Shown here piece by piece: positions 1 through 64,000 of a stretch of DNA of 64,000 nucleotides. The position numbers and the translations under genes were made by a program. Source of the DNA: Hanleya hanleyi (lineage: Eukaryota > Mollusca > Polyplacophora > Lepidopleurida > Hanleyidae); contig JAVTVY010037020.1 of the NCBI GenBank assembly GCA_036873755.1, positions 1-64,000 of the forward strand, written 5' to 3'. The stretch's first letter is position 1, and each line of letters opens with the position of its first letter. Below the pieces are notes generated by a model. That model was not told the DNA's origin, ran no database searches, and was given only the letters and a program-made list of their open reading frames with translations.

Positions 1-39
1 ATCGCGACTGAAGAAAAAACGATTAATGGAAACGGTCCC
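1..39. mobile_element. Right end of a Harbinger-like element (second copy)
   Basis: These bases are nearly identical to 2266-2304, the right end of the insertion at 233-2304 (one difference, GGTCCC against GATCCC). They are followed by TTA and the sequence TTTGATCAG. The paralogous block at 5931 has the same TTATTTGATCAG without the element, so this is a separate insertion at a TTA site whose body lies outside the window. Confidence 0.6.
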
Positions 40-230
40 TTATTTGATCAGTATATTTGACTGAAAGCACCTGGGCCTGCTTATTCCTTTTACAACAATA
101 ATTTCATTTGTAACTAAGGGAACATTATATCTTTGTTTTCTTTTCTCTTTTCTCTAATTAGTAGTACTTGTCCAGTTCAGTCTGGTTAGTCCATCATATG
201 ACAAATTGCGTAAAATATCTCAGGACGTAT
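40..230. repeat. Duplicated block, copy 1, left part
   Basis: Matches 5931-6128 almost base for base apart from a small indel (CCAATGG present only in the second copy). No coding sequence is recognisable. Together with 2305-3532 it forms copy 1 of a block whose uninterrupted version is 5931-7330. Confidence 0.85.
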
Positions 231-232
231 TA

Positions 233-2304
233 CATGTAGGCACCGTTCCCAATTATCGTTCGCGAATGAATCGTTTATTTCGTCAAATTTTCTCGAAGTC
301 GCGATTTTCCAAGGCGCGAGGAAATGTTTTTTTTCTTCCAAATAAATGATTCATTCGCGATCGCTGTTCGAATGGTTTTTTTTTCTGTTGGCAATCGTTT
401 TTCAATCGAGAAAATTCTCGCGAATAAAAAGCGACATCGCGATTCAATCGCTTTTTAATCGAGAAAATATAAACGATTGAAAAACAACGATTGAGGATTA
501 TAGCCGAAAGTAGTACACCATTGGTTCAGCCTGACTGACCCGCATACACGTTCGAGTTTCTAACACTTCAGTCAGACTATATAAAGTTCGATCATTTTTC
601 TTCTTCCTTTTCCATTCTTTGCCTATATAGCGTAAAACTATAGCGTGTTTCTGTACAGTTGGCGGTTATATAGATACGATGGGGATATGGAAAGAAATTG
701 AAAAAAAATATCTATATATATACATAGGAATAAACGTTATGCATATAATTATAACTTCATATTTACATATATTTTGTACGGGACACAAGCCCGGATATGG
801 TCAGATTGGGTCATTTGCACTTGCAATTTCGTCTATTATTTTAGGTATTTCTGTGTTTTAAAGCTGGTATTATTCCAGATTTCTTGTGTAGTATTTTTCG
901 TGAACGTTTTTGGCATCTGTGCGGGCTGAAATTTTGAGTTGATTCGTCAGATTTTCGCTGTACGCGTGGTTTTTTGTCCTACGATCACCATTTTCCTTGT
1001 GTAGATAAATGGCGCTGTATTGAATATAACATTGTCATACGGGGCTTTTGAGTCTTCGAAAGCACTTAATTATTAATATATAGTGCGGGCTATGTGTAAA
1101 AATTTTCACAACTGGTTAATCCAGTAAGAGATGAAATTATATAATATTCAGTTGGTTTTTGGCTTGAGCTTCCCTTTGGAATCATTCACAGTTCATTTAT
1201 CAAAATATAAAATTAAAATAAAAAGTATTGTACATATGCGAATCCAACCGTTACATGCGATTCAATCACCATTGTGATATGTATTTGATATAAATATGAA
1301 ATCACTGCCGCGAATATTCTTATAATAAATAAAATTAACTTGATGGTGATTTTTTGAACTTATTCACATCTCAATAGTTTAAAAACTGTACCAAAACATG
1401 AATGGACACCCTTTCCTAATGTATGTTTTACTATAACAAAATATACATATTTAATTACACTATTTTTCACCTTAATTAACCTAGAAATTCTCGGCTGGAG
1501 GGCTAGCTGTTCTGGGTTATCGCCATGCGCCCATTCACACCTCTATGAAGCCTGTGCCGTAATCATTCTGATAATGCAATCAACGACGAACTCAAATCCA
1601 CTTATGACCTGTACCCGATATTTACAAAACAAGATATTGTGACTATCATCCTGTATTGTTTATACCAAGTTGCATGAATATATGAGGAAATTATCGAAAG
1701 TATGAAGACTGAACATTAATACATTGTCGACTCACACGATTATTGAATAAACACGTAATTTTGTCATTTACGCTTCGCCAGAGTAAATCTGAGCGCGAAC
1801 GTCGCAGGAAGCATGGTACAGGTATATATGTATAGATATTTCCAGCATACGCCCTACTTCGGCTTGTAGGAGACTATAGATCGTGAATCATATATATTAT
1901 TCGGTTATCTTACGCATTTATACAGTATAGTATAGTAATATAGGTTTTTCCATCGACAAATCCGCAATCAACATTACATGTAGTTCCCAGTTCGCGGATA
2001 GAGCGGCGTACGACGGCAACACGGCCTATGTGTCAAATATCACTCCGCCTTCACGATTCTCTCGCGCCTTGAAAAAAACGATTCTCTCGCGATTGAAGAT
2101 TCGCGATCAAGAACGGATCGCGCATGGGTAAACGATTCAAAAACGATATCGCGAGAGAATGGTTTTTTCCAGAAAAGGTTCAATCGTTTTTTCTCATTTT
2201 TTTTCTCGATATCCTCGCGACTGATTCGCGAATGATCGTTTTTCAATCGAGAAAATTGAAGAAAAATCGCGACTGAAGAAAAAACGATTAATGGAAACGA
2301 TCCC
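233..2304. mobile_element. 2.07 kb Harbinger-like non-autonomous insertion
   Basis: The insertion is defined by comparison with the empty paralogous site at 6128-6130. There CGTA-TTA-TACAACGG is continuous; here it is split, with TTA on both sides (230-232 and 2305-2307). A three-base TTA duplication is typical of PIF/Harbinger elements. The ends are imperfect inverted repeats: GGCACCGTTCCCAATTATCG on the left against GGGATCGTTTCCATTAATCG read inward on the right. The left end carries six extra bases (CATGTA) before the repeat. Both ends (about 240-500 and 2045-2300) are arrays of short words such as AATCG, TCGCGA and TCGAGAAAAT. The AT-rich core has no transposase; its longest open frame is about 60 codons and looks like chance. 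Superfamily is inferred from target site and ends only. Confidence 0.6.
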
Positions 2305-2418
2305 TTATACAACGGAAAACCGAGTGTCTTTAACATTTTTCACTGTTACTGTTAATTGTTAACCTGAGAGCTTGTGAAGACTGCGCATTTTTAAACGTAT
2401 AGTTTTTTTCTCCGCAAG

Positions 2419-2791
2419 TCAAAGCTGTATTTATCTTGTTAAACGACGATAATGCCCCAAGGGATGAAACCCGCATTATAACAAAGCTGCCGCTGGATAA
2501 AAAGTCTTTGCAAGATGAAGGTAGAGATTTAATAACATCGTCAACTGAGACGCTGGTACCAAATGAATGCGGATTTCTTGTAACGAGGTCGGTAAATAAC
2601 AAATCTGCTGTAAGGCAAGGGGAGGTTTTAAGAGAGCCGCTGCTTTGGTACATTTCACGTGAAGTGGGAGGAGTGTGTAGTTCAAGATTAAAGTGCGACA
2701 ATGTTAGTTTTGCAAGGACGAATTGTACCTGTTTAACCTGGGACGTAGTGGGACACAACAGTTCATTTTTACCTACAATGCAACATACAGG
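2419..2791 (+). CDS. Possible cysteine-containing exon, copy 1 (unknown protein)
   Basis: I do not recognise a family. An open frame of about 122 codons follows a pyrimidine-rich stretch ending in CCGCAAG and ends just past an ATACAG|GTGGAG donor-like site. The last third is rich in cysteine (GVCSS, LKCDN, NCTCL, GGAC), as in an extracellular module. The same frame is open at 6244-6616 in the duplicate. Seven differences separate the two frames, four of them amino-acid changing, so there is no sign of strong purifying selection. An open frame on the opposite strand covers the same DNA. It may be a pseudogene exon or a chance frame. Confidence 0.2.
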
Positions 2792-3293
2792 TGGAGCTTG
2801 CTGATTCATATTCATATATTAGGGCAATCCTAGACGATAGATCTGAAATAGATGGGTTTTTTTTCAAAGTTTGTGTATTCCATCTGAGAAATGCTGTTCT
2901 ACATCCACGGGGATCGTGATTTTGCAGTTAATTTTCATTTCTTTCTGTCAAGGGATGCTAATGGAGGATAATGCTAGATATCACAGTGGTGTAATTACTA
3001 AAAATAACTCGAAAAACATCCACCTCCACAAGCACGTGACAACCGGGGGGACATTTTTCCCGCAATTTGCTGTAATGATATGAAACAGATGAACATGAAA
3101 AAAGATTTCAGCAGGATATAAGTTTACGTTGAATTTGCAGCACATTTCCTGACCAGTCAGCAATTTTACTTAGATTCATCAATTCACTTCTATTTTAGCT
3201 CTCAGCGTTCTGCAAACGACTTATGACTGACGGAGTTATCTCCCTTGATAAGCCTGTGATTAGGTCATTTTTTCTTCCTTGATTGTCGTACAG

Positions 3294-3462
3294 GACGTGG
3301 TGTACATATACGGGGAATTGTGCCCAGATTACTCTCTACCTTTATTTGAAAGATACTTTAGCGCTTTTCCACGAAGCGCCTGCACTCAAAGTTTTTCAAA
3401 TTTGTCTGTGCATATAACATGCTGGGAGCAAAATAGAAGCGTAGCGGAAAAGAACTTTAGTG
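3294..3462 (+). CDS. Possible cysteine-rich exon, copy 1 (unknown protein)
   Basis: A 169-bp stretch between an acceptor-like GTCGTACAG and a donor-like GTACGT stays open in one frame, encoding about 56 residues with three cysteines (ELCPDY, RSACTQ, ITCWEQ). The duplicate at 7095-7263 keeps both splice-like edges and the frame. Joining it to 2419-2791 does not preserve the frame, so either a connecting exon is missing or one of the two is spurious. The family is unknown. Confidence 0.22.
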
Positions 3463-3829
3463 GTACGTTTTGGATTTTGTGTAATCAAATAAACAAGGGG
3501 GCGACAATATACATTATTATCTAAATACCGACTTTTATAACTAAAATTATATGGGTGTGAAAATACTGAACAACGATACGGATTTGCTATTTGGAACATC
3601 ATGATGTATTGCCTGTGTGGAGACTAAGATTGTCCGATGGCTAAGAGTGTCCCGCTCCTATCTTCTAACCCAGTTAGGACATTTTTATCCACATTGGGGA
3701 TAAGTGTCCATCCATGGTTGCAATAGAAATGATATGAAAAGGGACACTAATCCCCAGGACATCTTTAGTCATCACACCGGCGTCGTTGAAAACCAAAACT
3801 AGTTATGTATACTACACAATTTTTTTTAT

Positions 3830-3990
3830 TTTAGTGCTAATGCTGTTATGTTATGGTTATGGACGCGGAAATTCTTTAATGGACGAATGTTGAATGACAG
3901 ATTAGAGGCGTGTATGTATCCAGTTCATTCACATATAGTTCAACTAAAACACGTGCCAAATTGTTCCCTTACATAACACCTTGTTTACAA
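3830..3990 (+). pseudogene. 3' coding tail of a reverse-transcriptase retroelement
   Basis: The stretch around GTGCTAATGCTGTTATG and ATTCTTTAATGGACGAATG recurs, on the minus strand, in the retroelement copies at about 31800, 42090 and 4400, and on the + strand at about 45965. Translated, it gives a conserved FNGRxLNDRLEAC-like motif. It is a detached 3' end facing the copy at 4395-5110 tail to tail. Confidence 0.45.
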
Positions 3991-4069
3991 ACAATTAGGT
4001 CAGATAACTGTCACGATTTTACCTTATTTCACATCATGTTCCTTGGAGTTCTGGATAGGCCGGTATCAG

Positions 4070-4301
4070 TGCGTTGGAACCACAAGACATTGATCTCCAC
4101 GTTATCGAAGACTGTCGGGATATTTCACAAACAAGGTTTGTTATCATCAATGAAAACTGCAAAACGATTATTCAGTATGCCTGTAGACAGTTTACCGACA
4201 AGGTTGGATCAGGTAAATGGGTCGGTAATTGTCACGAATTGCTTTTGTACCCTATTTGTGAATATTTCGATGGAACCAACCGTTCATGTTTGTGGAAATA
4301 A
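4070..4301 (+). CDS. Cysteine-rich open frame, possible terminal exon
   Basis: A frame of about 75 codons opens after an acceptor-like CGGTATCAG and ends in TAA. It holds six cysteines (EDCRD, ENCKT, YACRQ, GNCHE, PICEY, RSCLW), which is high for random DNA of this composition. The NCHELLLYPICEY stretch is loosely reminiscent of a frizzled-type cysteine-rich domain, but that is only an impression. It lies between two opposed retroelement tails, which weakens the case for a real gene. Confidence 0.2.
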
Positions 4302-4394
4302 CCCTGTATCTATTATGAGGTTAAACCATTTTGCGTTAACGATAATGGTAAGTTGTTTTGAAATAATTGTTTGTTACAGTATCATTACAAGCAT

Positions 4395-5110
4395 CCAGCC
4401 CGCCATTCAATAGTCGGCAGTCTCCCATTAAAAAATTCTATAACAACATTAGCACTACATTGATAAAAAATCATAGTGCACAAAATTATAAACTAGTTTC
4501 CCCCTGAAGAAAATCAGCATGATTTTCGTTGCGAATCCTTATCTAAAGAATAATGAGTCCCAGTTACGCTTTGAATGCAATTGTTCGTATGAAAACCATG
4601 ACGATCCTCAAGGGTTCACATGTCCCGTAGTCCTGGGTTAAGAGTCACATTTAAAATAGGATATAGCAATTTGCGCAAAAGTTACGAAAGGTAACACCAA
4701 AGATTTTAAACGCTGCGCTCGCAGCAAGCTATCAGCGTGCGATATGTATCGCCAAATCCAAGAAAATTTGAAGGAAGGCGCTTGATGGTACAGCCATGTT
4801 TCTCCAATTTTTGTGTCGTTGATAAAATCATCATATTTCACACATGATCTAACAAATGCTACTAGGTGAGATATGTTCGCGTCATATGCACAGACAGGGA
4901 TAGTTTAGAAAGGGATGTCTAAATTATAGTCATCTCTCTTGTAAAGTTGCCGAGAGTGAGTTATAGATCTAAAAATGGTGTGCCATTATAGCTATCTGTT
5001 GTTTCTTTCGAATCGAGTGAAGGTAGTTATATATCGTTCACTGCCTCATTAATGTAGCGATTAACCACAGCGAGAAGGTCGTTTATACACAGCGTTTGGT
5101 GTTCAATCTC
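4395..5110 (-). pseudogene. Decayed reverse-transcriptase element, 3' fragment (copy A)
   Basis: This DNA parallels 31790-32520 in the same order and orientation: the terminal coding motif (CCGCCATTCAATAGTCGGCA), the TATAACAACATTAGCAC stretch, GATTTTCGTTG, and the segment that in copy B encodes the residues after the RT palm. Frames are broken throughout. It is a 5'-truncated remnant of the family better preserved at 31740-32950. Confidence 0.5.
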
Positions 5111-5930
5111 ACTGCAATTTGTAGTGTTTAGGTCCCCAGCTACCAGCATTGAAACTCCACAGCTTCACAGTAACCTGTTAATATATCTTTAAAACAAACC
5201 CGATAGACGCTCTGAAATAAATTTTTGGAATTCAGTTCACAACAATTGACGAATACTTTCACAGACTGGTTCAACATTTCGGTGCTTGTAATTTAAAGCC
5301 TACATTGATTCTGACAATGACAGCCTCACGCGAAAGAAGGATTCTATACAGAAGCGATTTTTTTTGACAGCCACTGTCTAGTAACTCTGTGCTGTGCTAA
5401 TTATTCAATGAATTATTTCCCGTTTTTATTACCGTCTGCTCCTCATCTTTTGTCTGAGATATATAAAGTATTGAAGATATGTATAAAAACATCATATCTC
5501 GACCGACCACCCCTCCCCTTCCGTTCCTCCGCCCATCCCAATACATCATTGTGTAGCTGAAGTCATTGTCGGTTAAGTGACAGCGAAACCCGTTAGCTCT
5601 CTAGTAGACGTCGTGGTAGCACATCTCTGATGGTGCGAGAATGCAGCAAGGTAGACAAGATTGAATATACATTTACCTTCAAGAGTGAAGTTATGTGTGA
5701 CTTGCCTGCCGCTAAATATACATGTATGTTTACATATAACTGGTGACATTTTCAAATATTTAATCGAAGTACACCGAAAACACGTGACAATTATAAGTAA
5801 GCAAACATAATGGAGACTTATTCAACTGACTAGATATTAAATTTAAAACATTTTCCTCATACGAAGTTACTGCGGATAATCAAGCCAAAAGACTGCAAAT
5901 AGAGCATCATTTTATCAGAAAGTTGCGCAC
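5111..5930. other. No gene seen
   Basis: AT-rich single-copy-looking DNA. I see no splice-bounded open frame, RNA gene or internal repeat. Confidence 0.5.
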
Positions 5931-7330
5931 TTATTTGATCAGTATATTTGACTGAAAGTCCAATGGCACCTGGGCCTGCTTATTCCTTTTACAACAATAA
6001 TTTCATTTGTAACTAAGGGAACATAATATCTTTCTTTTCTTTTCTCTTTTCTCTAATTAGTAGTACTTGTCCAGTTCAGTCTGGTTAGTCCATCATATGA
6101 CAAATTGCGTAAAATATCTCAGGACGTATTATACAACGGAAAACCGAGTGTCTTCAACATTGTTCACTGTTACTGTTAATTGTTAACCTGCGAGCTTATG
6201 AAGACTGCGCATTTTTAAACGTATAGTTTTTTTTCTCCGCAAGTCAAAGCTGTATTTATCTTGTTAAACGACGATAATGCCCCAAGGGATGAAACCCGCA
6301 TTATAACAAAGCTGCCGCTGGATAAAAAGTCTTTGCAAGACGAAGGTAGAGATTTAATAACATCGTCAACTGAGACGCTGGTACCAAATGAATGCGGATT
6401 TCTTGTAACGAGGTCGGTAAATAACAAATCTGCTGTAAGGCAAGGGAAGGTTTTAAGAGAGCCGCTGCTTTGGTACATTTCACATGAAGTGGGAGGAGTG
6501 TGTAGTTCAAGATTAAAGTGCGACAATGTTAGTTTTTCAAGGGCGAACTGTACCTGTTTAACCTGGGACGTAGTGGGACACAATAGTTCATTTTTACCTA
6601 CAATGCAACATACAGGTGGAGCTTGCTGATTCATATTCATATATTAGGGCAATCCTAGACGATAGATCTGAAATAGATGGGTAGTTTGTGTATTCTATCT
6701 GAGAAATGCGGGGAACGTGATTTTGCAGTTAATTTTCATTTCTTTCTGTCAAGGGATGCTAATGGAGGATAATGCTAGATATCACAGTGGTGTAATTACT
6801 AAAAATAACTCGAAAAACATCCCCCTCCACAAGCACGTGACAACCGGGGGGACATTTTTTCCGCAATTTGCTGTAATGATATGAAACAGATGAACATGAA
6901 CAAAGATTTCAGCAGGATATAAGTTTACGTTGAATTTGCAGCACATTTCCTGACCAGTCAGCAATTTTGCTTAGATTCATCAATTCACTTCTATTTTAGG
7001 TCTCAGCGTTCTGCAAACCACTTATGACTGACGGAGTTATCTCCCTTGATAAGCCTGTGATTAGGTCATTTTTTCTTCCTTGATTGTCCTACAGGACGTG
7101 GTGTACATATACGGGGAATTGTGCCCAGATTACTCTCTACCTTTATTTGAAAGATACTTTAGCGCTATACCACGAAGCGCCTGCACTCAAAGTTTTTCAA
7201 ATTTGTCTGTGCATATAACATGCTGGGAGCAAAATAGAAGCGTAGCGGAAAAGAACTTTGGTGGTACGTTTTGGATTTTGTGTAATCAAATAATCACGGG
7301 GGCGACAATATACATTATTCTCTGAATACC
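5931..7330. repeat. Duplicated block, copy 2 (uninterrupted)
   Basis: The intact counterpart of 40-230 plus 2305-3532. It serves as the pre-insertion reference for two TTA-target insertions in copy 1, at 5931 (element end 1-39) and at 6128-6130 (element 233-2304). It carries the same cysteine-rich open frames at about 6244-6616 and 7095-7263. Confidence 0.85.
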
Positions 7331-7331
7331 G

Positions 7332-8545
7332 ACTTCCCTTACAAACCAATAAGCTGGGGAATTTGTGGGGTTTATGTCGGGCAAGCTGTGTAGGGATCAT
7401 GTGGGGAATGTGTAGGACAGCCAATGTGGGGACTGTCTAGGGATTTGGTAAAATCCCCACATTGGACTTAATCATGGAAAAGGAGTTTCTTAATGCTGCT
7501 TAGCTGAATTAAATCCCCGCACTATCCCAACCTCAGCCCCACATGTTCCCCACATGTGGGGATGATGTGGGGAACTATATTTAAAGCTGGTATGGTATAG
7601 ACCCACAATATTCCTGCAGTAAGTCCAGCATGGTACAGAAAACCCCACAATATCCCCACGTGGGGAATCTGCGGGGCAGAAAACCCCACAATATCCCCAT
7701 GTGGGGAATCTGCGGGGCAGTAATTCCAGCATGGGACAGAAAACCCCACAATATCCCGACGTGGAGAATCTGCGGGGCAGAAAACCCCACAACATCCCCA
7801 CGTGGGGAATCTGTGGGGCAGTAATTCCAGCATGGGAGAGAAAATCCGACAACATCCCCAGGTGGGGAATCTGCGGGGCACTAATTCCAATATGGGAGAG
7901 AAAACCCCACAATATCCCCACGTGGGGAATATACGGGGCAGAAAACCCCATAACATCCCCACGTGGGGAATCTGCGGGACAGTAATCTCAGCATGGGAGA
8001 GACAACCCCACCATATCCCCACGTGAGGGATCTGCGGGGGCAGAAAACCCCACAATATCCCCACGTGGGGAATCTGTGGGGCAGTAATTCCAGCATGGGA
8101 GAGAAAACCCCACAAGATCCAGACGTGGGTAATCTGCGGGGCAGAAAACCCCACAACATCCCCACGTGGGGAATCTGCGGGGCAGTAATTCCAGCATGGG
8201 AGAGAAAACCAACCATATCCCCAGGTGGGGAATCTGCGGGGCAGTAATTCCAATATGGGAGAGAAAACCACACAATATCCCCACGTGGGAAATCTGCGGG
8301 GCAGAAAACCCCACAACATCCCCACGTGGGGCATCTGCGGGGCAGTAATTCCAGCATGGGAGAGACAACCCCACAATATCCCCATGTGGGGAATCTGCGG
8401 GGCAGAAAACCCCACAATATCCCCACGTGGGGAATCTGCGGGGCAGTAATTCCAGAATGGGAGAGAAAACCCCACAATATCCCCACGTGGGGAATCTGCG
8501 GGGCAGTAATTCCAATATGGGGCAGAAAACCTCACAAAGAGGTAT
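7332..8545. repeat. Higher-order minisatellite of 41- and 60-bp units
   Basis: From about 7640 to 8545 the DNA alternates a 41-bp unit (GGGAATCTGCGGGGCAGAAA then CCCCACAATATCCCCACGTG) and a 60-bp unit that carries an extra GTAATTCCAGCATGGGAGAG. Successive CACGTG-type cores lie at roughly 7656, 7697, 7757, 7798, 7858, 7918, 7959, 8019, 8061, 8120, 8161, 8221, 8280, 8321, 8381, 8422 and 8482. Each unit joins its neighbour through the 12-bp palindrome CCCCACGTGGGG. Related but non-periodic words (GTGGGG, CCCCAC) occupy 7340-7620. The unit lacks stop codons in most frames, so long repetitive open frames appear on both strands; these are by-products. Confidence 0.95.
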
Positions 8546-8875
8546 GGCAACATCTCCACAGTAACCCTAGGGGATGGCGTGGGGTTGTCGCCCCCGAATG
8601 TACCAACAATGGGTTATTTTTGGGGTAGTTATTTGGGAGTGGGGAATGCATTGGGCAGAGCACTCTGCAGTATCACCACAAATGGGGAAATTACGGAGCA
8701 GGATGCACAAAACACCATCTGTACAGAATTCTTGGGGTGTGGGGGAGGGGGCATCTTCTATCTGAAAGGGCATGTCATTTGTACAGACTGTCTAGTCTGT
8801 CCCGATTCCTCCTGCAATATCATCCATCCCTTAAAATAACCACCAGCAGAAGCAAAATCCACGCGTATTTCAACT

Positions 8876-8881
8876 TTTATT
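8876..8881 (-). promoter_or_regulatory. Poly(A) signal AATAAA of the minus-strand gene
   Basis: AATAAA on the minus strand, about 105 bases beyond the stop codon at 8989-8987. Its spacing supports 8987-9229 as a genuine terminal exon. Confidence 0.5.
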
Positions 8882-8986
8882 CTTTCACAGCATAAAATAT
8901 ATAACGAACCATGTCTTAAAACACCCGAGCACAAAATGGGAAGCACATTGAAAGTCTGTGTCAAGTAGAATGTTTTTTTTCATCCC

Positions 8987-9229
8987 TCAAAGGTTTAAAA
9001 AAATCTGTCTTGGTCTTTTCCCACCTGTTGTGGGATGGCCTTTAGCATTCCTTGGGGGACTGTCATTGGCAGATGAGGGTGAAGCTGAAGAAGAGTTCAC
9101 CAGCTCTTCTGACATGTGGAGATCATGCTTCTTCAATGGTGTTTTCTGGCAGATTCTACCTGACTTTGCTGCATCATGGCATTTCTGAGTGATGCCTCTC
9201 CTTACTTTGGACCACAGTGTGCCCTTGAA
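8987..9229 (-). CDS. Terminal exon of an unnamed minus-strand gene
   Basis: About 80 codons ending in TGA, basic at the start (FKGTLWSKVRRGITQKCHD) and then low-complexity, rich in Ser, Pro and Asn. Two acceptors are possible. CAACCAG at 9230 gives phase 0 and splices in frame to the exon at 11344-11505. TTCCAG at 9247 has a better pyrimidine tract and gives five more residues, but in a different phase. The Trp...Val-Arg-Arg...Ile...Lys-Cys spacing weakly resembles the end of a BEN domain (DNA-binding); this is an impression only. A poly(A) signal follows. No full-length homologue comes to mind. Confidence 0.45.
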   Translation of the reverse strand, partial: FKGTLWSKVRRGITQKCHDAAKSGRICQKTPLKKHDLHMSEELVNSSSASPSSANDSPPRNAKGHPTTGGKRPRQIFLNL

Positions 9230-9689
9230 CTGGTTGCAAACATAACCTGGAAGTCAAACAATGAAAAACGATTAGTATATTCTGAATGCCCGAGCTATGG
9301 TAATAAATTAATACAGGAAACAAATATGGTTGAGCAGAGATATTCCAGTTTCATGATAATGGCAGTCAAACATTGACCCCTACAAAATTGGCTAAAACAA
9401 AACACAATAAATTCAGATCACTCTCATCGCTGATCAGACCATTTTATGTTCATAAAATAGCCCATGGGCTTCAATACCCCTTGGCTATCAGTTATTGTCT
9501 ACACCCAGCAATCATGCATTGTATAACATCATCAGTGTATTTTTAGAACTAGATAACAAAAATGTGATCTAGTAGGATTGACTGTAGTTCAGCTTTTGCC
9601 AAGGCCGGAGGTTCTGGTAGAGCATGACCGAATTCTTAGCTCTAAATATATTCTTTTAAAGAGTTTATAATCCAATCAAGTAATTTTAT

Positions 9690-10800
9690 CTTGGAAATAT
9701 AGATCAAGGTCAGTCATCTTCAAAAAATTTCAAGTCAATTCTAATCGCATAGGGAACATGAATTTGGATATCTTAAACTTAACATATAGAATTTGACCTT
9801 TCAAAAGTAGGTCAAGGTCAGTGATATTCTTCATTAATCTTCAGGTCCAGCCATAAGTGATATAAATTTATACAATGTAGATATAATCTTTCATAGAATA
9901 TTGTACTAAATAGAATCTGATTTTGATGAAATAGGTCAAGGATAAAATAGGTCAAGGTCAGCCATCTTCAGCATACCTTTGGAGCATCACCAGATGTACA
10001 CATGGCATTAATTTGAAAAGCCTAGCTATATTCTTCATGTTAGACCATAATAAACAGTATATGACCTATACAAAATAGGTCAAGGTCAGTCAACTGGGAT
10101 AGGCTTCTAGTCAGTCACGAGTTACCGGAGTAATATGAATTTGGAGACCCCAGCTTCAATCCTTCCAAAATTATAGCAAATACTAAAATTTGACCTTGAT
10201 AAAACAGGTCAAGGTCAGTCATCTTCAGTACATCTCTGGTCCTTCACCAGGTGTATACATAGTATCAAATCGGAAACCCTGGATATATTTCTTCATGTTA
10301 GACCAAAATAAACCGTATTATGACCTTGAAAAAATAGGTCAAGGTCAGTCAACTGGGATAGGCGTCTAGCCAATCACCAGTTACATAAGTAATATAAATT
10401 TGGAGACCCTAGCTTCAATCCTTAAAAAAATATAGCAAATACTATAATTTGACCTTGATAAAATAGGTCAAGGTCAGTTATCTTAAGTACACCTCTGGAC
10501 CTTCGCCAGATGTATACATAGTATTGATTCGGATAGCCTAGCTTTATTTTTTCATATTATATCACAATAAACAGTATATACCTATAAAAAATAGGTCAAG
10601 GTCAGTCAACTGGAATAGACTTCTAGTCAATCAGGAGTTGCATATATAATATGAATTTGGGGACCCTAGCTTCAATCCTATCAAAAATATAGCAAATACT
10701 AGAATTTGACCTTGATAAATAGGTCAAGGTCAGCCATTTTTAATAGGCTTCTGACCCTTCACCCAATACATATGTGGTATCAATTCACAATGCCTGGCTA
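9690..10800. repeat. 129-bp tandem array carrying TCAAGGTCA in every unit
   Basis: TCAAGGTCA begins at 9704, 9812, 9952, 10080, 10209, 10339, 10468, 10596 and 10724, a steady 128-130 bp spacing after the first two. Alternate units differ (CATCTTCAGTA type against CAACTGGGATAGG type), giving a ~258-bp higher-order repeat. Many units also carry TGACCTTGATAAAATA just before the site, making an inverted pair. Confidence 0.9.
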
Positions 10801-10827
10801 TAATTCTTCTTGAGATATCGTGTTCAC

Positions 10828-10890
10828 AAGAAAGATGGACAGACAGACGGACAGACAGACAGACAGACAGACGACGCCGACGACGACGAC
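10828..10890. repeat. GACAGACG-type microsatellite
   Basis: A run of GACA/GACG units followed by CGACGACGACGAC. The same kind of tract occurs at 12140-12160 and, on the other strand, at 30240-30270. It marks the ends of a repeated element family. Confidence 0.8.
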
Positions 10891-11343
10891 AATGCCCTTC
10901 GGGCAAGGCAAAGGGTAATAACTAACAGCATAGGGTTCGAGATATACAGATGTATCAAAGAACAAGTAATATTTTTTCAAATTTATATACGAAGCTGTGC
11001 ATCTGAAAACCTCTCGATAACTCCAAGTTATCAGGTCACAGAAACCTGATTCATAGTGAGCAGTTTGATGTTATTCGAGATATGGACTGGATAAGCATAT
11101 ATTGAAGGGCCAAAATGAATGTGACAATACACATCAGTAAGGTACTAAGCGTCTTCATGTATGTTTCAATCAAATAACAGCTGAGATATCATCCACGGTA
11201 CAGCAATACAAAAGTGATTTTTGTATTCCCCTTCATGATGGGAGGGGGGGTGGGGGGGGAGGTGACAGCCGCCAACCTTGGCATTGTGGTACTGATGTGT
11301 TCCATGTTCTCCTAACAGATATGAATAATTTACTTCAACTTAC

Positions 11344-11505
11344 ACTATGTCGCTCAGCCAGTTCCTGTGACACAAAGCCTGGGAGAGGTGCGTCTACATA
11401 GTCTGGGTTGGAAGAAGTTTGTTGCCATACTGTTTCTCCAGAAAATACAACCTTGTGATTTTTTCCATCATCACTATTCGTGAAGACTGCAGTACAGACA
11501 GGGAC
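11344..11505 (-). CDS. Internal exon of the unnamed minus-strand gene
   Basis: Exactly 54 codons, phase 0 at both ends, with a consensus GTAAGTT donor and an AAAACAG acceptor. An alternative acceptor, TTTTAAG at 11528, has a better pyrimidine tract but changes the phase. The peptide begins VPVCTAVFTN and ends VSQELAERHS. I do not recognise the family. It joins in frame with the exon at 14372-14449 upstream and with 8987-9229 downstream, which is the main support. Confidence 0.45.
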
Positions 11506-11759
11506 CTGTTTTACCATACATAGCCACCTTAAAAGACAATGAAACAAGAGTTCAATTGAACCCAAAATATGCCCGTAAAAACATACAGTTGACAAACAAC
11601 ATTTTTATCTCCTGAATGTTGTCCTTTGTAGACAAAGGTTAACCATACAAATGAACCTTTCTGGACTGTATGTAGTTTGTATTGTTGCAATTGTCATAAT
11701 ACTGTACATGTATAAGCTATCATTGTTATGTAAGTGGTGTAGGCAGGTTTGGAAATCAG

Positions 11760-12180
11760 GTTTGGGGGGGAGGGGGATCCCCTAGGGTATCCACTCACCA
11801 AAATTTAGAACTGTAGATAGAAAACTGTCAACGATCAATGATTTCCTGATTTTAGGCAACAGTGACCTTTGACCTCTGACCGCGACCTCAATTTTGGTAC
11901 GCGACACATCGTCTCCACCTAGGGTATCCACTCACAAAAAATTGCAACTGTGGATAGAAAACGTTCAGAGATATAGACCGGACACGAACACTTCAGTGAT
12001 TTCCTGTTTTTTAAGCCAGTGACCTTTGACCTCTGACCTTGACCTTCATTTTGGTACGCGACACATCGTATCCCCATAGGGTATCCACTCACCAAAAATT
12101 AGAACTGTAGATACAAAACTGTCCCAGATATAGACCGGACACGACGGACGGACAGACGGAAACCGCCATCACATAATACG
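11760..12180. repeat. ~165-bp tandem repeat, about three units
   Basis: Three units carry CTAGGGTATCCACTCACCAA, GTGACCTTTGACCTCTGACC and GGTACGCGACACATCG. The array ends in GACGGACGGACAG and a CCGCC...GGCGGGCGTATAA terminus, which looks like a DNA-transposon or Helitron-type end. No gene inside. Confidence 0.8.
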
Positions 12181-12203
12181 TCCGCCTTTTGGCGGGCGTA
12201 TAA

Positions 12204-12517
12204 GTTAGAGAGTGAATAGAATTTAACGTCGCTTTCAACAATATTTCAGCTATATCACGACGAACCAACTAAGCACCACCCAGCCCAGTTGTGTTCCTGC
12301 TACTTCAAAGAAGAGATCTTTGAAGCAGCATGGAACCAGACACCCTCCATCCACCCTATAAACATGGAGGACAGCGCACAAGACACAGACAGGACGCTCA
12401 CATGGTGCAATAAAGACAAGTGATATTACAGTGCTAGACACCACATTATCAAGTTCCTGTTGCTTCTCAGCAAAATGCATTGAAGCAACAGGAACCTGAG
12501 CCCACCCAACCACCCGC
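12204..12517 (-). mobile_element. SINE with GCGACGTTAAA tail, apparently full length
   Basis: On the minus strand the element ends in GATATAGCTGAAATATTGTT, then GAAAGCGACGTTAAATTC and a CACTCTC tail. It is flanked by GGCGGGCGTATAA at 12191-12203 and 12518-12530, which reads as a 13-bp target-site duplication. That word is also a terminal word of the surrounding repeat, so the duplication needs care. Its 3' half matches copies at 34205-34355 and 34636-34805. The head is not recognisably tRNA or 5S. Confidence 0.65.
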
Positions 12518-12536
12518 GGCGGGCGTATAAAAAATT

Positions 12537-13345
12537 CATGTACATCTACACATGGTACCGATCATGTGCAGCAAATATTAAAAGAATTCATTAAAAACTT
12601 TAGGACGAGTTGCATTGACGAAGACAGCAGGCGCCAAATACAAGGATTTCAGACCGAAATCAAGGGGAGTAACTCGAGAAACTCGAAAAAAGTTTGTGCA
12701 CATGTCCACTCGGAACCAATCATGTGTACCTAATTTCAAAAGAATGCAATGAAACCCCTAGGAGTTTCGTTGACGAGGACTGTAGGTGCCAAACAAAAAG
12801 TATTCCGGACTAAAATCAAGGGCGGATAATTAAGAAAACATTGAATTGGTTTGAAATAATTTCATGCGCATCTACACATGATACTGATCATGTGTACCAA
12901 ATTTCAGAAGAATCCTTGAAAATTCTGGGACGAGTTGCGTTGACGAAGACAGTAGGTGCCAAATCCAAGGATTTCAGACCAAAATCAAGGGGAGTAACTC
13001 AAGAAAACGTTGAAGCGGGCCGAAAAAAGGTTCATGCACATCTACACATGGCACTGATCATGTGTACCAAATTTCAGAAGAATCCATTTCAGACTCTGGG
13101 ACGAGTTGTCTTGACGAAGATAGTAGGTGCCAAATACAAGGATTTCAGACCAAAATCAAGGGGAGTAACTCAAGAAAACGTCCACACATGGTACCGATCA
13201 TGTGTACCAAATTTCAGAAGAATCCATTCAAAACTCTGGGACGAGTTGCATTGACGAAGACAGTAGGTGCCAAATACAAAGATTTCAGACCGAAATCAAG
13301 GGGAGTAACTCAAGAAAACGTCGAATCGGGCCGAAAAGAAAAAAG
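12537..13345. repeat. ~170-bp tandem repeat, about five units
   Basis: Units share CATCTACACATGG, ATCATGTGTACCAAATTTC, GGGACGAGTTG, AGTAGGTGCCAAATACAAGG and AAATCAAGGGGAGTAACTC. The array ends in GACGGGCATATAA at about 13391, echoing the GGCGGGCGTATAA terminus at 12191. Open frames crossing it are by-products of the repeat. Confidence 0.85.
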
Positions 13346-13399
13346 TTAACAGATAGAAGATGCCATACCATAATATGTCCAGTCAAATTTGACGGGCAT

Positions 13400-14371
13400 A
13401 TAAAAAGTATTATAAAACATTTCATCAGAACAGGCAATATGGATCTGTTACTGGGAACATATTTGAAACAACTTTGAAACTCTTAACCCCTAATGTACAG
13501 TAAGTCAAGGGTGGCTATAACAAAATAAATCAGGGGACATAACTTTAGATGTTTTGTTTTTTTCCCAAAATAAGCTACAAATAACTGGTTTGGAACCCCT
13601 ATCCCTACAACTGACCAGTGTGACATCCCAGCTCTTAGAAATGAACAGGATATCACAGTTTTTTCTGAGACATGCAGTGATTATAAGATTTCCTCACCTC
13701 CAGGTGTATTCACATGAGGTCCACAAGCCAATCTAATCCATTATCCTGTTACCAATTCACACTGCGTGGGGTCCAATATTTGCCTGTTCCTATAGATCAT
13801 TGTACAAACACAATTATTTATATTAGATAAAACTCAATCAGGGCAGTATACATTCTCTAGCAAATTATTGTTACCTGAAAAGAGAGGCAGAAATGCATTT
13901 TGGTATCAAATTACATTAAAGGAATCTGTCGCTCTGATCTGCCCGATCTTGCAGACCAGTGATGCCACTGAAGACCAGTACATGACAGGCACGAAACACA
14001 GATAGGACCAACAGAATACTGTTAAATGTGACAGTTTTATAGTCTGAAGTACCGGTTACAGAACAGAATTTCATATTTTAAACTGTGCTCTCAGCCTATT
14101 TCACTTGTAAACAGAAAATTCATTCCATTGCAAATAAAAACTAATCTTCCTTTCCATTGAGAGCAAACTAATGGAGGTAAATGTAGGTGAGGTGGCCAAT
14201 GACATACAAGCTATCATACATGTATTTCTAATTTGATGATCATACTTCTAGTCAGCTATGCATTAAACAGAATAAGAAACAAACAAACAATTCATCTTGC
14301 AATAATGAATTGTATCAATGACTAGTAATTAATCAATCCAGATACAGTCATTGAAGGGTTAGTTACTCTAC
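13400..14371. other. Probable intron; no gene seen
   Basis: AT-rich sequence between the 14372-14449 and 11344-11505 exons. A GC-richer patch near 13920-13985 has an acceptor-like edge on the minus strand but no matching donor, so I do not call it. Confidence 0.4.
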
Positions 14372-14449
14372 CTTGGAGTCACTGTTCAAATCTGTATACT
14401 CTTCTGATGGCGGAATGTCCACGACATGCTCTGGTTCCATGACATCACC
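14372..14449 (-). CDS. Short acidic exon of the unnamed minus-strand gene
   Basis: 26 codons, phase 0 at both ends, between an AATTTCAAG acceptor and an AAG|GTAGAG donor. The peptide is acidic (GDVMEPEHVVDIPPSEEYTD, then LNSDSK). It joins in frame to 11344-11505. Its internal ATG could be the start of translation if this is a first exon. It does not join in frame directly to the SAP exon at 16094-16191, so either an intermediate exon was missed or the two belong to different transcripts. Confidence 0.4.
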
Positions 14450-14706
14450 CTTGAAATTATCATTTCAGTCATATGCTTGCCACCTGATAAAAAAAGATGT
14501 ATTCAATATGAGTTTTGCACCCCCCCCCCCACCCATTTTTTTTTTTTTTTTTCAATAATAATAAAAAAAAACATTCCTGGCCTGGAATAGTTTCATATAC
14601 AGAACTTTTTCTCTGTTGTTTCTATATAAACATATATTCTGACCGGACAGATCACTGTATCAAATCTAAAACCAGCGGTCAATAAAATTAACTTCGTGCA
14701 GAGAGA

Positions 14707-15554
14707 GTCGCCAGTTTCGACCCACTAAAGTGAAATTTGCATCTGTTTCAGAAGGAAATGCTTTGATTGGCATATTCATTATCTTGATCGCCGTACAATT
14801 GTCCATTGCCTTTATTAACAAACTAACTTAGCTAGGGATAAATTGAACTGCTGGGAAAATAAAATTACATTTCTTAATGACATGAATGAGAGGTGTCAGT
14901 TCTGACCCACTGTCGCCAGTTCCAATCCAGCCTCATTTTGACACTGACCTTTGAACCAGATATAAACAAATGTAATCGTCAACATGAAACTTTCCGCCAA
15001 AATAGGGTCCTAGCTGGATATTTCATTTTGAATGTCCTTGTCTGATAAGTGAACATCTGACGTTGAAGAATGCGGGTTATCAGCACTCGAGTTACGATTT
15101 TACGTAATGAGCGCTGCATTCGCAAGACATTTTCAGGTCATCTGGACCCAGATTGTTCATCCATGGATGATGGTGGTTTCGGAACTGGGTCTGTCAGTTG
15201 ATGTCAACAATGGAGCAGGTAGCCTTTAGAGAGACACCCCAGTAAATAAATTTATGACAGATACATAGTACCAAATGATAATTATGTGTGAGAAACAAAA
15301 CATCAAAACTTTGATCGGAAGCCCTGGCAGACGACACAGTTTTTTACGGCGAGTCATGGTGTTTGTAATTAGACCGATATAGTCGTGTGTATGGAGTGGT
15401 TCGGCAAAGCTGTCTCCTAATGAAACCAGTGAATGCATAATATAACTTGCTTAAATACACCAAATGTTTTATGATTTCGCGTGATCATGGTTATGACAAA
15501 AAGCAATATTTTGGGAAGTGGGTCGGAACTGACACTGGATCGGAACTGGCGAGG
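14707..15554. mobile_element. MITE-like element with CGCCAGTTNCGA termini
   Basis: The left end reads GTCGCCAGTTTCGACCCA; the right end, reverse-complemented, reads CTCGCCAGTTCCGATCCA (16 of 18 match). An internal relative, CTGACCCACTGTCGCCAGTT, lies at about 14900, and its partner order is repeated near the right end. No convincing target-site duplication is visible. It lies between two exons of the minus-strand gene candidate. Confidence 0.45.
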
Positions 15555-16093
15555 TCACTGTACTGATATCGTGTTGGTTCGAGAACAGGTGATTTCACCC
15601 CTGTACCTAAACGACCAGCTGTCTGAATATCCATCCCGTTTTAGGGACAGAAACTTTTAAACAAATCGGAAATAAACATTCATTTTTTAGGTCATAACAG
15701 TAATAGAGGAACACGGGTCTCACAGAGAACAAAAGATTTGGCTGATCTGTTAGCGAAAAAGCGGAAATTCAACTGGGGGTCAGATAACATGGAGGCGGAT
15801 GGGACACAATTTTGGCTTTGAAAATATAGAACTAAGTATACTGAAAATTACGAAACTTTCAGACGCAGAAGATATCTTAGCTCCCCAACATATTTGTTAG
15901 AATGGTAATTGAGTTGTACTTTTTTATGATCAATCTCATTAACTTCAATGTTTATTTCAGAGGAGGGGGGGGGGGCAGCGGGGGAGTGACGTCATCCCGT
16001 GTTCCAGAATACTGCGAAAAGTTTGTAGGCCACGAAAATGGGGTGCACGTCAATATGTATATAAGATTTGAGAAGTAAATCAAAACACCTTAC

Positions 16094-16191
16094 CGCTCGA
16101 CTAATTCATGTTTTCTTCCCGATAGTTTAGCTTTCCTCAGTTCATCCTTTAGGTCTTTCAGCGTCCATTCTTCGTATTTACATCTGAACGT
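16094..16191 (-). CDS. SAP-domain exon of an unnamed minus-strand gene
   Basis: On the minus strand this exon encodes EEWTLKDLKDELRKAKLSG followed by RKHELVER. This fits the SAP motif (helix-turn-helix, Leu-x2-Leu-Lys-x2-Leu, a Gly-Arg-Lys turn, then ELVER), a 35-residue DNA/RNA-binding module of nuclear proteins. The donor is GAGCG|GTAAGG. The acceptor is either CGCCAAG or ACGTTCAG after the tract GATTTTTCTTCGCC, so the 5' edge is uncertain by 8 bases. No in-frame ATG is seen, so upstream exons are expected, but a transposon array starts 66 bp away (16257). Nothing else upstream on this strand looks like a continuation. Role: inferred nuclear protein of unknown function. Confidence 0.6.
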
Positions 16192-16256
16192 CTTGGCGAA
16201 GAAAAATCAACCAAGTTCATAACGCTTGACAGCAAAGACAACTGCACAACTCCTAC

Positions 16257-16715
16257 AGGGCTCGGACCACTATTAAATTTACATTGACGGCCATGTTAAT
16301 GAAAGTGCACCTGGTTGATTTATTAATTATTTTTGGACTTTCATCTCTTGGCAGTTTGTAGTTCCATTCAAGTCCTGCATCGCCATCTACTTCTTGGCGG
16401 GGGTCGCCCATCAAAATTTCGAACCAGAGCGTCCTGTTGGCAAGCACTGTACTTCCGGCGAATAACTTACCTCCAAAAAGCAGAGTCTACGCACCTGCAT
16501 ATAGTGCCTCAGACTGGCATGAATTATGCAGTGAATTCAAAATAAAAGTCACAACTCAAAAGGGCACTTGTCATGCTTAATGTTGGCCATGCAAGCCCTT
16601 GTCTCATTATCAAAAGGAAGCTGGGGAAAAAATCAACACAAAAACTTGTCCTCTATGGCAGAGGTTATTTAGAGGGGTTAACGGCTAGGGACTTTTTTTT
16701 AGTGGTCCGAGCCCT
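16257..16715. mobile_element. 460-bp TIR element, direct copy 1
   Basis: It begins AGGGCTCGGACCACTA and ends with the exact reverse complement, TAGTGGTCCGAGCCCT, a 16-bp perfect terminal inverted repeat. An internal marker is AGTTTGTAGTTCCATTCAAG. The YAGGG start recalls hAT-type ends, but flanks ACTCCTAC and ACTAGACA do not form a clear target-site duplication. No transposase inside. Confidence 0.8.
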
Positions 16716-17377
16716 ACTAGACACATTAAATTCAACCAATCCAAATGAAATTTGGGAGGCATGTGACCTGTCCACTTACCATTTCATGTTAGCCTATCTG
16801 AGCTACTTCCATCAAATATGTCTCGGAATATGAACCATTAACTACATCTACCCCCATCTTTCTTCACAATACACATGTATTCACTATAGTGTGAGGTGCC
16901 TTATGGCATTGCCTAAACCAAGAAAACTCCTGTCACTGAGGAGCTGATCAGTCTCAAAATCAGTCTCAAAATGGATTCTGCATACATCTGTGAATCCTAT
17001 ACCTAAATAGAAATATCCCTAAACTGTTTCTGGATTTTTCAATAAATTTTTAAAAAAGATGCCAAAAATTCAGATTTTGGGGATTTTTATGGTAAATATG
17101 ATATTTCAGTGGAAAAACTAAAAATGTGTACCTGTCAAATTCTGGTCTGTATGAAAGGGGGACATCTAATACACAAATAAATGCCAGACAGTGGCAAAAA
17201 AAATAAATAGCAAGACCCTGATGTCACTCCTGCATACCATAATACACATGATCATGTGTATCCATTAGGGTGATACGTGCAATACATTACTGTGATCAGC
17301 CTATGATGAAAGGTGTCAGATCAATTGACACACACTTTTGTCATAGAGACAGATAGTATATAAACTTTACCAATTAC

Positions 17378-18630
17378 ATGGCTATCTCATCACATCTCAC
17401 AAAAATCACCAGATCAGCATGCGAAGCTCGAAGAAACTGGACGGAGTTAAGAAAGAGGGCGAGAACTTGGTCACCCGGTTCAAATTGGGTGATAAATTGC
17501 TCCCCCAAAAAGTCTGCCATGCTGGGAGAGACACCCTCAACTTCAGGCATCATAAAAAACTCTGAAGAGATTAAAACAGCTAAACAGAATGAGCCAAAAT
17601 CAGCATGAAAGCTTGGGTATGACAGAGAGGAATTCAGCCATCACCAGAGTTGGTTATGATGAACATACCTACATAATTCTGGATGAGGAAGGAAGGTCTG
17701 GGAAGGCAAAACTATTACATCCGAAGGAGTCGAAGAAGCCGGATTTAGCAGAAAAGTATGCAAAAGGCTCCAGCAGAGCAGGGGAGGATAGGTCTGAGAC
17801 TGTTGCACCATTACACCTACCTGCCCACTTCCACAATTTGCCGTCAGTGAGGTGAAAAGAGGATTATGCTGGAAACAAACTTATGCAGGGGACATAACTG
17901 AAATAGTACAAAGTCTACCTAAGGTGTTGGAGTGAGTGAGTGAGTGAGTGAGTGAATAGGGTTTAACGTCGCTTTCAACATTAAGGTGTTGGATGCAACA
18001 ATTGACTGTTATGATGGAAACTGTGGAAGTTGTGGAAGGCATGCTATAGTTTGTGGTGGAGGGGTTAATACTAGTTGGTGGAAGAAATCTAGAAGTCTGA
18101 GTGCAAACAACATTAAGTGGTTAAATTTGGATGACAATGACAGAATACTGGTGCGAAAAATATTGAATATGAAATTGCATGCAGCAGCCAGCCCTTGAAA
18201 CCAAATTTCAAACACATGTAAGTCAGAAGGAACAAACAGGGCATTCTGTGCCTCAGTGTCAAAAAATATGAACTTCCCTACCAATGCGGCAGCGAGAGCT
18301 GGATCCACAGTCTTAAGACGGGATCTCGGTGAAGGAACATCACAGCATAAGAAACTTGAAGCACTCCCTGCACCCCTAGAAACTGGCTAATATGCCTGCA
18401 AAAACCTACAACAAAACAAAAGCAATGCGATTATGAAAGATCATATAAACAGAGGCCAGAGGTTAAAAGAAGAAAAATCTACAATAAAGCAATTAAACTT
18501 AAAAACTATATAAAAGCTAAGAAAGCTAAAACCGATGCGGATAAGGCAAAAGAAAGAAGAGAAGGCCACAAGAAAAGACAGCTTGGCAAACACATGTATG
18601 CCTGACTTTGAGAAAGACCACATTATAAAG
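17378..18630 (+). pseudogene. Broken Mutator-like transposase, copy 1
   Basis: Fragments in several frames. The first (17378-17855) carries EHTYIILDEEGRSGKAK. The second (17980-18198) carries CYDGNCGSCGRHAIVCGGGV and SWWKKSRSLSANNIKWLN. The third (about 18200-18600) carries NRAFCASVSKNMNFPTNAAA. The CxxC...C pattern with the VCGGGVNTSWW-type block, followed by a SxSKNxNF-type block, resembles the C-terminal region of Mutator-like transposase proteins common in marine invertebrates; assignment is from memory of the family. Stops, frameshifts and a SINE-tail insertion (17932-17981) show it is dead. Confidence 0.55.
17932..17981 (-). mobile_element. 5'-truncated SINE tail inside the transposase, copy 1
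   Basis: A 50-bp insert reading, on the minus strand, AATGTTGAAAGCGACGTTAA followed by a CACTCACTC run, the 3' tail of the SINE family seen at 12204, 34205 and 34636. It is flanked by a perfect 12-bp duplication, TAAGGTGTTGGA, at 17920-17931 and 17982-17993. Confidence 0.85.
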
Positions 18631-19190
18631 AACAAGAGTTGTCTCCCCTGATGCGTTGGACTCACCTGTTAATGCAGGAATTCAGGTGTGACCCTGAACA
18701 AACAATTTGGATACTGTTTACCCAAAAATACATGGCCTGAACATTTCTCCATGGCCCTACACCTCTGTCTCTGATTATTAACAAAGCTGACTTCTGCACT
18801 CAGGTGTGCAATATTGTGACAACTTGACTGATGACATAAGTGGCTTATGTCACTGGTGAATTCTTCTAAATTTATATTATTATGCAAAATAAATTTCAAA
18901 CGATGAACGTGAATTATTCTCCATGTTTTCTTTCCAAAAGGCTGGATATTAATCACTCCATAATGGGGTGGCTGCTTCTTCTGCACCCCAGTCTACAGTA
19001 AACATGCTCCATTCGAGCCTAATTGGCTATTATAATTATTTTTTTCGAAATATTTTGCTCTCCACGTGGTATACAACTCAGCCATCTTTATCACTAAACT
19101 ATGAAATTGACATCAGTGAGAGATTGTCATCCAGCCTCCTTGTATGACTTACCTGAACCGGTGACATATGTATTCTGTGTTTACGCTTTT

Positions 19191-19648
19191 AGGGCTCGGA
19201 CCACTATTAAATTTACATTGACGGCCATGTTAATGAAAGGGCACCTGGCTGATTTATTAATTATTTTTGGACTTTCATCTCTTGGCAGTTTGTAGTTCCA
19301 TTCAAGTCCTGCATCGCCATCTACTTCTTGGCGGGGGTATTTACATCAAAATTTCAGACAAGGCGTCCTGTTGGCAAGCACTGTACTTCCGGCGAATAAA
19401 CTTACCTCCAAAAAGCAGAGTCTACGCACCTGCATATAGTGCCTCAGACTGGCATGAATTATGCAGTGGTCAAAATAAAGTCACAACTCAAGGGCACTTG
19501 TCATGCTTAATGTTGGCCAGCCACAAGCCCTTGTCTCATTATCAAAAAGGAAGCTGGGGAAAAAATCAGCACAAAAACTTGTCCTCTATGGCAGAGGTTA
19601 TTTAGAGGGGTTAACGGCTAGGGACTTTTTTTAGTGGTCCGGAGCCCT
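19191..19648. mobile_element. 460-bp TIR element, direct copy 2
   Basis: Same element as 16257-16715 with small changes, including a one-base insertion in the right terminal repeat (GGTCCGGAGCCCT). It shares its left flank with copy 3 and its right flank with copy 1, as expected if the 2.9 kb unit was duplicated in tandem. Confidence 0.85.
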
Positions 19649-20349
19649 ACTAGACACCATTAAAATTTCAACAATCCAAAATGAAATTTGGGAGACAATG
19701 TGACCTGTCCACTTACCATTTCATGTTAGCCTATCTGAGCTACTTCCATCAAATATGTCTCGGAATATGAACCATTAACTACATCTACCCCCATCTTTCT
19801 TCACAATACACATGTATTCACTATAGTGTGAGGTGCCTTATGGCATTGCCTAAACCAAGAAAACTCCTGTCACTGAGGAGCTGATCAGTCTCAAAATGGA
19901 TTCTGCATACATCTGTGAATCCTATACCTAAATAGAAATATCCCTAAACTGTTTCTGGATTTTTCAATAAATTTTTAAAAAAGATGCCAAAAAATTCAGA
20001 TTTTGGGGATTTTTATGGTAAATATGATATTTCAGTGGAAAAACTAAAAATGTGTAGTGTACCTGTCAAATTCTGGTCTGTATGAAAGGGGGACATCTAA
20101 TACACAAATAAATGCCAGGCAGTGGCAAAAAAAATAAATAGCAAGACCCTGATTTCACTCCTGCATACCATAATACACATAATCATGTGTATCCATTAGG
20201 GTGATACGTGCAATACATTACTGTGATCAGCCTATGATGAAAGGTGTCAGATCAATTGACACACACTTTTGTCATAGAGACAGATAGTATATAAACTTTA
20301 CCAATTACATGGCTATCTCATCACATCTCTAAAACATCACCAGATCAGC

Positions 20350-21570
20350 ATGCGAAACTCGAAGAAATGGAAGCGAGTTGAGAAAGGAAAGCGAGGGAGC
20401 TTGGTCACCCGGTTCAAATTGGGTGATAAATTACTTCCCCAAAAAGTCTGCCATGCACAGGAGACACCCTCAACTTCAGGCATCATAAAAAACTCTGAAG
20501 AGGTGGAAACAACTAAACAGAATGAGCCAAAATCAGCATGGCACCCCAGGTATGACAGAGAGGAATTCAGCAAAGTCACCAGAGTTGGTTATGATGGCCA
20601 TACCTACATAATTCTGGATGAGGAAGGAAGGTCTGGGAAGGCAAAACTATTACATCCGAAGGAGTCGAAGAAGCCGGATTTAGCAGAAAAGTATGCAAAA
20701 GGCTCCAGCAGAGCAGGGGAGGATAGGTCTGAGACTGTTGCACCATTACACCTACCTGCCCACTTCCACAATTTGCCGTCAGTGAGGTGAAAAGAGGATT
20801 ATGCTGGAAACAAACTTATGCAGGGGACATAACTGAAATAGTACAAAGACTACCTAAGGTGTTGGAGTGAGTGAGTGAGTGAGTGGGTGAGTGAATAGGG
20901 TTTAACGTCGCTTTCAACATTAAGGTGTTGGATGCAACAATTGACTGTTATGATGGAAACTGTGGAAGTTGTGGAAGGCATGCTATAGTTTGTGGTGGAG
21001 GGGTTAATACTAGTTGGTGGAAGAAATCTAGAAGTCTGAGTGCAAACAACATCAAGTGGTTAAATTTGGATGACAATGACAGAATACTGGTGCGAAAAAT
21101 ATTGAATATGAAATTGCATGCAGCAGCCAGCCCTTGAAACCAAATTTCAAACACATGTAAGTCAGAAGGAACAAACAGGGCATTCTGTGCCTCAGTGTCA
21201 AAAAATATGAGCTTTCCTACCAATGCGGCAGCGAGAGCTGGATCCACAGTCTTAAGACTGAATCTCGGTGAAGGAACATCACAGCATAAGAAACTTGAAG
21301 CACTCCCTGCACCCCTAGAAACTGGCTCATATGCCTGCAAAAACCTACAACAAAACAAAAGCAATGCGATTATGAAAGATCATATAAACAGAGGCCAGAG
21401 GTTAAAAGAAGAAAAATCTACAATAAAGCAATTAAACTTAAAAACTATATAAAAGCTAAGAAAGCTAAAACCGATGCGGATAAGGCAAAAGAAAGAAGAG
21501 AAGGCTACAAGAAAAGACAGCTTGGCAAACACATGTATGCCTGACTTTGAGAAAGACCACATTATAAAGA
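20350..21570 (+). pseudogene. Broken Mutator-like transposase, copy 2
   Basis: Better preserved than copy 1: the first fragment is open for 146 codons (20350-20790). The cysteine block (CYDGNCGSCGRHAIVC) at about 20943 is unchanged from copy 1, and the following block at 21195 is open for about 85 codons. The frame changes between fragments, and the same SINE tail sits inside. It lacks the catalytic core expected of an active Mutator-family transposase, so the unit is non-autonomous. Confidence 0.55.
20867..20920 (-). mobile_element. 5'-truncated SINE tail inside the transposase, copy 2
   Basis: Same insertion as 17932-17981, flanked by TAAGGTGTTGGA at 20855-20866 and 20921-20932. Its presence at the identical point in both copies dates the insertion before the tandem duplication. 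The GAGT run differs slightly in length and sequence. Confidence 0.85.
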
Positions 21571-22129
21571 ACAAGAGTTGTCTCCCCTGATGTGTTGGAC
21601 TCACCTGTTAATGCAGGAATTCAGGTGTGACCCTGAACAAACAATTTGGATACTGTTTACCCAAAAATACATGGCCTGAACATTTCTCCATGACCCTACA
21701 CCTCTGTCTCTGATTATTAACAAAGCTGACTTCTGCACTCAGGTGTGCAATATTGTGACAACTTGACTGATGACATAAGTGGCTTATGTCACTGGTGAAT
21801 TCTTCTAAATTTATATTATGATGCAAAATAAATTTCAAACGATGAACGTGAATTATTCTCCATGTTTTCTTTCCAAAAGGCTGGATATTAATCACTCCAT
21901 AATGGGGTGGCTGCTTCTTCTGCACCCCAGTCCACAGTAAACATGCTCCATTCGAGCCTAATTGGCTATTATAATTAATTTTTTCGAAATATTTTGCTCT
22001 CCACGTGGTATACAACTCAGCCATCTTTATCACTAAACTATGAAATTGACATCAGTGAGAGATTGTCATCCAGCCTCCTAGTATGACTTACCTGAACCGG
22101 TGACATATGTATTCTGTGTTTACGCTTTT

Positions 22130-22588
22130 AGGGCTCGGACCACTATTAAATTTACATTGACGGCCATGTTAATGAAAGTGCACCTGGCTGATTTATTAAT
22201 TATTTTTGGACTTTCATCTCTTGGCAGTTTGTAGTTCCATTCAAGTCCTGCATCGCCATCTACTTCTTGGCGGGGGTCGCCCATCAAAATTTCGAACCAG
22301 AGCGTCCTGTTGGCAAGCACTGTACTTCCGGCGAATAACTTACCTCCAAAAAGCAGAGTCTACGCACCTGCATATGGTGCCTCAGACTGGCATGAATTAT
22401 GCAGTGAATTCAAAATAAAAGTCACAACTCAAAAGGGCACTTGTCATGCTTAATGTTGGCCATGCAAGCCCTTGTCTCATTATCAAAAGGAAGCTGGGGA
22501 AAAAATCAGCACAAAAACTTGTCCTCTATGGCAGAGGTTATTTAGAGGGGTTAACGGCTAGGGACTTTTTTTTAGTGGTCCGAGCCCT
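22130..22588. mobile_element. 460-bp TIR element, direct copy 3
   Basis: Begins AGGGCTCGGACCACTA and ends TAGTGGTCCGAGCCCT with perfect terminal repeats. It closes the array; the right flank AAACAGCC is unique DNA leading to STK40. Confidence 0.85.
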
Positions 22589-23235
22589 AAACAGCCAAGA
22601 TAAAGATACTTCATGTTTATTTGCATTTCCTAATCTATTTTGACATATGCCCAAACACCAGCAGAGATCTCCAACAGAGTAAGCTCCCTTCGCGGAAAGG
22701 AAAGTAGCCATAGCCAGCTCAATAAGTGATATGTTTTATTGTTATGAATACTCACCAAGAAGAAAGGAGTTTAGATAAAAGCTTAGATAAAAATTTTACT
22801 TAGCTAACATCTTGAAGAGCAATCCAATTGCCAACAGTTTTGAACAATCAAAGCTGAAAATACATAAGTCCAAGGATTTTGAGGAATTGACTTCTAAATG
22901 GTCTTTTTAAGTTACATGAATTGAATGATTAGAGGGATTAATATTTATCCAGATATATATATTTGTATATTTTGTACGTTATGTACATGTACTTCAAACT
23001 GATAATCTAGCTTTTAGCCAAATCAGAACGAGTCTTTTTGAACTAACTGAAAATATGAAAAGTTGCTGAAATATTTTGTGCAGAAATGTTGTACACTCTA
23101 CTTTGTGCCAAAATGTTGTGTACTGAGATGTCGCTCACAACATTTTATCACTGCATGCCGAAATGTCATGGATTCAGTGTGAACAGTTGATAAAGAAATG
23201 CATGTAAATGTACCTATATACTTCTGTACTTGCAG
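22589..23235. other. Probable STK40 intron; no gene seen
   Basis: AT-rich sequence ending in the acceptor ACTTGCAG at 23235. The STK40 exon that should precede 23236 is not found here. Confidence 0.5.
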
Positions 23236-23472
23236 GATGAGGCCTGGGAGGAGAAAGACACCCTGGACATGACTGGCGGTATAGAATACACTGGCAAGAA
23301 AAAGAGACGTTTATGTCTGGTGCTGGACTGCTTGATACCTCACGACTTCAGTAACCAGAATGCTGACCTCATCAACTTACAGCACTATGTGATCAAGGAG
23401 AAGAAATTGTCAGAAATGGAGGCCATCATCATATTCTATGACATAGTCAGGGTGGTTGAATGTTTGCACAAG
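23236..23472 (+). CDS. STK40: STK40 exon: N-lobe end and helix C-terminal region
   Basis: 79 codons, phase 0 at both ends, from acceptor CTTGCAG to donor AAG|GTACGA. It encodes RLCLVLDCLIPHDFS, NLQHYVIKEKKLSE and VVECLHK. Because it starts in phase 0 with no ATG, at least one exon must precede it. Confidence 0.93.
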
Positions 23473-26400
23473 GTACGATTTAGATAGCTTGAAACTGTGG
23501 GACATGTTTTTAATATGTTTTGGTGTTATGGACTTCATTGTCATTTGGTAGTGGGACATCATAGCCATGTTTCATTAAAATCAGGGAACCAGTGACATAA
23601 ATACTATTTTAGATGCATGCAATGTATTTAGTACTTGCAGTACACCAATACACCAGTTTTGAGATGGTGAAAATAGTGGAACTCTTCAGATTTCAAGTGG
23701 CAAATATCTGTAAAACCAAAATAATATTTTCATGTAATATCCAAGTAGATGTGGTGACTTTGGTTCTGAGTGTCATATTCTAGATATATTAAAAAATCTG
23801 TGCAAAAAAAAAACCAAAAACAGAGAAAAACCCAGTTACAAACGTCTGCGCCTTGCTGTTTTACATCACTCTGACTCTGAGCATTAAAATATAAAACTTG
23901 GGTATTTTGCCTGTACGAAACACAACTTCTTGTGCAGAATTGAGGAGGTCATTTTTGGCTTTACTAATGCAACACCTAAGTGAGTTATCCTAACTACCCC
24001 TAGATTCCCTTGGTTCAGAATGTTTACAAATGTTCCATTTCGAAGATGTCACATTTACATGTATTTTACCTTTGATGCAGAAAAATATTGTCCACCGAGA
24101 CCTGAAGCTTGGAAATATGGTTCTAAATAAACGAACAAGACGGATAACCATAACAAACTTTTGCTTGGGGAAACACCTGGTCTCTGAGAAAGACCCTCTA
24201 AAGGATCAGAGAGGTAGTCCTGCTTACATCAGCCCGGATGTGCTCAGTGGTAAGCTTTCCTCTATCGTGTCTATAGATACATACAGTACTGTTGGTTACA
24301 TCAGTTTGACTGACATGTTGGAGGGAGTATGGTCATGAGAGTGAACCTGGTTTAACCCTATCTGGCCTAGGCCATTATGGGCATTATGGCCGCCCTTCCA
24401 AAATGTTCACCGCAGCTCTGGAATGACATGAATGAGATGCTTTCTGACTTTTCTGCAATCTTATTGGCATTATTTTGAGACTATTTGCATAATCCTAGGT
24501 GCAAAGAATCCTGCGAAAATTCAAAATGGCCTCCATAAGGTGTTGTTGGTGTTTTCTATACATTTATCGCATTTCTCCTTCTTAAAATGGTATAAAGTAA
24601 TTATTTTACCATTATTCTTTGTCATATTAATTAGTCTTTGAGAGAAAATATCGAAAAATAAAGAAATTGGAAAATTGGACGCCAAAGAATAGGTAAAAAA
24701 TGGCTCCTGAAAAGATTGCATCACTGTGACATCATAATGGCAGCCATGTTGGATTGTTTGATTACTACATAATGGAAAAGAAGATTTAAAACGCTTACAA
24801 TTCATGTATGCGAAGTGCAATTGATGATAAAGTCATTGCAAGTGATTTGTTGCTACGATGAATGATTTAATAATATGAAGTGATGGTGTACTATTAAGCC
24901 TAATCCAGTGGAGAATATGTGAACTCACTGATCTTGTGTTTTTCTCATTAACAGGGAAACCATATTTGGGCAAACCAAGTGACATGTGGGCTATAGGAGT
25001 GGTGCTGTTCACCATGCTGTATGGACAGTTCCCCTTCTATGACAGTGTACCCCAGGAGCTCTTCAGGAAAATAAAGTCTGCAGAATTCAACATTCCAAAG
25101 TAAGTTGCTTTTCTTCTATGTTACTGTGGATGGTTGCAACTGAGACTAATGTATACACTGAACAAAAGATCTATCTTCCCCATATCCAAAAATGATAGCA
25201 AATATTTTTTGCAATTTTTTTCCATCGATCTATTCATATCGAAACATCAAAAAGAACTTTTGCACAGTGAGGCTGATGCAATAAAGTGAGTTTATTAGTC
25301 TTTCAACACTATTTCAGTCATATCACGACATTCAGTTCCTATTCCTGTCAAATTGTAATCATTCCAATGTAAGAAAGGCTTGGTTCGTAATATATCTCCA
25401 TACAATGTCATTATATTTTCACCTTCCCGCTAGAGAGCGGCGAGGCCCGGGTGACGTCACACGCTTAGACGACCCGAGGCAAAATGGCGGCATGCTTGAG
25501 AGACAACGATGCGCAGGTTGAATGCTGATTTAATCGAGTAGAAAAAAATTGCAAAAAATATTTCCTTACATTTTTGGATATGGGGGAGATAGATCTTTCA
25601 TTCAGTGTATACATTAGTCACATGTTTTCTTCTCCTTTAACATGTTTAAGCAGAGTGATCACTCTCCATCTCTCTCCTAACTTTTTCTTCAACTGAAGAG
25701 GGTAATCACTCTCGCATTGCTCACGCACAACAGAATCTAGGAGAGTGATCAACAGCTCTTCGAGAGACAAACACGAGAGACTGTTAAAGGTGTGGCAATT
25801 GCGTGTATTTACATGTAGGCCCTACTTGAAAATATTGCTTACAGTCAGAGAAAATCTTTCAACAGCATCTCAATTTTGTTTGTAAAAATAGTTCTTATTA
25901 TCTAATGGCAATTTGTCTGTCGGTCAAGGTTACTTTGATTAAAAAAAATTAGAAAATCCTTCAAAATAACTTGTTTGTGAGTGGATGTATACATTAGGTG
26001 TATGTTAATCCCTGTAAAGCTGGATATATATGTCGACTACTAAAACTGAGATGTGGTTATTGATACACAGGTTGCATGTCAGAAGCTGATCATAATTCTA
26101 GACTAGTATGTTATTCAATCAGAAATAATATTCGGAATAAATGGTATTGTGATGCAATGTCACAGTGTACATGATGACATAGAAAACATCAGATCTGTTT
26201 TGCTTCAACATGTTCAAGGTGTCATATTCTAGATATATTAAAGTCAATACTAAATTTATATATGTGAAAAAGCCAAACACAGCCGAACATGACGAATGCC
26301 CAATTTCACATCTACCTTCTACAAATTATGTTGTCCTCTTCATAGAAACATGTGTAGGCTGAGTTGGCTTACTCGTGATTATCATGAATGCTTTCAGTGA

Positions 26401-27506
26401 TGGTCGGGTGTCTGATAAGACGAGTGCTGTCATCCGAGATCTCCTGGTACTGGATCCACAAAAGAGACTGTCAGCATCACAAGTTCTGGACTCACTCAGC
26501 CTCATCATTGCAACATGGTAACACTGAACAAAGGAGATGTCATCAACGTCATTTTTCTTCAGAAATTTCCTCTACAGTCATGCTTCGTGAACTAATGTGT
26601 TTCACGGACATAATCCATTCATTGTGAAAATTTTGGATGTATTCACTATGTGAGAACTAGCTGAAGGGTGCTGCCATATTTGTGCATGAAAATGAGGCTC
26701 CATTGGACAGTGACGTTCTTGTTGCATTTGCGTAACAGGCGATGTCATTGTTTGCATCACATGATCTTCATAATTATAACTACGACTACCACTCAACTCA
26801 GCCGTCATTCTCAACTCTCACATAACTGTACCTCAACTCTGACATATATTGATGGCACCCTACAATTAGTTAGCGTGAAATAAAAACTTTCTCGGACGTA
26901 AAATGGATTATTTCCGTAAAACATGTCATTTCTCAAGGAGGATAGGTGTCGAGTTCTCCTGTAAAAGCAACTGTTCATCTCATAGATATAGCGTGATGAG
27001 ATAGGAGAATTTGGTCATTTTAAAACTGTATTAAATTACATCTTGAAAACAAAAACCACCAAAAATTAGTTTTATGCAAGTATAAACATTCCTAATTATT
27101 ATATTGAGGTTAATTTGCTGAATTAACAAATGTATTCTTTTAAAATATTGCTTACAGGAAGTCATTATCAGCTATGTCAGGACCATTACAAGTTGTCCCG
27201 GATGATGCTGTACCCCACAACGCACCCAACAAGAACAAGCCGGGAGGGGAGATAACCAGCCTCAGCGAATTAGAGCTGACATTAGGGCAACTGGAAAGGA
27301 ATGACGCTATCGCAAGTGTAGTGGAGAACAAACCTGCCAAACTTCTCTTACCACACCGAAGGCCTGCTGTGACACATCCTCCCATTCGAAGAATGAACGT
27401 TGACGCCCAGCCATTGACCTCAGCGGAGTTCAACGCGCATAGACATTTGTTAGCTCAGCACAGAACTACAGTAAATCTTGATATTCAGCGGTCAACTAAC
27501 TCATGA
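23236..27506 (+). CDS. STK40: STK40, serine/threonine pseudokinase (5' truncated as seen)
   Basis: Five exons (23236-23472, 24081-24249, 24955-25099, 26398-26517, 27158-27506) join in frame through GT-AG introns into 339 residues plus stop; human STK40 is 435. The order is: end of the N-lobe with LINLQHYVIKEK; catalytic loop HRDLKLGNMVLNK; TNFCLGKHLVSE, where Asn-Phe-Cys replaces the Mg-binding Asp-Phe-Gly; GSPAYISPDVLSG; PSDMWAIGVVLFTMLYGQFP; LLVLDPQKRLSAS; and a C-terminal tail with SGPLQVVPDD and VDAQPLTS. These blocks are diagnostic of STK40 (SgK495/SHIK), a Tribbles-related pseudokinase reported to dampen NF-kB and p53 signalling and to bind the COP1 ubiquitin ligase. The glycine loop and VAIK-lysine exons are not visible upstream, where a transposon array lies. 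Introns 2 and 3 hold MITEs. Confidence 0.95.
24081..24249 (+). CDS. STK40: STK40 exon: catalytic loop and NFC motif
   Basis: From acceptor TTGATGCAG to donor GTG|GTAAGC; ends in phase 1. It starts KNIVHRDLKLGNMVLN, keeping His-Arg-Asp and the loop Asn, and continues to ITNFCLGKHL and AYISPDVLSG. Confidence 0.95.
24352..24840. mobile_element. TTAACCCTATCTGGCC element in STK40 intron 2
   Basis: The left end TTAACCCTATCTGGCCTAGG matches the left end of the TTAA-target MITE at 61843 (TTAACCCTATCTGGCCTGGG). Inside are comparable words (ATGGCCGCC, TGACATCATAATGGCAGCCA). The interior is divergent and I cannot fix the right end, so the end given is approximate. Confidence 0.4.
24955..25099 (+). CDS. 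STK40: STK40 exon: C-lobe, SDMWAIGVV
   Basis: From acceptor ATTAACAG to donor AAA|GTAAGT; completes the Gly codon split from the previous exon and leaves two bases for the next. Encodes KPSDMWAIGVVLFTMLYGQF and the segment to FNIP. Confidence 0.95.
25144..25619. mobile_element. Fold-back MITE with ~75-bp inverted repeats in STK40 intron 3
   Basis: The left arm starts GACTAATGTATACACTGAAC and runs through GATCTATCTTCCCCATATCC to TTTTTTGCAATTTTTTTCC. The right arm (about 25543-25619) is its reverse complement with few mismatches. The TA/CACTGAA ends suggest a Tc1/mariner-type non-autonomous element with TA target site; that is inference. Confidence 0.75.
26398..26517 (+). CDS. STK40: STK40 exon: C-lobe end
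   Basis: From acceptor GCTTTCAG to donor ATG|GTAACA. It encodes DGRVSDKTSAVIRDLLVLD and PQKRLSASQVLDSLSLIIAT, matching the end of the STK40 kinase-like domain. Phase is consistent at both edges. Confidence 0.94.
27158..27506 (+). CDS. STK40: STK40 terminal exon with C-terminal tail
   Basis: From acceptor CTTACAG to TGA at 27504-27506, 116 codons including stop. It begins KSLSAMSGPLQVVPDD and later carries HPPIRRMNVDAQPLTSAEF, both conserved in vertebrate STK40. The segment between is more divergent. Confidence 0.93.
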
Positions 27507-28741
27507 TTGAAAATATTCTTACTGCAGGATTTTGTTATGTCATGTGCTGCTTTAGTGATGGTGTGAAGAGAAAGCAGAGGTCAAAATATAGAATTGACCA
27601 GGATTTCTCAGTAAAGCATTTTAGTCATATATTGAATCCTAACTCACAAATATTTAAACATAGCAGGAATTAGATGAACAGAATTTAACCAGAATCACAT
27701 GTCTAATGCTATTATACACAACTTATCTTCATCGTAATAACCTCTAATATTTTATATGATTTTTACGATTTTTCATGGATGATGAAATGCTGATGAAGCC
27801 TGGAACAGTCGGGTCTCAAGTATTGAGAATGTAAGGAATCCCTGTGTGTGAAATGTTTGAAAGGTGCTTAGAAGTCCTGGAAGAAAAGTTGATTAAGGTC
27901 CTTTGAAGTCCTGGGAAAATATTTTTCAAGAAGGGTAGGAATGTTCAACCCTGTTAAATGGCTTATGGAAATTAATTCACATATTTATACTTAAATGGAA
28001 TCCAATTTAGCAAAATTAATTAGCATGTTACAATTAATAATTGTTGAAGAATATATTTACCTCCATTTGCTGATTCAGGTGGAACGGTATAAATTATTTT
28101 TCATACGGTCTACTGGACCTATTGGTATCATTTTGTTTGCATGACAAATATTTTTTTTATCTAATTATATATGTATGTAGAGAAGTACTAAGTCTAGATA
28201 TGCTGTCAGATTTCATGCCCCATTATGATCTTTGTCTGAGTAAACCCGCGAACAATTCAATCCCCATATCAAAATCCAATCATGCCAATTATGGAGAAAT
28301 CCGTCATGTAAGACACATACAATAGGTGACTGCATGTGGGGAACCATTCAACCAAGGAGTGAAAAGGGCCAAGTATATTGCACGCAAAGTGTTGCCGATT
28401 GAAGTTGTCTTACATGACGGGTCTGCCCAATTATGGAGAGAAAATTCAATCAGTTGTTCTATTGAATTTGATCATTCTCTAAAATTATTGAAATGACAAA
28501 GAAATAATGGATATATCTGCATGATTTTGGACCATTTTGTCAACTATTTCTAATAATTTTGAGCACTCCCAGATCTTATGGTGGGAAATTACACTTTTTG
28601 TGGTTGAACTATTACAGGGGTTACCATAGCTTATTTGGATAGTAAAATACTGGGCATGAGTCACCCATGTGATTAATTATGGCAAAACTGGTTGACCTGG
28701 CAGAAATTAGGCAAATATGCTATCTGAACATTCTCGTTGGT
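27507..28741. other. Downstream of STK40, probably partly 3' UTR
   Basis: AT-rich with no open frame worth calling. No canonical AATAAA is evident close to the stop; one candidate lies at 29903-29908, so either the 3' UTR is long or a variant signal is used. Confidence 0.4.
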
Positions 28742-28835
28742 GAAAGCTGAGGTGGCTGAGAGCTCTTGCATTTACTGCTGGCAATTTGGTGCTGAACTCT
28801 GGAGAGGCGCGGGTTCGAGTCTCACACGGGACTGA
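28742..28835 (+). repeat. tRNA-derived SINE head (long variable arm type)
   Basis: Contains a box A-like TGGCTGAGAGC (28753-28763) and a near-consensus box B GGTTCGAGTCT (28812-28822) with a spacing and intervening stem typical of Leu/Ser-type tRNAs. The acceptor ends do not pair well, so this is a SINE head or tRNA pseudogene rather than a working tRNA. Confidence 0.55.
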
Positions 28836-30189
28836 TGCTTCCAGCACTAGTATTTGTGCTTTACCAAGAAAGTGTCATCCTAAAAATAATTGGATATAAA
28901 TATGCTATAAATATTTCTCCTATTTGAATATCTGGAATAACAAGTTAGAAATATTTCCTCATATATTAAACAGAGGTGAACTGTGAAAAGTACTACCCAG
29001 TTATAAGGCGACCTAGAGTGCTTGGGGTCACTGGGGCATGAAATCAGTATATCCGAACATTGCCGTTAAATAGGTGCTATCACATGATCTCAATCGACAA
29101 TCATTTGTAGTTGATCGTGTAAGATATTGGCATAACAATATCAAGGTGACAATGGAGTGAATGTTGTCCATCACACAAATGCAATTTTATGAAATCATGT
29201 ACATTTGATTGTGTTGCCAACTAAACCTAACAGTAATATGTTAAGGAACATCATGCCATGACTATTTTGAGAGAGAAGAAATTTCATAAGTTCAGACTGT
29301 ATTATTCATTTTAGTTCAGAAGAATGTATGATAATAACCACATGCCCGAGTGTATCATGAATTTTGCCTTATTGGTTCATTCTTGCATGTTAGATTAAAG
29401 TGTTAGTCAGTTAATCATGAAACCGATTTTGCATGCTAGTAGCATGGGATGTCATTTTGCCAGGTTATTTTATCAGGTTGTTATTTTACCAATTTCACTC
29501 GTATTCAAATCTAAATAGGTTTTATGAAAAAGATCTACGTACCAGAACTTTGTTAATCATTACTGTTTATATTATATTGTCAATTTATCCTTGTTAAGTA
29601 CAAATATTTAACTGTATTAAATATTCATATGTTCTTACAGCACTAAGATCAAACAACTGAAATATTGTTGAAAGCGATCATGCTATGGTCAAACATATAT
29701 TCTCTCCATCTACATGCATGTAGATGTTTATTTCAACAAACAGCAGTCCCCGTCTCACCTACTGATTCCAAGTGTCCGTTTCTGTAGAGGTGTGACTGAT
29801 ATTGAATAGGGCAAATTTAGATCATCTGATTGGACAGGGTTTTGAGGCATGTCTGTGACTGATTGGCTGAATTGATGATTGTCTTGTAAACTCTGTACCG
29901 GTAATAAACACCAAACAGGTCTTGGCATCGATTAGTCGATCAATGCATCGATTGATTCCAGGACCTATGTAGATGATGAAAGTGATTGATGATGGAAGTG
30001 GAGGAGATGACGAAAGAATTGAAAAAATTGCATGTAATCTTCTTCCTGCTTTTGACCGGATCATGAATATATTCAAAATGACAGAAAAATGCATGGAATT
30101 ATTTCTTTCACCTAAAATAATGATCTTCTAGTATTCTGAATAGTTTATATAAGAATGGAGAGCAGTTATTGAACGAAAACTGTCCTGTG

Positions 30190-30790
30190 GCAATATAAGT
30201 TAGTTTTTTTACCCCTCGGCCATTTTGGCCTTGGGGTATTGTCGTCGCCATGTCCGTCCGTCCGTTACCGCATTTTAGGCAAAACCGCTTGAGACACAAT
30301 CGCCAAATTTTCAACACTTATTTATCTAGTCCTAAGTCAGACGCCATATCGAAAGTGGCTCCTCTCAGCTCATATTTTACAGAGTTCTGCCTGTTTACAG
30401 ATATATTAATTTCTGTTTCTGTCCTATATACCTGAATATAACCAGCTATATCTGCAGAACTGTGTTCGGTATAGCTATTATATTTTGGAAACTTATTTAT
30501 ATTGTTGTATTCTACAAGCCAACAAAGGATTATTCGCCTCGGCTTATGGAGTTATGCCCCTTTCGGATGTAATAATCTCCAGTTTTGTTATCTGTAGTTG
30601 AATGTACAAGTCATATCTGCAGATCTTTGTTCGGTACAGCTTATTCAGCTCGATTCTTGTTTTACAGAGTGCTAAGTCAGACGCCTATCGAAAGTGGTTC
30701 CCCTCGGCCCATACTTTGCAGAGTTATGCCCCTTTACTGATATATAATTTTTCTATTTCTGTCCTATATGCATGAATGTAACCAACTACC
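30190..30790. repeat. Repeat element with ~340-bp internal tandem units
   Basis: Starts with CCTCGGCCATTTTGGCC and GTCCGTCCGTCCG, then CTAAGTCAGACGCC and TATCGAAAGTGG recur about 341 bp apart (near 30331 and 30672), with TTTACAGAGTT and ATGCCCCTTT blocks between. Non-coding. Confidence 0.6.
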
Positions 30791-31339
30791 GGTATATCTT
30801 GATCATCACACATAGAAATATCTCTTTCCCAATTCACACTACACATGGGTCTCAATCACTTGGGGAAAGCCGAGGCGTTTTGATTAGATCGATCTAATGT
30901 ATAGATTTTACTGTGAGAGGTTACTTCACTTCAGGGTAAATTAAATCACCATATAGCTACTTTACTTCATTGGAGCATGCTTTTCAGAAAGACTTAACAC
31001 AAAATCACCTTTGCTACTTTACTTCCTTGGTGCATGACTTGCCGTAAGAACATCAATACTGGCATTTGTTCATCAAGGAAAACTTGATCCTTAGAAATAA
31101 AAACAGTTGTACAGTTTTTGAAAGATTGTGTTTTTCCATTTATTTGAAAATTTGACTTACTCTGGGATTATTTATGTATGCCTGTCATCAGATGTCAGAA
31201 CGCGAGCTCTGCCTGTCTGCTCATCCATTCATCTGTCAGTTAACATTTGCTATCTGTGCAATACTGGTATCGCCACTTCCAGGTTGTGAATTGTACCAAA
31301 TTTGGGTGAAAGGCAAATAGAGATCCTATTTATTTTGGT

Positions 31340-31530
31340 TCTTGTCAGATTACCAAAGTTAAGCAACGTTGAGCTCGGTCATTACTTGTATGTGTGACTG
31401 GTAGTTGTACTGAGTCGGCTGATGCAATGTCCAGGATAATAGGAACTGTGGACACTCGTGTTCTGGCACATCCAGGCACCGTTGTGATATGACTGAAAAT
31501 TGTGAAAAATGATGTTAAATTCTACTCAAT
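31340..31530 (+). mobile_element. 5S rRNA-derived SINE
   Basis: 31347-31404 aligns over its length with the internal part of eukaryotic 5S rRNA: TCAGATTACCAAAGTTAAGC is the equivalent of the TCTGAT...AAGCTAAGC box A region, and GGTCATTACTTGTATG of GGTTAGTACTTGGATG towards box C. It ends in GATATGACTGAAAATTGTG and a GTTAAATTCTACTCAATCAC tail shared with the other SINEs here. This fits the SINE3 type (5S-derived Pol III promoter). Mutations make it probably inactive. Confidence 0.7.
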
Positions 31531-31739
31531 CACTGACTTGGTCCGTATCTATTTTGAGGAAAAACGATTCAAGGTCAAGGTCTCTGATCCAACTTAAACG
31601 CTTGTAGCTTTGGTGATCATATTATATATCTTGGCTACAGCTACAGATCTTGCTACTAACATTTCACTATATTTTTCAATCAATTTGAACAGCTATAATA
31701 TGCAGCACCGCCAGCTCGATCCCTCATGTAAGCCCTCCA

Positions 31740-32950
31740 CGGTTAAAAGCATGATGCATTTGGGGAAATATTCATCTAATACTCAAGCGTCTAATCTGCC
31801 ATTCAGTCGTGGCCCATTAAAGAGAATGTCCGCATCCAAAAATCCATATAACAGCATTAGCACCAAATTCAAAGAAAAACATAGTATACAGTTTTCAATG
31901 CTACTGGCAAGACCTCGCAATGTTTCAAAAATATCAAATCCGTTTCGCTGATCAATATTCTTAATCCATATGATTTTCGTTGTAAAGGCGTTCTAGAGAA
32001 CGATGTATCTCGTTCACGCTTTGATTGTGGCTTCATATGAACACCATCAGGATCTTGTGCAGGAGTTCATACGGCCATTAACCCCAGGTTATTTATTTGA
32101 CTGTTTATTTGAGAAACTTTGAGTGAAGGCGCTTGGTGGTATTGCCCGGTTTTGTAAGTTTCTGAAATAATTATTGTGACGTGGATTCAAATCGAAACAT
32201 TTTACACAGGATCTTGCGAATATTGCTACTAGTCGAGATATGTATATGTCATATGTTGGCCCCACTGCAATATTATTGTCTAGAAAGGGACAGTTTATGT
32301 TGCCGAAATTGTAATGATCTCTCTTGTCATAAAGTTGACGAGAGAGAAGGCCCTCTCCATTTTCATAGAGCTTTAGGTCTATATATGTGCCGTTTGGGCT
32401 ATCTGTAGTTTCCTCCAAATCCAGTGAGGATGGATATATATCCTTCACTGCGTTATTTATATAGCGATTATCCACATCGTGAAGATCGTCTATATAACGT
32501 TTGGTGAATGAGAAGAGACTGGCTTTGAAATGATCGTTTTTTTAATGCATATAGTCGTATTCATAAGAGAACAGATACAAAAGGGTGTACAATTAGTACC
32601 CATTGGAATATCTATATGTTGTTGATATATTGTATTGCCAAATTTCACATAGATATTATTGATGAGAAATTCAAGCAGTTCTGTAAACAAAGAGACATTC
32701 CATGAATGATATTCCTTGTATGTAGTAGAGTTAAAGAAAAGCTTTATGGCTTCTGATATTAATATATCGGTGATCAGTTTTCTTGAACACCGATACCATT
32801 TATGAGCTAAGACGGTCAATAAGATCCTGATGAGGGATTGTAGTATAGAGAGTCGAAAAATCCTATGTGGATACATGTCTGCCTGGTATGTGTCCTTCCC
32901 ATCAAGCTCTTCAGTAAAACATTTTGAGTTTTCAATATATGAATACAATC
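31740..32950 (-). pseudogene. Decayed reverse-transcriptase retroelement (copy B)
   Basis: On the minus strand, 32948-32490 encodes the RT finger-palm region ending in QQHIDIPMGTNCTP (IPMGTNC at about 32609-32589). Then 32475-32089 encodes the stretch after the palm: SSLDLEETTDS, then YIDLKLYENGEG, QLYDKRDHYNF and YISRLVAIFARSC. The expected YxDD catalytic box between the two fragments is lost to frameshift. The 3' end (31740-31990) carries the terminal motif shared with copies at 3830, 4395, 42030 and 45955. The IPMGTNC...LYDKRD...NFP...YISQL architecture is found in abundant invertebrate retroelements; I cannot assign the clade with certainty (Penelope-like or non-LTR). Confidence 0.7.
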
Positions 32951-33044
32951 AACGCCAGAGTTTTAGAAATAATGGCGCAATACCTTTCCCAATACAAATG
33001 TTTTTCCGTCATGAAGGGCCCTGAAGAAGTCCTTTGCATCGCAT

Positions 33045-33170
33045 CGACCCTCAACGTCGCAGTGCGATGTTAAGGGTCGACAAGACGGCCCTCAACATGG
33101 CATTGTCTTCGCGATGTTAAGGGTCGACCATGTCGAAATTTTGGTGCTTTGGGATGTTAAGGGTCGTCAT
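33045..33170. repeat. Short GATGTTAAGGGTCGAC repeats
   Basis: GATGTTAAGGGTCG recurs at about 33065, 33114 and 33153, with CGACCCTCAACGTCGCA- and CGGCCCTCAACATGGC-type reverse relatives between. A related CTGTCGACCCTCAGCATTGC occurs at 34172. Small local duplication. Confidence 0.6.
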
Positions 33171-34200
33171 ACCTACCCTTGTCGAAATCTTGACTTGTGT
33201 TTCAGAGGCCCTGCAGAAACACAATATTTTCTTCCAAGTGATTCTTGGTTTCCATGATAGCTTGAAGCATGGGCTCGCACTTCTCTCTATCAATGGGTCA
33301 ATGTCAGCGACCCCGCCTGTTGTACACACTAACAATCACACCTCATTTGGACCAAATATGGCCCACATTCCCCCTAAAGTAATCAAATACCCATCCGAAA
33401 ATGACTTTCTTATACTAGTTCTTGAGCGCGCATGCACGCATCACTGGACCTACGACCGTTCAGCACCACTTGCCACCAATCAACAATATAGGCCAGTGTT
33501 TCTTCCTATGGGTGTATATAGTCCCAAGTGCGCACCAAGTCCGATCGTATCTGAGCTTTCCCTTACACTCGCCGAGTGCCACTTTGCAAAATGGACCCAA
33601 TATGACCCACATATACCCAATTTACACCCAAGTTCAAACCCACATGCATGCACCGATTCCAATCGTATTTGTGCTTTCTCTACTACTGATGACTTCTTAG
33701 ATGACGTCACAGTCATATAACTTCTGTTCGATGGTCCACCAAGAGTCCTACACAGGAAATCGCATCGGAACTTTTCAAGGAATACCAATAATAATCATTA
33801 CTGGGAAGAGCTTACTTCTCTACTATGGAAAAAATCTAGCTAAAAACGATCGTATTTAATTATGTTGTCGCTTTTAACGCGAATAATTATTTTGATTATG
33901 GAGGTCGGACATATTCTTGGTGGAGGTTGGCTTAAAGATTTGACGATTGTACTATGTTTTGTACCAACAATATATATCTTGAAGTTGGGTTGGATAATAA
34001 CGTTTAGCAGGACAACCATTTCTCATTTCAAACAGATTGACATCTGAAATTTATAAGTAAATCTTGTTTCCCATACTTTGATCTTTGAAAACACGTTTGG
34101 AACCTTCGAGCTGACATAGCCATATTAATTGTCGACCATGTTCATATTATGTACATTGGATATTAATGGCTGTCCTGTCGACCCTCAGCATTGCATTGGA
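33171..34200. other. No supported gene (196-codon open frame noted)
   Basis: A + strand open frame spans 33130-33720, and an overlapping one lies on the minus strand. Its composition (many Pro, His, Ser), lack of recognisable motifs and start inside a short repeat argue for chance. The rest is AT-rich. Confidence 0.4.
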
Positions 34201-34204
34201 ACGC

Positions 34205-34355
34205 ATATGCATATACTCAATTCCTTAACCAGCACTTGGTATTTCTTCTTTGAAGTAACACGAACGCAACTTGGCTGGGTGGTGCTTAGTTCGTTCGTCG
34301 CGATATGGCTGAAATATTGTTGAAAGCGACGTTAAATTCTATTCACTCACTGACT
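34205..34355 (+). mobile_element. SINE 3' part (GCGACGTTAAA family)
   Basis: Contains CAACTTGGCTGGGTGGTGCT, TCGTCGCGATATGGCTGAAA and TTGTTGAAAGCGACGTTAAA, ending TTCACTCACTGACTC. Same family and orientation as 34636-34805; reverse orientation of 12204-12517. Confidence 0.8.
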
Positions 34356-34635
34356 CTTACTTATGAATATTATATTATTTGGAGCTTTGACTGCTTGGAC
34401 TATTACGAATTTACTATGGACATTTTCTAATACTTCTTGCCAATTGATATTTCTCAGCACTTGTTGTGCTTGGGGAAGGGTTCATCTGTCAATATGGCAG
34501 AGAATTGTTCCAACGACATTGCTCTTGGTGAGGCCCATCCACTCAGTGAGTACGGTACTGTAGGTTCAATTTTTTCTCACTTTGACCACTCAATAACGAA
34601 CTGTTCCAGTGCAGTAACTCTTTCTGGTTGTCCTT

Positions 34636-34805
34636 CAGGTTTATTCTTCTCGGTTTTATAGGGTGGATGGAGGGTGTCTTGTTCCATGTTGCCTCTGAAA
34701 GTTGCTTCTTACAGGAACGCAACATGGCTGGGTGGTGCCTAGTTGGTTCGTCGCGATATGACTGAAATATTGTTGAAAGCGACGTTAAATCATACTCACT
34801 CACAC
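34636..34805 (+). mobile_element. SINE 3' half (GCGACGTTAAA family)
   Basis: Contains TAGGGTGGATGGAGGGTGTC, AACATGGCTGGGTGGTGCC, TCGTCGCGATATGACTGAAA and AAAGCGACGTTAAATC, ending in an ACTCACTCACAC tail. It matches the 12204-12517 copy over about 170 bp. Confidence 0.8.
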
Positions 34806-35149
34806 TTCAATCTATGATAACGATAATAAATTGTATTATAACAACAAAATGTATCCTCGCCCGCCAAGACGTGAAAGCTATTCTGTGAAAATGAACAATA
34901 TAAGAACAGATCAGATTCTTTTGGGATCTGCACAAAAAATTACAGTGAACAAAAACCCAAGTGGACAGAAGCCCCCGTGGAAAGAAGCTACCGTGGCCAG
35001 AAGCCCCATCCGACATTTACTTTCAGGCCAGGGCAATAACGTCACAACTTTACAGATTTTTCCCCACAGCTGTGGGGATACCTTGTCACTTTTTATACCC
35101 CAAGAACGTAGTATGGGGATATACTGGAATCCACCGGGACGTCCGTGGC

Positions 35150-35720
35150 AAAATCCGAAATTCGTTTCCGGGCAATAACTTGAGAGCTGCTTATCGGATT
35201 GTTCTCAAATTTGGTATGCATGTATCATGCCATGTCACTTACATGTGGCACCACCTGATGGCAAAATCTAATTCGTTTTCCGTGCAATAACTTGAGAAGT
35301 GCTCATCTTATTCTTCTAAAATTTTGGATGCATATACCATACCATGAGATGTCATTTGCGATTGCGTTTCGCTCATTTACGCTTAAATGTGGCACCACCT
35401 GGTGGCAAAATCCAAAATCCATTTCAGGGCAATAACTTGAGAACCGCTCATCGGATTTTTATCAAATTTGGTTTGCACAACCATGCGTTGAGATTTAGCT
35501 TGGGTTGCGTTTTGCCGACTCTCGCATACAGATGGCGCCATCTGGGGGCGAAACCCGAAATTCGTTTCTGGGCAATAACTTGTGAACTGCTCATCGTATC
35601 CTTCTCAAAATTGGATACGAGACAAGAGAGACAAGAATACCAAGGCTGATTGAACAAGATGGATATATGCATACGGGTGGCAAACTCTAAATTTAGTTTC
35701 AGGGAAATTACTTGAGGACT
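35150..35720. repeat. Degenerate 110-145 bp tandem repeat
   Basis: Units share AAATTCGTTTCCGGGCAATA, ACTTGAGAACTGCTCATCGG, TTCTCAAATTTGGTATGCA and GTGGCACCACCTG. CAATAACTTGAG recurs near 35175, 35287, 35431 and 35571. Non-coding. Confidence 0.8.
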
Positions 35721-36260
35721 CATCGGAATCTTCTGAAATTTGGTATGCGGATACGCTGAGATATCGTTTGGGATTGCGTTTCGCGCACTTACATATACAG
35801 GTGGCACCAGTTCATCTCTGGGCCTTTCCAAAGGGTTCCCCAATGAGACGTCATACCATATGTGTACAATATGACAACTGAATGCCCAGCGATGAAGCTC
35901 TAATACCTTCTTAGTCAGAGAGATTTCGATATTGTGATCAACGCGGTTTGATTTGGTGCCCTTTATTGAGCTTAGTGTTTGTGGATGTATTGTCTTTTCC
36001 TTTATATCTGTTGTTTGCTGCCTTTTTGCTGTGCTTATCATTCGTGGGTCTGCCTGAATGCACTCTCAAGCGACACAGGCAGGAAACGTGATTACGGGGT
36101 GTATCATGTAAGTATGCTTGCAAACATATAACAAAGAATTCCCACCATTCTCATACCAGCTAATACTTTACTAAACAGTATCTCTAGTTTTTCCCAACTA
36201 GGGGACGTGGACACCGTGTCACAAGAATACCAAGGCTGATTGAACAAGATGGATATATTT
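35629..36260. repeat. 38-bp direct repeats flanking ~555 bp
   Basis: ACAAGAATACCAAGGCTGAT followed by TGAACAAGATGGATATAT occurs at about 35629-35666 and again at about 36221-36258 with no mismatch. It brackets a segment with no recognised coding sequence, and could be a long target-site duplication, short terminal repeats or a local duplication. Confidence 0.6.
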
Positions 36261-36479
36261 GGTCCGGACAAAACATAAAATAAAAATAAAAAGCCTCCCT
36301 CTCTCTCTTTTTTTTAAAATCCTTGTGAAGATAGATATTTTATTCAGCCCATATTTCAATCAGGAGTTCATACAAAAGCGTATACAAATGCTATAACTCT
36401 ATGCTATGCATCCAAACTCTTACATAAAAATATCTTGGTGTGAAATGTTAAGGAGCTGGGGGGTTGTAGCATCTCTAAT

Positions 36480-37268
36480 GCCTCATATGAAAAACAGTTC
36501 TTTGCAGCGGATTTGTAAGAGTTATCACTCTATTTGGAGCGGTGTTCTTCAGCAGCTTTGTATGATGCACGTTCTTTTGACAGTGGGTTTCTATAGTGGA
36601 TTTGTACACGTTTCCCTATTGTCTTTGGAACGCTATTCTTCAGCGGGTTGCAATATTTTTATATCGGATTTCTAAAGAAGCTTGCCAAACACACTATCTT
36701 TTAGAAGCGGTTTTCTCCAGTGGCTTTCTAAAGATAATATATTTGAATTTCAGTTTTCTACAGCGGCTTTGTGAAAGTCTTACCATTCTTTTTGGAATGA
36801 TATTCTTCAGCGGCATTGTAAGACACACAATATTTTGATAGCGGCTTTTTACAGCGGCTTCACAAACACACTATACCTATAGACAGCGGTTTTCTCTAGT
36901 GGCTTTTTGCACGACGCACATCCTTTTGGCAACGAGTTTATCCAGCAACTTTCCAAAGACAATACAATCGAACTGCAATTTTGTACAGCGGATTTGTAAA
37001 CGTTGTCACCCATCTTTTCGGAGTGCTCTTCATTAGCGACAGGTAAGACACATAATCTTTTAATGGCGGGTTTCAACAGCGGCTTTTCAAACACGCGACA
37101 TATCGAGAGCGGTTTTCTCCAGCGGCTTTGTGAATATCACCATCCTTGTAATTGGAACGGTCTTCTTCTTTAGTGATTTCGTAAGACACACAACCTTTAC
37201 ATGGCAAGTTTCTCCAGCGGCTTTCCTAACATTACCTGGACATTACAGCGGTTTTCTCTAGGGGCTTT
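36480..37268. repeat. Degenerate CAGCGGCTTTGTAA minisatellite
   Basis: At least twelve variants of TTCTCCAGCGGCTTTGTAAG-type words at irregular 50-70 bp spacing, often followed by ACACAC/ACACTATC and CTTTT. It resumes after the inserted retroelement (CCCTCGGCTTTGTAACG at about 37851). Confidence 0.8.
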
Positions 37269-37433
37269 GTAGATATTACAATACAATTAAATTATAATTT
37301 ATCCCTGAAGATGACTGAAATTATTAGTCGAAACATTGTATCTTCGAATATATATATCCAAAATTCACTTGTTATCCCGGCGATATGCCGTGTACTTGTG
37401 AAATGGATTGAATTAGCGAGCTGTTCCCAACTG

Positions 37434-37505
37434 GACTCGGTAGCTCAGTTGGTAGAGCAGTGGGACGGTATCCCCTAAGTCGTGAGTTCGATTCTCACCC
37501 GAGCC
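37434..37505 (+). repeat. tRNA-like segment, unit 1
   Basis: Acceptor arms GACTCGG/CCGAGCC pair with one A-C mismatch; D arm GCTC...GAGC; T arm GTGAG-TTCGATT-CTCAC. Box A TAGCTCAGTTGG is consensus and box B AGTTCGATTCT nearly so. The anticodon arm pairs poorly and lacks U33, so it is a Pol III promoter domain, not a working tRNA. Confidence 0.75.
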
Positions 37506-37528
37506 AGTATTTTCTGGCAGGGTGTTTC

Positions 37529-37598
37529 ACAATGTAGGAATATAATTAAATTATAATTTATCCCTGAAGATGACTGAAATTATTAGTCGAAACATTGT
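37529..37598 (+). ncRNA. Hammerhead self-cleaving ribozyme (type III topology)
   Basis: All core parts are present in order. Stem III 5' strand ACAATGT (37529-37535); cleavage nucleotide A37536 in a GUA triplet; stem I GGA (37537-37539) with TCC (37561-37563), an internal loop, then TATAAT-TAA-ATTATA; core CTGAAGA (37564-37570); one extra U (37571); stem II GACT (37572-37575) with AGTC (37585-37588); core GAAA (37589-37592); stem III 3' strand ACATTGT (37592-37598), 7 perfect pairs including A15.1-U16.1. The predicted cut is between 37536 and 37537. The extra base between A9 and stem II departs from consensus, but an extra base there is known in the chrysanthemum chlorotic mottle viroid hammerhead. 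Activity is untested. Confidence 0.75.
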
Positions 37599-37692
37599 AT
37601 CTTCGAATATATATATCCAAAATTCACTTGTTATCCCGGCGATATGCCGTGTACTTGTGAAATGGATTGAATTAGCGAGCTGTTCCCAACTG

Positions 37693-37764
37693 GACTCGGT
37701 AGCTCAGTTGGTAGAGCAGTGGGACGGTATCCCCTAAGTCGTGAGTTCGATTCTCACCCGAGCC
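37693..37764 (+). repeat. tRNA-like segment, unit 2
   Basis: Identical to 37434-37505, shifted by 259 bp, with the same box A and box B. Confidence 0.75.
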
Positions 37765-38019
37765 AGTATTTTCTGGCAGGGTGTTTCACAATGTAGGAAT
37801 ATAATTAAATTGTAGATATTACACCCCTTCTATTCTGAACACTATTTTCCCTCGGCTTTGTAACGCTTACTGCCGCATATGATTTCATATGTACACTTAA
37901 CATAGAAAAATGATAATTGTTTTTGTCTGTGTTTTGTATTTTGGTAATTTGTTGACATATTTATTATTTCATTTGCATCATTACTTTTATACACTTTTAC
38001 ATTACGGTAATATGACACT

Positions 38020-38345
38020 CGATTACACATTAGGCTACATTCCTTCCTAAGCACGCTTTGACACCCGACTGCACATACATTCTTCCCTACCACCTATTTG
38101 CCACTGAATTACATGCACATTCCTCCCTAACCCCACCTTGGCACACGGCTACACTTACGTTGCTCACTAACCCCGATTTACCACTGAAGTACACGTACAT
38201 TCCTCGCTAATACTTCTTTGACACTCGACAACATATTAGTTCTCCAGGGAATCCACCTCTCTTTGCCACTGGGCTACATGTACATTCCTCCCTAGCACGT
38301 CTTTGACACGACTACACATACAGTCCTCCCTAATCCCTGTTGCTC
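38020..38345. repeat. Degenerate ~63-bp tandem repeat
   Basis: Units share TACACATACATTCCTCCCTA and CTTTGACAC/TTTGCCACTG words, about five times with drift. Non-coding. Confidence 0.75.
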
Positions 38346-40226
38346 ATTCGGCGTACATCACTGGGTTAACATTTTCTTGCAAATGTGATTGGACATACAA
38401 AAAGAGCTCTAGATACTCGTCCAGAGGTCCTTCTCATTGACAGGGAGTACCGGAGACCTAGCGTAGGCTTGGCTGTCACTTCGACAACAGTGGGTTGGTG
38501 GTTGTGTTACAGTAGCTCAGTGTCTGGTGAGTGGGGTGGATAATTCCTCGGTGATGAAGTGGAGACGGCCTAAGCCTAATTGTTGGTAATCCGCATTCGT
38601 TGTGTGTCTACATTCCAATAGGATCTAGATCGGGTTTAACAACCTAAACCTCTTTCAAATATTAGAATATATTCCGAGCTTCCGAGCTTCTGTCTCTGAC
38701 AGACAGCCGTGGTTGAACAATCTGACAGAAATTAACTGTGTTTGTGGCGGAAGTGGGATTGGAAGCTTGGCAATATAGTTATCCTGGTTACAGTTGAGAG
38801 GAATCGGTCCATTTGTTTAAAGGTAAAGAATTAAATAACGATTGAGATATATCTGACGTAGTCCTAATATTCTAGTACGATCTAGTTTTTGTGCACAGCA
38901 GATCTATCTCAGCTGTTACTACTGGTATAGTTGAGATTCAATCATTAGTCCCGTTTGTGACTATTTTCAATGTCAGAATTATTATGTAGGTCGCCATGCT
39001 TGCCAAGGCAAAAAAAGTTGTCAAATTAATCAATTTCCCAAATAATAAAAATATTGCTAATGGCCTTGATATTATCACGGTTTCATCTTTATTGACAGTT
39101 CATAATTCATCAGTATGGGGCATAGGCTTGGCAGCCTCCATCTGTTATCTGCAGCGAAGCAATCAACGGGAGATATGAATCATCTGTGTGGTGTCAAAAG
39201 CAGAGTGCTCTACTTCTGGTCGAGTTAGCGGGCGTTATTGAAGGACGCGCGACCTTCTAGTGCTTTCCCAATAAAGCCCGAGGGTTTCAATGAGAGTTGT
39301 AATGATGACGAATATGGTCCACATTTCACAAACAGTCCCCGAGTCCTGATGTCGAGTTCGTGACTTTCATTACGAGTGGACGCTGTTGTCCCGATGATGC
39401 GGGTTATATCCGGGCTCGACATTCTCAAGTAACGTGGATATCAGTGTTTAAGAAGGGTCTATCAAAGTCAATACGACTGCAGTTTTGTCATCAGTCATTG
39501 TTCAATTAATTGCTAAAAATTCGGAAAATAATATTTAGATCATAAAGCGGATATAGTCAGTTCCCGAATAAATTCACCTATTCCTAAGGAACAAATGCAA
39601 AAATTAGGTCTATCCCGTTTTGAAGGACAATTTTTTTTCTTCTTTTTTTCCGGCATCTTTTCCCCCAAATTTAAATGTTGCGTATATAGTTCATTCAGCT
39701 TATACAGATCATCTCCATTGTAATATTGGTAGCAATTCCTTGAATAATCGTTTTCGGAATTGTTGTCTTCCTTTCCTTACACACAGAGTCGTCCTGAAAA
39801 AAAAATAGCAGAATTGCGAGAGGTCTGTAGAAATCTGTGCCTGTAACATTGCTGGCGGAAATGTGTATCAGGGAACAGGATGGCAGGCTTTATCCTATTG
39901 TGCGTAAAAGTTAAAAAGATTCTGTTCTAGTTTTGATGATGAGAGCTGCGGAACATCACAGGAGCGTCTTGTCAGTGGCGGTCTGTTTCTGGGGTTTTTC
40001 ATTTGGGATGTAATACTTCGCGTCGTTGGATTCAGTGTCACAGGTTTAGTCAAATAGTCCAGGTATTGCCGTAGTCTTCCGTGCGGAGGTTTGGCTGTAG
40101 AACAATAATCTGTATTTACCTTTCATAATATTGTTAATATATTGGGAACTTCAAGCTGAGTGATATTCGGAGATGATTTATTTAAATGGCTGGTATCATG
40201 ATAACCCATTATCGCGCTTTTACAAT
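38346..40226. other. No gene seen
   Basis: Mixed-composition DNA without a convincing exon on either strand. Open frames of 60-70 codons at 38996 and 39225-39428 show no motif and are not called. Confidence 0.4.
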
Positions 40227-40258
40227 CACACACACACACACACACGAACACACACACA
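40227..40258. repeat. (CA)n microsatellite
   Basis: An interrupted CA run followed by TAAA/GATA-rich repeats to about 40330. Confidence 0.9.
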
Positions 40259-40929
40259 TGCAATAAATGGTAAATATATAAATATGATAGATAAATAAAT
40301 AAATAAATTTATAGATAAAAAAGCTAGATAAATAATCAGGTGAGTAAGAAGTTAATTTCGTAGGACGTAGGTGGGGAATGCTGTTCGGTTATTTCCTGTG
40401 GGTTTGATACTTTACATGATGTGCTGGATTATTTTTGTACTCGAGGATTTTTGCTATGACCAAAATGAGTCAAGGAGACTTGACATTTTATTGTTTCAAT
40501 TGTATTTATGTGGGTAATTGTGTATAGGGGTTTTATGTATTGTTTTTAAAGATTTTGAAGGTGTTGGAACATAACGGCCCTCGAAATTAAGGTAACGCCC
40601 GTGCCCCATGAATTTCAGTTTATTCCAAAACTTGCTAATCTTTGTTTGCAACGGTCATACATATTGATGAATCTATGCAACAGTCGGCCGTCAGTATCAA
40701 GGTGCTGTTAGTGATTACTTCATTTGAAGCCGAAAAGGTCTCCATGGATGTTTGACCATCTCAGGATGCAAGTATGTGGGTTATGCAATGTCTTCATATA
40801 ATATTATATGGTAGAATGATAATGATAAGCTATTAAGATGGGTGCACTGTGGCATACGCACGTTCATTTTTTAGCTCGTTTTCCAGAATGTGTCGATGGG
40901 GGCCATATTTATGGCATTCGAGTAGAAAA

Positions 40930-43900
40930 TACTACATTATTTCTTCCACATTGTTGCATGATGTACATAGTGGTGATGTGTTTTTGATCAGCACAGAGAG
41001 GTGTGATTTTAGTCCGGTTTTGCCTAATTTTAATCTTGCGATGATGCGGTCATCACGTTTACTCTCTAACTGAAATCCACAAGCTCGTCTTTTATCCTCA
41101 TCTGGCATGTCTGGAATCCTATGTAGCCATCGGTCACGGCTTTTTTCAATTCCCTTTCCCATTTGCTAACTGTATTATTCAGCTCATTCGTTCCTAATCC
41201 TATGGTCACGTCAGCTGCACGTTTGGTGAGGCTGTCTTTGGCTGTCTTATTTCGGTGGCTTCATTTTCCTCTGATATTTACCTGCACCTGCACCCATGCT
41301 AGACTAACGTTCTGGCATTGCCGCGTATTTGTGTACCTATGCTTTCTATTTTGTATACTGTCGGATTCAGAATTCCCTATTGATATCAAGTCACTTAGGT
41401 AAGCACTAACAGTAACTCTGCGAGCCGACTGGTATTGGAGGACCCATTCGATGGCCTTGAGCATATTGAGGAAGTTAACTGGAGTATACAGACATGCTGT
41501 CTGGTAGCTTAAGTCTTTCCGTTCTGGGATAACGAATGCGGATCCTGTATAATTATTTGTACTTTTGGAGCTCTCAGTGTATATTTTCAGGTGTGTTTTT
41601 TTCAATTACTGTCTATATGTTCAAGGGTTGTGACTTCTATATGCTCTGGATTGTCCGAGTTAGTGATGTAGTTGTGTACATTCGTGACCCCGTGGGTGTG
41701 ACTAATTGCAAGGGTGGTTTATTGGCATTGTCAGTGTCTGGAGATTGGAATTTCGTGTTCTTGGAGCAATTTGTCTATTGTGTAGCGGAATGGCGCGGAG
41801 TCTTATTTTCCATTCCATTTGCAGTTATTCGTATTCACTGTGAGGGCAAAACAATTGAAACAATTGTGATTATCGCCCTTGGCTATGGTTTTCCCTTCAT
41901 ATTTGAAGGACAACGCCTCTCGACTCATATGTACGAGATTTTCTTTGGTTTCTATTTGTGGACTACATAATGAAGTGCCTTTGGAGCATCGGTGGCTATT
42001 TTCAAGGCGGAATAACTGGGTCATGCTTGTTGATTGATAGACGATTGGATACAAGCGCCTACTCCATCATTCAATATTCAGCCGTCGATCATTAAAGAAT
42101 ATCCGCACCATAATCCAAATACCTAATCCATATAATAGCATTATCACCAAATCCAATGAAGCAAGCGTAGTGTACATAAACATAGGCTAGTTTCCTACAA
42201 GAGAGGAACGGGCAACAGTTTTCAATGATGTGGACAAGACATCCTGATGTTCCAAAAATATCAAATCGCTGATAAGTGCCCTTAATCCATATGATTTTCT
42301 TAGTAAAGTCGTTACCTAGAGAATGATGTATCTTCTTCACGCTCAGTCACGATTGATCCATAATATATTTTTGATCTGGTGAGAGTTTGATATAATTGTA
42401 TTTGGACTTTCTTTATTGCATCCCAGTTTGTACCAGATACACACCTCACGAGGTTCGGGTCTTTGTTACACAGAATAAATAATTGATCAATGTGTTTTTT
42501 CCAAGTGAATTTCGGCCAAAGTCCTAGGTATTTACCACTATTCTTAAATTGCATTTTCTGGCATCCTAATGATAACGTCGATGTGTTGATTATTTGAGAA
42601 AATATTACCCGTTGTTTTCGCAGCTGAACATTCAAATCCTCATCTATCGGCCCAACCACTAATTGAATCTAGTGTCCTTGTAAGTGTTTTATGAAGCCAG
42701 TGGTTTTCCATAAGGTAGCATCGCCAGGAATCGTCGGAATTGTTCAAGTTCGAGGTGTTAGCGTCAATTTCTTCGGCTAGTCTCTTCATAAGGATATTGG
42801 ATAGGGCCGGACTAATCAGGATGCCTTTTGGTGTACCATTATGTCAGTCATGATCCATGGATATGGAGTTTCCTATGCGATCTGTGAAGTTTCGGTCATT
42901 TTTTATCCTACCTTTAATTGGGTAATTATCCCGTCCTGCCATACAAGGTCAAAGGCTTTCTCTATATCCAAGAAGTTGCCCAATGTATATTGGTATTTGG
43001 CCTTTCCCCTTTTGATTTACTTTTGGAGTTTGGTTATATGATTTATAATGCTTCTTTTCTTTCGAAAACCGCATGGTGAAATTTCTTTTTAGAGTGTAGA
43101 CCATTTTTTGTATTCATTAATACCGAAGTCTCTGTTGAGAGAGTTATCTATATAGTCATTGCGGCCATCTTCCAAGATGGTTTATTCTCTGATTTTTTTC
43201 TTAATTAGAGTTTCAGATTGCTACCGCTCCTGTTTGATGCAAAAGATTCAACCATGCAGATATTCTGCCTTTTCTAGATTATTTTTTGTTTGTATAGTAC
43301 AGGAATTAGGTTAGTTAACTTTCGTTTTTATGTTTTATTCCATAGCTTTTGATCGGTTTTTCGTATCTATCGTGTTGCAAAACTCTTCCCAACATCTTCA
43401 TCTAGCGTCGTGGACGCTTTTTCGGCTATGCTTTTCAGTTACCAAGCTCTACCAGGTATTCATGACGTTCTGCGTCGCGCCACTCCATTTAGCGCTGTAA
43501 GGGTCTCACGGACTTTGCCGGAGTTGACCCAAGGTCATCTGTTGCCACAGTAAACAAACATGACGACCGTCTGACTGGGCGAATTAATATCCGCCGCGAT
43601 TCACCGATATATATTTCCGCAACATATAGTTCTGAGGTAATTTGTCAAAAAGCTGCCTTCAAACTGTGTGACACTGCCGTTTGTAACACACTGAATATCC
43701 GTAAAGTATATTTCAAGATAAATATACTTTTGCGATCAGAACAGAACAGTTCTTGGTTTCTGCAGGAATCCTGCAAAAGATGGCGAGACCCCTACAGGGG
43801 TAAATGCAGCATAGCGCAAAGCACCCTTGGAGAGGATGTTCAGTTACTTGTATCTTTCGCGGTCACCCTGGAACCGAGTTCTTAAGGAAAATTCTGAGTG

Positions 43901-44610
43901 CTTTGTTTCTCCGCCTCGATATTCTTTCCACATTTGGCACTGAATTTTTCTTGGGGCGTTATTTGTAACTGAAATATGTCTTTGTTCTGTGTTTTGGCAT
44001 TTTGTTAATAATATTTTATACCATCAGTGACTATATCGCTATAGTGAGTTTTGTTAGAATGACGAAGTGGTCGCTATCTAGCGTATCGGGTAAATGTCCC
44101 ATTCTAATTTAGCTACTAGTTCAGGGGAGACTATCGTTAGGTCAATTGCAGTGAGTTTATCGGTTCTTAGGTCTATGCTCGTCCCTCGTCCAGTGTTCAG
44201 GGATGCAACGTTATTTTTATCCCACCCTTTTCTATTACTTTATCCTATCATCTGACGTGGTACAGTTATCACCACAGACTGGGTTGTGGCTGTTGTTAAT
44301 CTTCGCAGATCATTTTTCATAGAGTGCCAGGATAGTACAGTCACAATATTTATAGGTTTATTATTGTGGAACACCCGTATGGCTTGCCATTCGATGTTAT
44401 CAGTTTCAGGGCTAGCTGGACGAGTTTTTCCTTAACCAGTGTGAGGTTTCCTCCCTTTGGGCCAGATAGTCTGTCTAATCTATACGGCTTATGCTCCTTC
44501 ATTTCAAATTTATTCTTTTCTGCCTTAAGTAAGGTTTCCTGTATACATATGATGTCATGGCTTATTTCACTTACTAAGATTTTCAGATTTCGCCATTGGC
44601 ATTCCATAGT
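40930..44610 (-). pseudogene. Decayed LINE with APE endonuclease, RT and RNase H
   Basis: Read on the minus strand, the domains follow LINE order. An apurinic-like endonuclease start is at 44607-44350 (ISHDIICIQETLLKAEKNKF). RT follows, with FLDIEKAFDLVWQDG (42980-42921), GTPKGILISPALSN near 42830, and the post-palm LWPKFTWKKHIDQLF and LVRCVSGTNWDA at 42659-42312. RNase H is at 41605-41261 (KIYTESSKS, then AIEWVLQ), and a C-terminal RLKLGKTGLKSHL with CTSCNN follows at 41162-40932. APE plus RNase H places it among I/Jockey-type non-LTR elements. Frameshifts and stops are frequent, and another retroelement fragment (42030-42340) splits it between RT and RNase H. Its poly(A) tail and 5' end are not clear. 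Confidence 0.75.
42030..42340 (-). mobile_element. RT-retroelement 3' fragment nested in the LINE (copy C)
   Basis: Matches 31796-32050 in order and orientation: CGTCGATCATTAAAGAATAT, CATATAATAGCATTATCACC, AAAAATATCAAATC, CCATATGATTTTC. LINE coding sequence lies on both sides (about 41803-42000 and 42345-42659). Confidence 0.55.
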
Positions 44611-45046
44611 AATATTATTAAGGGATTTATATTGAAATTTGGTGTTTTTCTAATCCCGTGTGGATTGATCTATATTGAGATAGTATGGGCATTGTGACTT
44701 CTCACTGGTGTGGACGTTTCTTCTCATATTCACGAGGCCCAAGTCCCCAATTTATAATTTCTTAATAGTTGAAATTCCTGTTAAGATATCTCTATCAATT
44801 TTAGTTGTATGGGTCTTATTCAAGTTGAGCTGATGGTGGTCGTTGATGGAGTTAAATTACTATATTACTAAACCCCAAGTTTGATATTCTTCCAGTGCCT
44901 CTAATCTCTTTATCACTCTAATTCCATTATTTGATTTCTTCAGTTTTATAGAGAAAGCCATTTATTTCTTGAAAACTATAGGATTCGAAATATGGCATGG
45001 TCGTTTTGAATTAGGTAAAGCAAATAGTGATGCTTCAGTCTTCCAA

Positions 45047-45066
45047 ATATATATATATATATATAT
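45047..45066. repeat. (TA)n microsatellite
   Basis: A pure run of about ten TA dinucleotides. Confidence 0.95.
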
Positions 45067-45954
45067 GTTCCGGTTGCCGAGATATTCATGTTTTTATTTA
45101 TAGAAGTTAATTTTTCAAATTTCAGTATTTAGTGATCAGCTTATAGGAGAAGATAATAAATAGATACAAATGGGGCATCAGGCACACTCATTAAATAAAT
45201 AACAGTCAAATGTATGTATATCGATTGCTCGCCATAACACTGAATGGAAAGATAGATTTGACTGTTTGATATGTTGAATATGTAATAAAACAATGTTTTA
45301 TTTTTGAAAATAGTAGCGGTATAACCGATGAATTGAGTCTGTCCAGCCCTATGTCCAGCAGGGGTGGAGGATCAGATCAAACGTGAGATTGGGGAACATT
45401 CCTGGTTCAAATATAAAGCATTTACAAATTTGCTATTTTATTGATCAGGAATATGGGTGACTTCTGAGGGTTGCCACAAGCATAATCTTCACCCTCGGGA
45501 GCAATATACGTTCTTCAACCCTTGAATCTGATAGGTTCACGGTTTGGTCAGTCCTACCCAACTATCGAACCGCCAGTTATACGCATAAATGGTTCTGCTG
45601 TGTCAAATCAGTCTTCTATTGATTTGTTTTTCCTGTTTTGAGGTTTTTGGACACTTTTAATGGGAAATTTACCTGTTGTGAAAAATTCAACAAATCACCA
45701 GTGATGTAAACGAATAATTCTCAAAATAAAACGACAAAACCCAGCGGGCGTGTGAAAGTCCGCTCAGGCTCTTTAGAACACTGGGCCTCTCATAATAACT
45801 CATAATGTTAAAATATTTGGGGCTCACATGATGCTTATTGTAGAGATATAGCCAAACTAACGAAAACTGTACTCTTCATAATAACTCACTGCCGCAATAT
45901 TCCCCTCCAGTTTGAAGAATACATGTGCAGCTAAAGTCAACCAGTCATGGTGGT

Positions 45955-46015
45955 GACGCAGAAATTCTTTGATGGACGACGGCTGAATGTTGAATATCGG
46001 GTCTGACGCCTGCTT
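45955..46015 (+). pseudogene. Detached 3' coding tail of the RT retroelement (copy D)
   Basis: AGAAATTCTTTGATGGACGA and GGCTGAATGTTGAAT match the terminal motif of copies B and C, in the opposite orientation to them. No further element sequence is recognisable. Confidence 0.4.
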
Positions 46016-46034
46016 TTGGTCTTTGATATGTACA

Positions 46035-46200
46035 TGATTAACCGTTAATATAATAATTTGTCATAAATGACACGATTGTGGGGCTAACTTTTAACGGCTA
46101 ATGTCACAATTAACCTTTGTGATATTAGCGGTTCATTAACAACCGTTAATTACACAATTTTCACAATTGCTACACTTGTGTCATTAACGGTTTTTACATG
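46035..46200. repeat. Inverted-repeat cluster of TTAACGGTT words
   Basis: AACCGTTAAT/ATTAACGGTT and close relatives occur at about 46039, 46092, 46125, 46141 and 46184 in both orientations. ATGACACGATTGTG on the left and CACAATTGCTACACTTGTGTCA on the right are roughly inverted. A small fold-back element is possible. Confidence 0.5.
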
Positions 46201-47003
46201 GCGATGTGCTAGGCAAACTGCCAAAACGAAAAGAAACAACAATGGCATGGCATGTACTAGATATACAGCAACACCTTCTCATAAAAGTGAACGTTCGTTC
46301 GTGTAATAAACTCGACATGATGTTTGCCAGACGGTGTTAACGTAGTATTCACAGAGGCGGCATGCATGCATCGTCATTTTATCAAGCCAATTTCTACGTT
46401 CCCACTTCGAACCTGCCTTGATTTGTCTGGCCACCTGAGGTGTAAATTTCACCTACGAACGATCGACGAACCAATCAGAACCTACTCACCGATTTTGTGT
46501 AGAGTGACATCATCCTCAAGTGGCGGCGTCATTCCTTCTGATATGGTGATTGCTTTGGCCCAGTATATCGGTCAGCCAATCAATAACGCTCTTCTATGAC
46601 ACATTTCGAAATTCAAATGGTTTCGAAATCAGTGACGTCTCGTGTCTATGTATAAGTTCTTTGGACACTGAAGGGGGCCAGATATATCAAGGGAAGTTCA
46701 AAGTGGGGGCGTAGAAATTAGCTTGATAAAATGAAGATGCATGCATGGTGCCTCGATATTAATACTGACACAATGGAGTTTTATAGGTACATGTACTCCA
46801 GAGCATCAAGGCGTATTTCCCCGTTTTACAGCATCTGAGTGGTCGATTCAAATTTTCAAAAAGGAATTCGTTATGTTTTTGACCAATCAGAGAGTTTTTG
46901 TAACGGTCCATTCCATTTATATGACAAATTCGTCTCACTGATCATACAAATAATCTGTATATACTCTCAAGCAAATATCTTACCCGCATTAACCCATCTT
47001 CAC
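46201..47003. other. No gene seen
   Basis: Open frames of 91 codons (46324-46599) and 66 codons have no recognisable motif. No repeat detected. Confidence 0.4.
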
Positions 47004-47106
47004 ATTTCAAGTTAAATACTACATTAACGTTCCGTCATTTCAAGTTAAATACTACACTAATGTTCCGTCATTTCAAGTTGAATACTACACTAACGTTCCG
47101 TCATTT
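47004..47106. repeat. 33-bp tandem repeat, three units
   Basis: TTTCAAGTTAAATACTACAT followed by TAACGTTCCGTCA, repeated three times with two or three substitutions. It ends just before a MITE. Confidence 0.95.
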
Positions 47107-47113
47107 ACCTTAA

Positions 47114-47550
47114 GGATGTCCGCTGGTGGTTTTTGGCTTTGGCAGTCATTTTGCCTGTTTTTCCTATTGGGTTATCTCCCTTTCCTAGGTTAAGAGATAG
47201 CGATTTCCTTTGAAAGCCTTCTAGCCGAGAAATTTGCACACAAACATCCATCCAATTTGATAAATTTTGATAGACAATGTGATTATCTGCAAACAGTTAG
47301 AATATAAGAAAATGTTAAATACTATTTACATGAATTTTTCATGAATATGCTTCAAAACTAGGGCTATTCCCTATGATTTCTCGGTTATCAAATTGAGCAT
47401 GGGTCAGTCCACTTAACGTTGCCTACAGCTAAAAAATGCACACCAACCTATATTTTATTCTTCGTTTTTTCTCACATTACACAATTATGAATGCAACAAC
47501 ACACATTATTCAGAAAGTTAATTACTTTGATTTACCACCAGCGGACATCC
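47114..47550. mobile_element. TTAA-target MITE, intact copy
   Basis: A perfect 17-bp terminal inverted repeat, GGATGTCCGCTGGTGGT, bounds 437 bp. TTAA lies immediately outside both ends (47110-47113 and 47551-47554). The TTAA target is shared by piggyBac and Kolobok superfamilies; the ends do not settle which. No coding capacity. Confidence 0.85.
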
Positions 47551-47554
47551 TTAA

Positions 47555-50500
47555 CGTAGTGAATGGTGGTAAATTCTTCAAGCCGTAAACGCACGTGATG
47601 TGATATAGCCAATCAAGATATGACACTGCCACACCGTGCAGGGAAGATTTTCTTCATCTCCAATAGGACAAGCAGTTGTGTTGGTTTTCAAATGGGAAAT
47701 GTTCATTTCCGTCGAGTAGCCAATCAAATATGAAGTTTGAAGCGGTCATACCGAGCCATTAATAGAGCTATGACATCACCAAACCGTATTCTGATGCGAA
47801 AATGTGTTATGCTCGCCCAAGGGAACACTTGTAGTGTTTGACTTGGGTTTGAGAAGATTCTTTAACCTGGTATTTCCACATCACGGTCCGATCATTTCGT
47901 GCTCGTTCGCCTTTATTTCTGAATGGCCATTCAGAGGTCGAATCGTTTCAATCAGACATATTGTCTCTGTCGTTATTATAAGGAGTTCTCGATATGATGA
48001 CCATATCATATATTAATCGATACTGACATATATGATGCTGACTTTGAACAATGTTATCACGCACTCTTGTCTTAAAACTATGGAACATCAATGAGCCCTG
48101 ACACCTGTGTATCGCTAGGGCTAAAAGGACGATCAATACCTCCTCTTGAATGGCCATTTAGGCGAGCGCTCCAGGAATGAGCCTGTAATTGTGTTAGACC
48201 TATATACAGCGACCGTCAAACCAAATTACGACAGGCGGGGGCGATTCCAAGGTCTCGGCATTCTAGGCTTATTTGATCCACGGCGTTCAGTAATAGCGTT
48301 ATGTGAAAAGCTTGCAAAATGTTATCCCATTGCTATCGTCCAGCGTAACTCCATCAGGCTCCATTGTCGGGCTTGACAAAGCGCAGAACCCAAGAGGCGT
48401 TATAAAACATATTTATACGGACTAGCAGGACACTAGGTGATGAAAAGTGCTTTGGCCACCATCGAACGAAGACGGCTAAGATAGCTCTCGCCTTCGAACA
48501 TATTCTATAGAATCTCAGTGGGTAAGTACTTCTTATATGCAGTCAGCATATTTGCTTGTGGAGTAATATGACTTCTTGTCAGTCCGTCAGCATCCTTTTC
48601 CACCACCCTTTTTATTCTGGGTTTAATTTATAACTTTTGGACTGTGTGCTTACAGCACTCAATGTTTAATATATATGCGGGCCTTCATCACTATTCACAC
48701 CCACTTAGTACCGCATATTTCTGTTTGTATTATTATTTTTATGAAATATGTTCTGCAAATGTCCAGAACAGCATCATGATCGGAATCTTGCAATGCAGGT
48801 CAGCCCAGTGTTCATATCAACAAATCAGTAACGGTTGTGGGATGGACAAAATGTGTCGCATGCACGATTCCCCTGGAGCCAAAGTTCTGCGCTGCACTAA
48901 TGTTATATACCATTAAGATGAGAAAAAAACAACAACTTGGTATTATCAGCTGCTTTGTTGTAGATTTAGTGATATGTATACTGAATTCTATCGATGTATT
49001 TCACACTCTTACTTACATGCTAATTTAACTATCATTTTGATCTTGTCATGGGCTGCTCGAAGGTGTGTTTTTTTATAATTACTACCATCTTTATAAACAA
49101 ATGGGAGTTTAGCGGAGGTTACAGACTTAACTCACTGGCTGACAGAGGGAGTTTGGAGCATTTTTTTTGGGAGCAAATATGAACATACAAATTCTTAATG
49201 TTGCCTATTTCCAAATGCGGAGATTGGACTCTTTTCTTTGTAATTTTCTAAACATTTTTTTTTTACCTTTTGGAAACTAGCGTTGCCAAACACAGAATTC
49301 TAATATCATAAATATCTATAATGGAACGATTTTGTCGCTATTGCTCAAGGGCAAGGCCAACTCCCTGTATACTACTTTTGGTCTGCGTATAATTTTTAAG
49401 ACTATTGCACAATTGGATATATATCGTTGCCTTTATCTCATTCGTTCAGCGGCAATGACACTCACAACGATCTGTCTATCTAGTTGTTTTAATTATACCC
49501 TCGTGTGTGTTCTTTTTGTTTACTCACCAACCAGATTTAGTCTCCATCTTTGAACAAGATTCCAATAAGCGAATCCGCGTGAAAGGGTTTTTCGTACATA
49601 TGCACATGCACACGTTGTTCCACCGTTTTATCATTGGACACCGTGATCTAGTTTGCAATAATTGATAACATCGTAGGTGAATTCGCAATCATCGGCGAAA
49701 GGTCAATCGAGCTATTATAATTACAGCTGTTATGAGTACGGGTCAGTGCCAATCATTTGCGGCGGGAACACAATGGAATGTGCAACCATGCATTCTATAT
49801 TTGCCTGGTTAGCTGGACTGATCAGTACTTGCTGATAGGTGCCTTGAGAGAATTATCCGTTCGCATGGTACGATCATACAGACACACGTCTGCGTGCGAT
49901 AGTGTTAGGTCAAACGTGAAATGACTGTTGAAACGAAATCCAACCGGCTCGAAGCACTGGTTCGCCATCTTGAGACGTTTTGTTGAATTCCATACCATAC
50001 GACACAGTTGAATAAGAACCAGGTATGACTTACATGGCTGCGAAAAAAAACATATTTAATTCGTCAGGTATCTCATTTCGCTCGAGAGAATGATAGGGGG
50101 CGTGTTGTCAAGTCAATCATGGTATCCACATGAACAAGCACAGTAAAAGTTTTGTTGAGATTTATCGGCCAAAACTATCAAAACAAATGATATAATCATT
50201 CGTGCTGCTTGAGATGTTGTTTCCTTACATTTAGGTCAGAATTCATCATTCTATATTTATTGTGTGTGAAGATATCTAAAATTTATCAGCGAAGATAAAT
50301 AAATCGCTGTTCATGTTTTTGCCTTCTCTGTATTCATCTACATTATATTTATAACGTACCCAGTCCAGTAAAGTACGAAGTCACGTTACTATTTTGGATA
50401 ACAAGCGATCAGACAGATACTATAAACAATAAGAAACACAAATTTACAAAAGTGAATGTTTTGAATAACAAACCGAAACTGATACTAAAATTAATAACAC

Positions 50501-51997
50501 ACGGATCTGAAACTGATTCTTTGAGTTAGTGAATTATCAGCTTCTTATAACAATATAAGCATATAACAATATTCACTTCTACCCAGGGAACGGTATTATC
50601 ATTCGTAAAACTATCCTTTGAAACAAAGCCAATCGAGTCCTTTTTACAAATAAAGCTCCAATCTTTTCCCGAAACAAGCTATTGACACTTGTACTTCTCC
50701 CGGGGGACGCTTTTATCCTACCATAAACTTGAATAGTCGTCGAAGGATGAAGTGTGGAATTTGGCGCAAGCTAAACTTCTAGGACGTCCGAGGCGTTCTA
50801 TTGGTGTTCTCTTGTTTCTGATCTTCGGTTTATTGTGCGGGGGACCCACCTTGTCTTAGGCGGATTGACTACTGTATAGGGTTTATTACTTCCAAAAAGC
50901 GTCAAAACTTCCTATACCCTTAGGGGGAACTTTTGAAAAGGGTCATAGGGGGAACCTCTTCAATAATTCACTTATATTATGATTTAAAGTTGTTTCTTGC
51001 ATGGACCCCACACTGGAAATTCGACATATAATGAATTAATCCATTCACCCTTGATATTGTCCATCTCGCTAGTACACGTCTATTCTCTCTCAGCTGGTAA
51101 ACGTTATACAATCCAGTGCGGAAATTTATTAAGGTAGATGTCTTTCAAGCTATGTTTTCAAAATTGTTCAGTATTATAGTGAAATATGGATCATTCCATC
51201 ACAAATTAACGGTTGGGTAATTTATTCGTTGACTATTTATTTGCTATCAAATTGTGTTTGGAAGCAGGGCCGTCATTTCACCGGCATACGCTTATCATGT
51301 GCTATACATTCTATATTCTCGCTGATAACTTTTAAATTATGCATCGAAAATATTTGAACTTTCACATTCATATAAATATACTTCTCAACGTAAGGATGCT
51401 TCATGCTTTTACATTTCGTCCTGGAAATGATTTTATGACAGTTTAAAGTTCAATAATTCGACAGTCTGATAAACGCAAACCTTCCACCTGAACAATGCAT
51501 AACTTTAAAACTGAGGCAAACTTAGAAAAATCTGAGGTATGCTTATTTTAGTTATTTCACAAGCAAATGAACTTACTTCCGGTTCTACATATGCAGTGGT
51601 GTGTCCAAATTTCATATAAGCTATATAAAGGCCAATTTGGAAAACCTCTTAACTAGTAATTTTCTTCAATTCGTGACCGATAGTTTTCTTCAATCAAGTT
51701 AAATGGTTATGCTAAATCAAGTTTACTCATTCTAATTTCTGTTGAAGCCTATTGTATAAAAAAAAGTTAATTACTTGATCGATTGGTCATTATGTGTTAG
51801 ATAAACATACGTGGCACATCTGCATAGATCCTCGATAACTAAATTAGCCAGACATCTTGTCTGAAAGCTCATTTTAAAGGCTTAGTTTTGGGGACAAGAA
51901 ATATGTTTTCTTCAGTTTCTTAGAGTTGATGGTTAATGTTTATATTAGACGGATTTTTTTCTTCTTGTTTTGGAAGCCTGTTACGGATCATGGAACC
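47555..51997. other. No gene seen
   Basis: 4.4 kb of AT-rich DNA. Open frames are at most about 90 codons and lack motifs or convincing splice edges. I detect no repeat of more than local size. Confidence 0.4.
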
Positions 51998-52001
51998 TTA
52001 A

Positions 52002-52406
52002 GGATGTCCGCTGCTGTCAAATCAATGTAATTAACTTTTTGAATAATGCGTGTTGTTGCATTCATAATTGTGTAATATGGGGGAAAAAACAAAGAAAAAA
52101 AATATAGGTTGGTGTGCATTTTCTAGCTGCAGGCAACGTTACGTTATGCTTTATTTGATAATCCAGAGAACATAGGGAATAGCCCTAGTTTCGAAGCATA
52201 TTCATGTAAAATTCATATGAATAGTATTTAACTATTTCTTATATTCTAACTGTTTGCAGATAATCACAATGTATTTCAAAATTTATCAAATTGGATGGAT
52301 GTTGCTGTTCAAAATTCTCGGCTAGAAGGCTTTTGAAGGAAATCCCTATCTCTTAAGCTAGGAAAAGGAGATAACCTAATGGCAAAATGACCGCCAAAGC
52401 CAATAA
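52002..52406. mobile_element. TTAA-target MITE, inverted copy lacking one end
   Basis: Reverse-orientation relative of 47114-47550. It begins TTAAGGATGTCCGCTG and shares TTGTTGCATTCATAATTGTG, TAGGTTGGTGTGCATTTT, AATAGCCCTAGTTTCGAAG and CTCGGCTAGAAGGCTTTTG. The far terminal repeat is lost (ends GCCAAAGCC). Confidence 0.8.
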
Positions 52407-52419
52407 TCACAATAATCAA

Positions 52420-53679
52420 AGGTTTTGTTATTTTCCTTTTTACATTCTTCATAGGCTATTTAATCATCATCAATCTATCTCCTTCGTTTGGTTTTATTTG
52501 AGGTATTTTGTCTCCTGATAGCTTTTGAAAAGTGCTTCAAGTTGGTATCTCAAGCCAGGCCGATTTCAGATATTAATTCCGCATCGCTCATCTGCTCTTG
52601 TTTGACACTGGTTTCTTACGTCACATCAGACCACCTGTCGGACGTCAATAATTGTAACGTTCAGTCTCTGGGGGCTGGTCTGACGTGATGTCACAATCAA
52701 GGAAAGATAAGCGATGACGGTGCGCAAATCTGAATCCAGCTGGTACGGATACCAACTTTTTAAAGATAACACAGCAGACAAGATAATTTAACTCAAGCCC
52801 ATCGAAGTAGATAGACTGGTATTTCTATCTATAATCGTTATTCAACCTGTATAAAATATATAAAGGAGAATATAAAAACCTTTGCATTTCGCCTTTAATA
52901 CTCTGTGACCCGAGCAGAGGAGAATTCGGGGTGAATGGCCTCGATTCATACGCATCCAATAATGGACCAATAACAACCCTGCAAGTTAGGGTGAAGTCGA
53001 TTCCATGCTTGGTCTAAAGGAGACAAACAAAAGAGTCGAAACTTTTGTAGTCTATAATCATGGACAAACATCCGACTTGATCAGGAACATTGACAAATGT
53101 TTTCTATTTCCACAACTGGTTCGACAGCGAGCTGATCAACTTTGCCGCGTCTATCACATTTCGGCGGAAATTCGATTTGCGAAGTTACATTGTTGGCGAA
53201 ACTATACCATCGGCTACTTGTAGTCAATTTGTCCGCAATTTCATACTCGAACAGTTTATACGGCGTTCTGGCAATAGAGCCTTGAATTATAACTCGAAGA
53301 AGCGGACATTGTAGGTGAAATTGGGAGCACCTAGACGCCAAAGCATACACGTAGCTTTAGCGAGAGGTTATTGGTCTAATCTCCAAACCGATGGCGCATG
53401 GGACATGGCCGGAAGGTAATCAATTAACTTTCTCGGTATGGGATTAGACTTAGTGCCTTCCCGTTTCCCCCTCCTGGTCATCTTTTCCGGTCTATCGCTG
53501 TTGTTACTATGCTGTATGCAACGCTGAACGCCCACCTGCTTCTATATGTAAGAGTTCCGCACATAAATAGTACTTTGGAACAGCTCACACCAATATGCCA
53601 CTCGAAATGCCAACATTGAGGACAACTAAAATTTATATATTTGTTGTTGTTTTTTTTAGCTGAAGTATCAGCTGAAGTA
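52420..53679. other. No gene seen
   Basis: Open frames of about 70-90 codons overlap on both strands around 53005-53350 without recognisable motifs. No confident call. Confidence 0.35.
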
Positions 53680-56600
53680 GCTGAAGACCACCTTTGCCTA
53701 TAGTCTCATGTTGTAGCTGATGGATATTTTTTTTAATTTTTTTATTTTAAACAATGTAATAAAGTTTTCTGGGATTCTGAGCTATCGCAGACATAACAAT
53801 CCTTTAGCTGTAAAGTTGAGAAATTTATTACCTAATATTTGGTCAGCGAAGTGGGTCAATTTGTTCAATATATATGTTGGAAAATAAACAAATATCAGTC
53901 AAAATATCTCAAATTATAAAAATGGCAGAACGGAATCGCTCGAATCCACCAATTGCCCCAGGCATGATGCAGTTCTCGAGCATAAAGGTGTCAAAACGAA
54001 ATCTCTTAAACCATCTGGATATGGTTCTCATCATTCTTTCAATCATTGGTGCAAGCGTGGACCACAGTGTATGGTCCAAGATGTAGTCAATGAGCCTCGA
54101 TGCCTACTGTAGTCCAGAAAATCATCTGTTTACTTGATTTGCAATGCCCCGAGAGGGGTCATGTTATTATAAGCCTGAAATAAAGTGTGTCGCATATCGT
54201 GCCGTCGATAATGGGTTTAAGTAGCCTGTGTAACATCTCTCGTCGTTCTTTAAGCAGAAATACGCCTATATGCAAAAATTGTCAACAGATAACCATTCCA
54301 AAGCCCATTCTTCCTCGTCCACCTAAATCGTGTAATAATTGCACGGTTAGCTCGATGTTATTGACACAAGTGTTATAGAATTTGAAATTTAAAACTTGAA
54401 AAGTTGTAAAGGATATCAATGTAGTACAGTTTTTGGAGTTTCTGAGACATAACCATTCCTTAGGTGCAAAGTTTAGAAATTTATTACACCAATATTTGAT
54501 CGGTTATATTACACCGTGTGGATAGTAGACAAATATCTGTGAAAATATCTCGAATCATCCAATTGCCCCAGGGATAATGCAGTTATCGATCAATAAAGGT
54601 GTCAAAACTAAATCTCTCAGAGTATCTGGATATAATTTTTTTTTATAACTCTTGGCATCATTGATGCAGGCAATGCTTTCTCCGCACGTTTTGCTGTTTT
54701 GAAAACCCTGTATTGACTTGATTTAATTGTTTTAGTACAATATAGTGCCATGGGATGGTTCATTATATTATAAGCCCGCGAAATATCGTGTGACATATCG
54801 TGTGGTCGATAATGGATTTATGACATTGGAAGATCTCGAGAGTTTCATTGCAGAAAGACGTAGAAAGGTCATAAATGTTTCAAAACGCTGATAGAGAAGA
54901 AATTGGTTTGGTTTGAAAAGGCTATTGATAACTACAGCGAAACATCACCAGCTAATAAACAAAAAAAGTTGTTATTCGAAATAAATCATTTGATTAATTA
55001 TTTCTATTGCCAGAGATGGGCATAGTGAAGGACCCATTTTAGTGGCTAATTTCAATCAGTAATACATGCGGTCAATGTGATAGGAAACGGATACACCAGT
55101 GCCTGTACTATCTTCTAGCTAACGGGAATTTCCCTTCAGCTAAGTTGGGTTCAGACTCCGGCAGGGACACACGGCCAAGAATGTTATTTTTTGTTGAGCA
55201 CATCTTTGAATGAGCCCCAAAATCCCATGAAATCCATGTTACTTCTTAGATTCGATTACTGGCAGAAAAATAATTTATATAAAGAGAAAATAAGGTCAAA
55301 ATATCTAATTTTATGTATAAGCTCTTTCTTCAGGTAGTAGTTCAACAAAAAAATTTGCATGTGAAAGGGAACGAAACCCCTAAATACTCACACTAACGCC
55401 ATGCACACGCTTCAACACCCAAGAGTTTAATGAAATTCTATTGGCCTTGCTAGAATTATTATAGAGGATAGCAGCCGCTCGATGAGTTCGAAGAGAACTA
55501 TGAAGACGCCATTCGCGCGTCGAATATATTCCTTGTGTCTATGTCTGGCATGGACCATAACAGGGAACGTAACTAATCAACACCATTGATCTCTGAATAA
55601 CACTATCCGGTAAGCGAGATTAATTTGATGCGTAATGAAGCAATGTTCACCGTCTGGCAGGAGTTGGCTGGTATTCCCCGACTAATTACAAAGGTGTAAT
55701 TTGTCCGATGTCGGCTAATTACAAGCCGACGTCAGACAATCTCGATGTTTACAGGCCTGAATATTTATTTGATCAGTATTGGTACTATGTCTATCACAAT
55801 TATTGGAAGCTACCATTTTCATGTGTTCATCCATTAACATCAGATGAGTTACTTATTTGAGCTGACCTGTCATCACAGCTCCCGAGCTAGCGTATCTGAT
55901 TCCGATTGAGCCGGTGCTTGGTGCCCTGTGGTTACTTCATAGTTTCCACATGAACAACAGCAATAAATGCGCGTCTGAGATACCAAGCCTGCGTCTAGAA
56001 TCCTTCGTATTCTAGTGTGAATGTGAGTTGCTGGGAGAGGCTATCCTGTGGAGTCATATGATTGCTTTCTAGTCGCCAATTTTTTCTCGCCTCTTACATA
56101 TTTCACCAATGTATTATCTGTATATGGTAGGATTATGCTGGTGGACTGTTAATTCCCGAGGCCCGACCTCTGTACATGTCACAATTGACAAATACATGTA
56201 TATGCAGATTTATGGTCTTGGTGTGAAATTCACCATACGACATCGGGCATTAGTTTCTCTTGATATTCTTGCATTTACCATGTCTAACCCATGATGAGAC
56301 GTCCTCGATGAAGACCGATCACAGCTCACGAGCAAGCGTAACTAATTCCACTTAAGCCCGTGCTAGTATAGTTTTCACATGAACAGTTGCAATGAAATAC
56401 CAAGGCTACGTCTGAGAATCCTAAGTATTTTAGTCCGAATGTGAGGTGCCGTGTGAGGCTTTCCTGTGGAGTTTTCCCAACTCTTGTATATCTCACCAAC
56501 ACCTTAGTGATTTTTGTAGAACCAAATTATATAGTTAATTTAGGCCTACTGTCAAGACTGTATCAAATGTAACTTGTCTCTCATTCTACATCTTATGTCA

Positions 56601-58085
56601 GAGTGATTGAAGGAGGAAAATTAGAGCCGCTTGTCATCAATCTGTGATATTCATCATCAAACTTTAGAAACGTGGAATACAGACATTTGGTGATTTATTC
56701 TTTTCCAACCAGTCCCTGCAACTTGGGAGGTTCATTGAAATCACCACATTGCTATGGTCAAGTCATGTGTCATATGTGGGTCATTAATACTGAAATATTA
56801 TCCCAGAAGAAGTAAAACTGTGTTTACGTTTGTAGAATAGCTCACTCTCTACTGCGGTGCTATTTGTCCCATTCCATCTTAGTTGATAATCGACGTCATT
56901 TGGGATAGCATGCGGAAATCTCGTGGCCTCAGATTGTATAGTCTGCTACGTACTGTCAGACAAACCAACAGTTCAGGAGGTTACGAACTCTGACAATGGG
57001 AGGATAAGTTATGAACACTATATACATGAAGGATCCGAATCCGCAATAACAATAGATCAATTTGATGTAATAAGGTCCCAATGTGTACACACAGATATTA
57101 ATGGCGATGATTAGTTGATTTCAATATTAACCCTCCTATTTTATGTCTATTAACAAATGCTACATCTGGGGAGTTGTTCAACCCGGCCATCTATGGATAA
57201 TTTTAGCTTAAATGTGCTTTGTTAAAAACCTGGTTTGTGCGGACATTGGGGGCATGCAGTAATAATGTCATCGCACGAAATCTCTGAATAAGTTTGGAAT
57301 GTGACCCTCATTAAGCCATGTTTTATGTCCATGAAGAATGTCAACATATCGTGTTCATGACTGACAAGTGCAGGAATAAACCTAGATCCATAAATTAAAG
57401 ACAGAAACACTATTGTTGGACCATAATGCTCAGTTCATAAGGTATTTTTCATTTCTATATTAGATGCTAATGTGCACTCGTTGACTGAAGAGTATGTAAA
57501 ACCAGAAGTGAATGAACTAGAACTCTGCAACCTTCGATCACACTACCTGGAAAGCATTGGCCAGCGCCTCCCTGCTTATAACACATGATGTGACGTAGCT
57601 GTGCGGTAAGATTGGTATGTGTCGGGTTCGCGCAGATTTAAAAGAAAAAATCGAGTGATTTATCCACGCGAGGTGAGCTGAAATTCAATTGCCCGTTCTA
57701 TGACACGTACATAATTAGTTTGCGTCTATTATCCCCCCTCTTTGACGACTTTGCATTTCTTATTGGGTATGTATAAACTCTGCAATAGGCTAGTTGTGTA
57801 TGCGGTACCGTCTAGCTAGTCTAATCTAATGAGACCTATTTCTAGTTCATTCACTTCTGGTGAAACGAATGCCAAATACTGAAAACATTCCTAATGATTG
57901 TCCTATTTTTAATTTTAATATTCGTGTTTAAGAAATGATTCAGTCTGGTTCATTGCACTTTGTTATGCAGATCCCAAGATCTTTGTTGATCATATGTTAT
58001 GGGTCCTATTTATATCCATTTGATACCCAACAGGCCTAGCTGAACTTTGATTCCAGAATGAAACGAATTTAGATCACGATTCAAT
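53680..58085. repeat. 4.4 kb tandem duplication, unit A
   Basis: Colinear with 58137-62555. Shared landmarks include AATAAAGTTTTCTGGGATTC (53759/58207), CGCGCGTCGAATATATTCCT (55512; CGCGCC variant at 58877), CAAGCCGACGTCAGACAAT (55722/59101), AACCCGGCCATCT (57180/61140), CGAAATCTCTGAATAAG (57277/61235) and GATCCCAAGATCTTTGTTG (57971/62431). Identity looks about 85-90% with many indels. An extra partial internal duplication lies at 54400-54850. Short open frames conserved between units (for example 57410-57222 minus) differ at many residues and are not called genes. Confidence 0.85.
55885..56480. repeat. ~440-bp nested repeat, unit A (two copies)
   Basis: Blocks containing AGCCGGTGCTTGGTGCC, TAGTTTCCACATGAACA, GAGATACCAAG, and TCCTGTGGAGTCATATG occur near 55885 and 56329. 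The same block occurs three times in unit B, near 59264, 59753 and 60188. Confidence 0.75.
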
Positions 58086-58136
58086 ATTAGTCGTCTTTAA
58101 ATACTACAAACGTGACTGTTGTTTTCCTTTCCTGGA

Positions 58137-61100
58137 GTATTGACCACCTTTGACTAGTCTCATGTTGTACCTGATGTATAATTTTTTTTAATTTTAAACA
58201 ATGTAATAAAGTTTTCTGGGATTCTGAGCTATCGGAGACATAACCCTCCTTCAGGTAAATTGGGTCAATTTAAAAAATGGTTGATTATATGTACACGATT
58301 GAAAAATAGACAGTCAAAATATCTCGGCCATAAATATGCCATACCGATATCTCTCGAATTATCCAATTGTCCCAGGGATGATGTAGTTCTCGATCCTAAA
58401 GGTGTCAAAACGATATCTTGTCAAACTATTTGGACATGGTTCTCTGAATCACTCTTTCAATCATTGATGCAAGTATGAATCACAGTGTATGCCCCATGAT
58501 GAAGTCAATGATCCTGGATGCCTACTGCAGTAGAAAATCATTTTTTTACTTGATTTCTACTGGCACGAGAGGGGTCATTATATCGTAAGCCCGAAATAAA
58601 GAGTGCCACATTTAAAAAAACAAGGTCAAAATTCATGGTCTAGTTTCATGGATATGCTTTTTCCAGGAAGTAGTTCAATATGAGACTGTTATTTGGGGGC
58701 TTTACCATCAACTTTTTCGCATGTGAAAGAGAATGAATATATAAATACTACCAGTAACGCCATGCACATGCTTCAACCCCCAATAGTTTTATGACATTCT
58801 GTTGGTCTTTTACTAGAATAATTATAGACGATAGCGGCCAATCGCAATAGGTTCGAAAGGAACTATGAAGTCGCCATTCGCGCGCCGAATATATTCCTTG
58901 TGTCTGTATCTGGCATGGATTAGAACAGGGAACCTAACTACTCAGCACCATTGATCTCTGTATAACACTCCCCTGTAGACGAGATTAATTAGAGCTTACC
59001 AAAGGATGCGTAGTGAAGCAATGTTCACCGTCTGACAGGAGTTGGCTGGAATTCTCTGACTAATTACAAGGGTGTAATTTGTCCGCCTGCGACTGATTAC
59101 AAGCCGACGTCAGACAATTTCGATGTCTACATGCCTGACTATTCATTTGATCAGTATCTGTACTATGTCTATCACAATTATTGGAGACTACCATTTTCAT
59201 GTGTCCATCCATTAACATCAGATGAGTTACTTGTTTGAGTTGACCTGTCATCACAGCTCCCGAGCTAGCGGATCTTATTCCGATTAAGCCGGTGCTTTGG
59301 GCCCTGTGGTTACTTCATAGTTTCCACATGACCAACAGCAATAAATGCGCGTCTGAGATACCAGGACTACGTCTCAGAATCCTCCGTATTCAAGTCTGAA
59401 CAGTGAGGTGCCGTGGGTGGCTATCCTGTGGAGTCATATGGTTGCATTTTATTCGGCAGATGTCAAGTTGTCCCCCATTTTACATATCTCTCCAATTTGT
59501 TATCTGTATACGGTGGGATTCTGTTGGTGGACTGTTGATCCCCGATGCTCTCCCTCCGTACGTGTAATTTGACAAATATATGTAGGTTTATTGTCTAGTT
59601 GGGAAATATGCCACACAACGTCGGACAATACAAGTCAGTTTTTCTGGGTATTCTTGCATTTACCATGCCTAACCCATGTTGTGGCGTTTACTCAATAAAA
59701 CGCATTCGATGCTCATCCATTATCATCAGTTACTTATTTGAGCTGAACTCCCGAGCAAGCGTATCTAATATCGCTTAAAGCCAGTACCAGGGGCCGTTTG
59801 TTTGCGTCATAGTTTTCGCATGAATAATTGCAATAAAAGCGCGACTGAGATACCAAGGCTACGTCTTAGAATTCTCCGTATTCTAGTCTGAATGTGAGAT
59901 GCCGGGTGAGGCTCTTCTGTGAAGCGAATATTAGCGAAAAACATTTTGTAGATCAGAATGATTTTCGCTAATATTTTCGGAGTAATAATATTTGTCTTGT
60001 TTGCAATTTATGAATAAACACCCATATTTGGCCAAGTTTTCCTGTTCAGGAAATATGTTTCCCAGTTTGGGAATGTTCCCCGTTTTGGAGTTGTGCCGTA
60101 CTGATAAGTGGATGCCAACGCTTTTGCTGTTTATCCAATGTTGATACGTTCACTCCGTAAGGCGCCCTCGATGCTGGTCCATTAAAACCAGACGAGCTAG
60201 CCTATCTAATTTCATAAGCCGGTGGTAGGTGCCGTGTGGTTACATTGAAGTTTCCACATGACCAGCTGCAATAACAGCGCGGACGAGATACATTGTGCCA
60301 AAGCTAGGTCTTGGAATACTCCGCATTCTAGCCGGAACGTGTGATGCTGGGGGGGGGGGGGGCTTTCCTGTGGAGTTATATGATTGCTTTTTTGTCGCTA
60401 GACGTCTACAATTTTTCCCAACTATTGCATATCTCACCAACACCCAAGTGTTTTTTGCAGAACCAAAAAAAATTGATAATATAGGCCTACTGTCGACCCT
60501 GTATTAAATGTAACTTGTACCTTATCGTACGTATGCAAGAGTAATTGAAGAAAGTAGAAAAGGTAACGTAGAACCATTTGCCCCCAATGTATGGCATTTA
60601 TCTTCAAGCTTTAGAAACCTGGAATACAGACATTTTGTGATTTATCCTTTTCTAACCGAACCCTGTAATGATATCTTGTGATGTTCATTGAAATCCCCGC
60701 ATTGCTACGTCCAAGGTGTTATGGTCAAGTCATATGCCATATGCGAGTCATTAATACTGGAATATTATCTCGGAAAAAGTATAGTTAAAATTTGTTTATA
60801 TTTGTTTCATACAGAATAGCTCACTGCCTACTTTGGTACTATTTTTCCCATTCCACCTTAGTTGATAATCTACGTCATTTGGAATAGCATGTTGCACTCT
60901 CATGGCATCAGATTGTATATACAACAGTTCTGGATGTAACAATTTCTGACAATGGGAGAATAGGTTAACAAAGCTGTATGCATGATAATTCCGAAGCCAC
61001 AATGACAATAGGTCAATTTGATGTAATATGGTCCTAATGTGTACACACACGAGATATTAATGGCGATGATTAGTTGATTTCAATATTTACCCTCATAGTT

Positions 61101-62555
61101 TGTGTCTATTAACAAATGCTACATCTGGGGAGTTGTTCAACCCGGCCATCTGTGGATAATTTTAGCTTAAATATGCTTTGTTAAAAGCGTCGTTTGTGTG
61201 GACATTGGGGGCATGCAGTAATAATGTCATCGCACGAAATCTCTGAATAAGTTTGGAATGTGACCCTCATTAAGCCATGTTTGATGGCCATGAAGAATGT
61301 CAATATGGCGTGTTCCTGACTAACAATTGCAGGAATAAACCTGGATCCATAAATTGAAGACAGAAACACTATTGTTGGACCATATGGCTCAGTTTATAAG
61401 GTATTTTTCATTTCTATAGTAGATGCTAATGTGCACTCGTTGACTGGAGAGTACGTAAAACCAGAAGTGAATGAACTAGAAGTCTGCAACCTTCGATCAG
61501 ACTAGCTAGAAAGCATCGGCCACCGCCTCCCTTCTCATAACACATGATGTGACTCATTTGCGCAGTAAGCTTGGTATGTGTCGGGTTCGTGCAGTGATCT
61601 ACCCACGCGAGGTGAGCTGGAATTCAATTGCTCGGTCTATGAAACGTACATAATTAGTCTCGTCCATAATCCCCCTCCCCCCGGCGACTTTGCATTTCTT
61701 ATTGCGTATGTAGAGATTGTACAACATTCTAGCTGGTCTAATGAAACATATTTCTAATTCCCTTACTTCTGGTGAAACGAATGCCAAATAATGAAAGCAT
61801 TCCTAATGTTTGTTCTGTTCGAATTTTAATATTCCCTTTTAACCCTATCTGGCCTGGGCTTTTTGGGACGTATTATGGCCTGGGGGGTGGGGGGGGGGGG
61901 TGGCGAAATGGACCCCCAATTATTTGTCTTACCCCTAGAGCTAGGGGGCTGAAACTTACCACACCATACCCTTGGATCAAGCACTACCAGAAAATGTTTT
62001 AAAAAAATACAAGATGGCCGCTTCGATGACGTCACAGTGACGTCATTTTCAAAAACGGCATGTTTTGGTCGATTTTTCGGTCAGATTTTGCGATTTCTTT
62101 TATTTATGCAATTTCTCCGCAAAAACTGCATGATAAATTAGTAAATATTATTGTGATGTGAAATAAAAAAGTTTTTGTCCACTTTTCATTGCGGAAAAAC
62201 AAATTTTGAAGAAATATGACGAAAAAAATCACTTTTCTGGTACCCCACGTGGTTGCCATCTTGAATTTACTCATGATCCTCTGCTTGGGAGATCATGCAA
62301 GTAGGCTCACAATGACCCCAATATGATAAACTATTATTAACCCTACCTGGCCAGGCCAGGTAGGGTTAAGAAATGGTTCAGTATTGTTCATTGCACTTTG
62401 ATTAACATCTTTAATGGTACCGGTTATGCAGATCCCAAGATCTTTGTTGGTCATATGTTATGGGTTCAATTTATATCCCGTTGGTACCCAACAGGCCTAG
62501 CTGAACTTTTGATTCCAGAACGAAACAAGATCTAATATTAGTCATCTTAAAATAG
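58137..62555. repeat. 4.4 kb tandem duplication, unit B
   Basis: Second copy of 53680-58085, with one more copy of the nested ~440-bp block and a 523-bp MITE at 61843-62365 that unit A lacks. No gene recognised. Confidence 0.85.
61843..62365. mobile_element. TTAA-target MITE absent from the paralogous site
   Basis: Bounded by TTAA at 61839-61842 and 62366-62369, with ends CCCTATCTGGCCTGGGC and, inverted, CCCTACCTGGCCTGGCC. In unit A the matching point (about 57927-57932) reads GTGTTTAAGAAATG, an empty TTAA-like site. CCCT ends plus TTAA suggest piggyBac type. The right end is a 16-1-16 perfect palindrome (62337-62369). Inside is ATGACGTCACAGTGACGTCAT. Confidence 0.85.
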
Positions 62556-64000
62556 TATTTAATACTACAAACGTGACTGGAACTTTCTCATACTTTTTAA
62601 ATATATGTTGTGTTGAATTTATCAAGTTTACGACATATGTGTTTTATATATATTTAAGCCATACGTTTTGATAAATATTGCTTCCAGAACAACCAAAACA
62701 ATAATCCTATATGTGTAGGTAATTGGCAGAAACTTCCACATCCGATAAGGCTAATTCTCGACGAGCAAGGCTTCCTGTGGGAATGGGCTTACAAACAGAA
62801 ATTATGTGGGTACAGTTCCGGAGAGGAAAAAGAAATAATGCATTATTGACAGTCTAATTGGATGTTGTGGGTATACTTGTAGACCGGTAAGGGATATCCA
62901 CTGTCCATGACGTCATTGACCGGCGCCTCTTCGACCGTGGTCTTGCTAATCACATCGAGAACATTGATGAGATTAAGTAAACCCAAATGAAAAAAGACTG
63001 GACAATGAGATAAATTAATCATCTCCTGCAAGCAGAGAAATTTAATTAGGGACTCGAACTCCGATGGTATATCCTCTGATATTTTGTTCTCCGATTTTTG
63101 GGATATACTCTGCTGAAGCTCGGTGTAGTAAATCCGCTCAAGAACTTAATTATGGTTTACTGGGATGATGGTATTTCACCCGGGAGGTTATAGGCTGGAT
63201 ATTACAATATATTTGGCTACAGGTCGCCTTGACTCGGTGCATCACCAACGATATTTGTTTATTAGTCGCTCGGGATTATCACAACCACATTCTGTCGTGG
63301 CTCTCGAATTTTGAACCCGTCATTCCGGTTAATTATGTCGACCATCTTCCAGGATGTGATTGATATTAACAGTCGTGTGGGTTGTATTTTAATATCCGCT
63401 TGAGGCATTAATCATTTTCAAAACGGCTTTTAGTGTCATATTGTGATTGAAAAAAGGGGTAACGGAGAATGTGTTGTCATGATTTATTATTGTATTTCCA
63501 ACACTGACAACTCGAAGGAATAGGTTAATAACACCCACAATTGATTCGTAGAGGTCAGTGTGTGTACAATACATATACCATATGTGCATTTTATCAGTTG
63601 CCATGCGTCATCTGGGTATGCTAGTATGGGTTATCTGGACTTGTTGGCAAATAAATATAAACGTCAAAGCAGCAAACAGCAAGAATCCGGATAAAAACAT
63701 CAAAATATCGAGTTGTTTTTTCTCTAGTTTCTTTTTTTAGATTCTACGATTCAAGGATCAGCAAATGACAATAGGAATATCAGGTATCTTAAAAACCGTT
63801 GACCTATTCTGTCTTTCAAAAAAACTCGCTAAGATGCACGTCGTCATGGTTCTGATTGGGCTGGGCGTGGCCAGTCCTGACACAAGGCGTGGTGAATTTA
63901 CTTTACTTTACCTCACCGCCCCCACCTGCCACCGGACACTTATCTAATTATTGTATGGTTAGATTAGGCTTATCCAAAAATTTAATCTACGCCTGTTTTA
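62556..64000. other. No gene seen
   Basis: AT-rich DNA with open frames no longer than about 71 codons and no recognised domain, RNA or repeat. Confidence 0.4.

Follow-up and report, generated by a model that had tools for sequence, protein, structure and literature searches.

Here we show that a 531-bp insertion in the window, the whole stretch of 64,000 nucleotides of Hanleya hanleyi DNA that was analysed, is a copy of a real, repeatedly inserted, ribozyme-bearing retroelement. It is a non-LTR retrozyme, but not a standard member of that class, since its hammerhead is not of type I. Our preferred reading, to which we give a probability of about three in four, is that each 259-nt unit of this non-autonomous family joins a type III hammerhead to a tRNA-like segment and that the family is mobilised by machinery of the Penelope-like element (PLE) type. 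An earlier note on this DNA had described a dimeric, hammerhead-bearing, retrozyme-like SINE within a target-site duplication (TSD). Its reading is upheld in part: the element is non-coding, occurs in many copies across the genome, bears a hammerhead and was inserted with a TSD.

The window insertion and its hammerhead

The two tandem 259-bp units that the earlier note placed within one 12-bp TSD are confirmed, with a total length of 2 x 259 + 13 bp. The word GTAGATATTACA is common to both flanks over 12 bp, or 14 bp if the preceding TT is counted. Unit positions are numbered from the first base past the predicted cut (u1 = 37537; u259 = 37795). The features are listed below, together with the two clusters at which copies of the family have their 3' ends.

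37269..37280, no strand: left TSD copy, GTAGATATTACA
37281..37811, plus strand: whole insertion, 531 bp, inside the 12-bp TSD
37281..37536, plus strand: unit 1, u4-u259
37434..37506, plus strand: tRNA-like segment of unit 1 (Rfam RF00005, 49.3 bits)
37510..37513 and again 37769-37772, plus strand: TTTT behind the tRNA-like segment (u233-236), possible Pol III terminator
37529..37598, plus strand: type III hammerhead over the unit junction
37529-37535 / 37592-37598, plus strand: stem III strands
37536, plus strand: H17 (A37536), predicted cut 37536/37537
37537..37795, plus strand: unit 2, complete, u1-u259
37537-37563, plus strand: stem I
37547..37558, plus strand: family 3'-end cluster 1 (u11-22), around the stem I loop
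37564-37570, plus strand: CUGAAGA
37571, plus strand: extra U between A9 and stem II
37572-37588, plus strand: stem II
37575..37589, plus strand: family 3'-end cluster 2 (u39-53), around the stem II loop
37589-37592, plus strand: GAAA
37693..37765, plus strand: tRNA-like segment of unit 2 (Rfam RF00005, 49.3 bits)
37796..37811, plus strand: start of a third unit, u1-u16, without the ribozyme core
37812..37823, no strand: right TSD copy, again GTAGATATTACA

Base 37280, just 5' of unit 1, agrees with u3 as well. Compared at a period of 259, units 1 and 2 differ at a single position (37284 C, 37543 T), and the insertion has its own 3' end at about u16. The window copy represents the simple direct tandem form of the element.

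The complete hammerhead proposed for the unit junction is indeed present, with all core residues and three stems. In order, the motif consists of a stem III strand, GUA, the stem I hairpin, CUGAAGA, a U, the stem II hairpin, GAAA and the second stem III strand. Stem III (ACAAUGU/ACAUUGU) has 7 bp counting U16.1-A15.1 and is followed by the cleavage triplet GUA; stem I pairs GGA with UCC and continues into a distal helix; stem II (GACU/AGUC) can be extended to 6 bp. The motif thus has the CUGANGA, GAAA and NUH elements and the three stems of a type III hammerhead, with stem III open and one additional U. A viroid hammerhead with an extra nucleotide after A9, reportedly described by De la Pena and Flores in 2001, would provide a precedent. 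The extra U at 37571, the type III topology and the restriction to one complete hammerhead are three features absent from the earlier note. The last of these arises at the second junction (37795/37796), which is followed by just 16 nt of unit, so the window copy alone would be unable to release a 259-nt monomer.

A structural descriptor, drafted after the motif was seen and with limits at or below the motif's own, matched once in the window, both strands being searched, and not at all in 20 Mb (one strand) of random sequence generated to the window's trinucleotide composition. The search with Rfam covariance models for which the earlier note had called went the other way, no hammerhead family matching the window element at E<=10. 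The fold of the 259-nt unit is more stable than those of all 200 shuffled sequences (z = -3.98), and when the unit is folded as a circle (z = -3.7) 63% of its bases are paired. The free fold retains the stem II and stem III helices, shifts the register of stem I, and presents both the stem I and the stem II hairpin loops as AAUUA. Because of competing helices, pair probabilities in free folding are about 0.3-0.5 for stem III and 0.1-0.2 for inner stem I.

Several other features of the window were recorded. A second tandem repeat, at 9941-10737, likewise repeats every 259 bp (sub-period 129 bp) and matches the retrozyme unit over short stretches only; a tandem array at 7616-8537 is built of 41-bp and about 60-bp units with higher-order periods of 101 and 161 bp. 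On the minus strand, 32089-32948 holds reverse transcriptase-like fragments that match no Pfam family above its cut-off, with a YIDD-like motif that we take to be a reverse transcriptase motif. A PDB search with the first open reading frame of this region found nothing below E=0.08, and its nine homologues are all without names. Also on the minus strand, an open reading frame at 21608-22051 has the zinc-binding loop of His-Me homing endonucleases (PF05551, 2.2e-08).

Genomic copies and the positions of their ends

The source genome comprises 2.48 Gb in 52,793 contigs. In a DNA search with the element, 40 of the 1713 first-look candidates were scored and gave at least 124 matches, and a 35-letter ribozyme pattern allowing up to 3 mismatches was found at 554 places (places rather than insertions; the reversed control gave 0). 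We parsed 85 site representatives, 25 obtained through two DNA searches and 60 through region requests, and dropped 9 for shared flanks. This left 76 distinct insertions. Similarity score had picked 24 of these, with a bias to long arrays; the other 52, drawn from the listed places of the 554, were chosen because their u28-62 pattern is intact. Left out of the parsing were L061, loci that overlap another locus at its own site, and L004 and L010, which share their site with L002; the arrays of L106 and L112 reach the edge of the fetched stretch, where their ends are not real. The genome-wide search that the earlier note had suggested thus finds dispersed copies, with arm pieces of up to 5.56 units. 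Together with the short hammerhead unit, its tandem arrangement and a TSD-like word at 39 of 74 insertions, this dispersal places the family among the non-LTR retrozymes.

Three sets of loci are of separate note. L061 (G000:C17293:24700-32300) is a 3.3-kb stretch holding one retrozyme unit and tandemly repeated at 99% identity; the repeat begins inside the unit at u24, and the stretch includes a DUF3987 match that falls short of the curated cut-off. It was considered as an autonomous partner and rejected, since what is duplicated in tandem is neighbouring DNA with the unit inside it. A fragment spanning u1-u79, which begins at the predicted cut, recurs with shared flanks on seven contigs (L065, L072, L086, L105, L107, L110 and L118); it is probably an old insertion that was duplicated along with the adjoining DNA, and was counted once. 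L002, L004 and L010, on three contigs, apparently occupy one insertion site with different unit numbers, and appear to be alleles or assembly variants.

The commonest form of insertion, seen in 53 of 76, is head-to-head, a minus arm followed by a plus arm with both 3' ends facing outward; a further 13 have a minus arm only and 10 a plus arm only. Inner joins, examined at 18 loci, show filler or small overlaps. A flank word of at least 9 bp is common to both sides in 39 of the 74 insertions that have both flanks (two of the 76 lack one), and 28 of the 39 words are 11-13 bp long, while the other 35 insertions share no such word; a control that combined the left flank of one insertion with the right flank of another gave a mean of 0.94 and a maximum of 4 in 100 trials. 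By form, such words occur in 31 of 53 inverted, 3 of 13 minus-only and 5 of 8 plus-only insertions. The TSD letters are mildly AT-rich, at 70% A+T against 63% in the flanks (34 words of at least 10 bp).

The outer (3') ends fall into two clusters about 30 nt apart, with 37 of 129 in u11-22 (6.0 expected) and 44 of 129 in u39-53 (7.5 expected), although BLAST may extend an outer end by a few bases where the target happens to match. No A-rich tail is found at the copy ends inspected. Read from end positions and inverted arms, the family shows the two adjacent internal 3' start sites and the priming of both strands that would mark a PLE-mobilised element. The inverted arms of other copies and the two PLE-like 3'-end sites are absent from the earlier note.

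The inner (5') ends are concentrated at the predicted cleavage site. Ends at u1-5 number 22 of 129 (2.5 expected if even), the maximum for any 5-nt window of the unit; as the pattern sample favours inner ends in u1-28, it is relevant that 22 of the 51 ends within that interval still lie at u1-5 (P=2.5e-5). The minus arm of L085 is misaligned, and without it the count is 21 of 50 (P=6e-5). At the clearest junctions GGAATAT or GAATATA comes right after foreign bases (7 at u1, 5/6 at u2). A reverse transcriptase stop at the exit of stem I from structure alone seems unlikely; the simplest explanation is that the RNA had its physical 5' end at the predicted cut. The peak, which may be a genomic footprint of cleavage in vivo at this bond, supports such cleavage indirectly.

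Template, constraint and the tRNA-like segment

Units of the same insertion tend to share their variants. Across 24 insertions, 73 variant sites are common to all or most units of an insertion, compared with a mean of 24.9 and a maximum of 42 in 300 label shuffles. The two arms agree only in part: of the variants fixed in plus arms at sites covered by the minus arm, 26 of 63 are identical in the minus arm; later mutation would add to the between-arm differences. At the haplotype sites u13, u100, u101, u114 and u119, 17 of 24 testable insertions (L055 lying outside the test) are uniform, five deviate in a single unit or arm at one site (L006, L018, L023, L024 and L030), and two are mixed (L012 and L021). 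The sampling was biased towards arms that cross a junction, which 121 of 144 arm pieces do. Shared variants, long arms and junction crossing fit a circle or a homogeneous multimer.

If a self-cleaved and ligated 259-nt RNA circle were copied one or more times around, a template that has been proposed for animal retrozymes, the length of the arms, the shared variants and the mostly uniform haplotypes would follow readily, and circles have been measured for other animal retrozymes (PMC7229834). However, 17 of the 94 pieces that start in a cluster and cross a junction (including the misaligned L085) end at u1-5 past an earlier junction, which on a circle is the very bond already passed, and exact whole rounds number 6 of 94 with 3.3 expected, no clear excess. 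We regard the circle as a tentative reading, somewhat short of even odds. In some of the insertions the stops past a junction favour a linear RNA whose 5' junction had been cut and whose next one was intact, and a linear multimer trimmed by the ribozyme fits at least as well as a circle. The suggestion that integration drew on a circular or multimeric RNA agrees with the shared unit variants, but its circular version is weakened by the position of the stops and by the whole rounds.

Changes that every unit of an insertion carries (template-level, counted as distinct) were compared with those confined to one unit (private, arising after insertion, all counted). In the 24 score-selected insertions the template:private ratio is 1:56 for ribozyme core and stems and 19:180 for the comparison positions (P=0.054), and 2:123 for the tRNA-like segment (P=0.0044). 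In all 76, with ascertained positions left out, the ribozyme has 2:107 against 37:493 in less constrained parts (P=0.046). The tRNA-like segment has 10:400 against the same 37:493 (P=0.0014), a contrast that may be exaggerated should this stretch decay more quickly once inserted. Both template-level ribozyme changes, C to U at 11.1 (giving G-U) and A to U at H17, are permitted by the motif. A count of three out of three permitted changes (P=0.007) was rejected as biased, the L078 change sitting on an N of the pattern by which the sample was chosen. The earlier note had held that copies with uncompensated disruption of core or stems would speak against the ribozyme; single genomic copies do carry broken cores, but no such disruption is seen at the template level.

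Each unit contains a tRNA-like segment, and ARAGORN calls at least one tRNA in 21 of the 25 loci given to it. The words at 37441-37452 and 37484-37494 we take, by consensus, to be box A-like and box B-like. The segment might drive Pol III transcription of the unit, as its two box-like words and its slower change at the template level would suggest, although we hold the balance of sequence evidence to lie slightly against this. The TTTT that directly follows is intact in 156 of 171 units, so that a Pol III transcript must read through it to include the ribozyme, which argues against efficient full-length Pol III transcription; moreover, one founder-level change falls at u214, presumably the conserved A of box B. 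Any role for the segment, the promoter role foreseen by the earlier note included, is suggested only because of the slower template-level change, and promoter, structural and recognition functions are all possible. An exact pattern scan of viral contigs gave 0 matches, and in a blastn search against phages all 20 listed of 1430 records match the tRNA-like part.

Relation to known elements and mobilisation

Animal retrozymes are described with type I hammerheads in tandem units without LTRs, expressed as circles (PMC7229834). The window family resembles these metazoan non-LTR retrozymes (Cervera and de la Pena 2020, PMC7229834) in its small, low-GC tandem hammerhead units, in its dimers and longer arrays, in TSDs of more than 4 bp and in its highly paired RNA. 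It differs in its type III hammerhead and tRNA-like segment, and in its inverted arms and two internal 3'-end sites, which the accessible part of that paper does not describe. Schistosome repeats unite a hammerhead and a tRNA in one unit (PMC4918200), so that the SINE-retrozyme combination raised in the earlier note has a precedent. The schistosome SMalpha/hammerhead repeats are SINE-like with both parts in each unit, a likeness of description, and unlike the window family have a type I hammerhead (PMC4918200, PMC8490949). Plant LTR retrozymes share the type III hammerhead and dimeric arrangement, but have LTRs, PBS/PPT, a 4-bp TSD and larger units (PMC4918200). Type III hammerheads occur in plant LTR retrozymes, viroid-like RNAs and some HDV-like animal RNAs, as well as in bacterial and phage DNA and in one atypical mammalian motif (PMC7761336, PMC6155905). 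Helenus TRIMs likewise have a tRNA-like sequence within a repeated terminal part, but are LTR elements with PBS/PPT and 4-5 bp TSDs (PMC10886601). A literature search pairing hammerhead ribozymes with tRNA-derived SINEs returned a genetic-code match only, and insertion ends of the present kind are unreported in the accessible parts of PMC4918200, PMC7229834, PMC7761336 and PMC6155905; most subscription papers were outside the scope of both.

The closest parallel to the copy ends is provided by PLEs. In vitro, a PLE cleaves and extends both target strands, with AT-rich targets; its synthesis starts internally at two neighbouring sites, which match the genomic 'tail' of 30-40 bp (PMC11167929). 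Rotifer PLEs have inverted terminal parts, mostly head-to-head, with a 31-bp tail (PMC3846280). The window family shares the extension of both strands, the two adjacent internal starts and the inverted head-to-head parts (PMC11167929, PMC3846280). PLEs differ in being autonomous and in having minimal type I-like hammerheads (PMC11167929, PMC3846280), whereas the 259-bp unit is too short to encode a PLE-type enzyme; the TSD-like words of the family, mostly 11-13 bp (28/39), are longer than the 8-10 bp of the rotifer examples given (PMC3846280), and their AT-richness is only mild beside the AT-rich PLE targets. In the single PLE tested in vitro the hammerhead was dispensable, and no RNA reads ended at the cut site (PMC11167929). 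PLEs have been named a strong candidate for the driver of retrozymes (PMC7229834), and retrozyme repeats show no conserved motif from which a driver could be deduced (PMC7761336).

Other modes of origin were weighed against the same evidence. L1 twin priming yields inversions, and a tRNA-derived SINE mobilised by a LINE in this manner would account for the tRNA-like segment, the TSD-like flanks and the filler or small overlaps at inner joins. We nevertheless consider it unlikely, because the copy ends inspected lack an A-rich tail, and because the clustering of outer ends at two internal positions and the predominance of the inverted form fit a PLE better. An LTR or TRIM insertion, with its 4-5 bp TSD, was rejected on the length of the TSD-like words and the inverted arms. 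A common satellite, or a tandem duplication in which a hammerhead-like motif arose by chance, would agree with the silence of Rfam, but is very improbable: we rejected a plain satellite on the TSD-like flanks and a chance motif on the lack of descriptor matches in 20 Mb of random sequence, and the copies are dispersed with 5' ends at the predicted bond.

From the copy ends we infer that a PLE-type enzyme moves this retrozyme family. In the mechanism that we favour, transcripts of at least two units would be cut by the hammerhead between u259 and u1, and RNAs keeping at least one uncut or religated junction would serve as templates. A putative PLE-type endonuclease/reverse transcriptase would cut the target with a stagger of about 12 bp, whereupon synthesis would start from either or both DNA 3' ends within the hammerhead, close to the stem I and stem II loops. 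The cDNAs would pass a junction and then either break off at various points or reach the cut 5' end of the template, and their joining in mid-insertion would give head-to-head inverted arms or, as in the window, a direct tandem. The ribozyme could on this basis be the integration signal of a PLE parasite, with a ribozyme-trimmed linear multimer rather than a circle as the direct template, a proposal that we put forward tentatively and at a little under even odds.

The element would put a type III hammerhead in a non-LTR retrozyme. The most valuable part of the finding is the copy ends, which lie outside the coordinates covered by the earlier note: since they combine a PLE-like signature with a putative cleavage footprint, they make both the mobilising machinery of the family and the form of the RNA that it copies testable from genome sequence.
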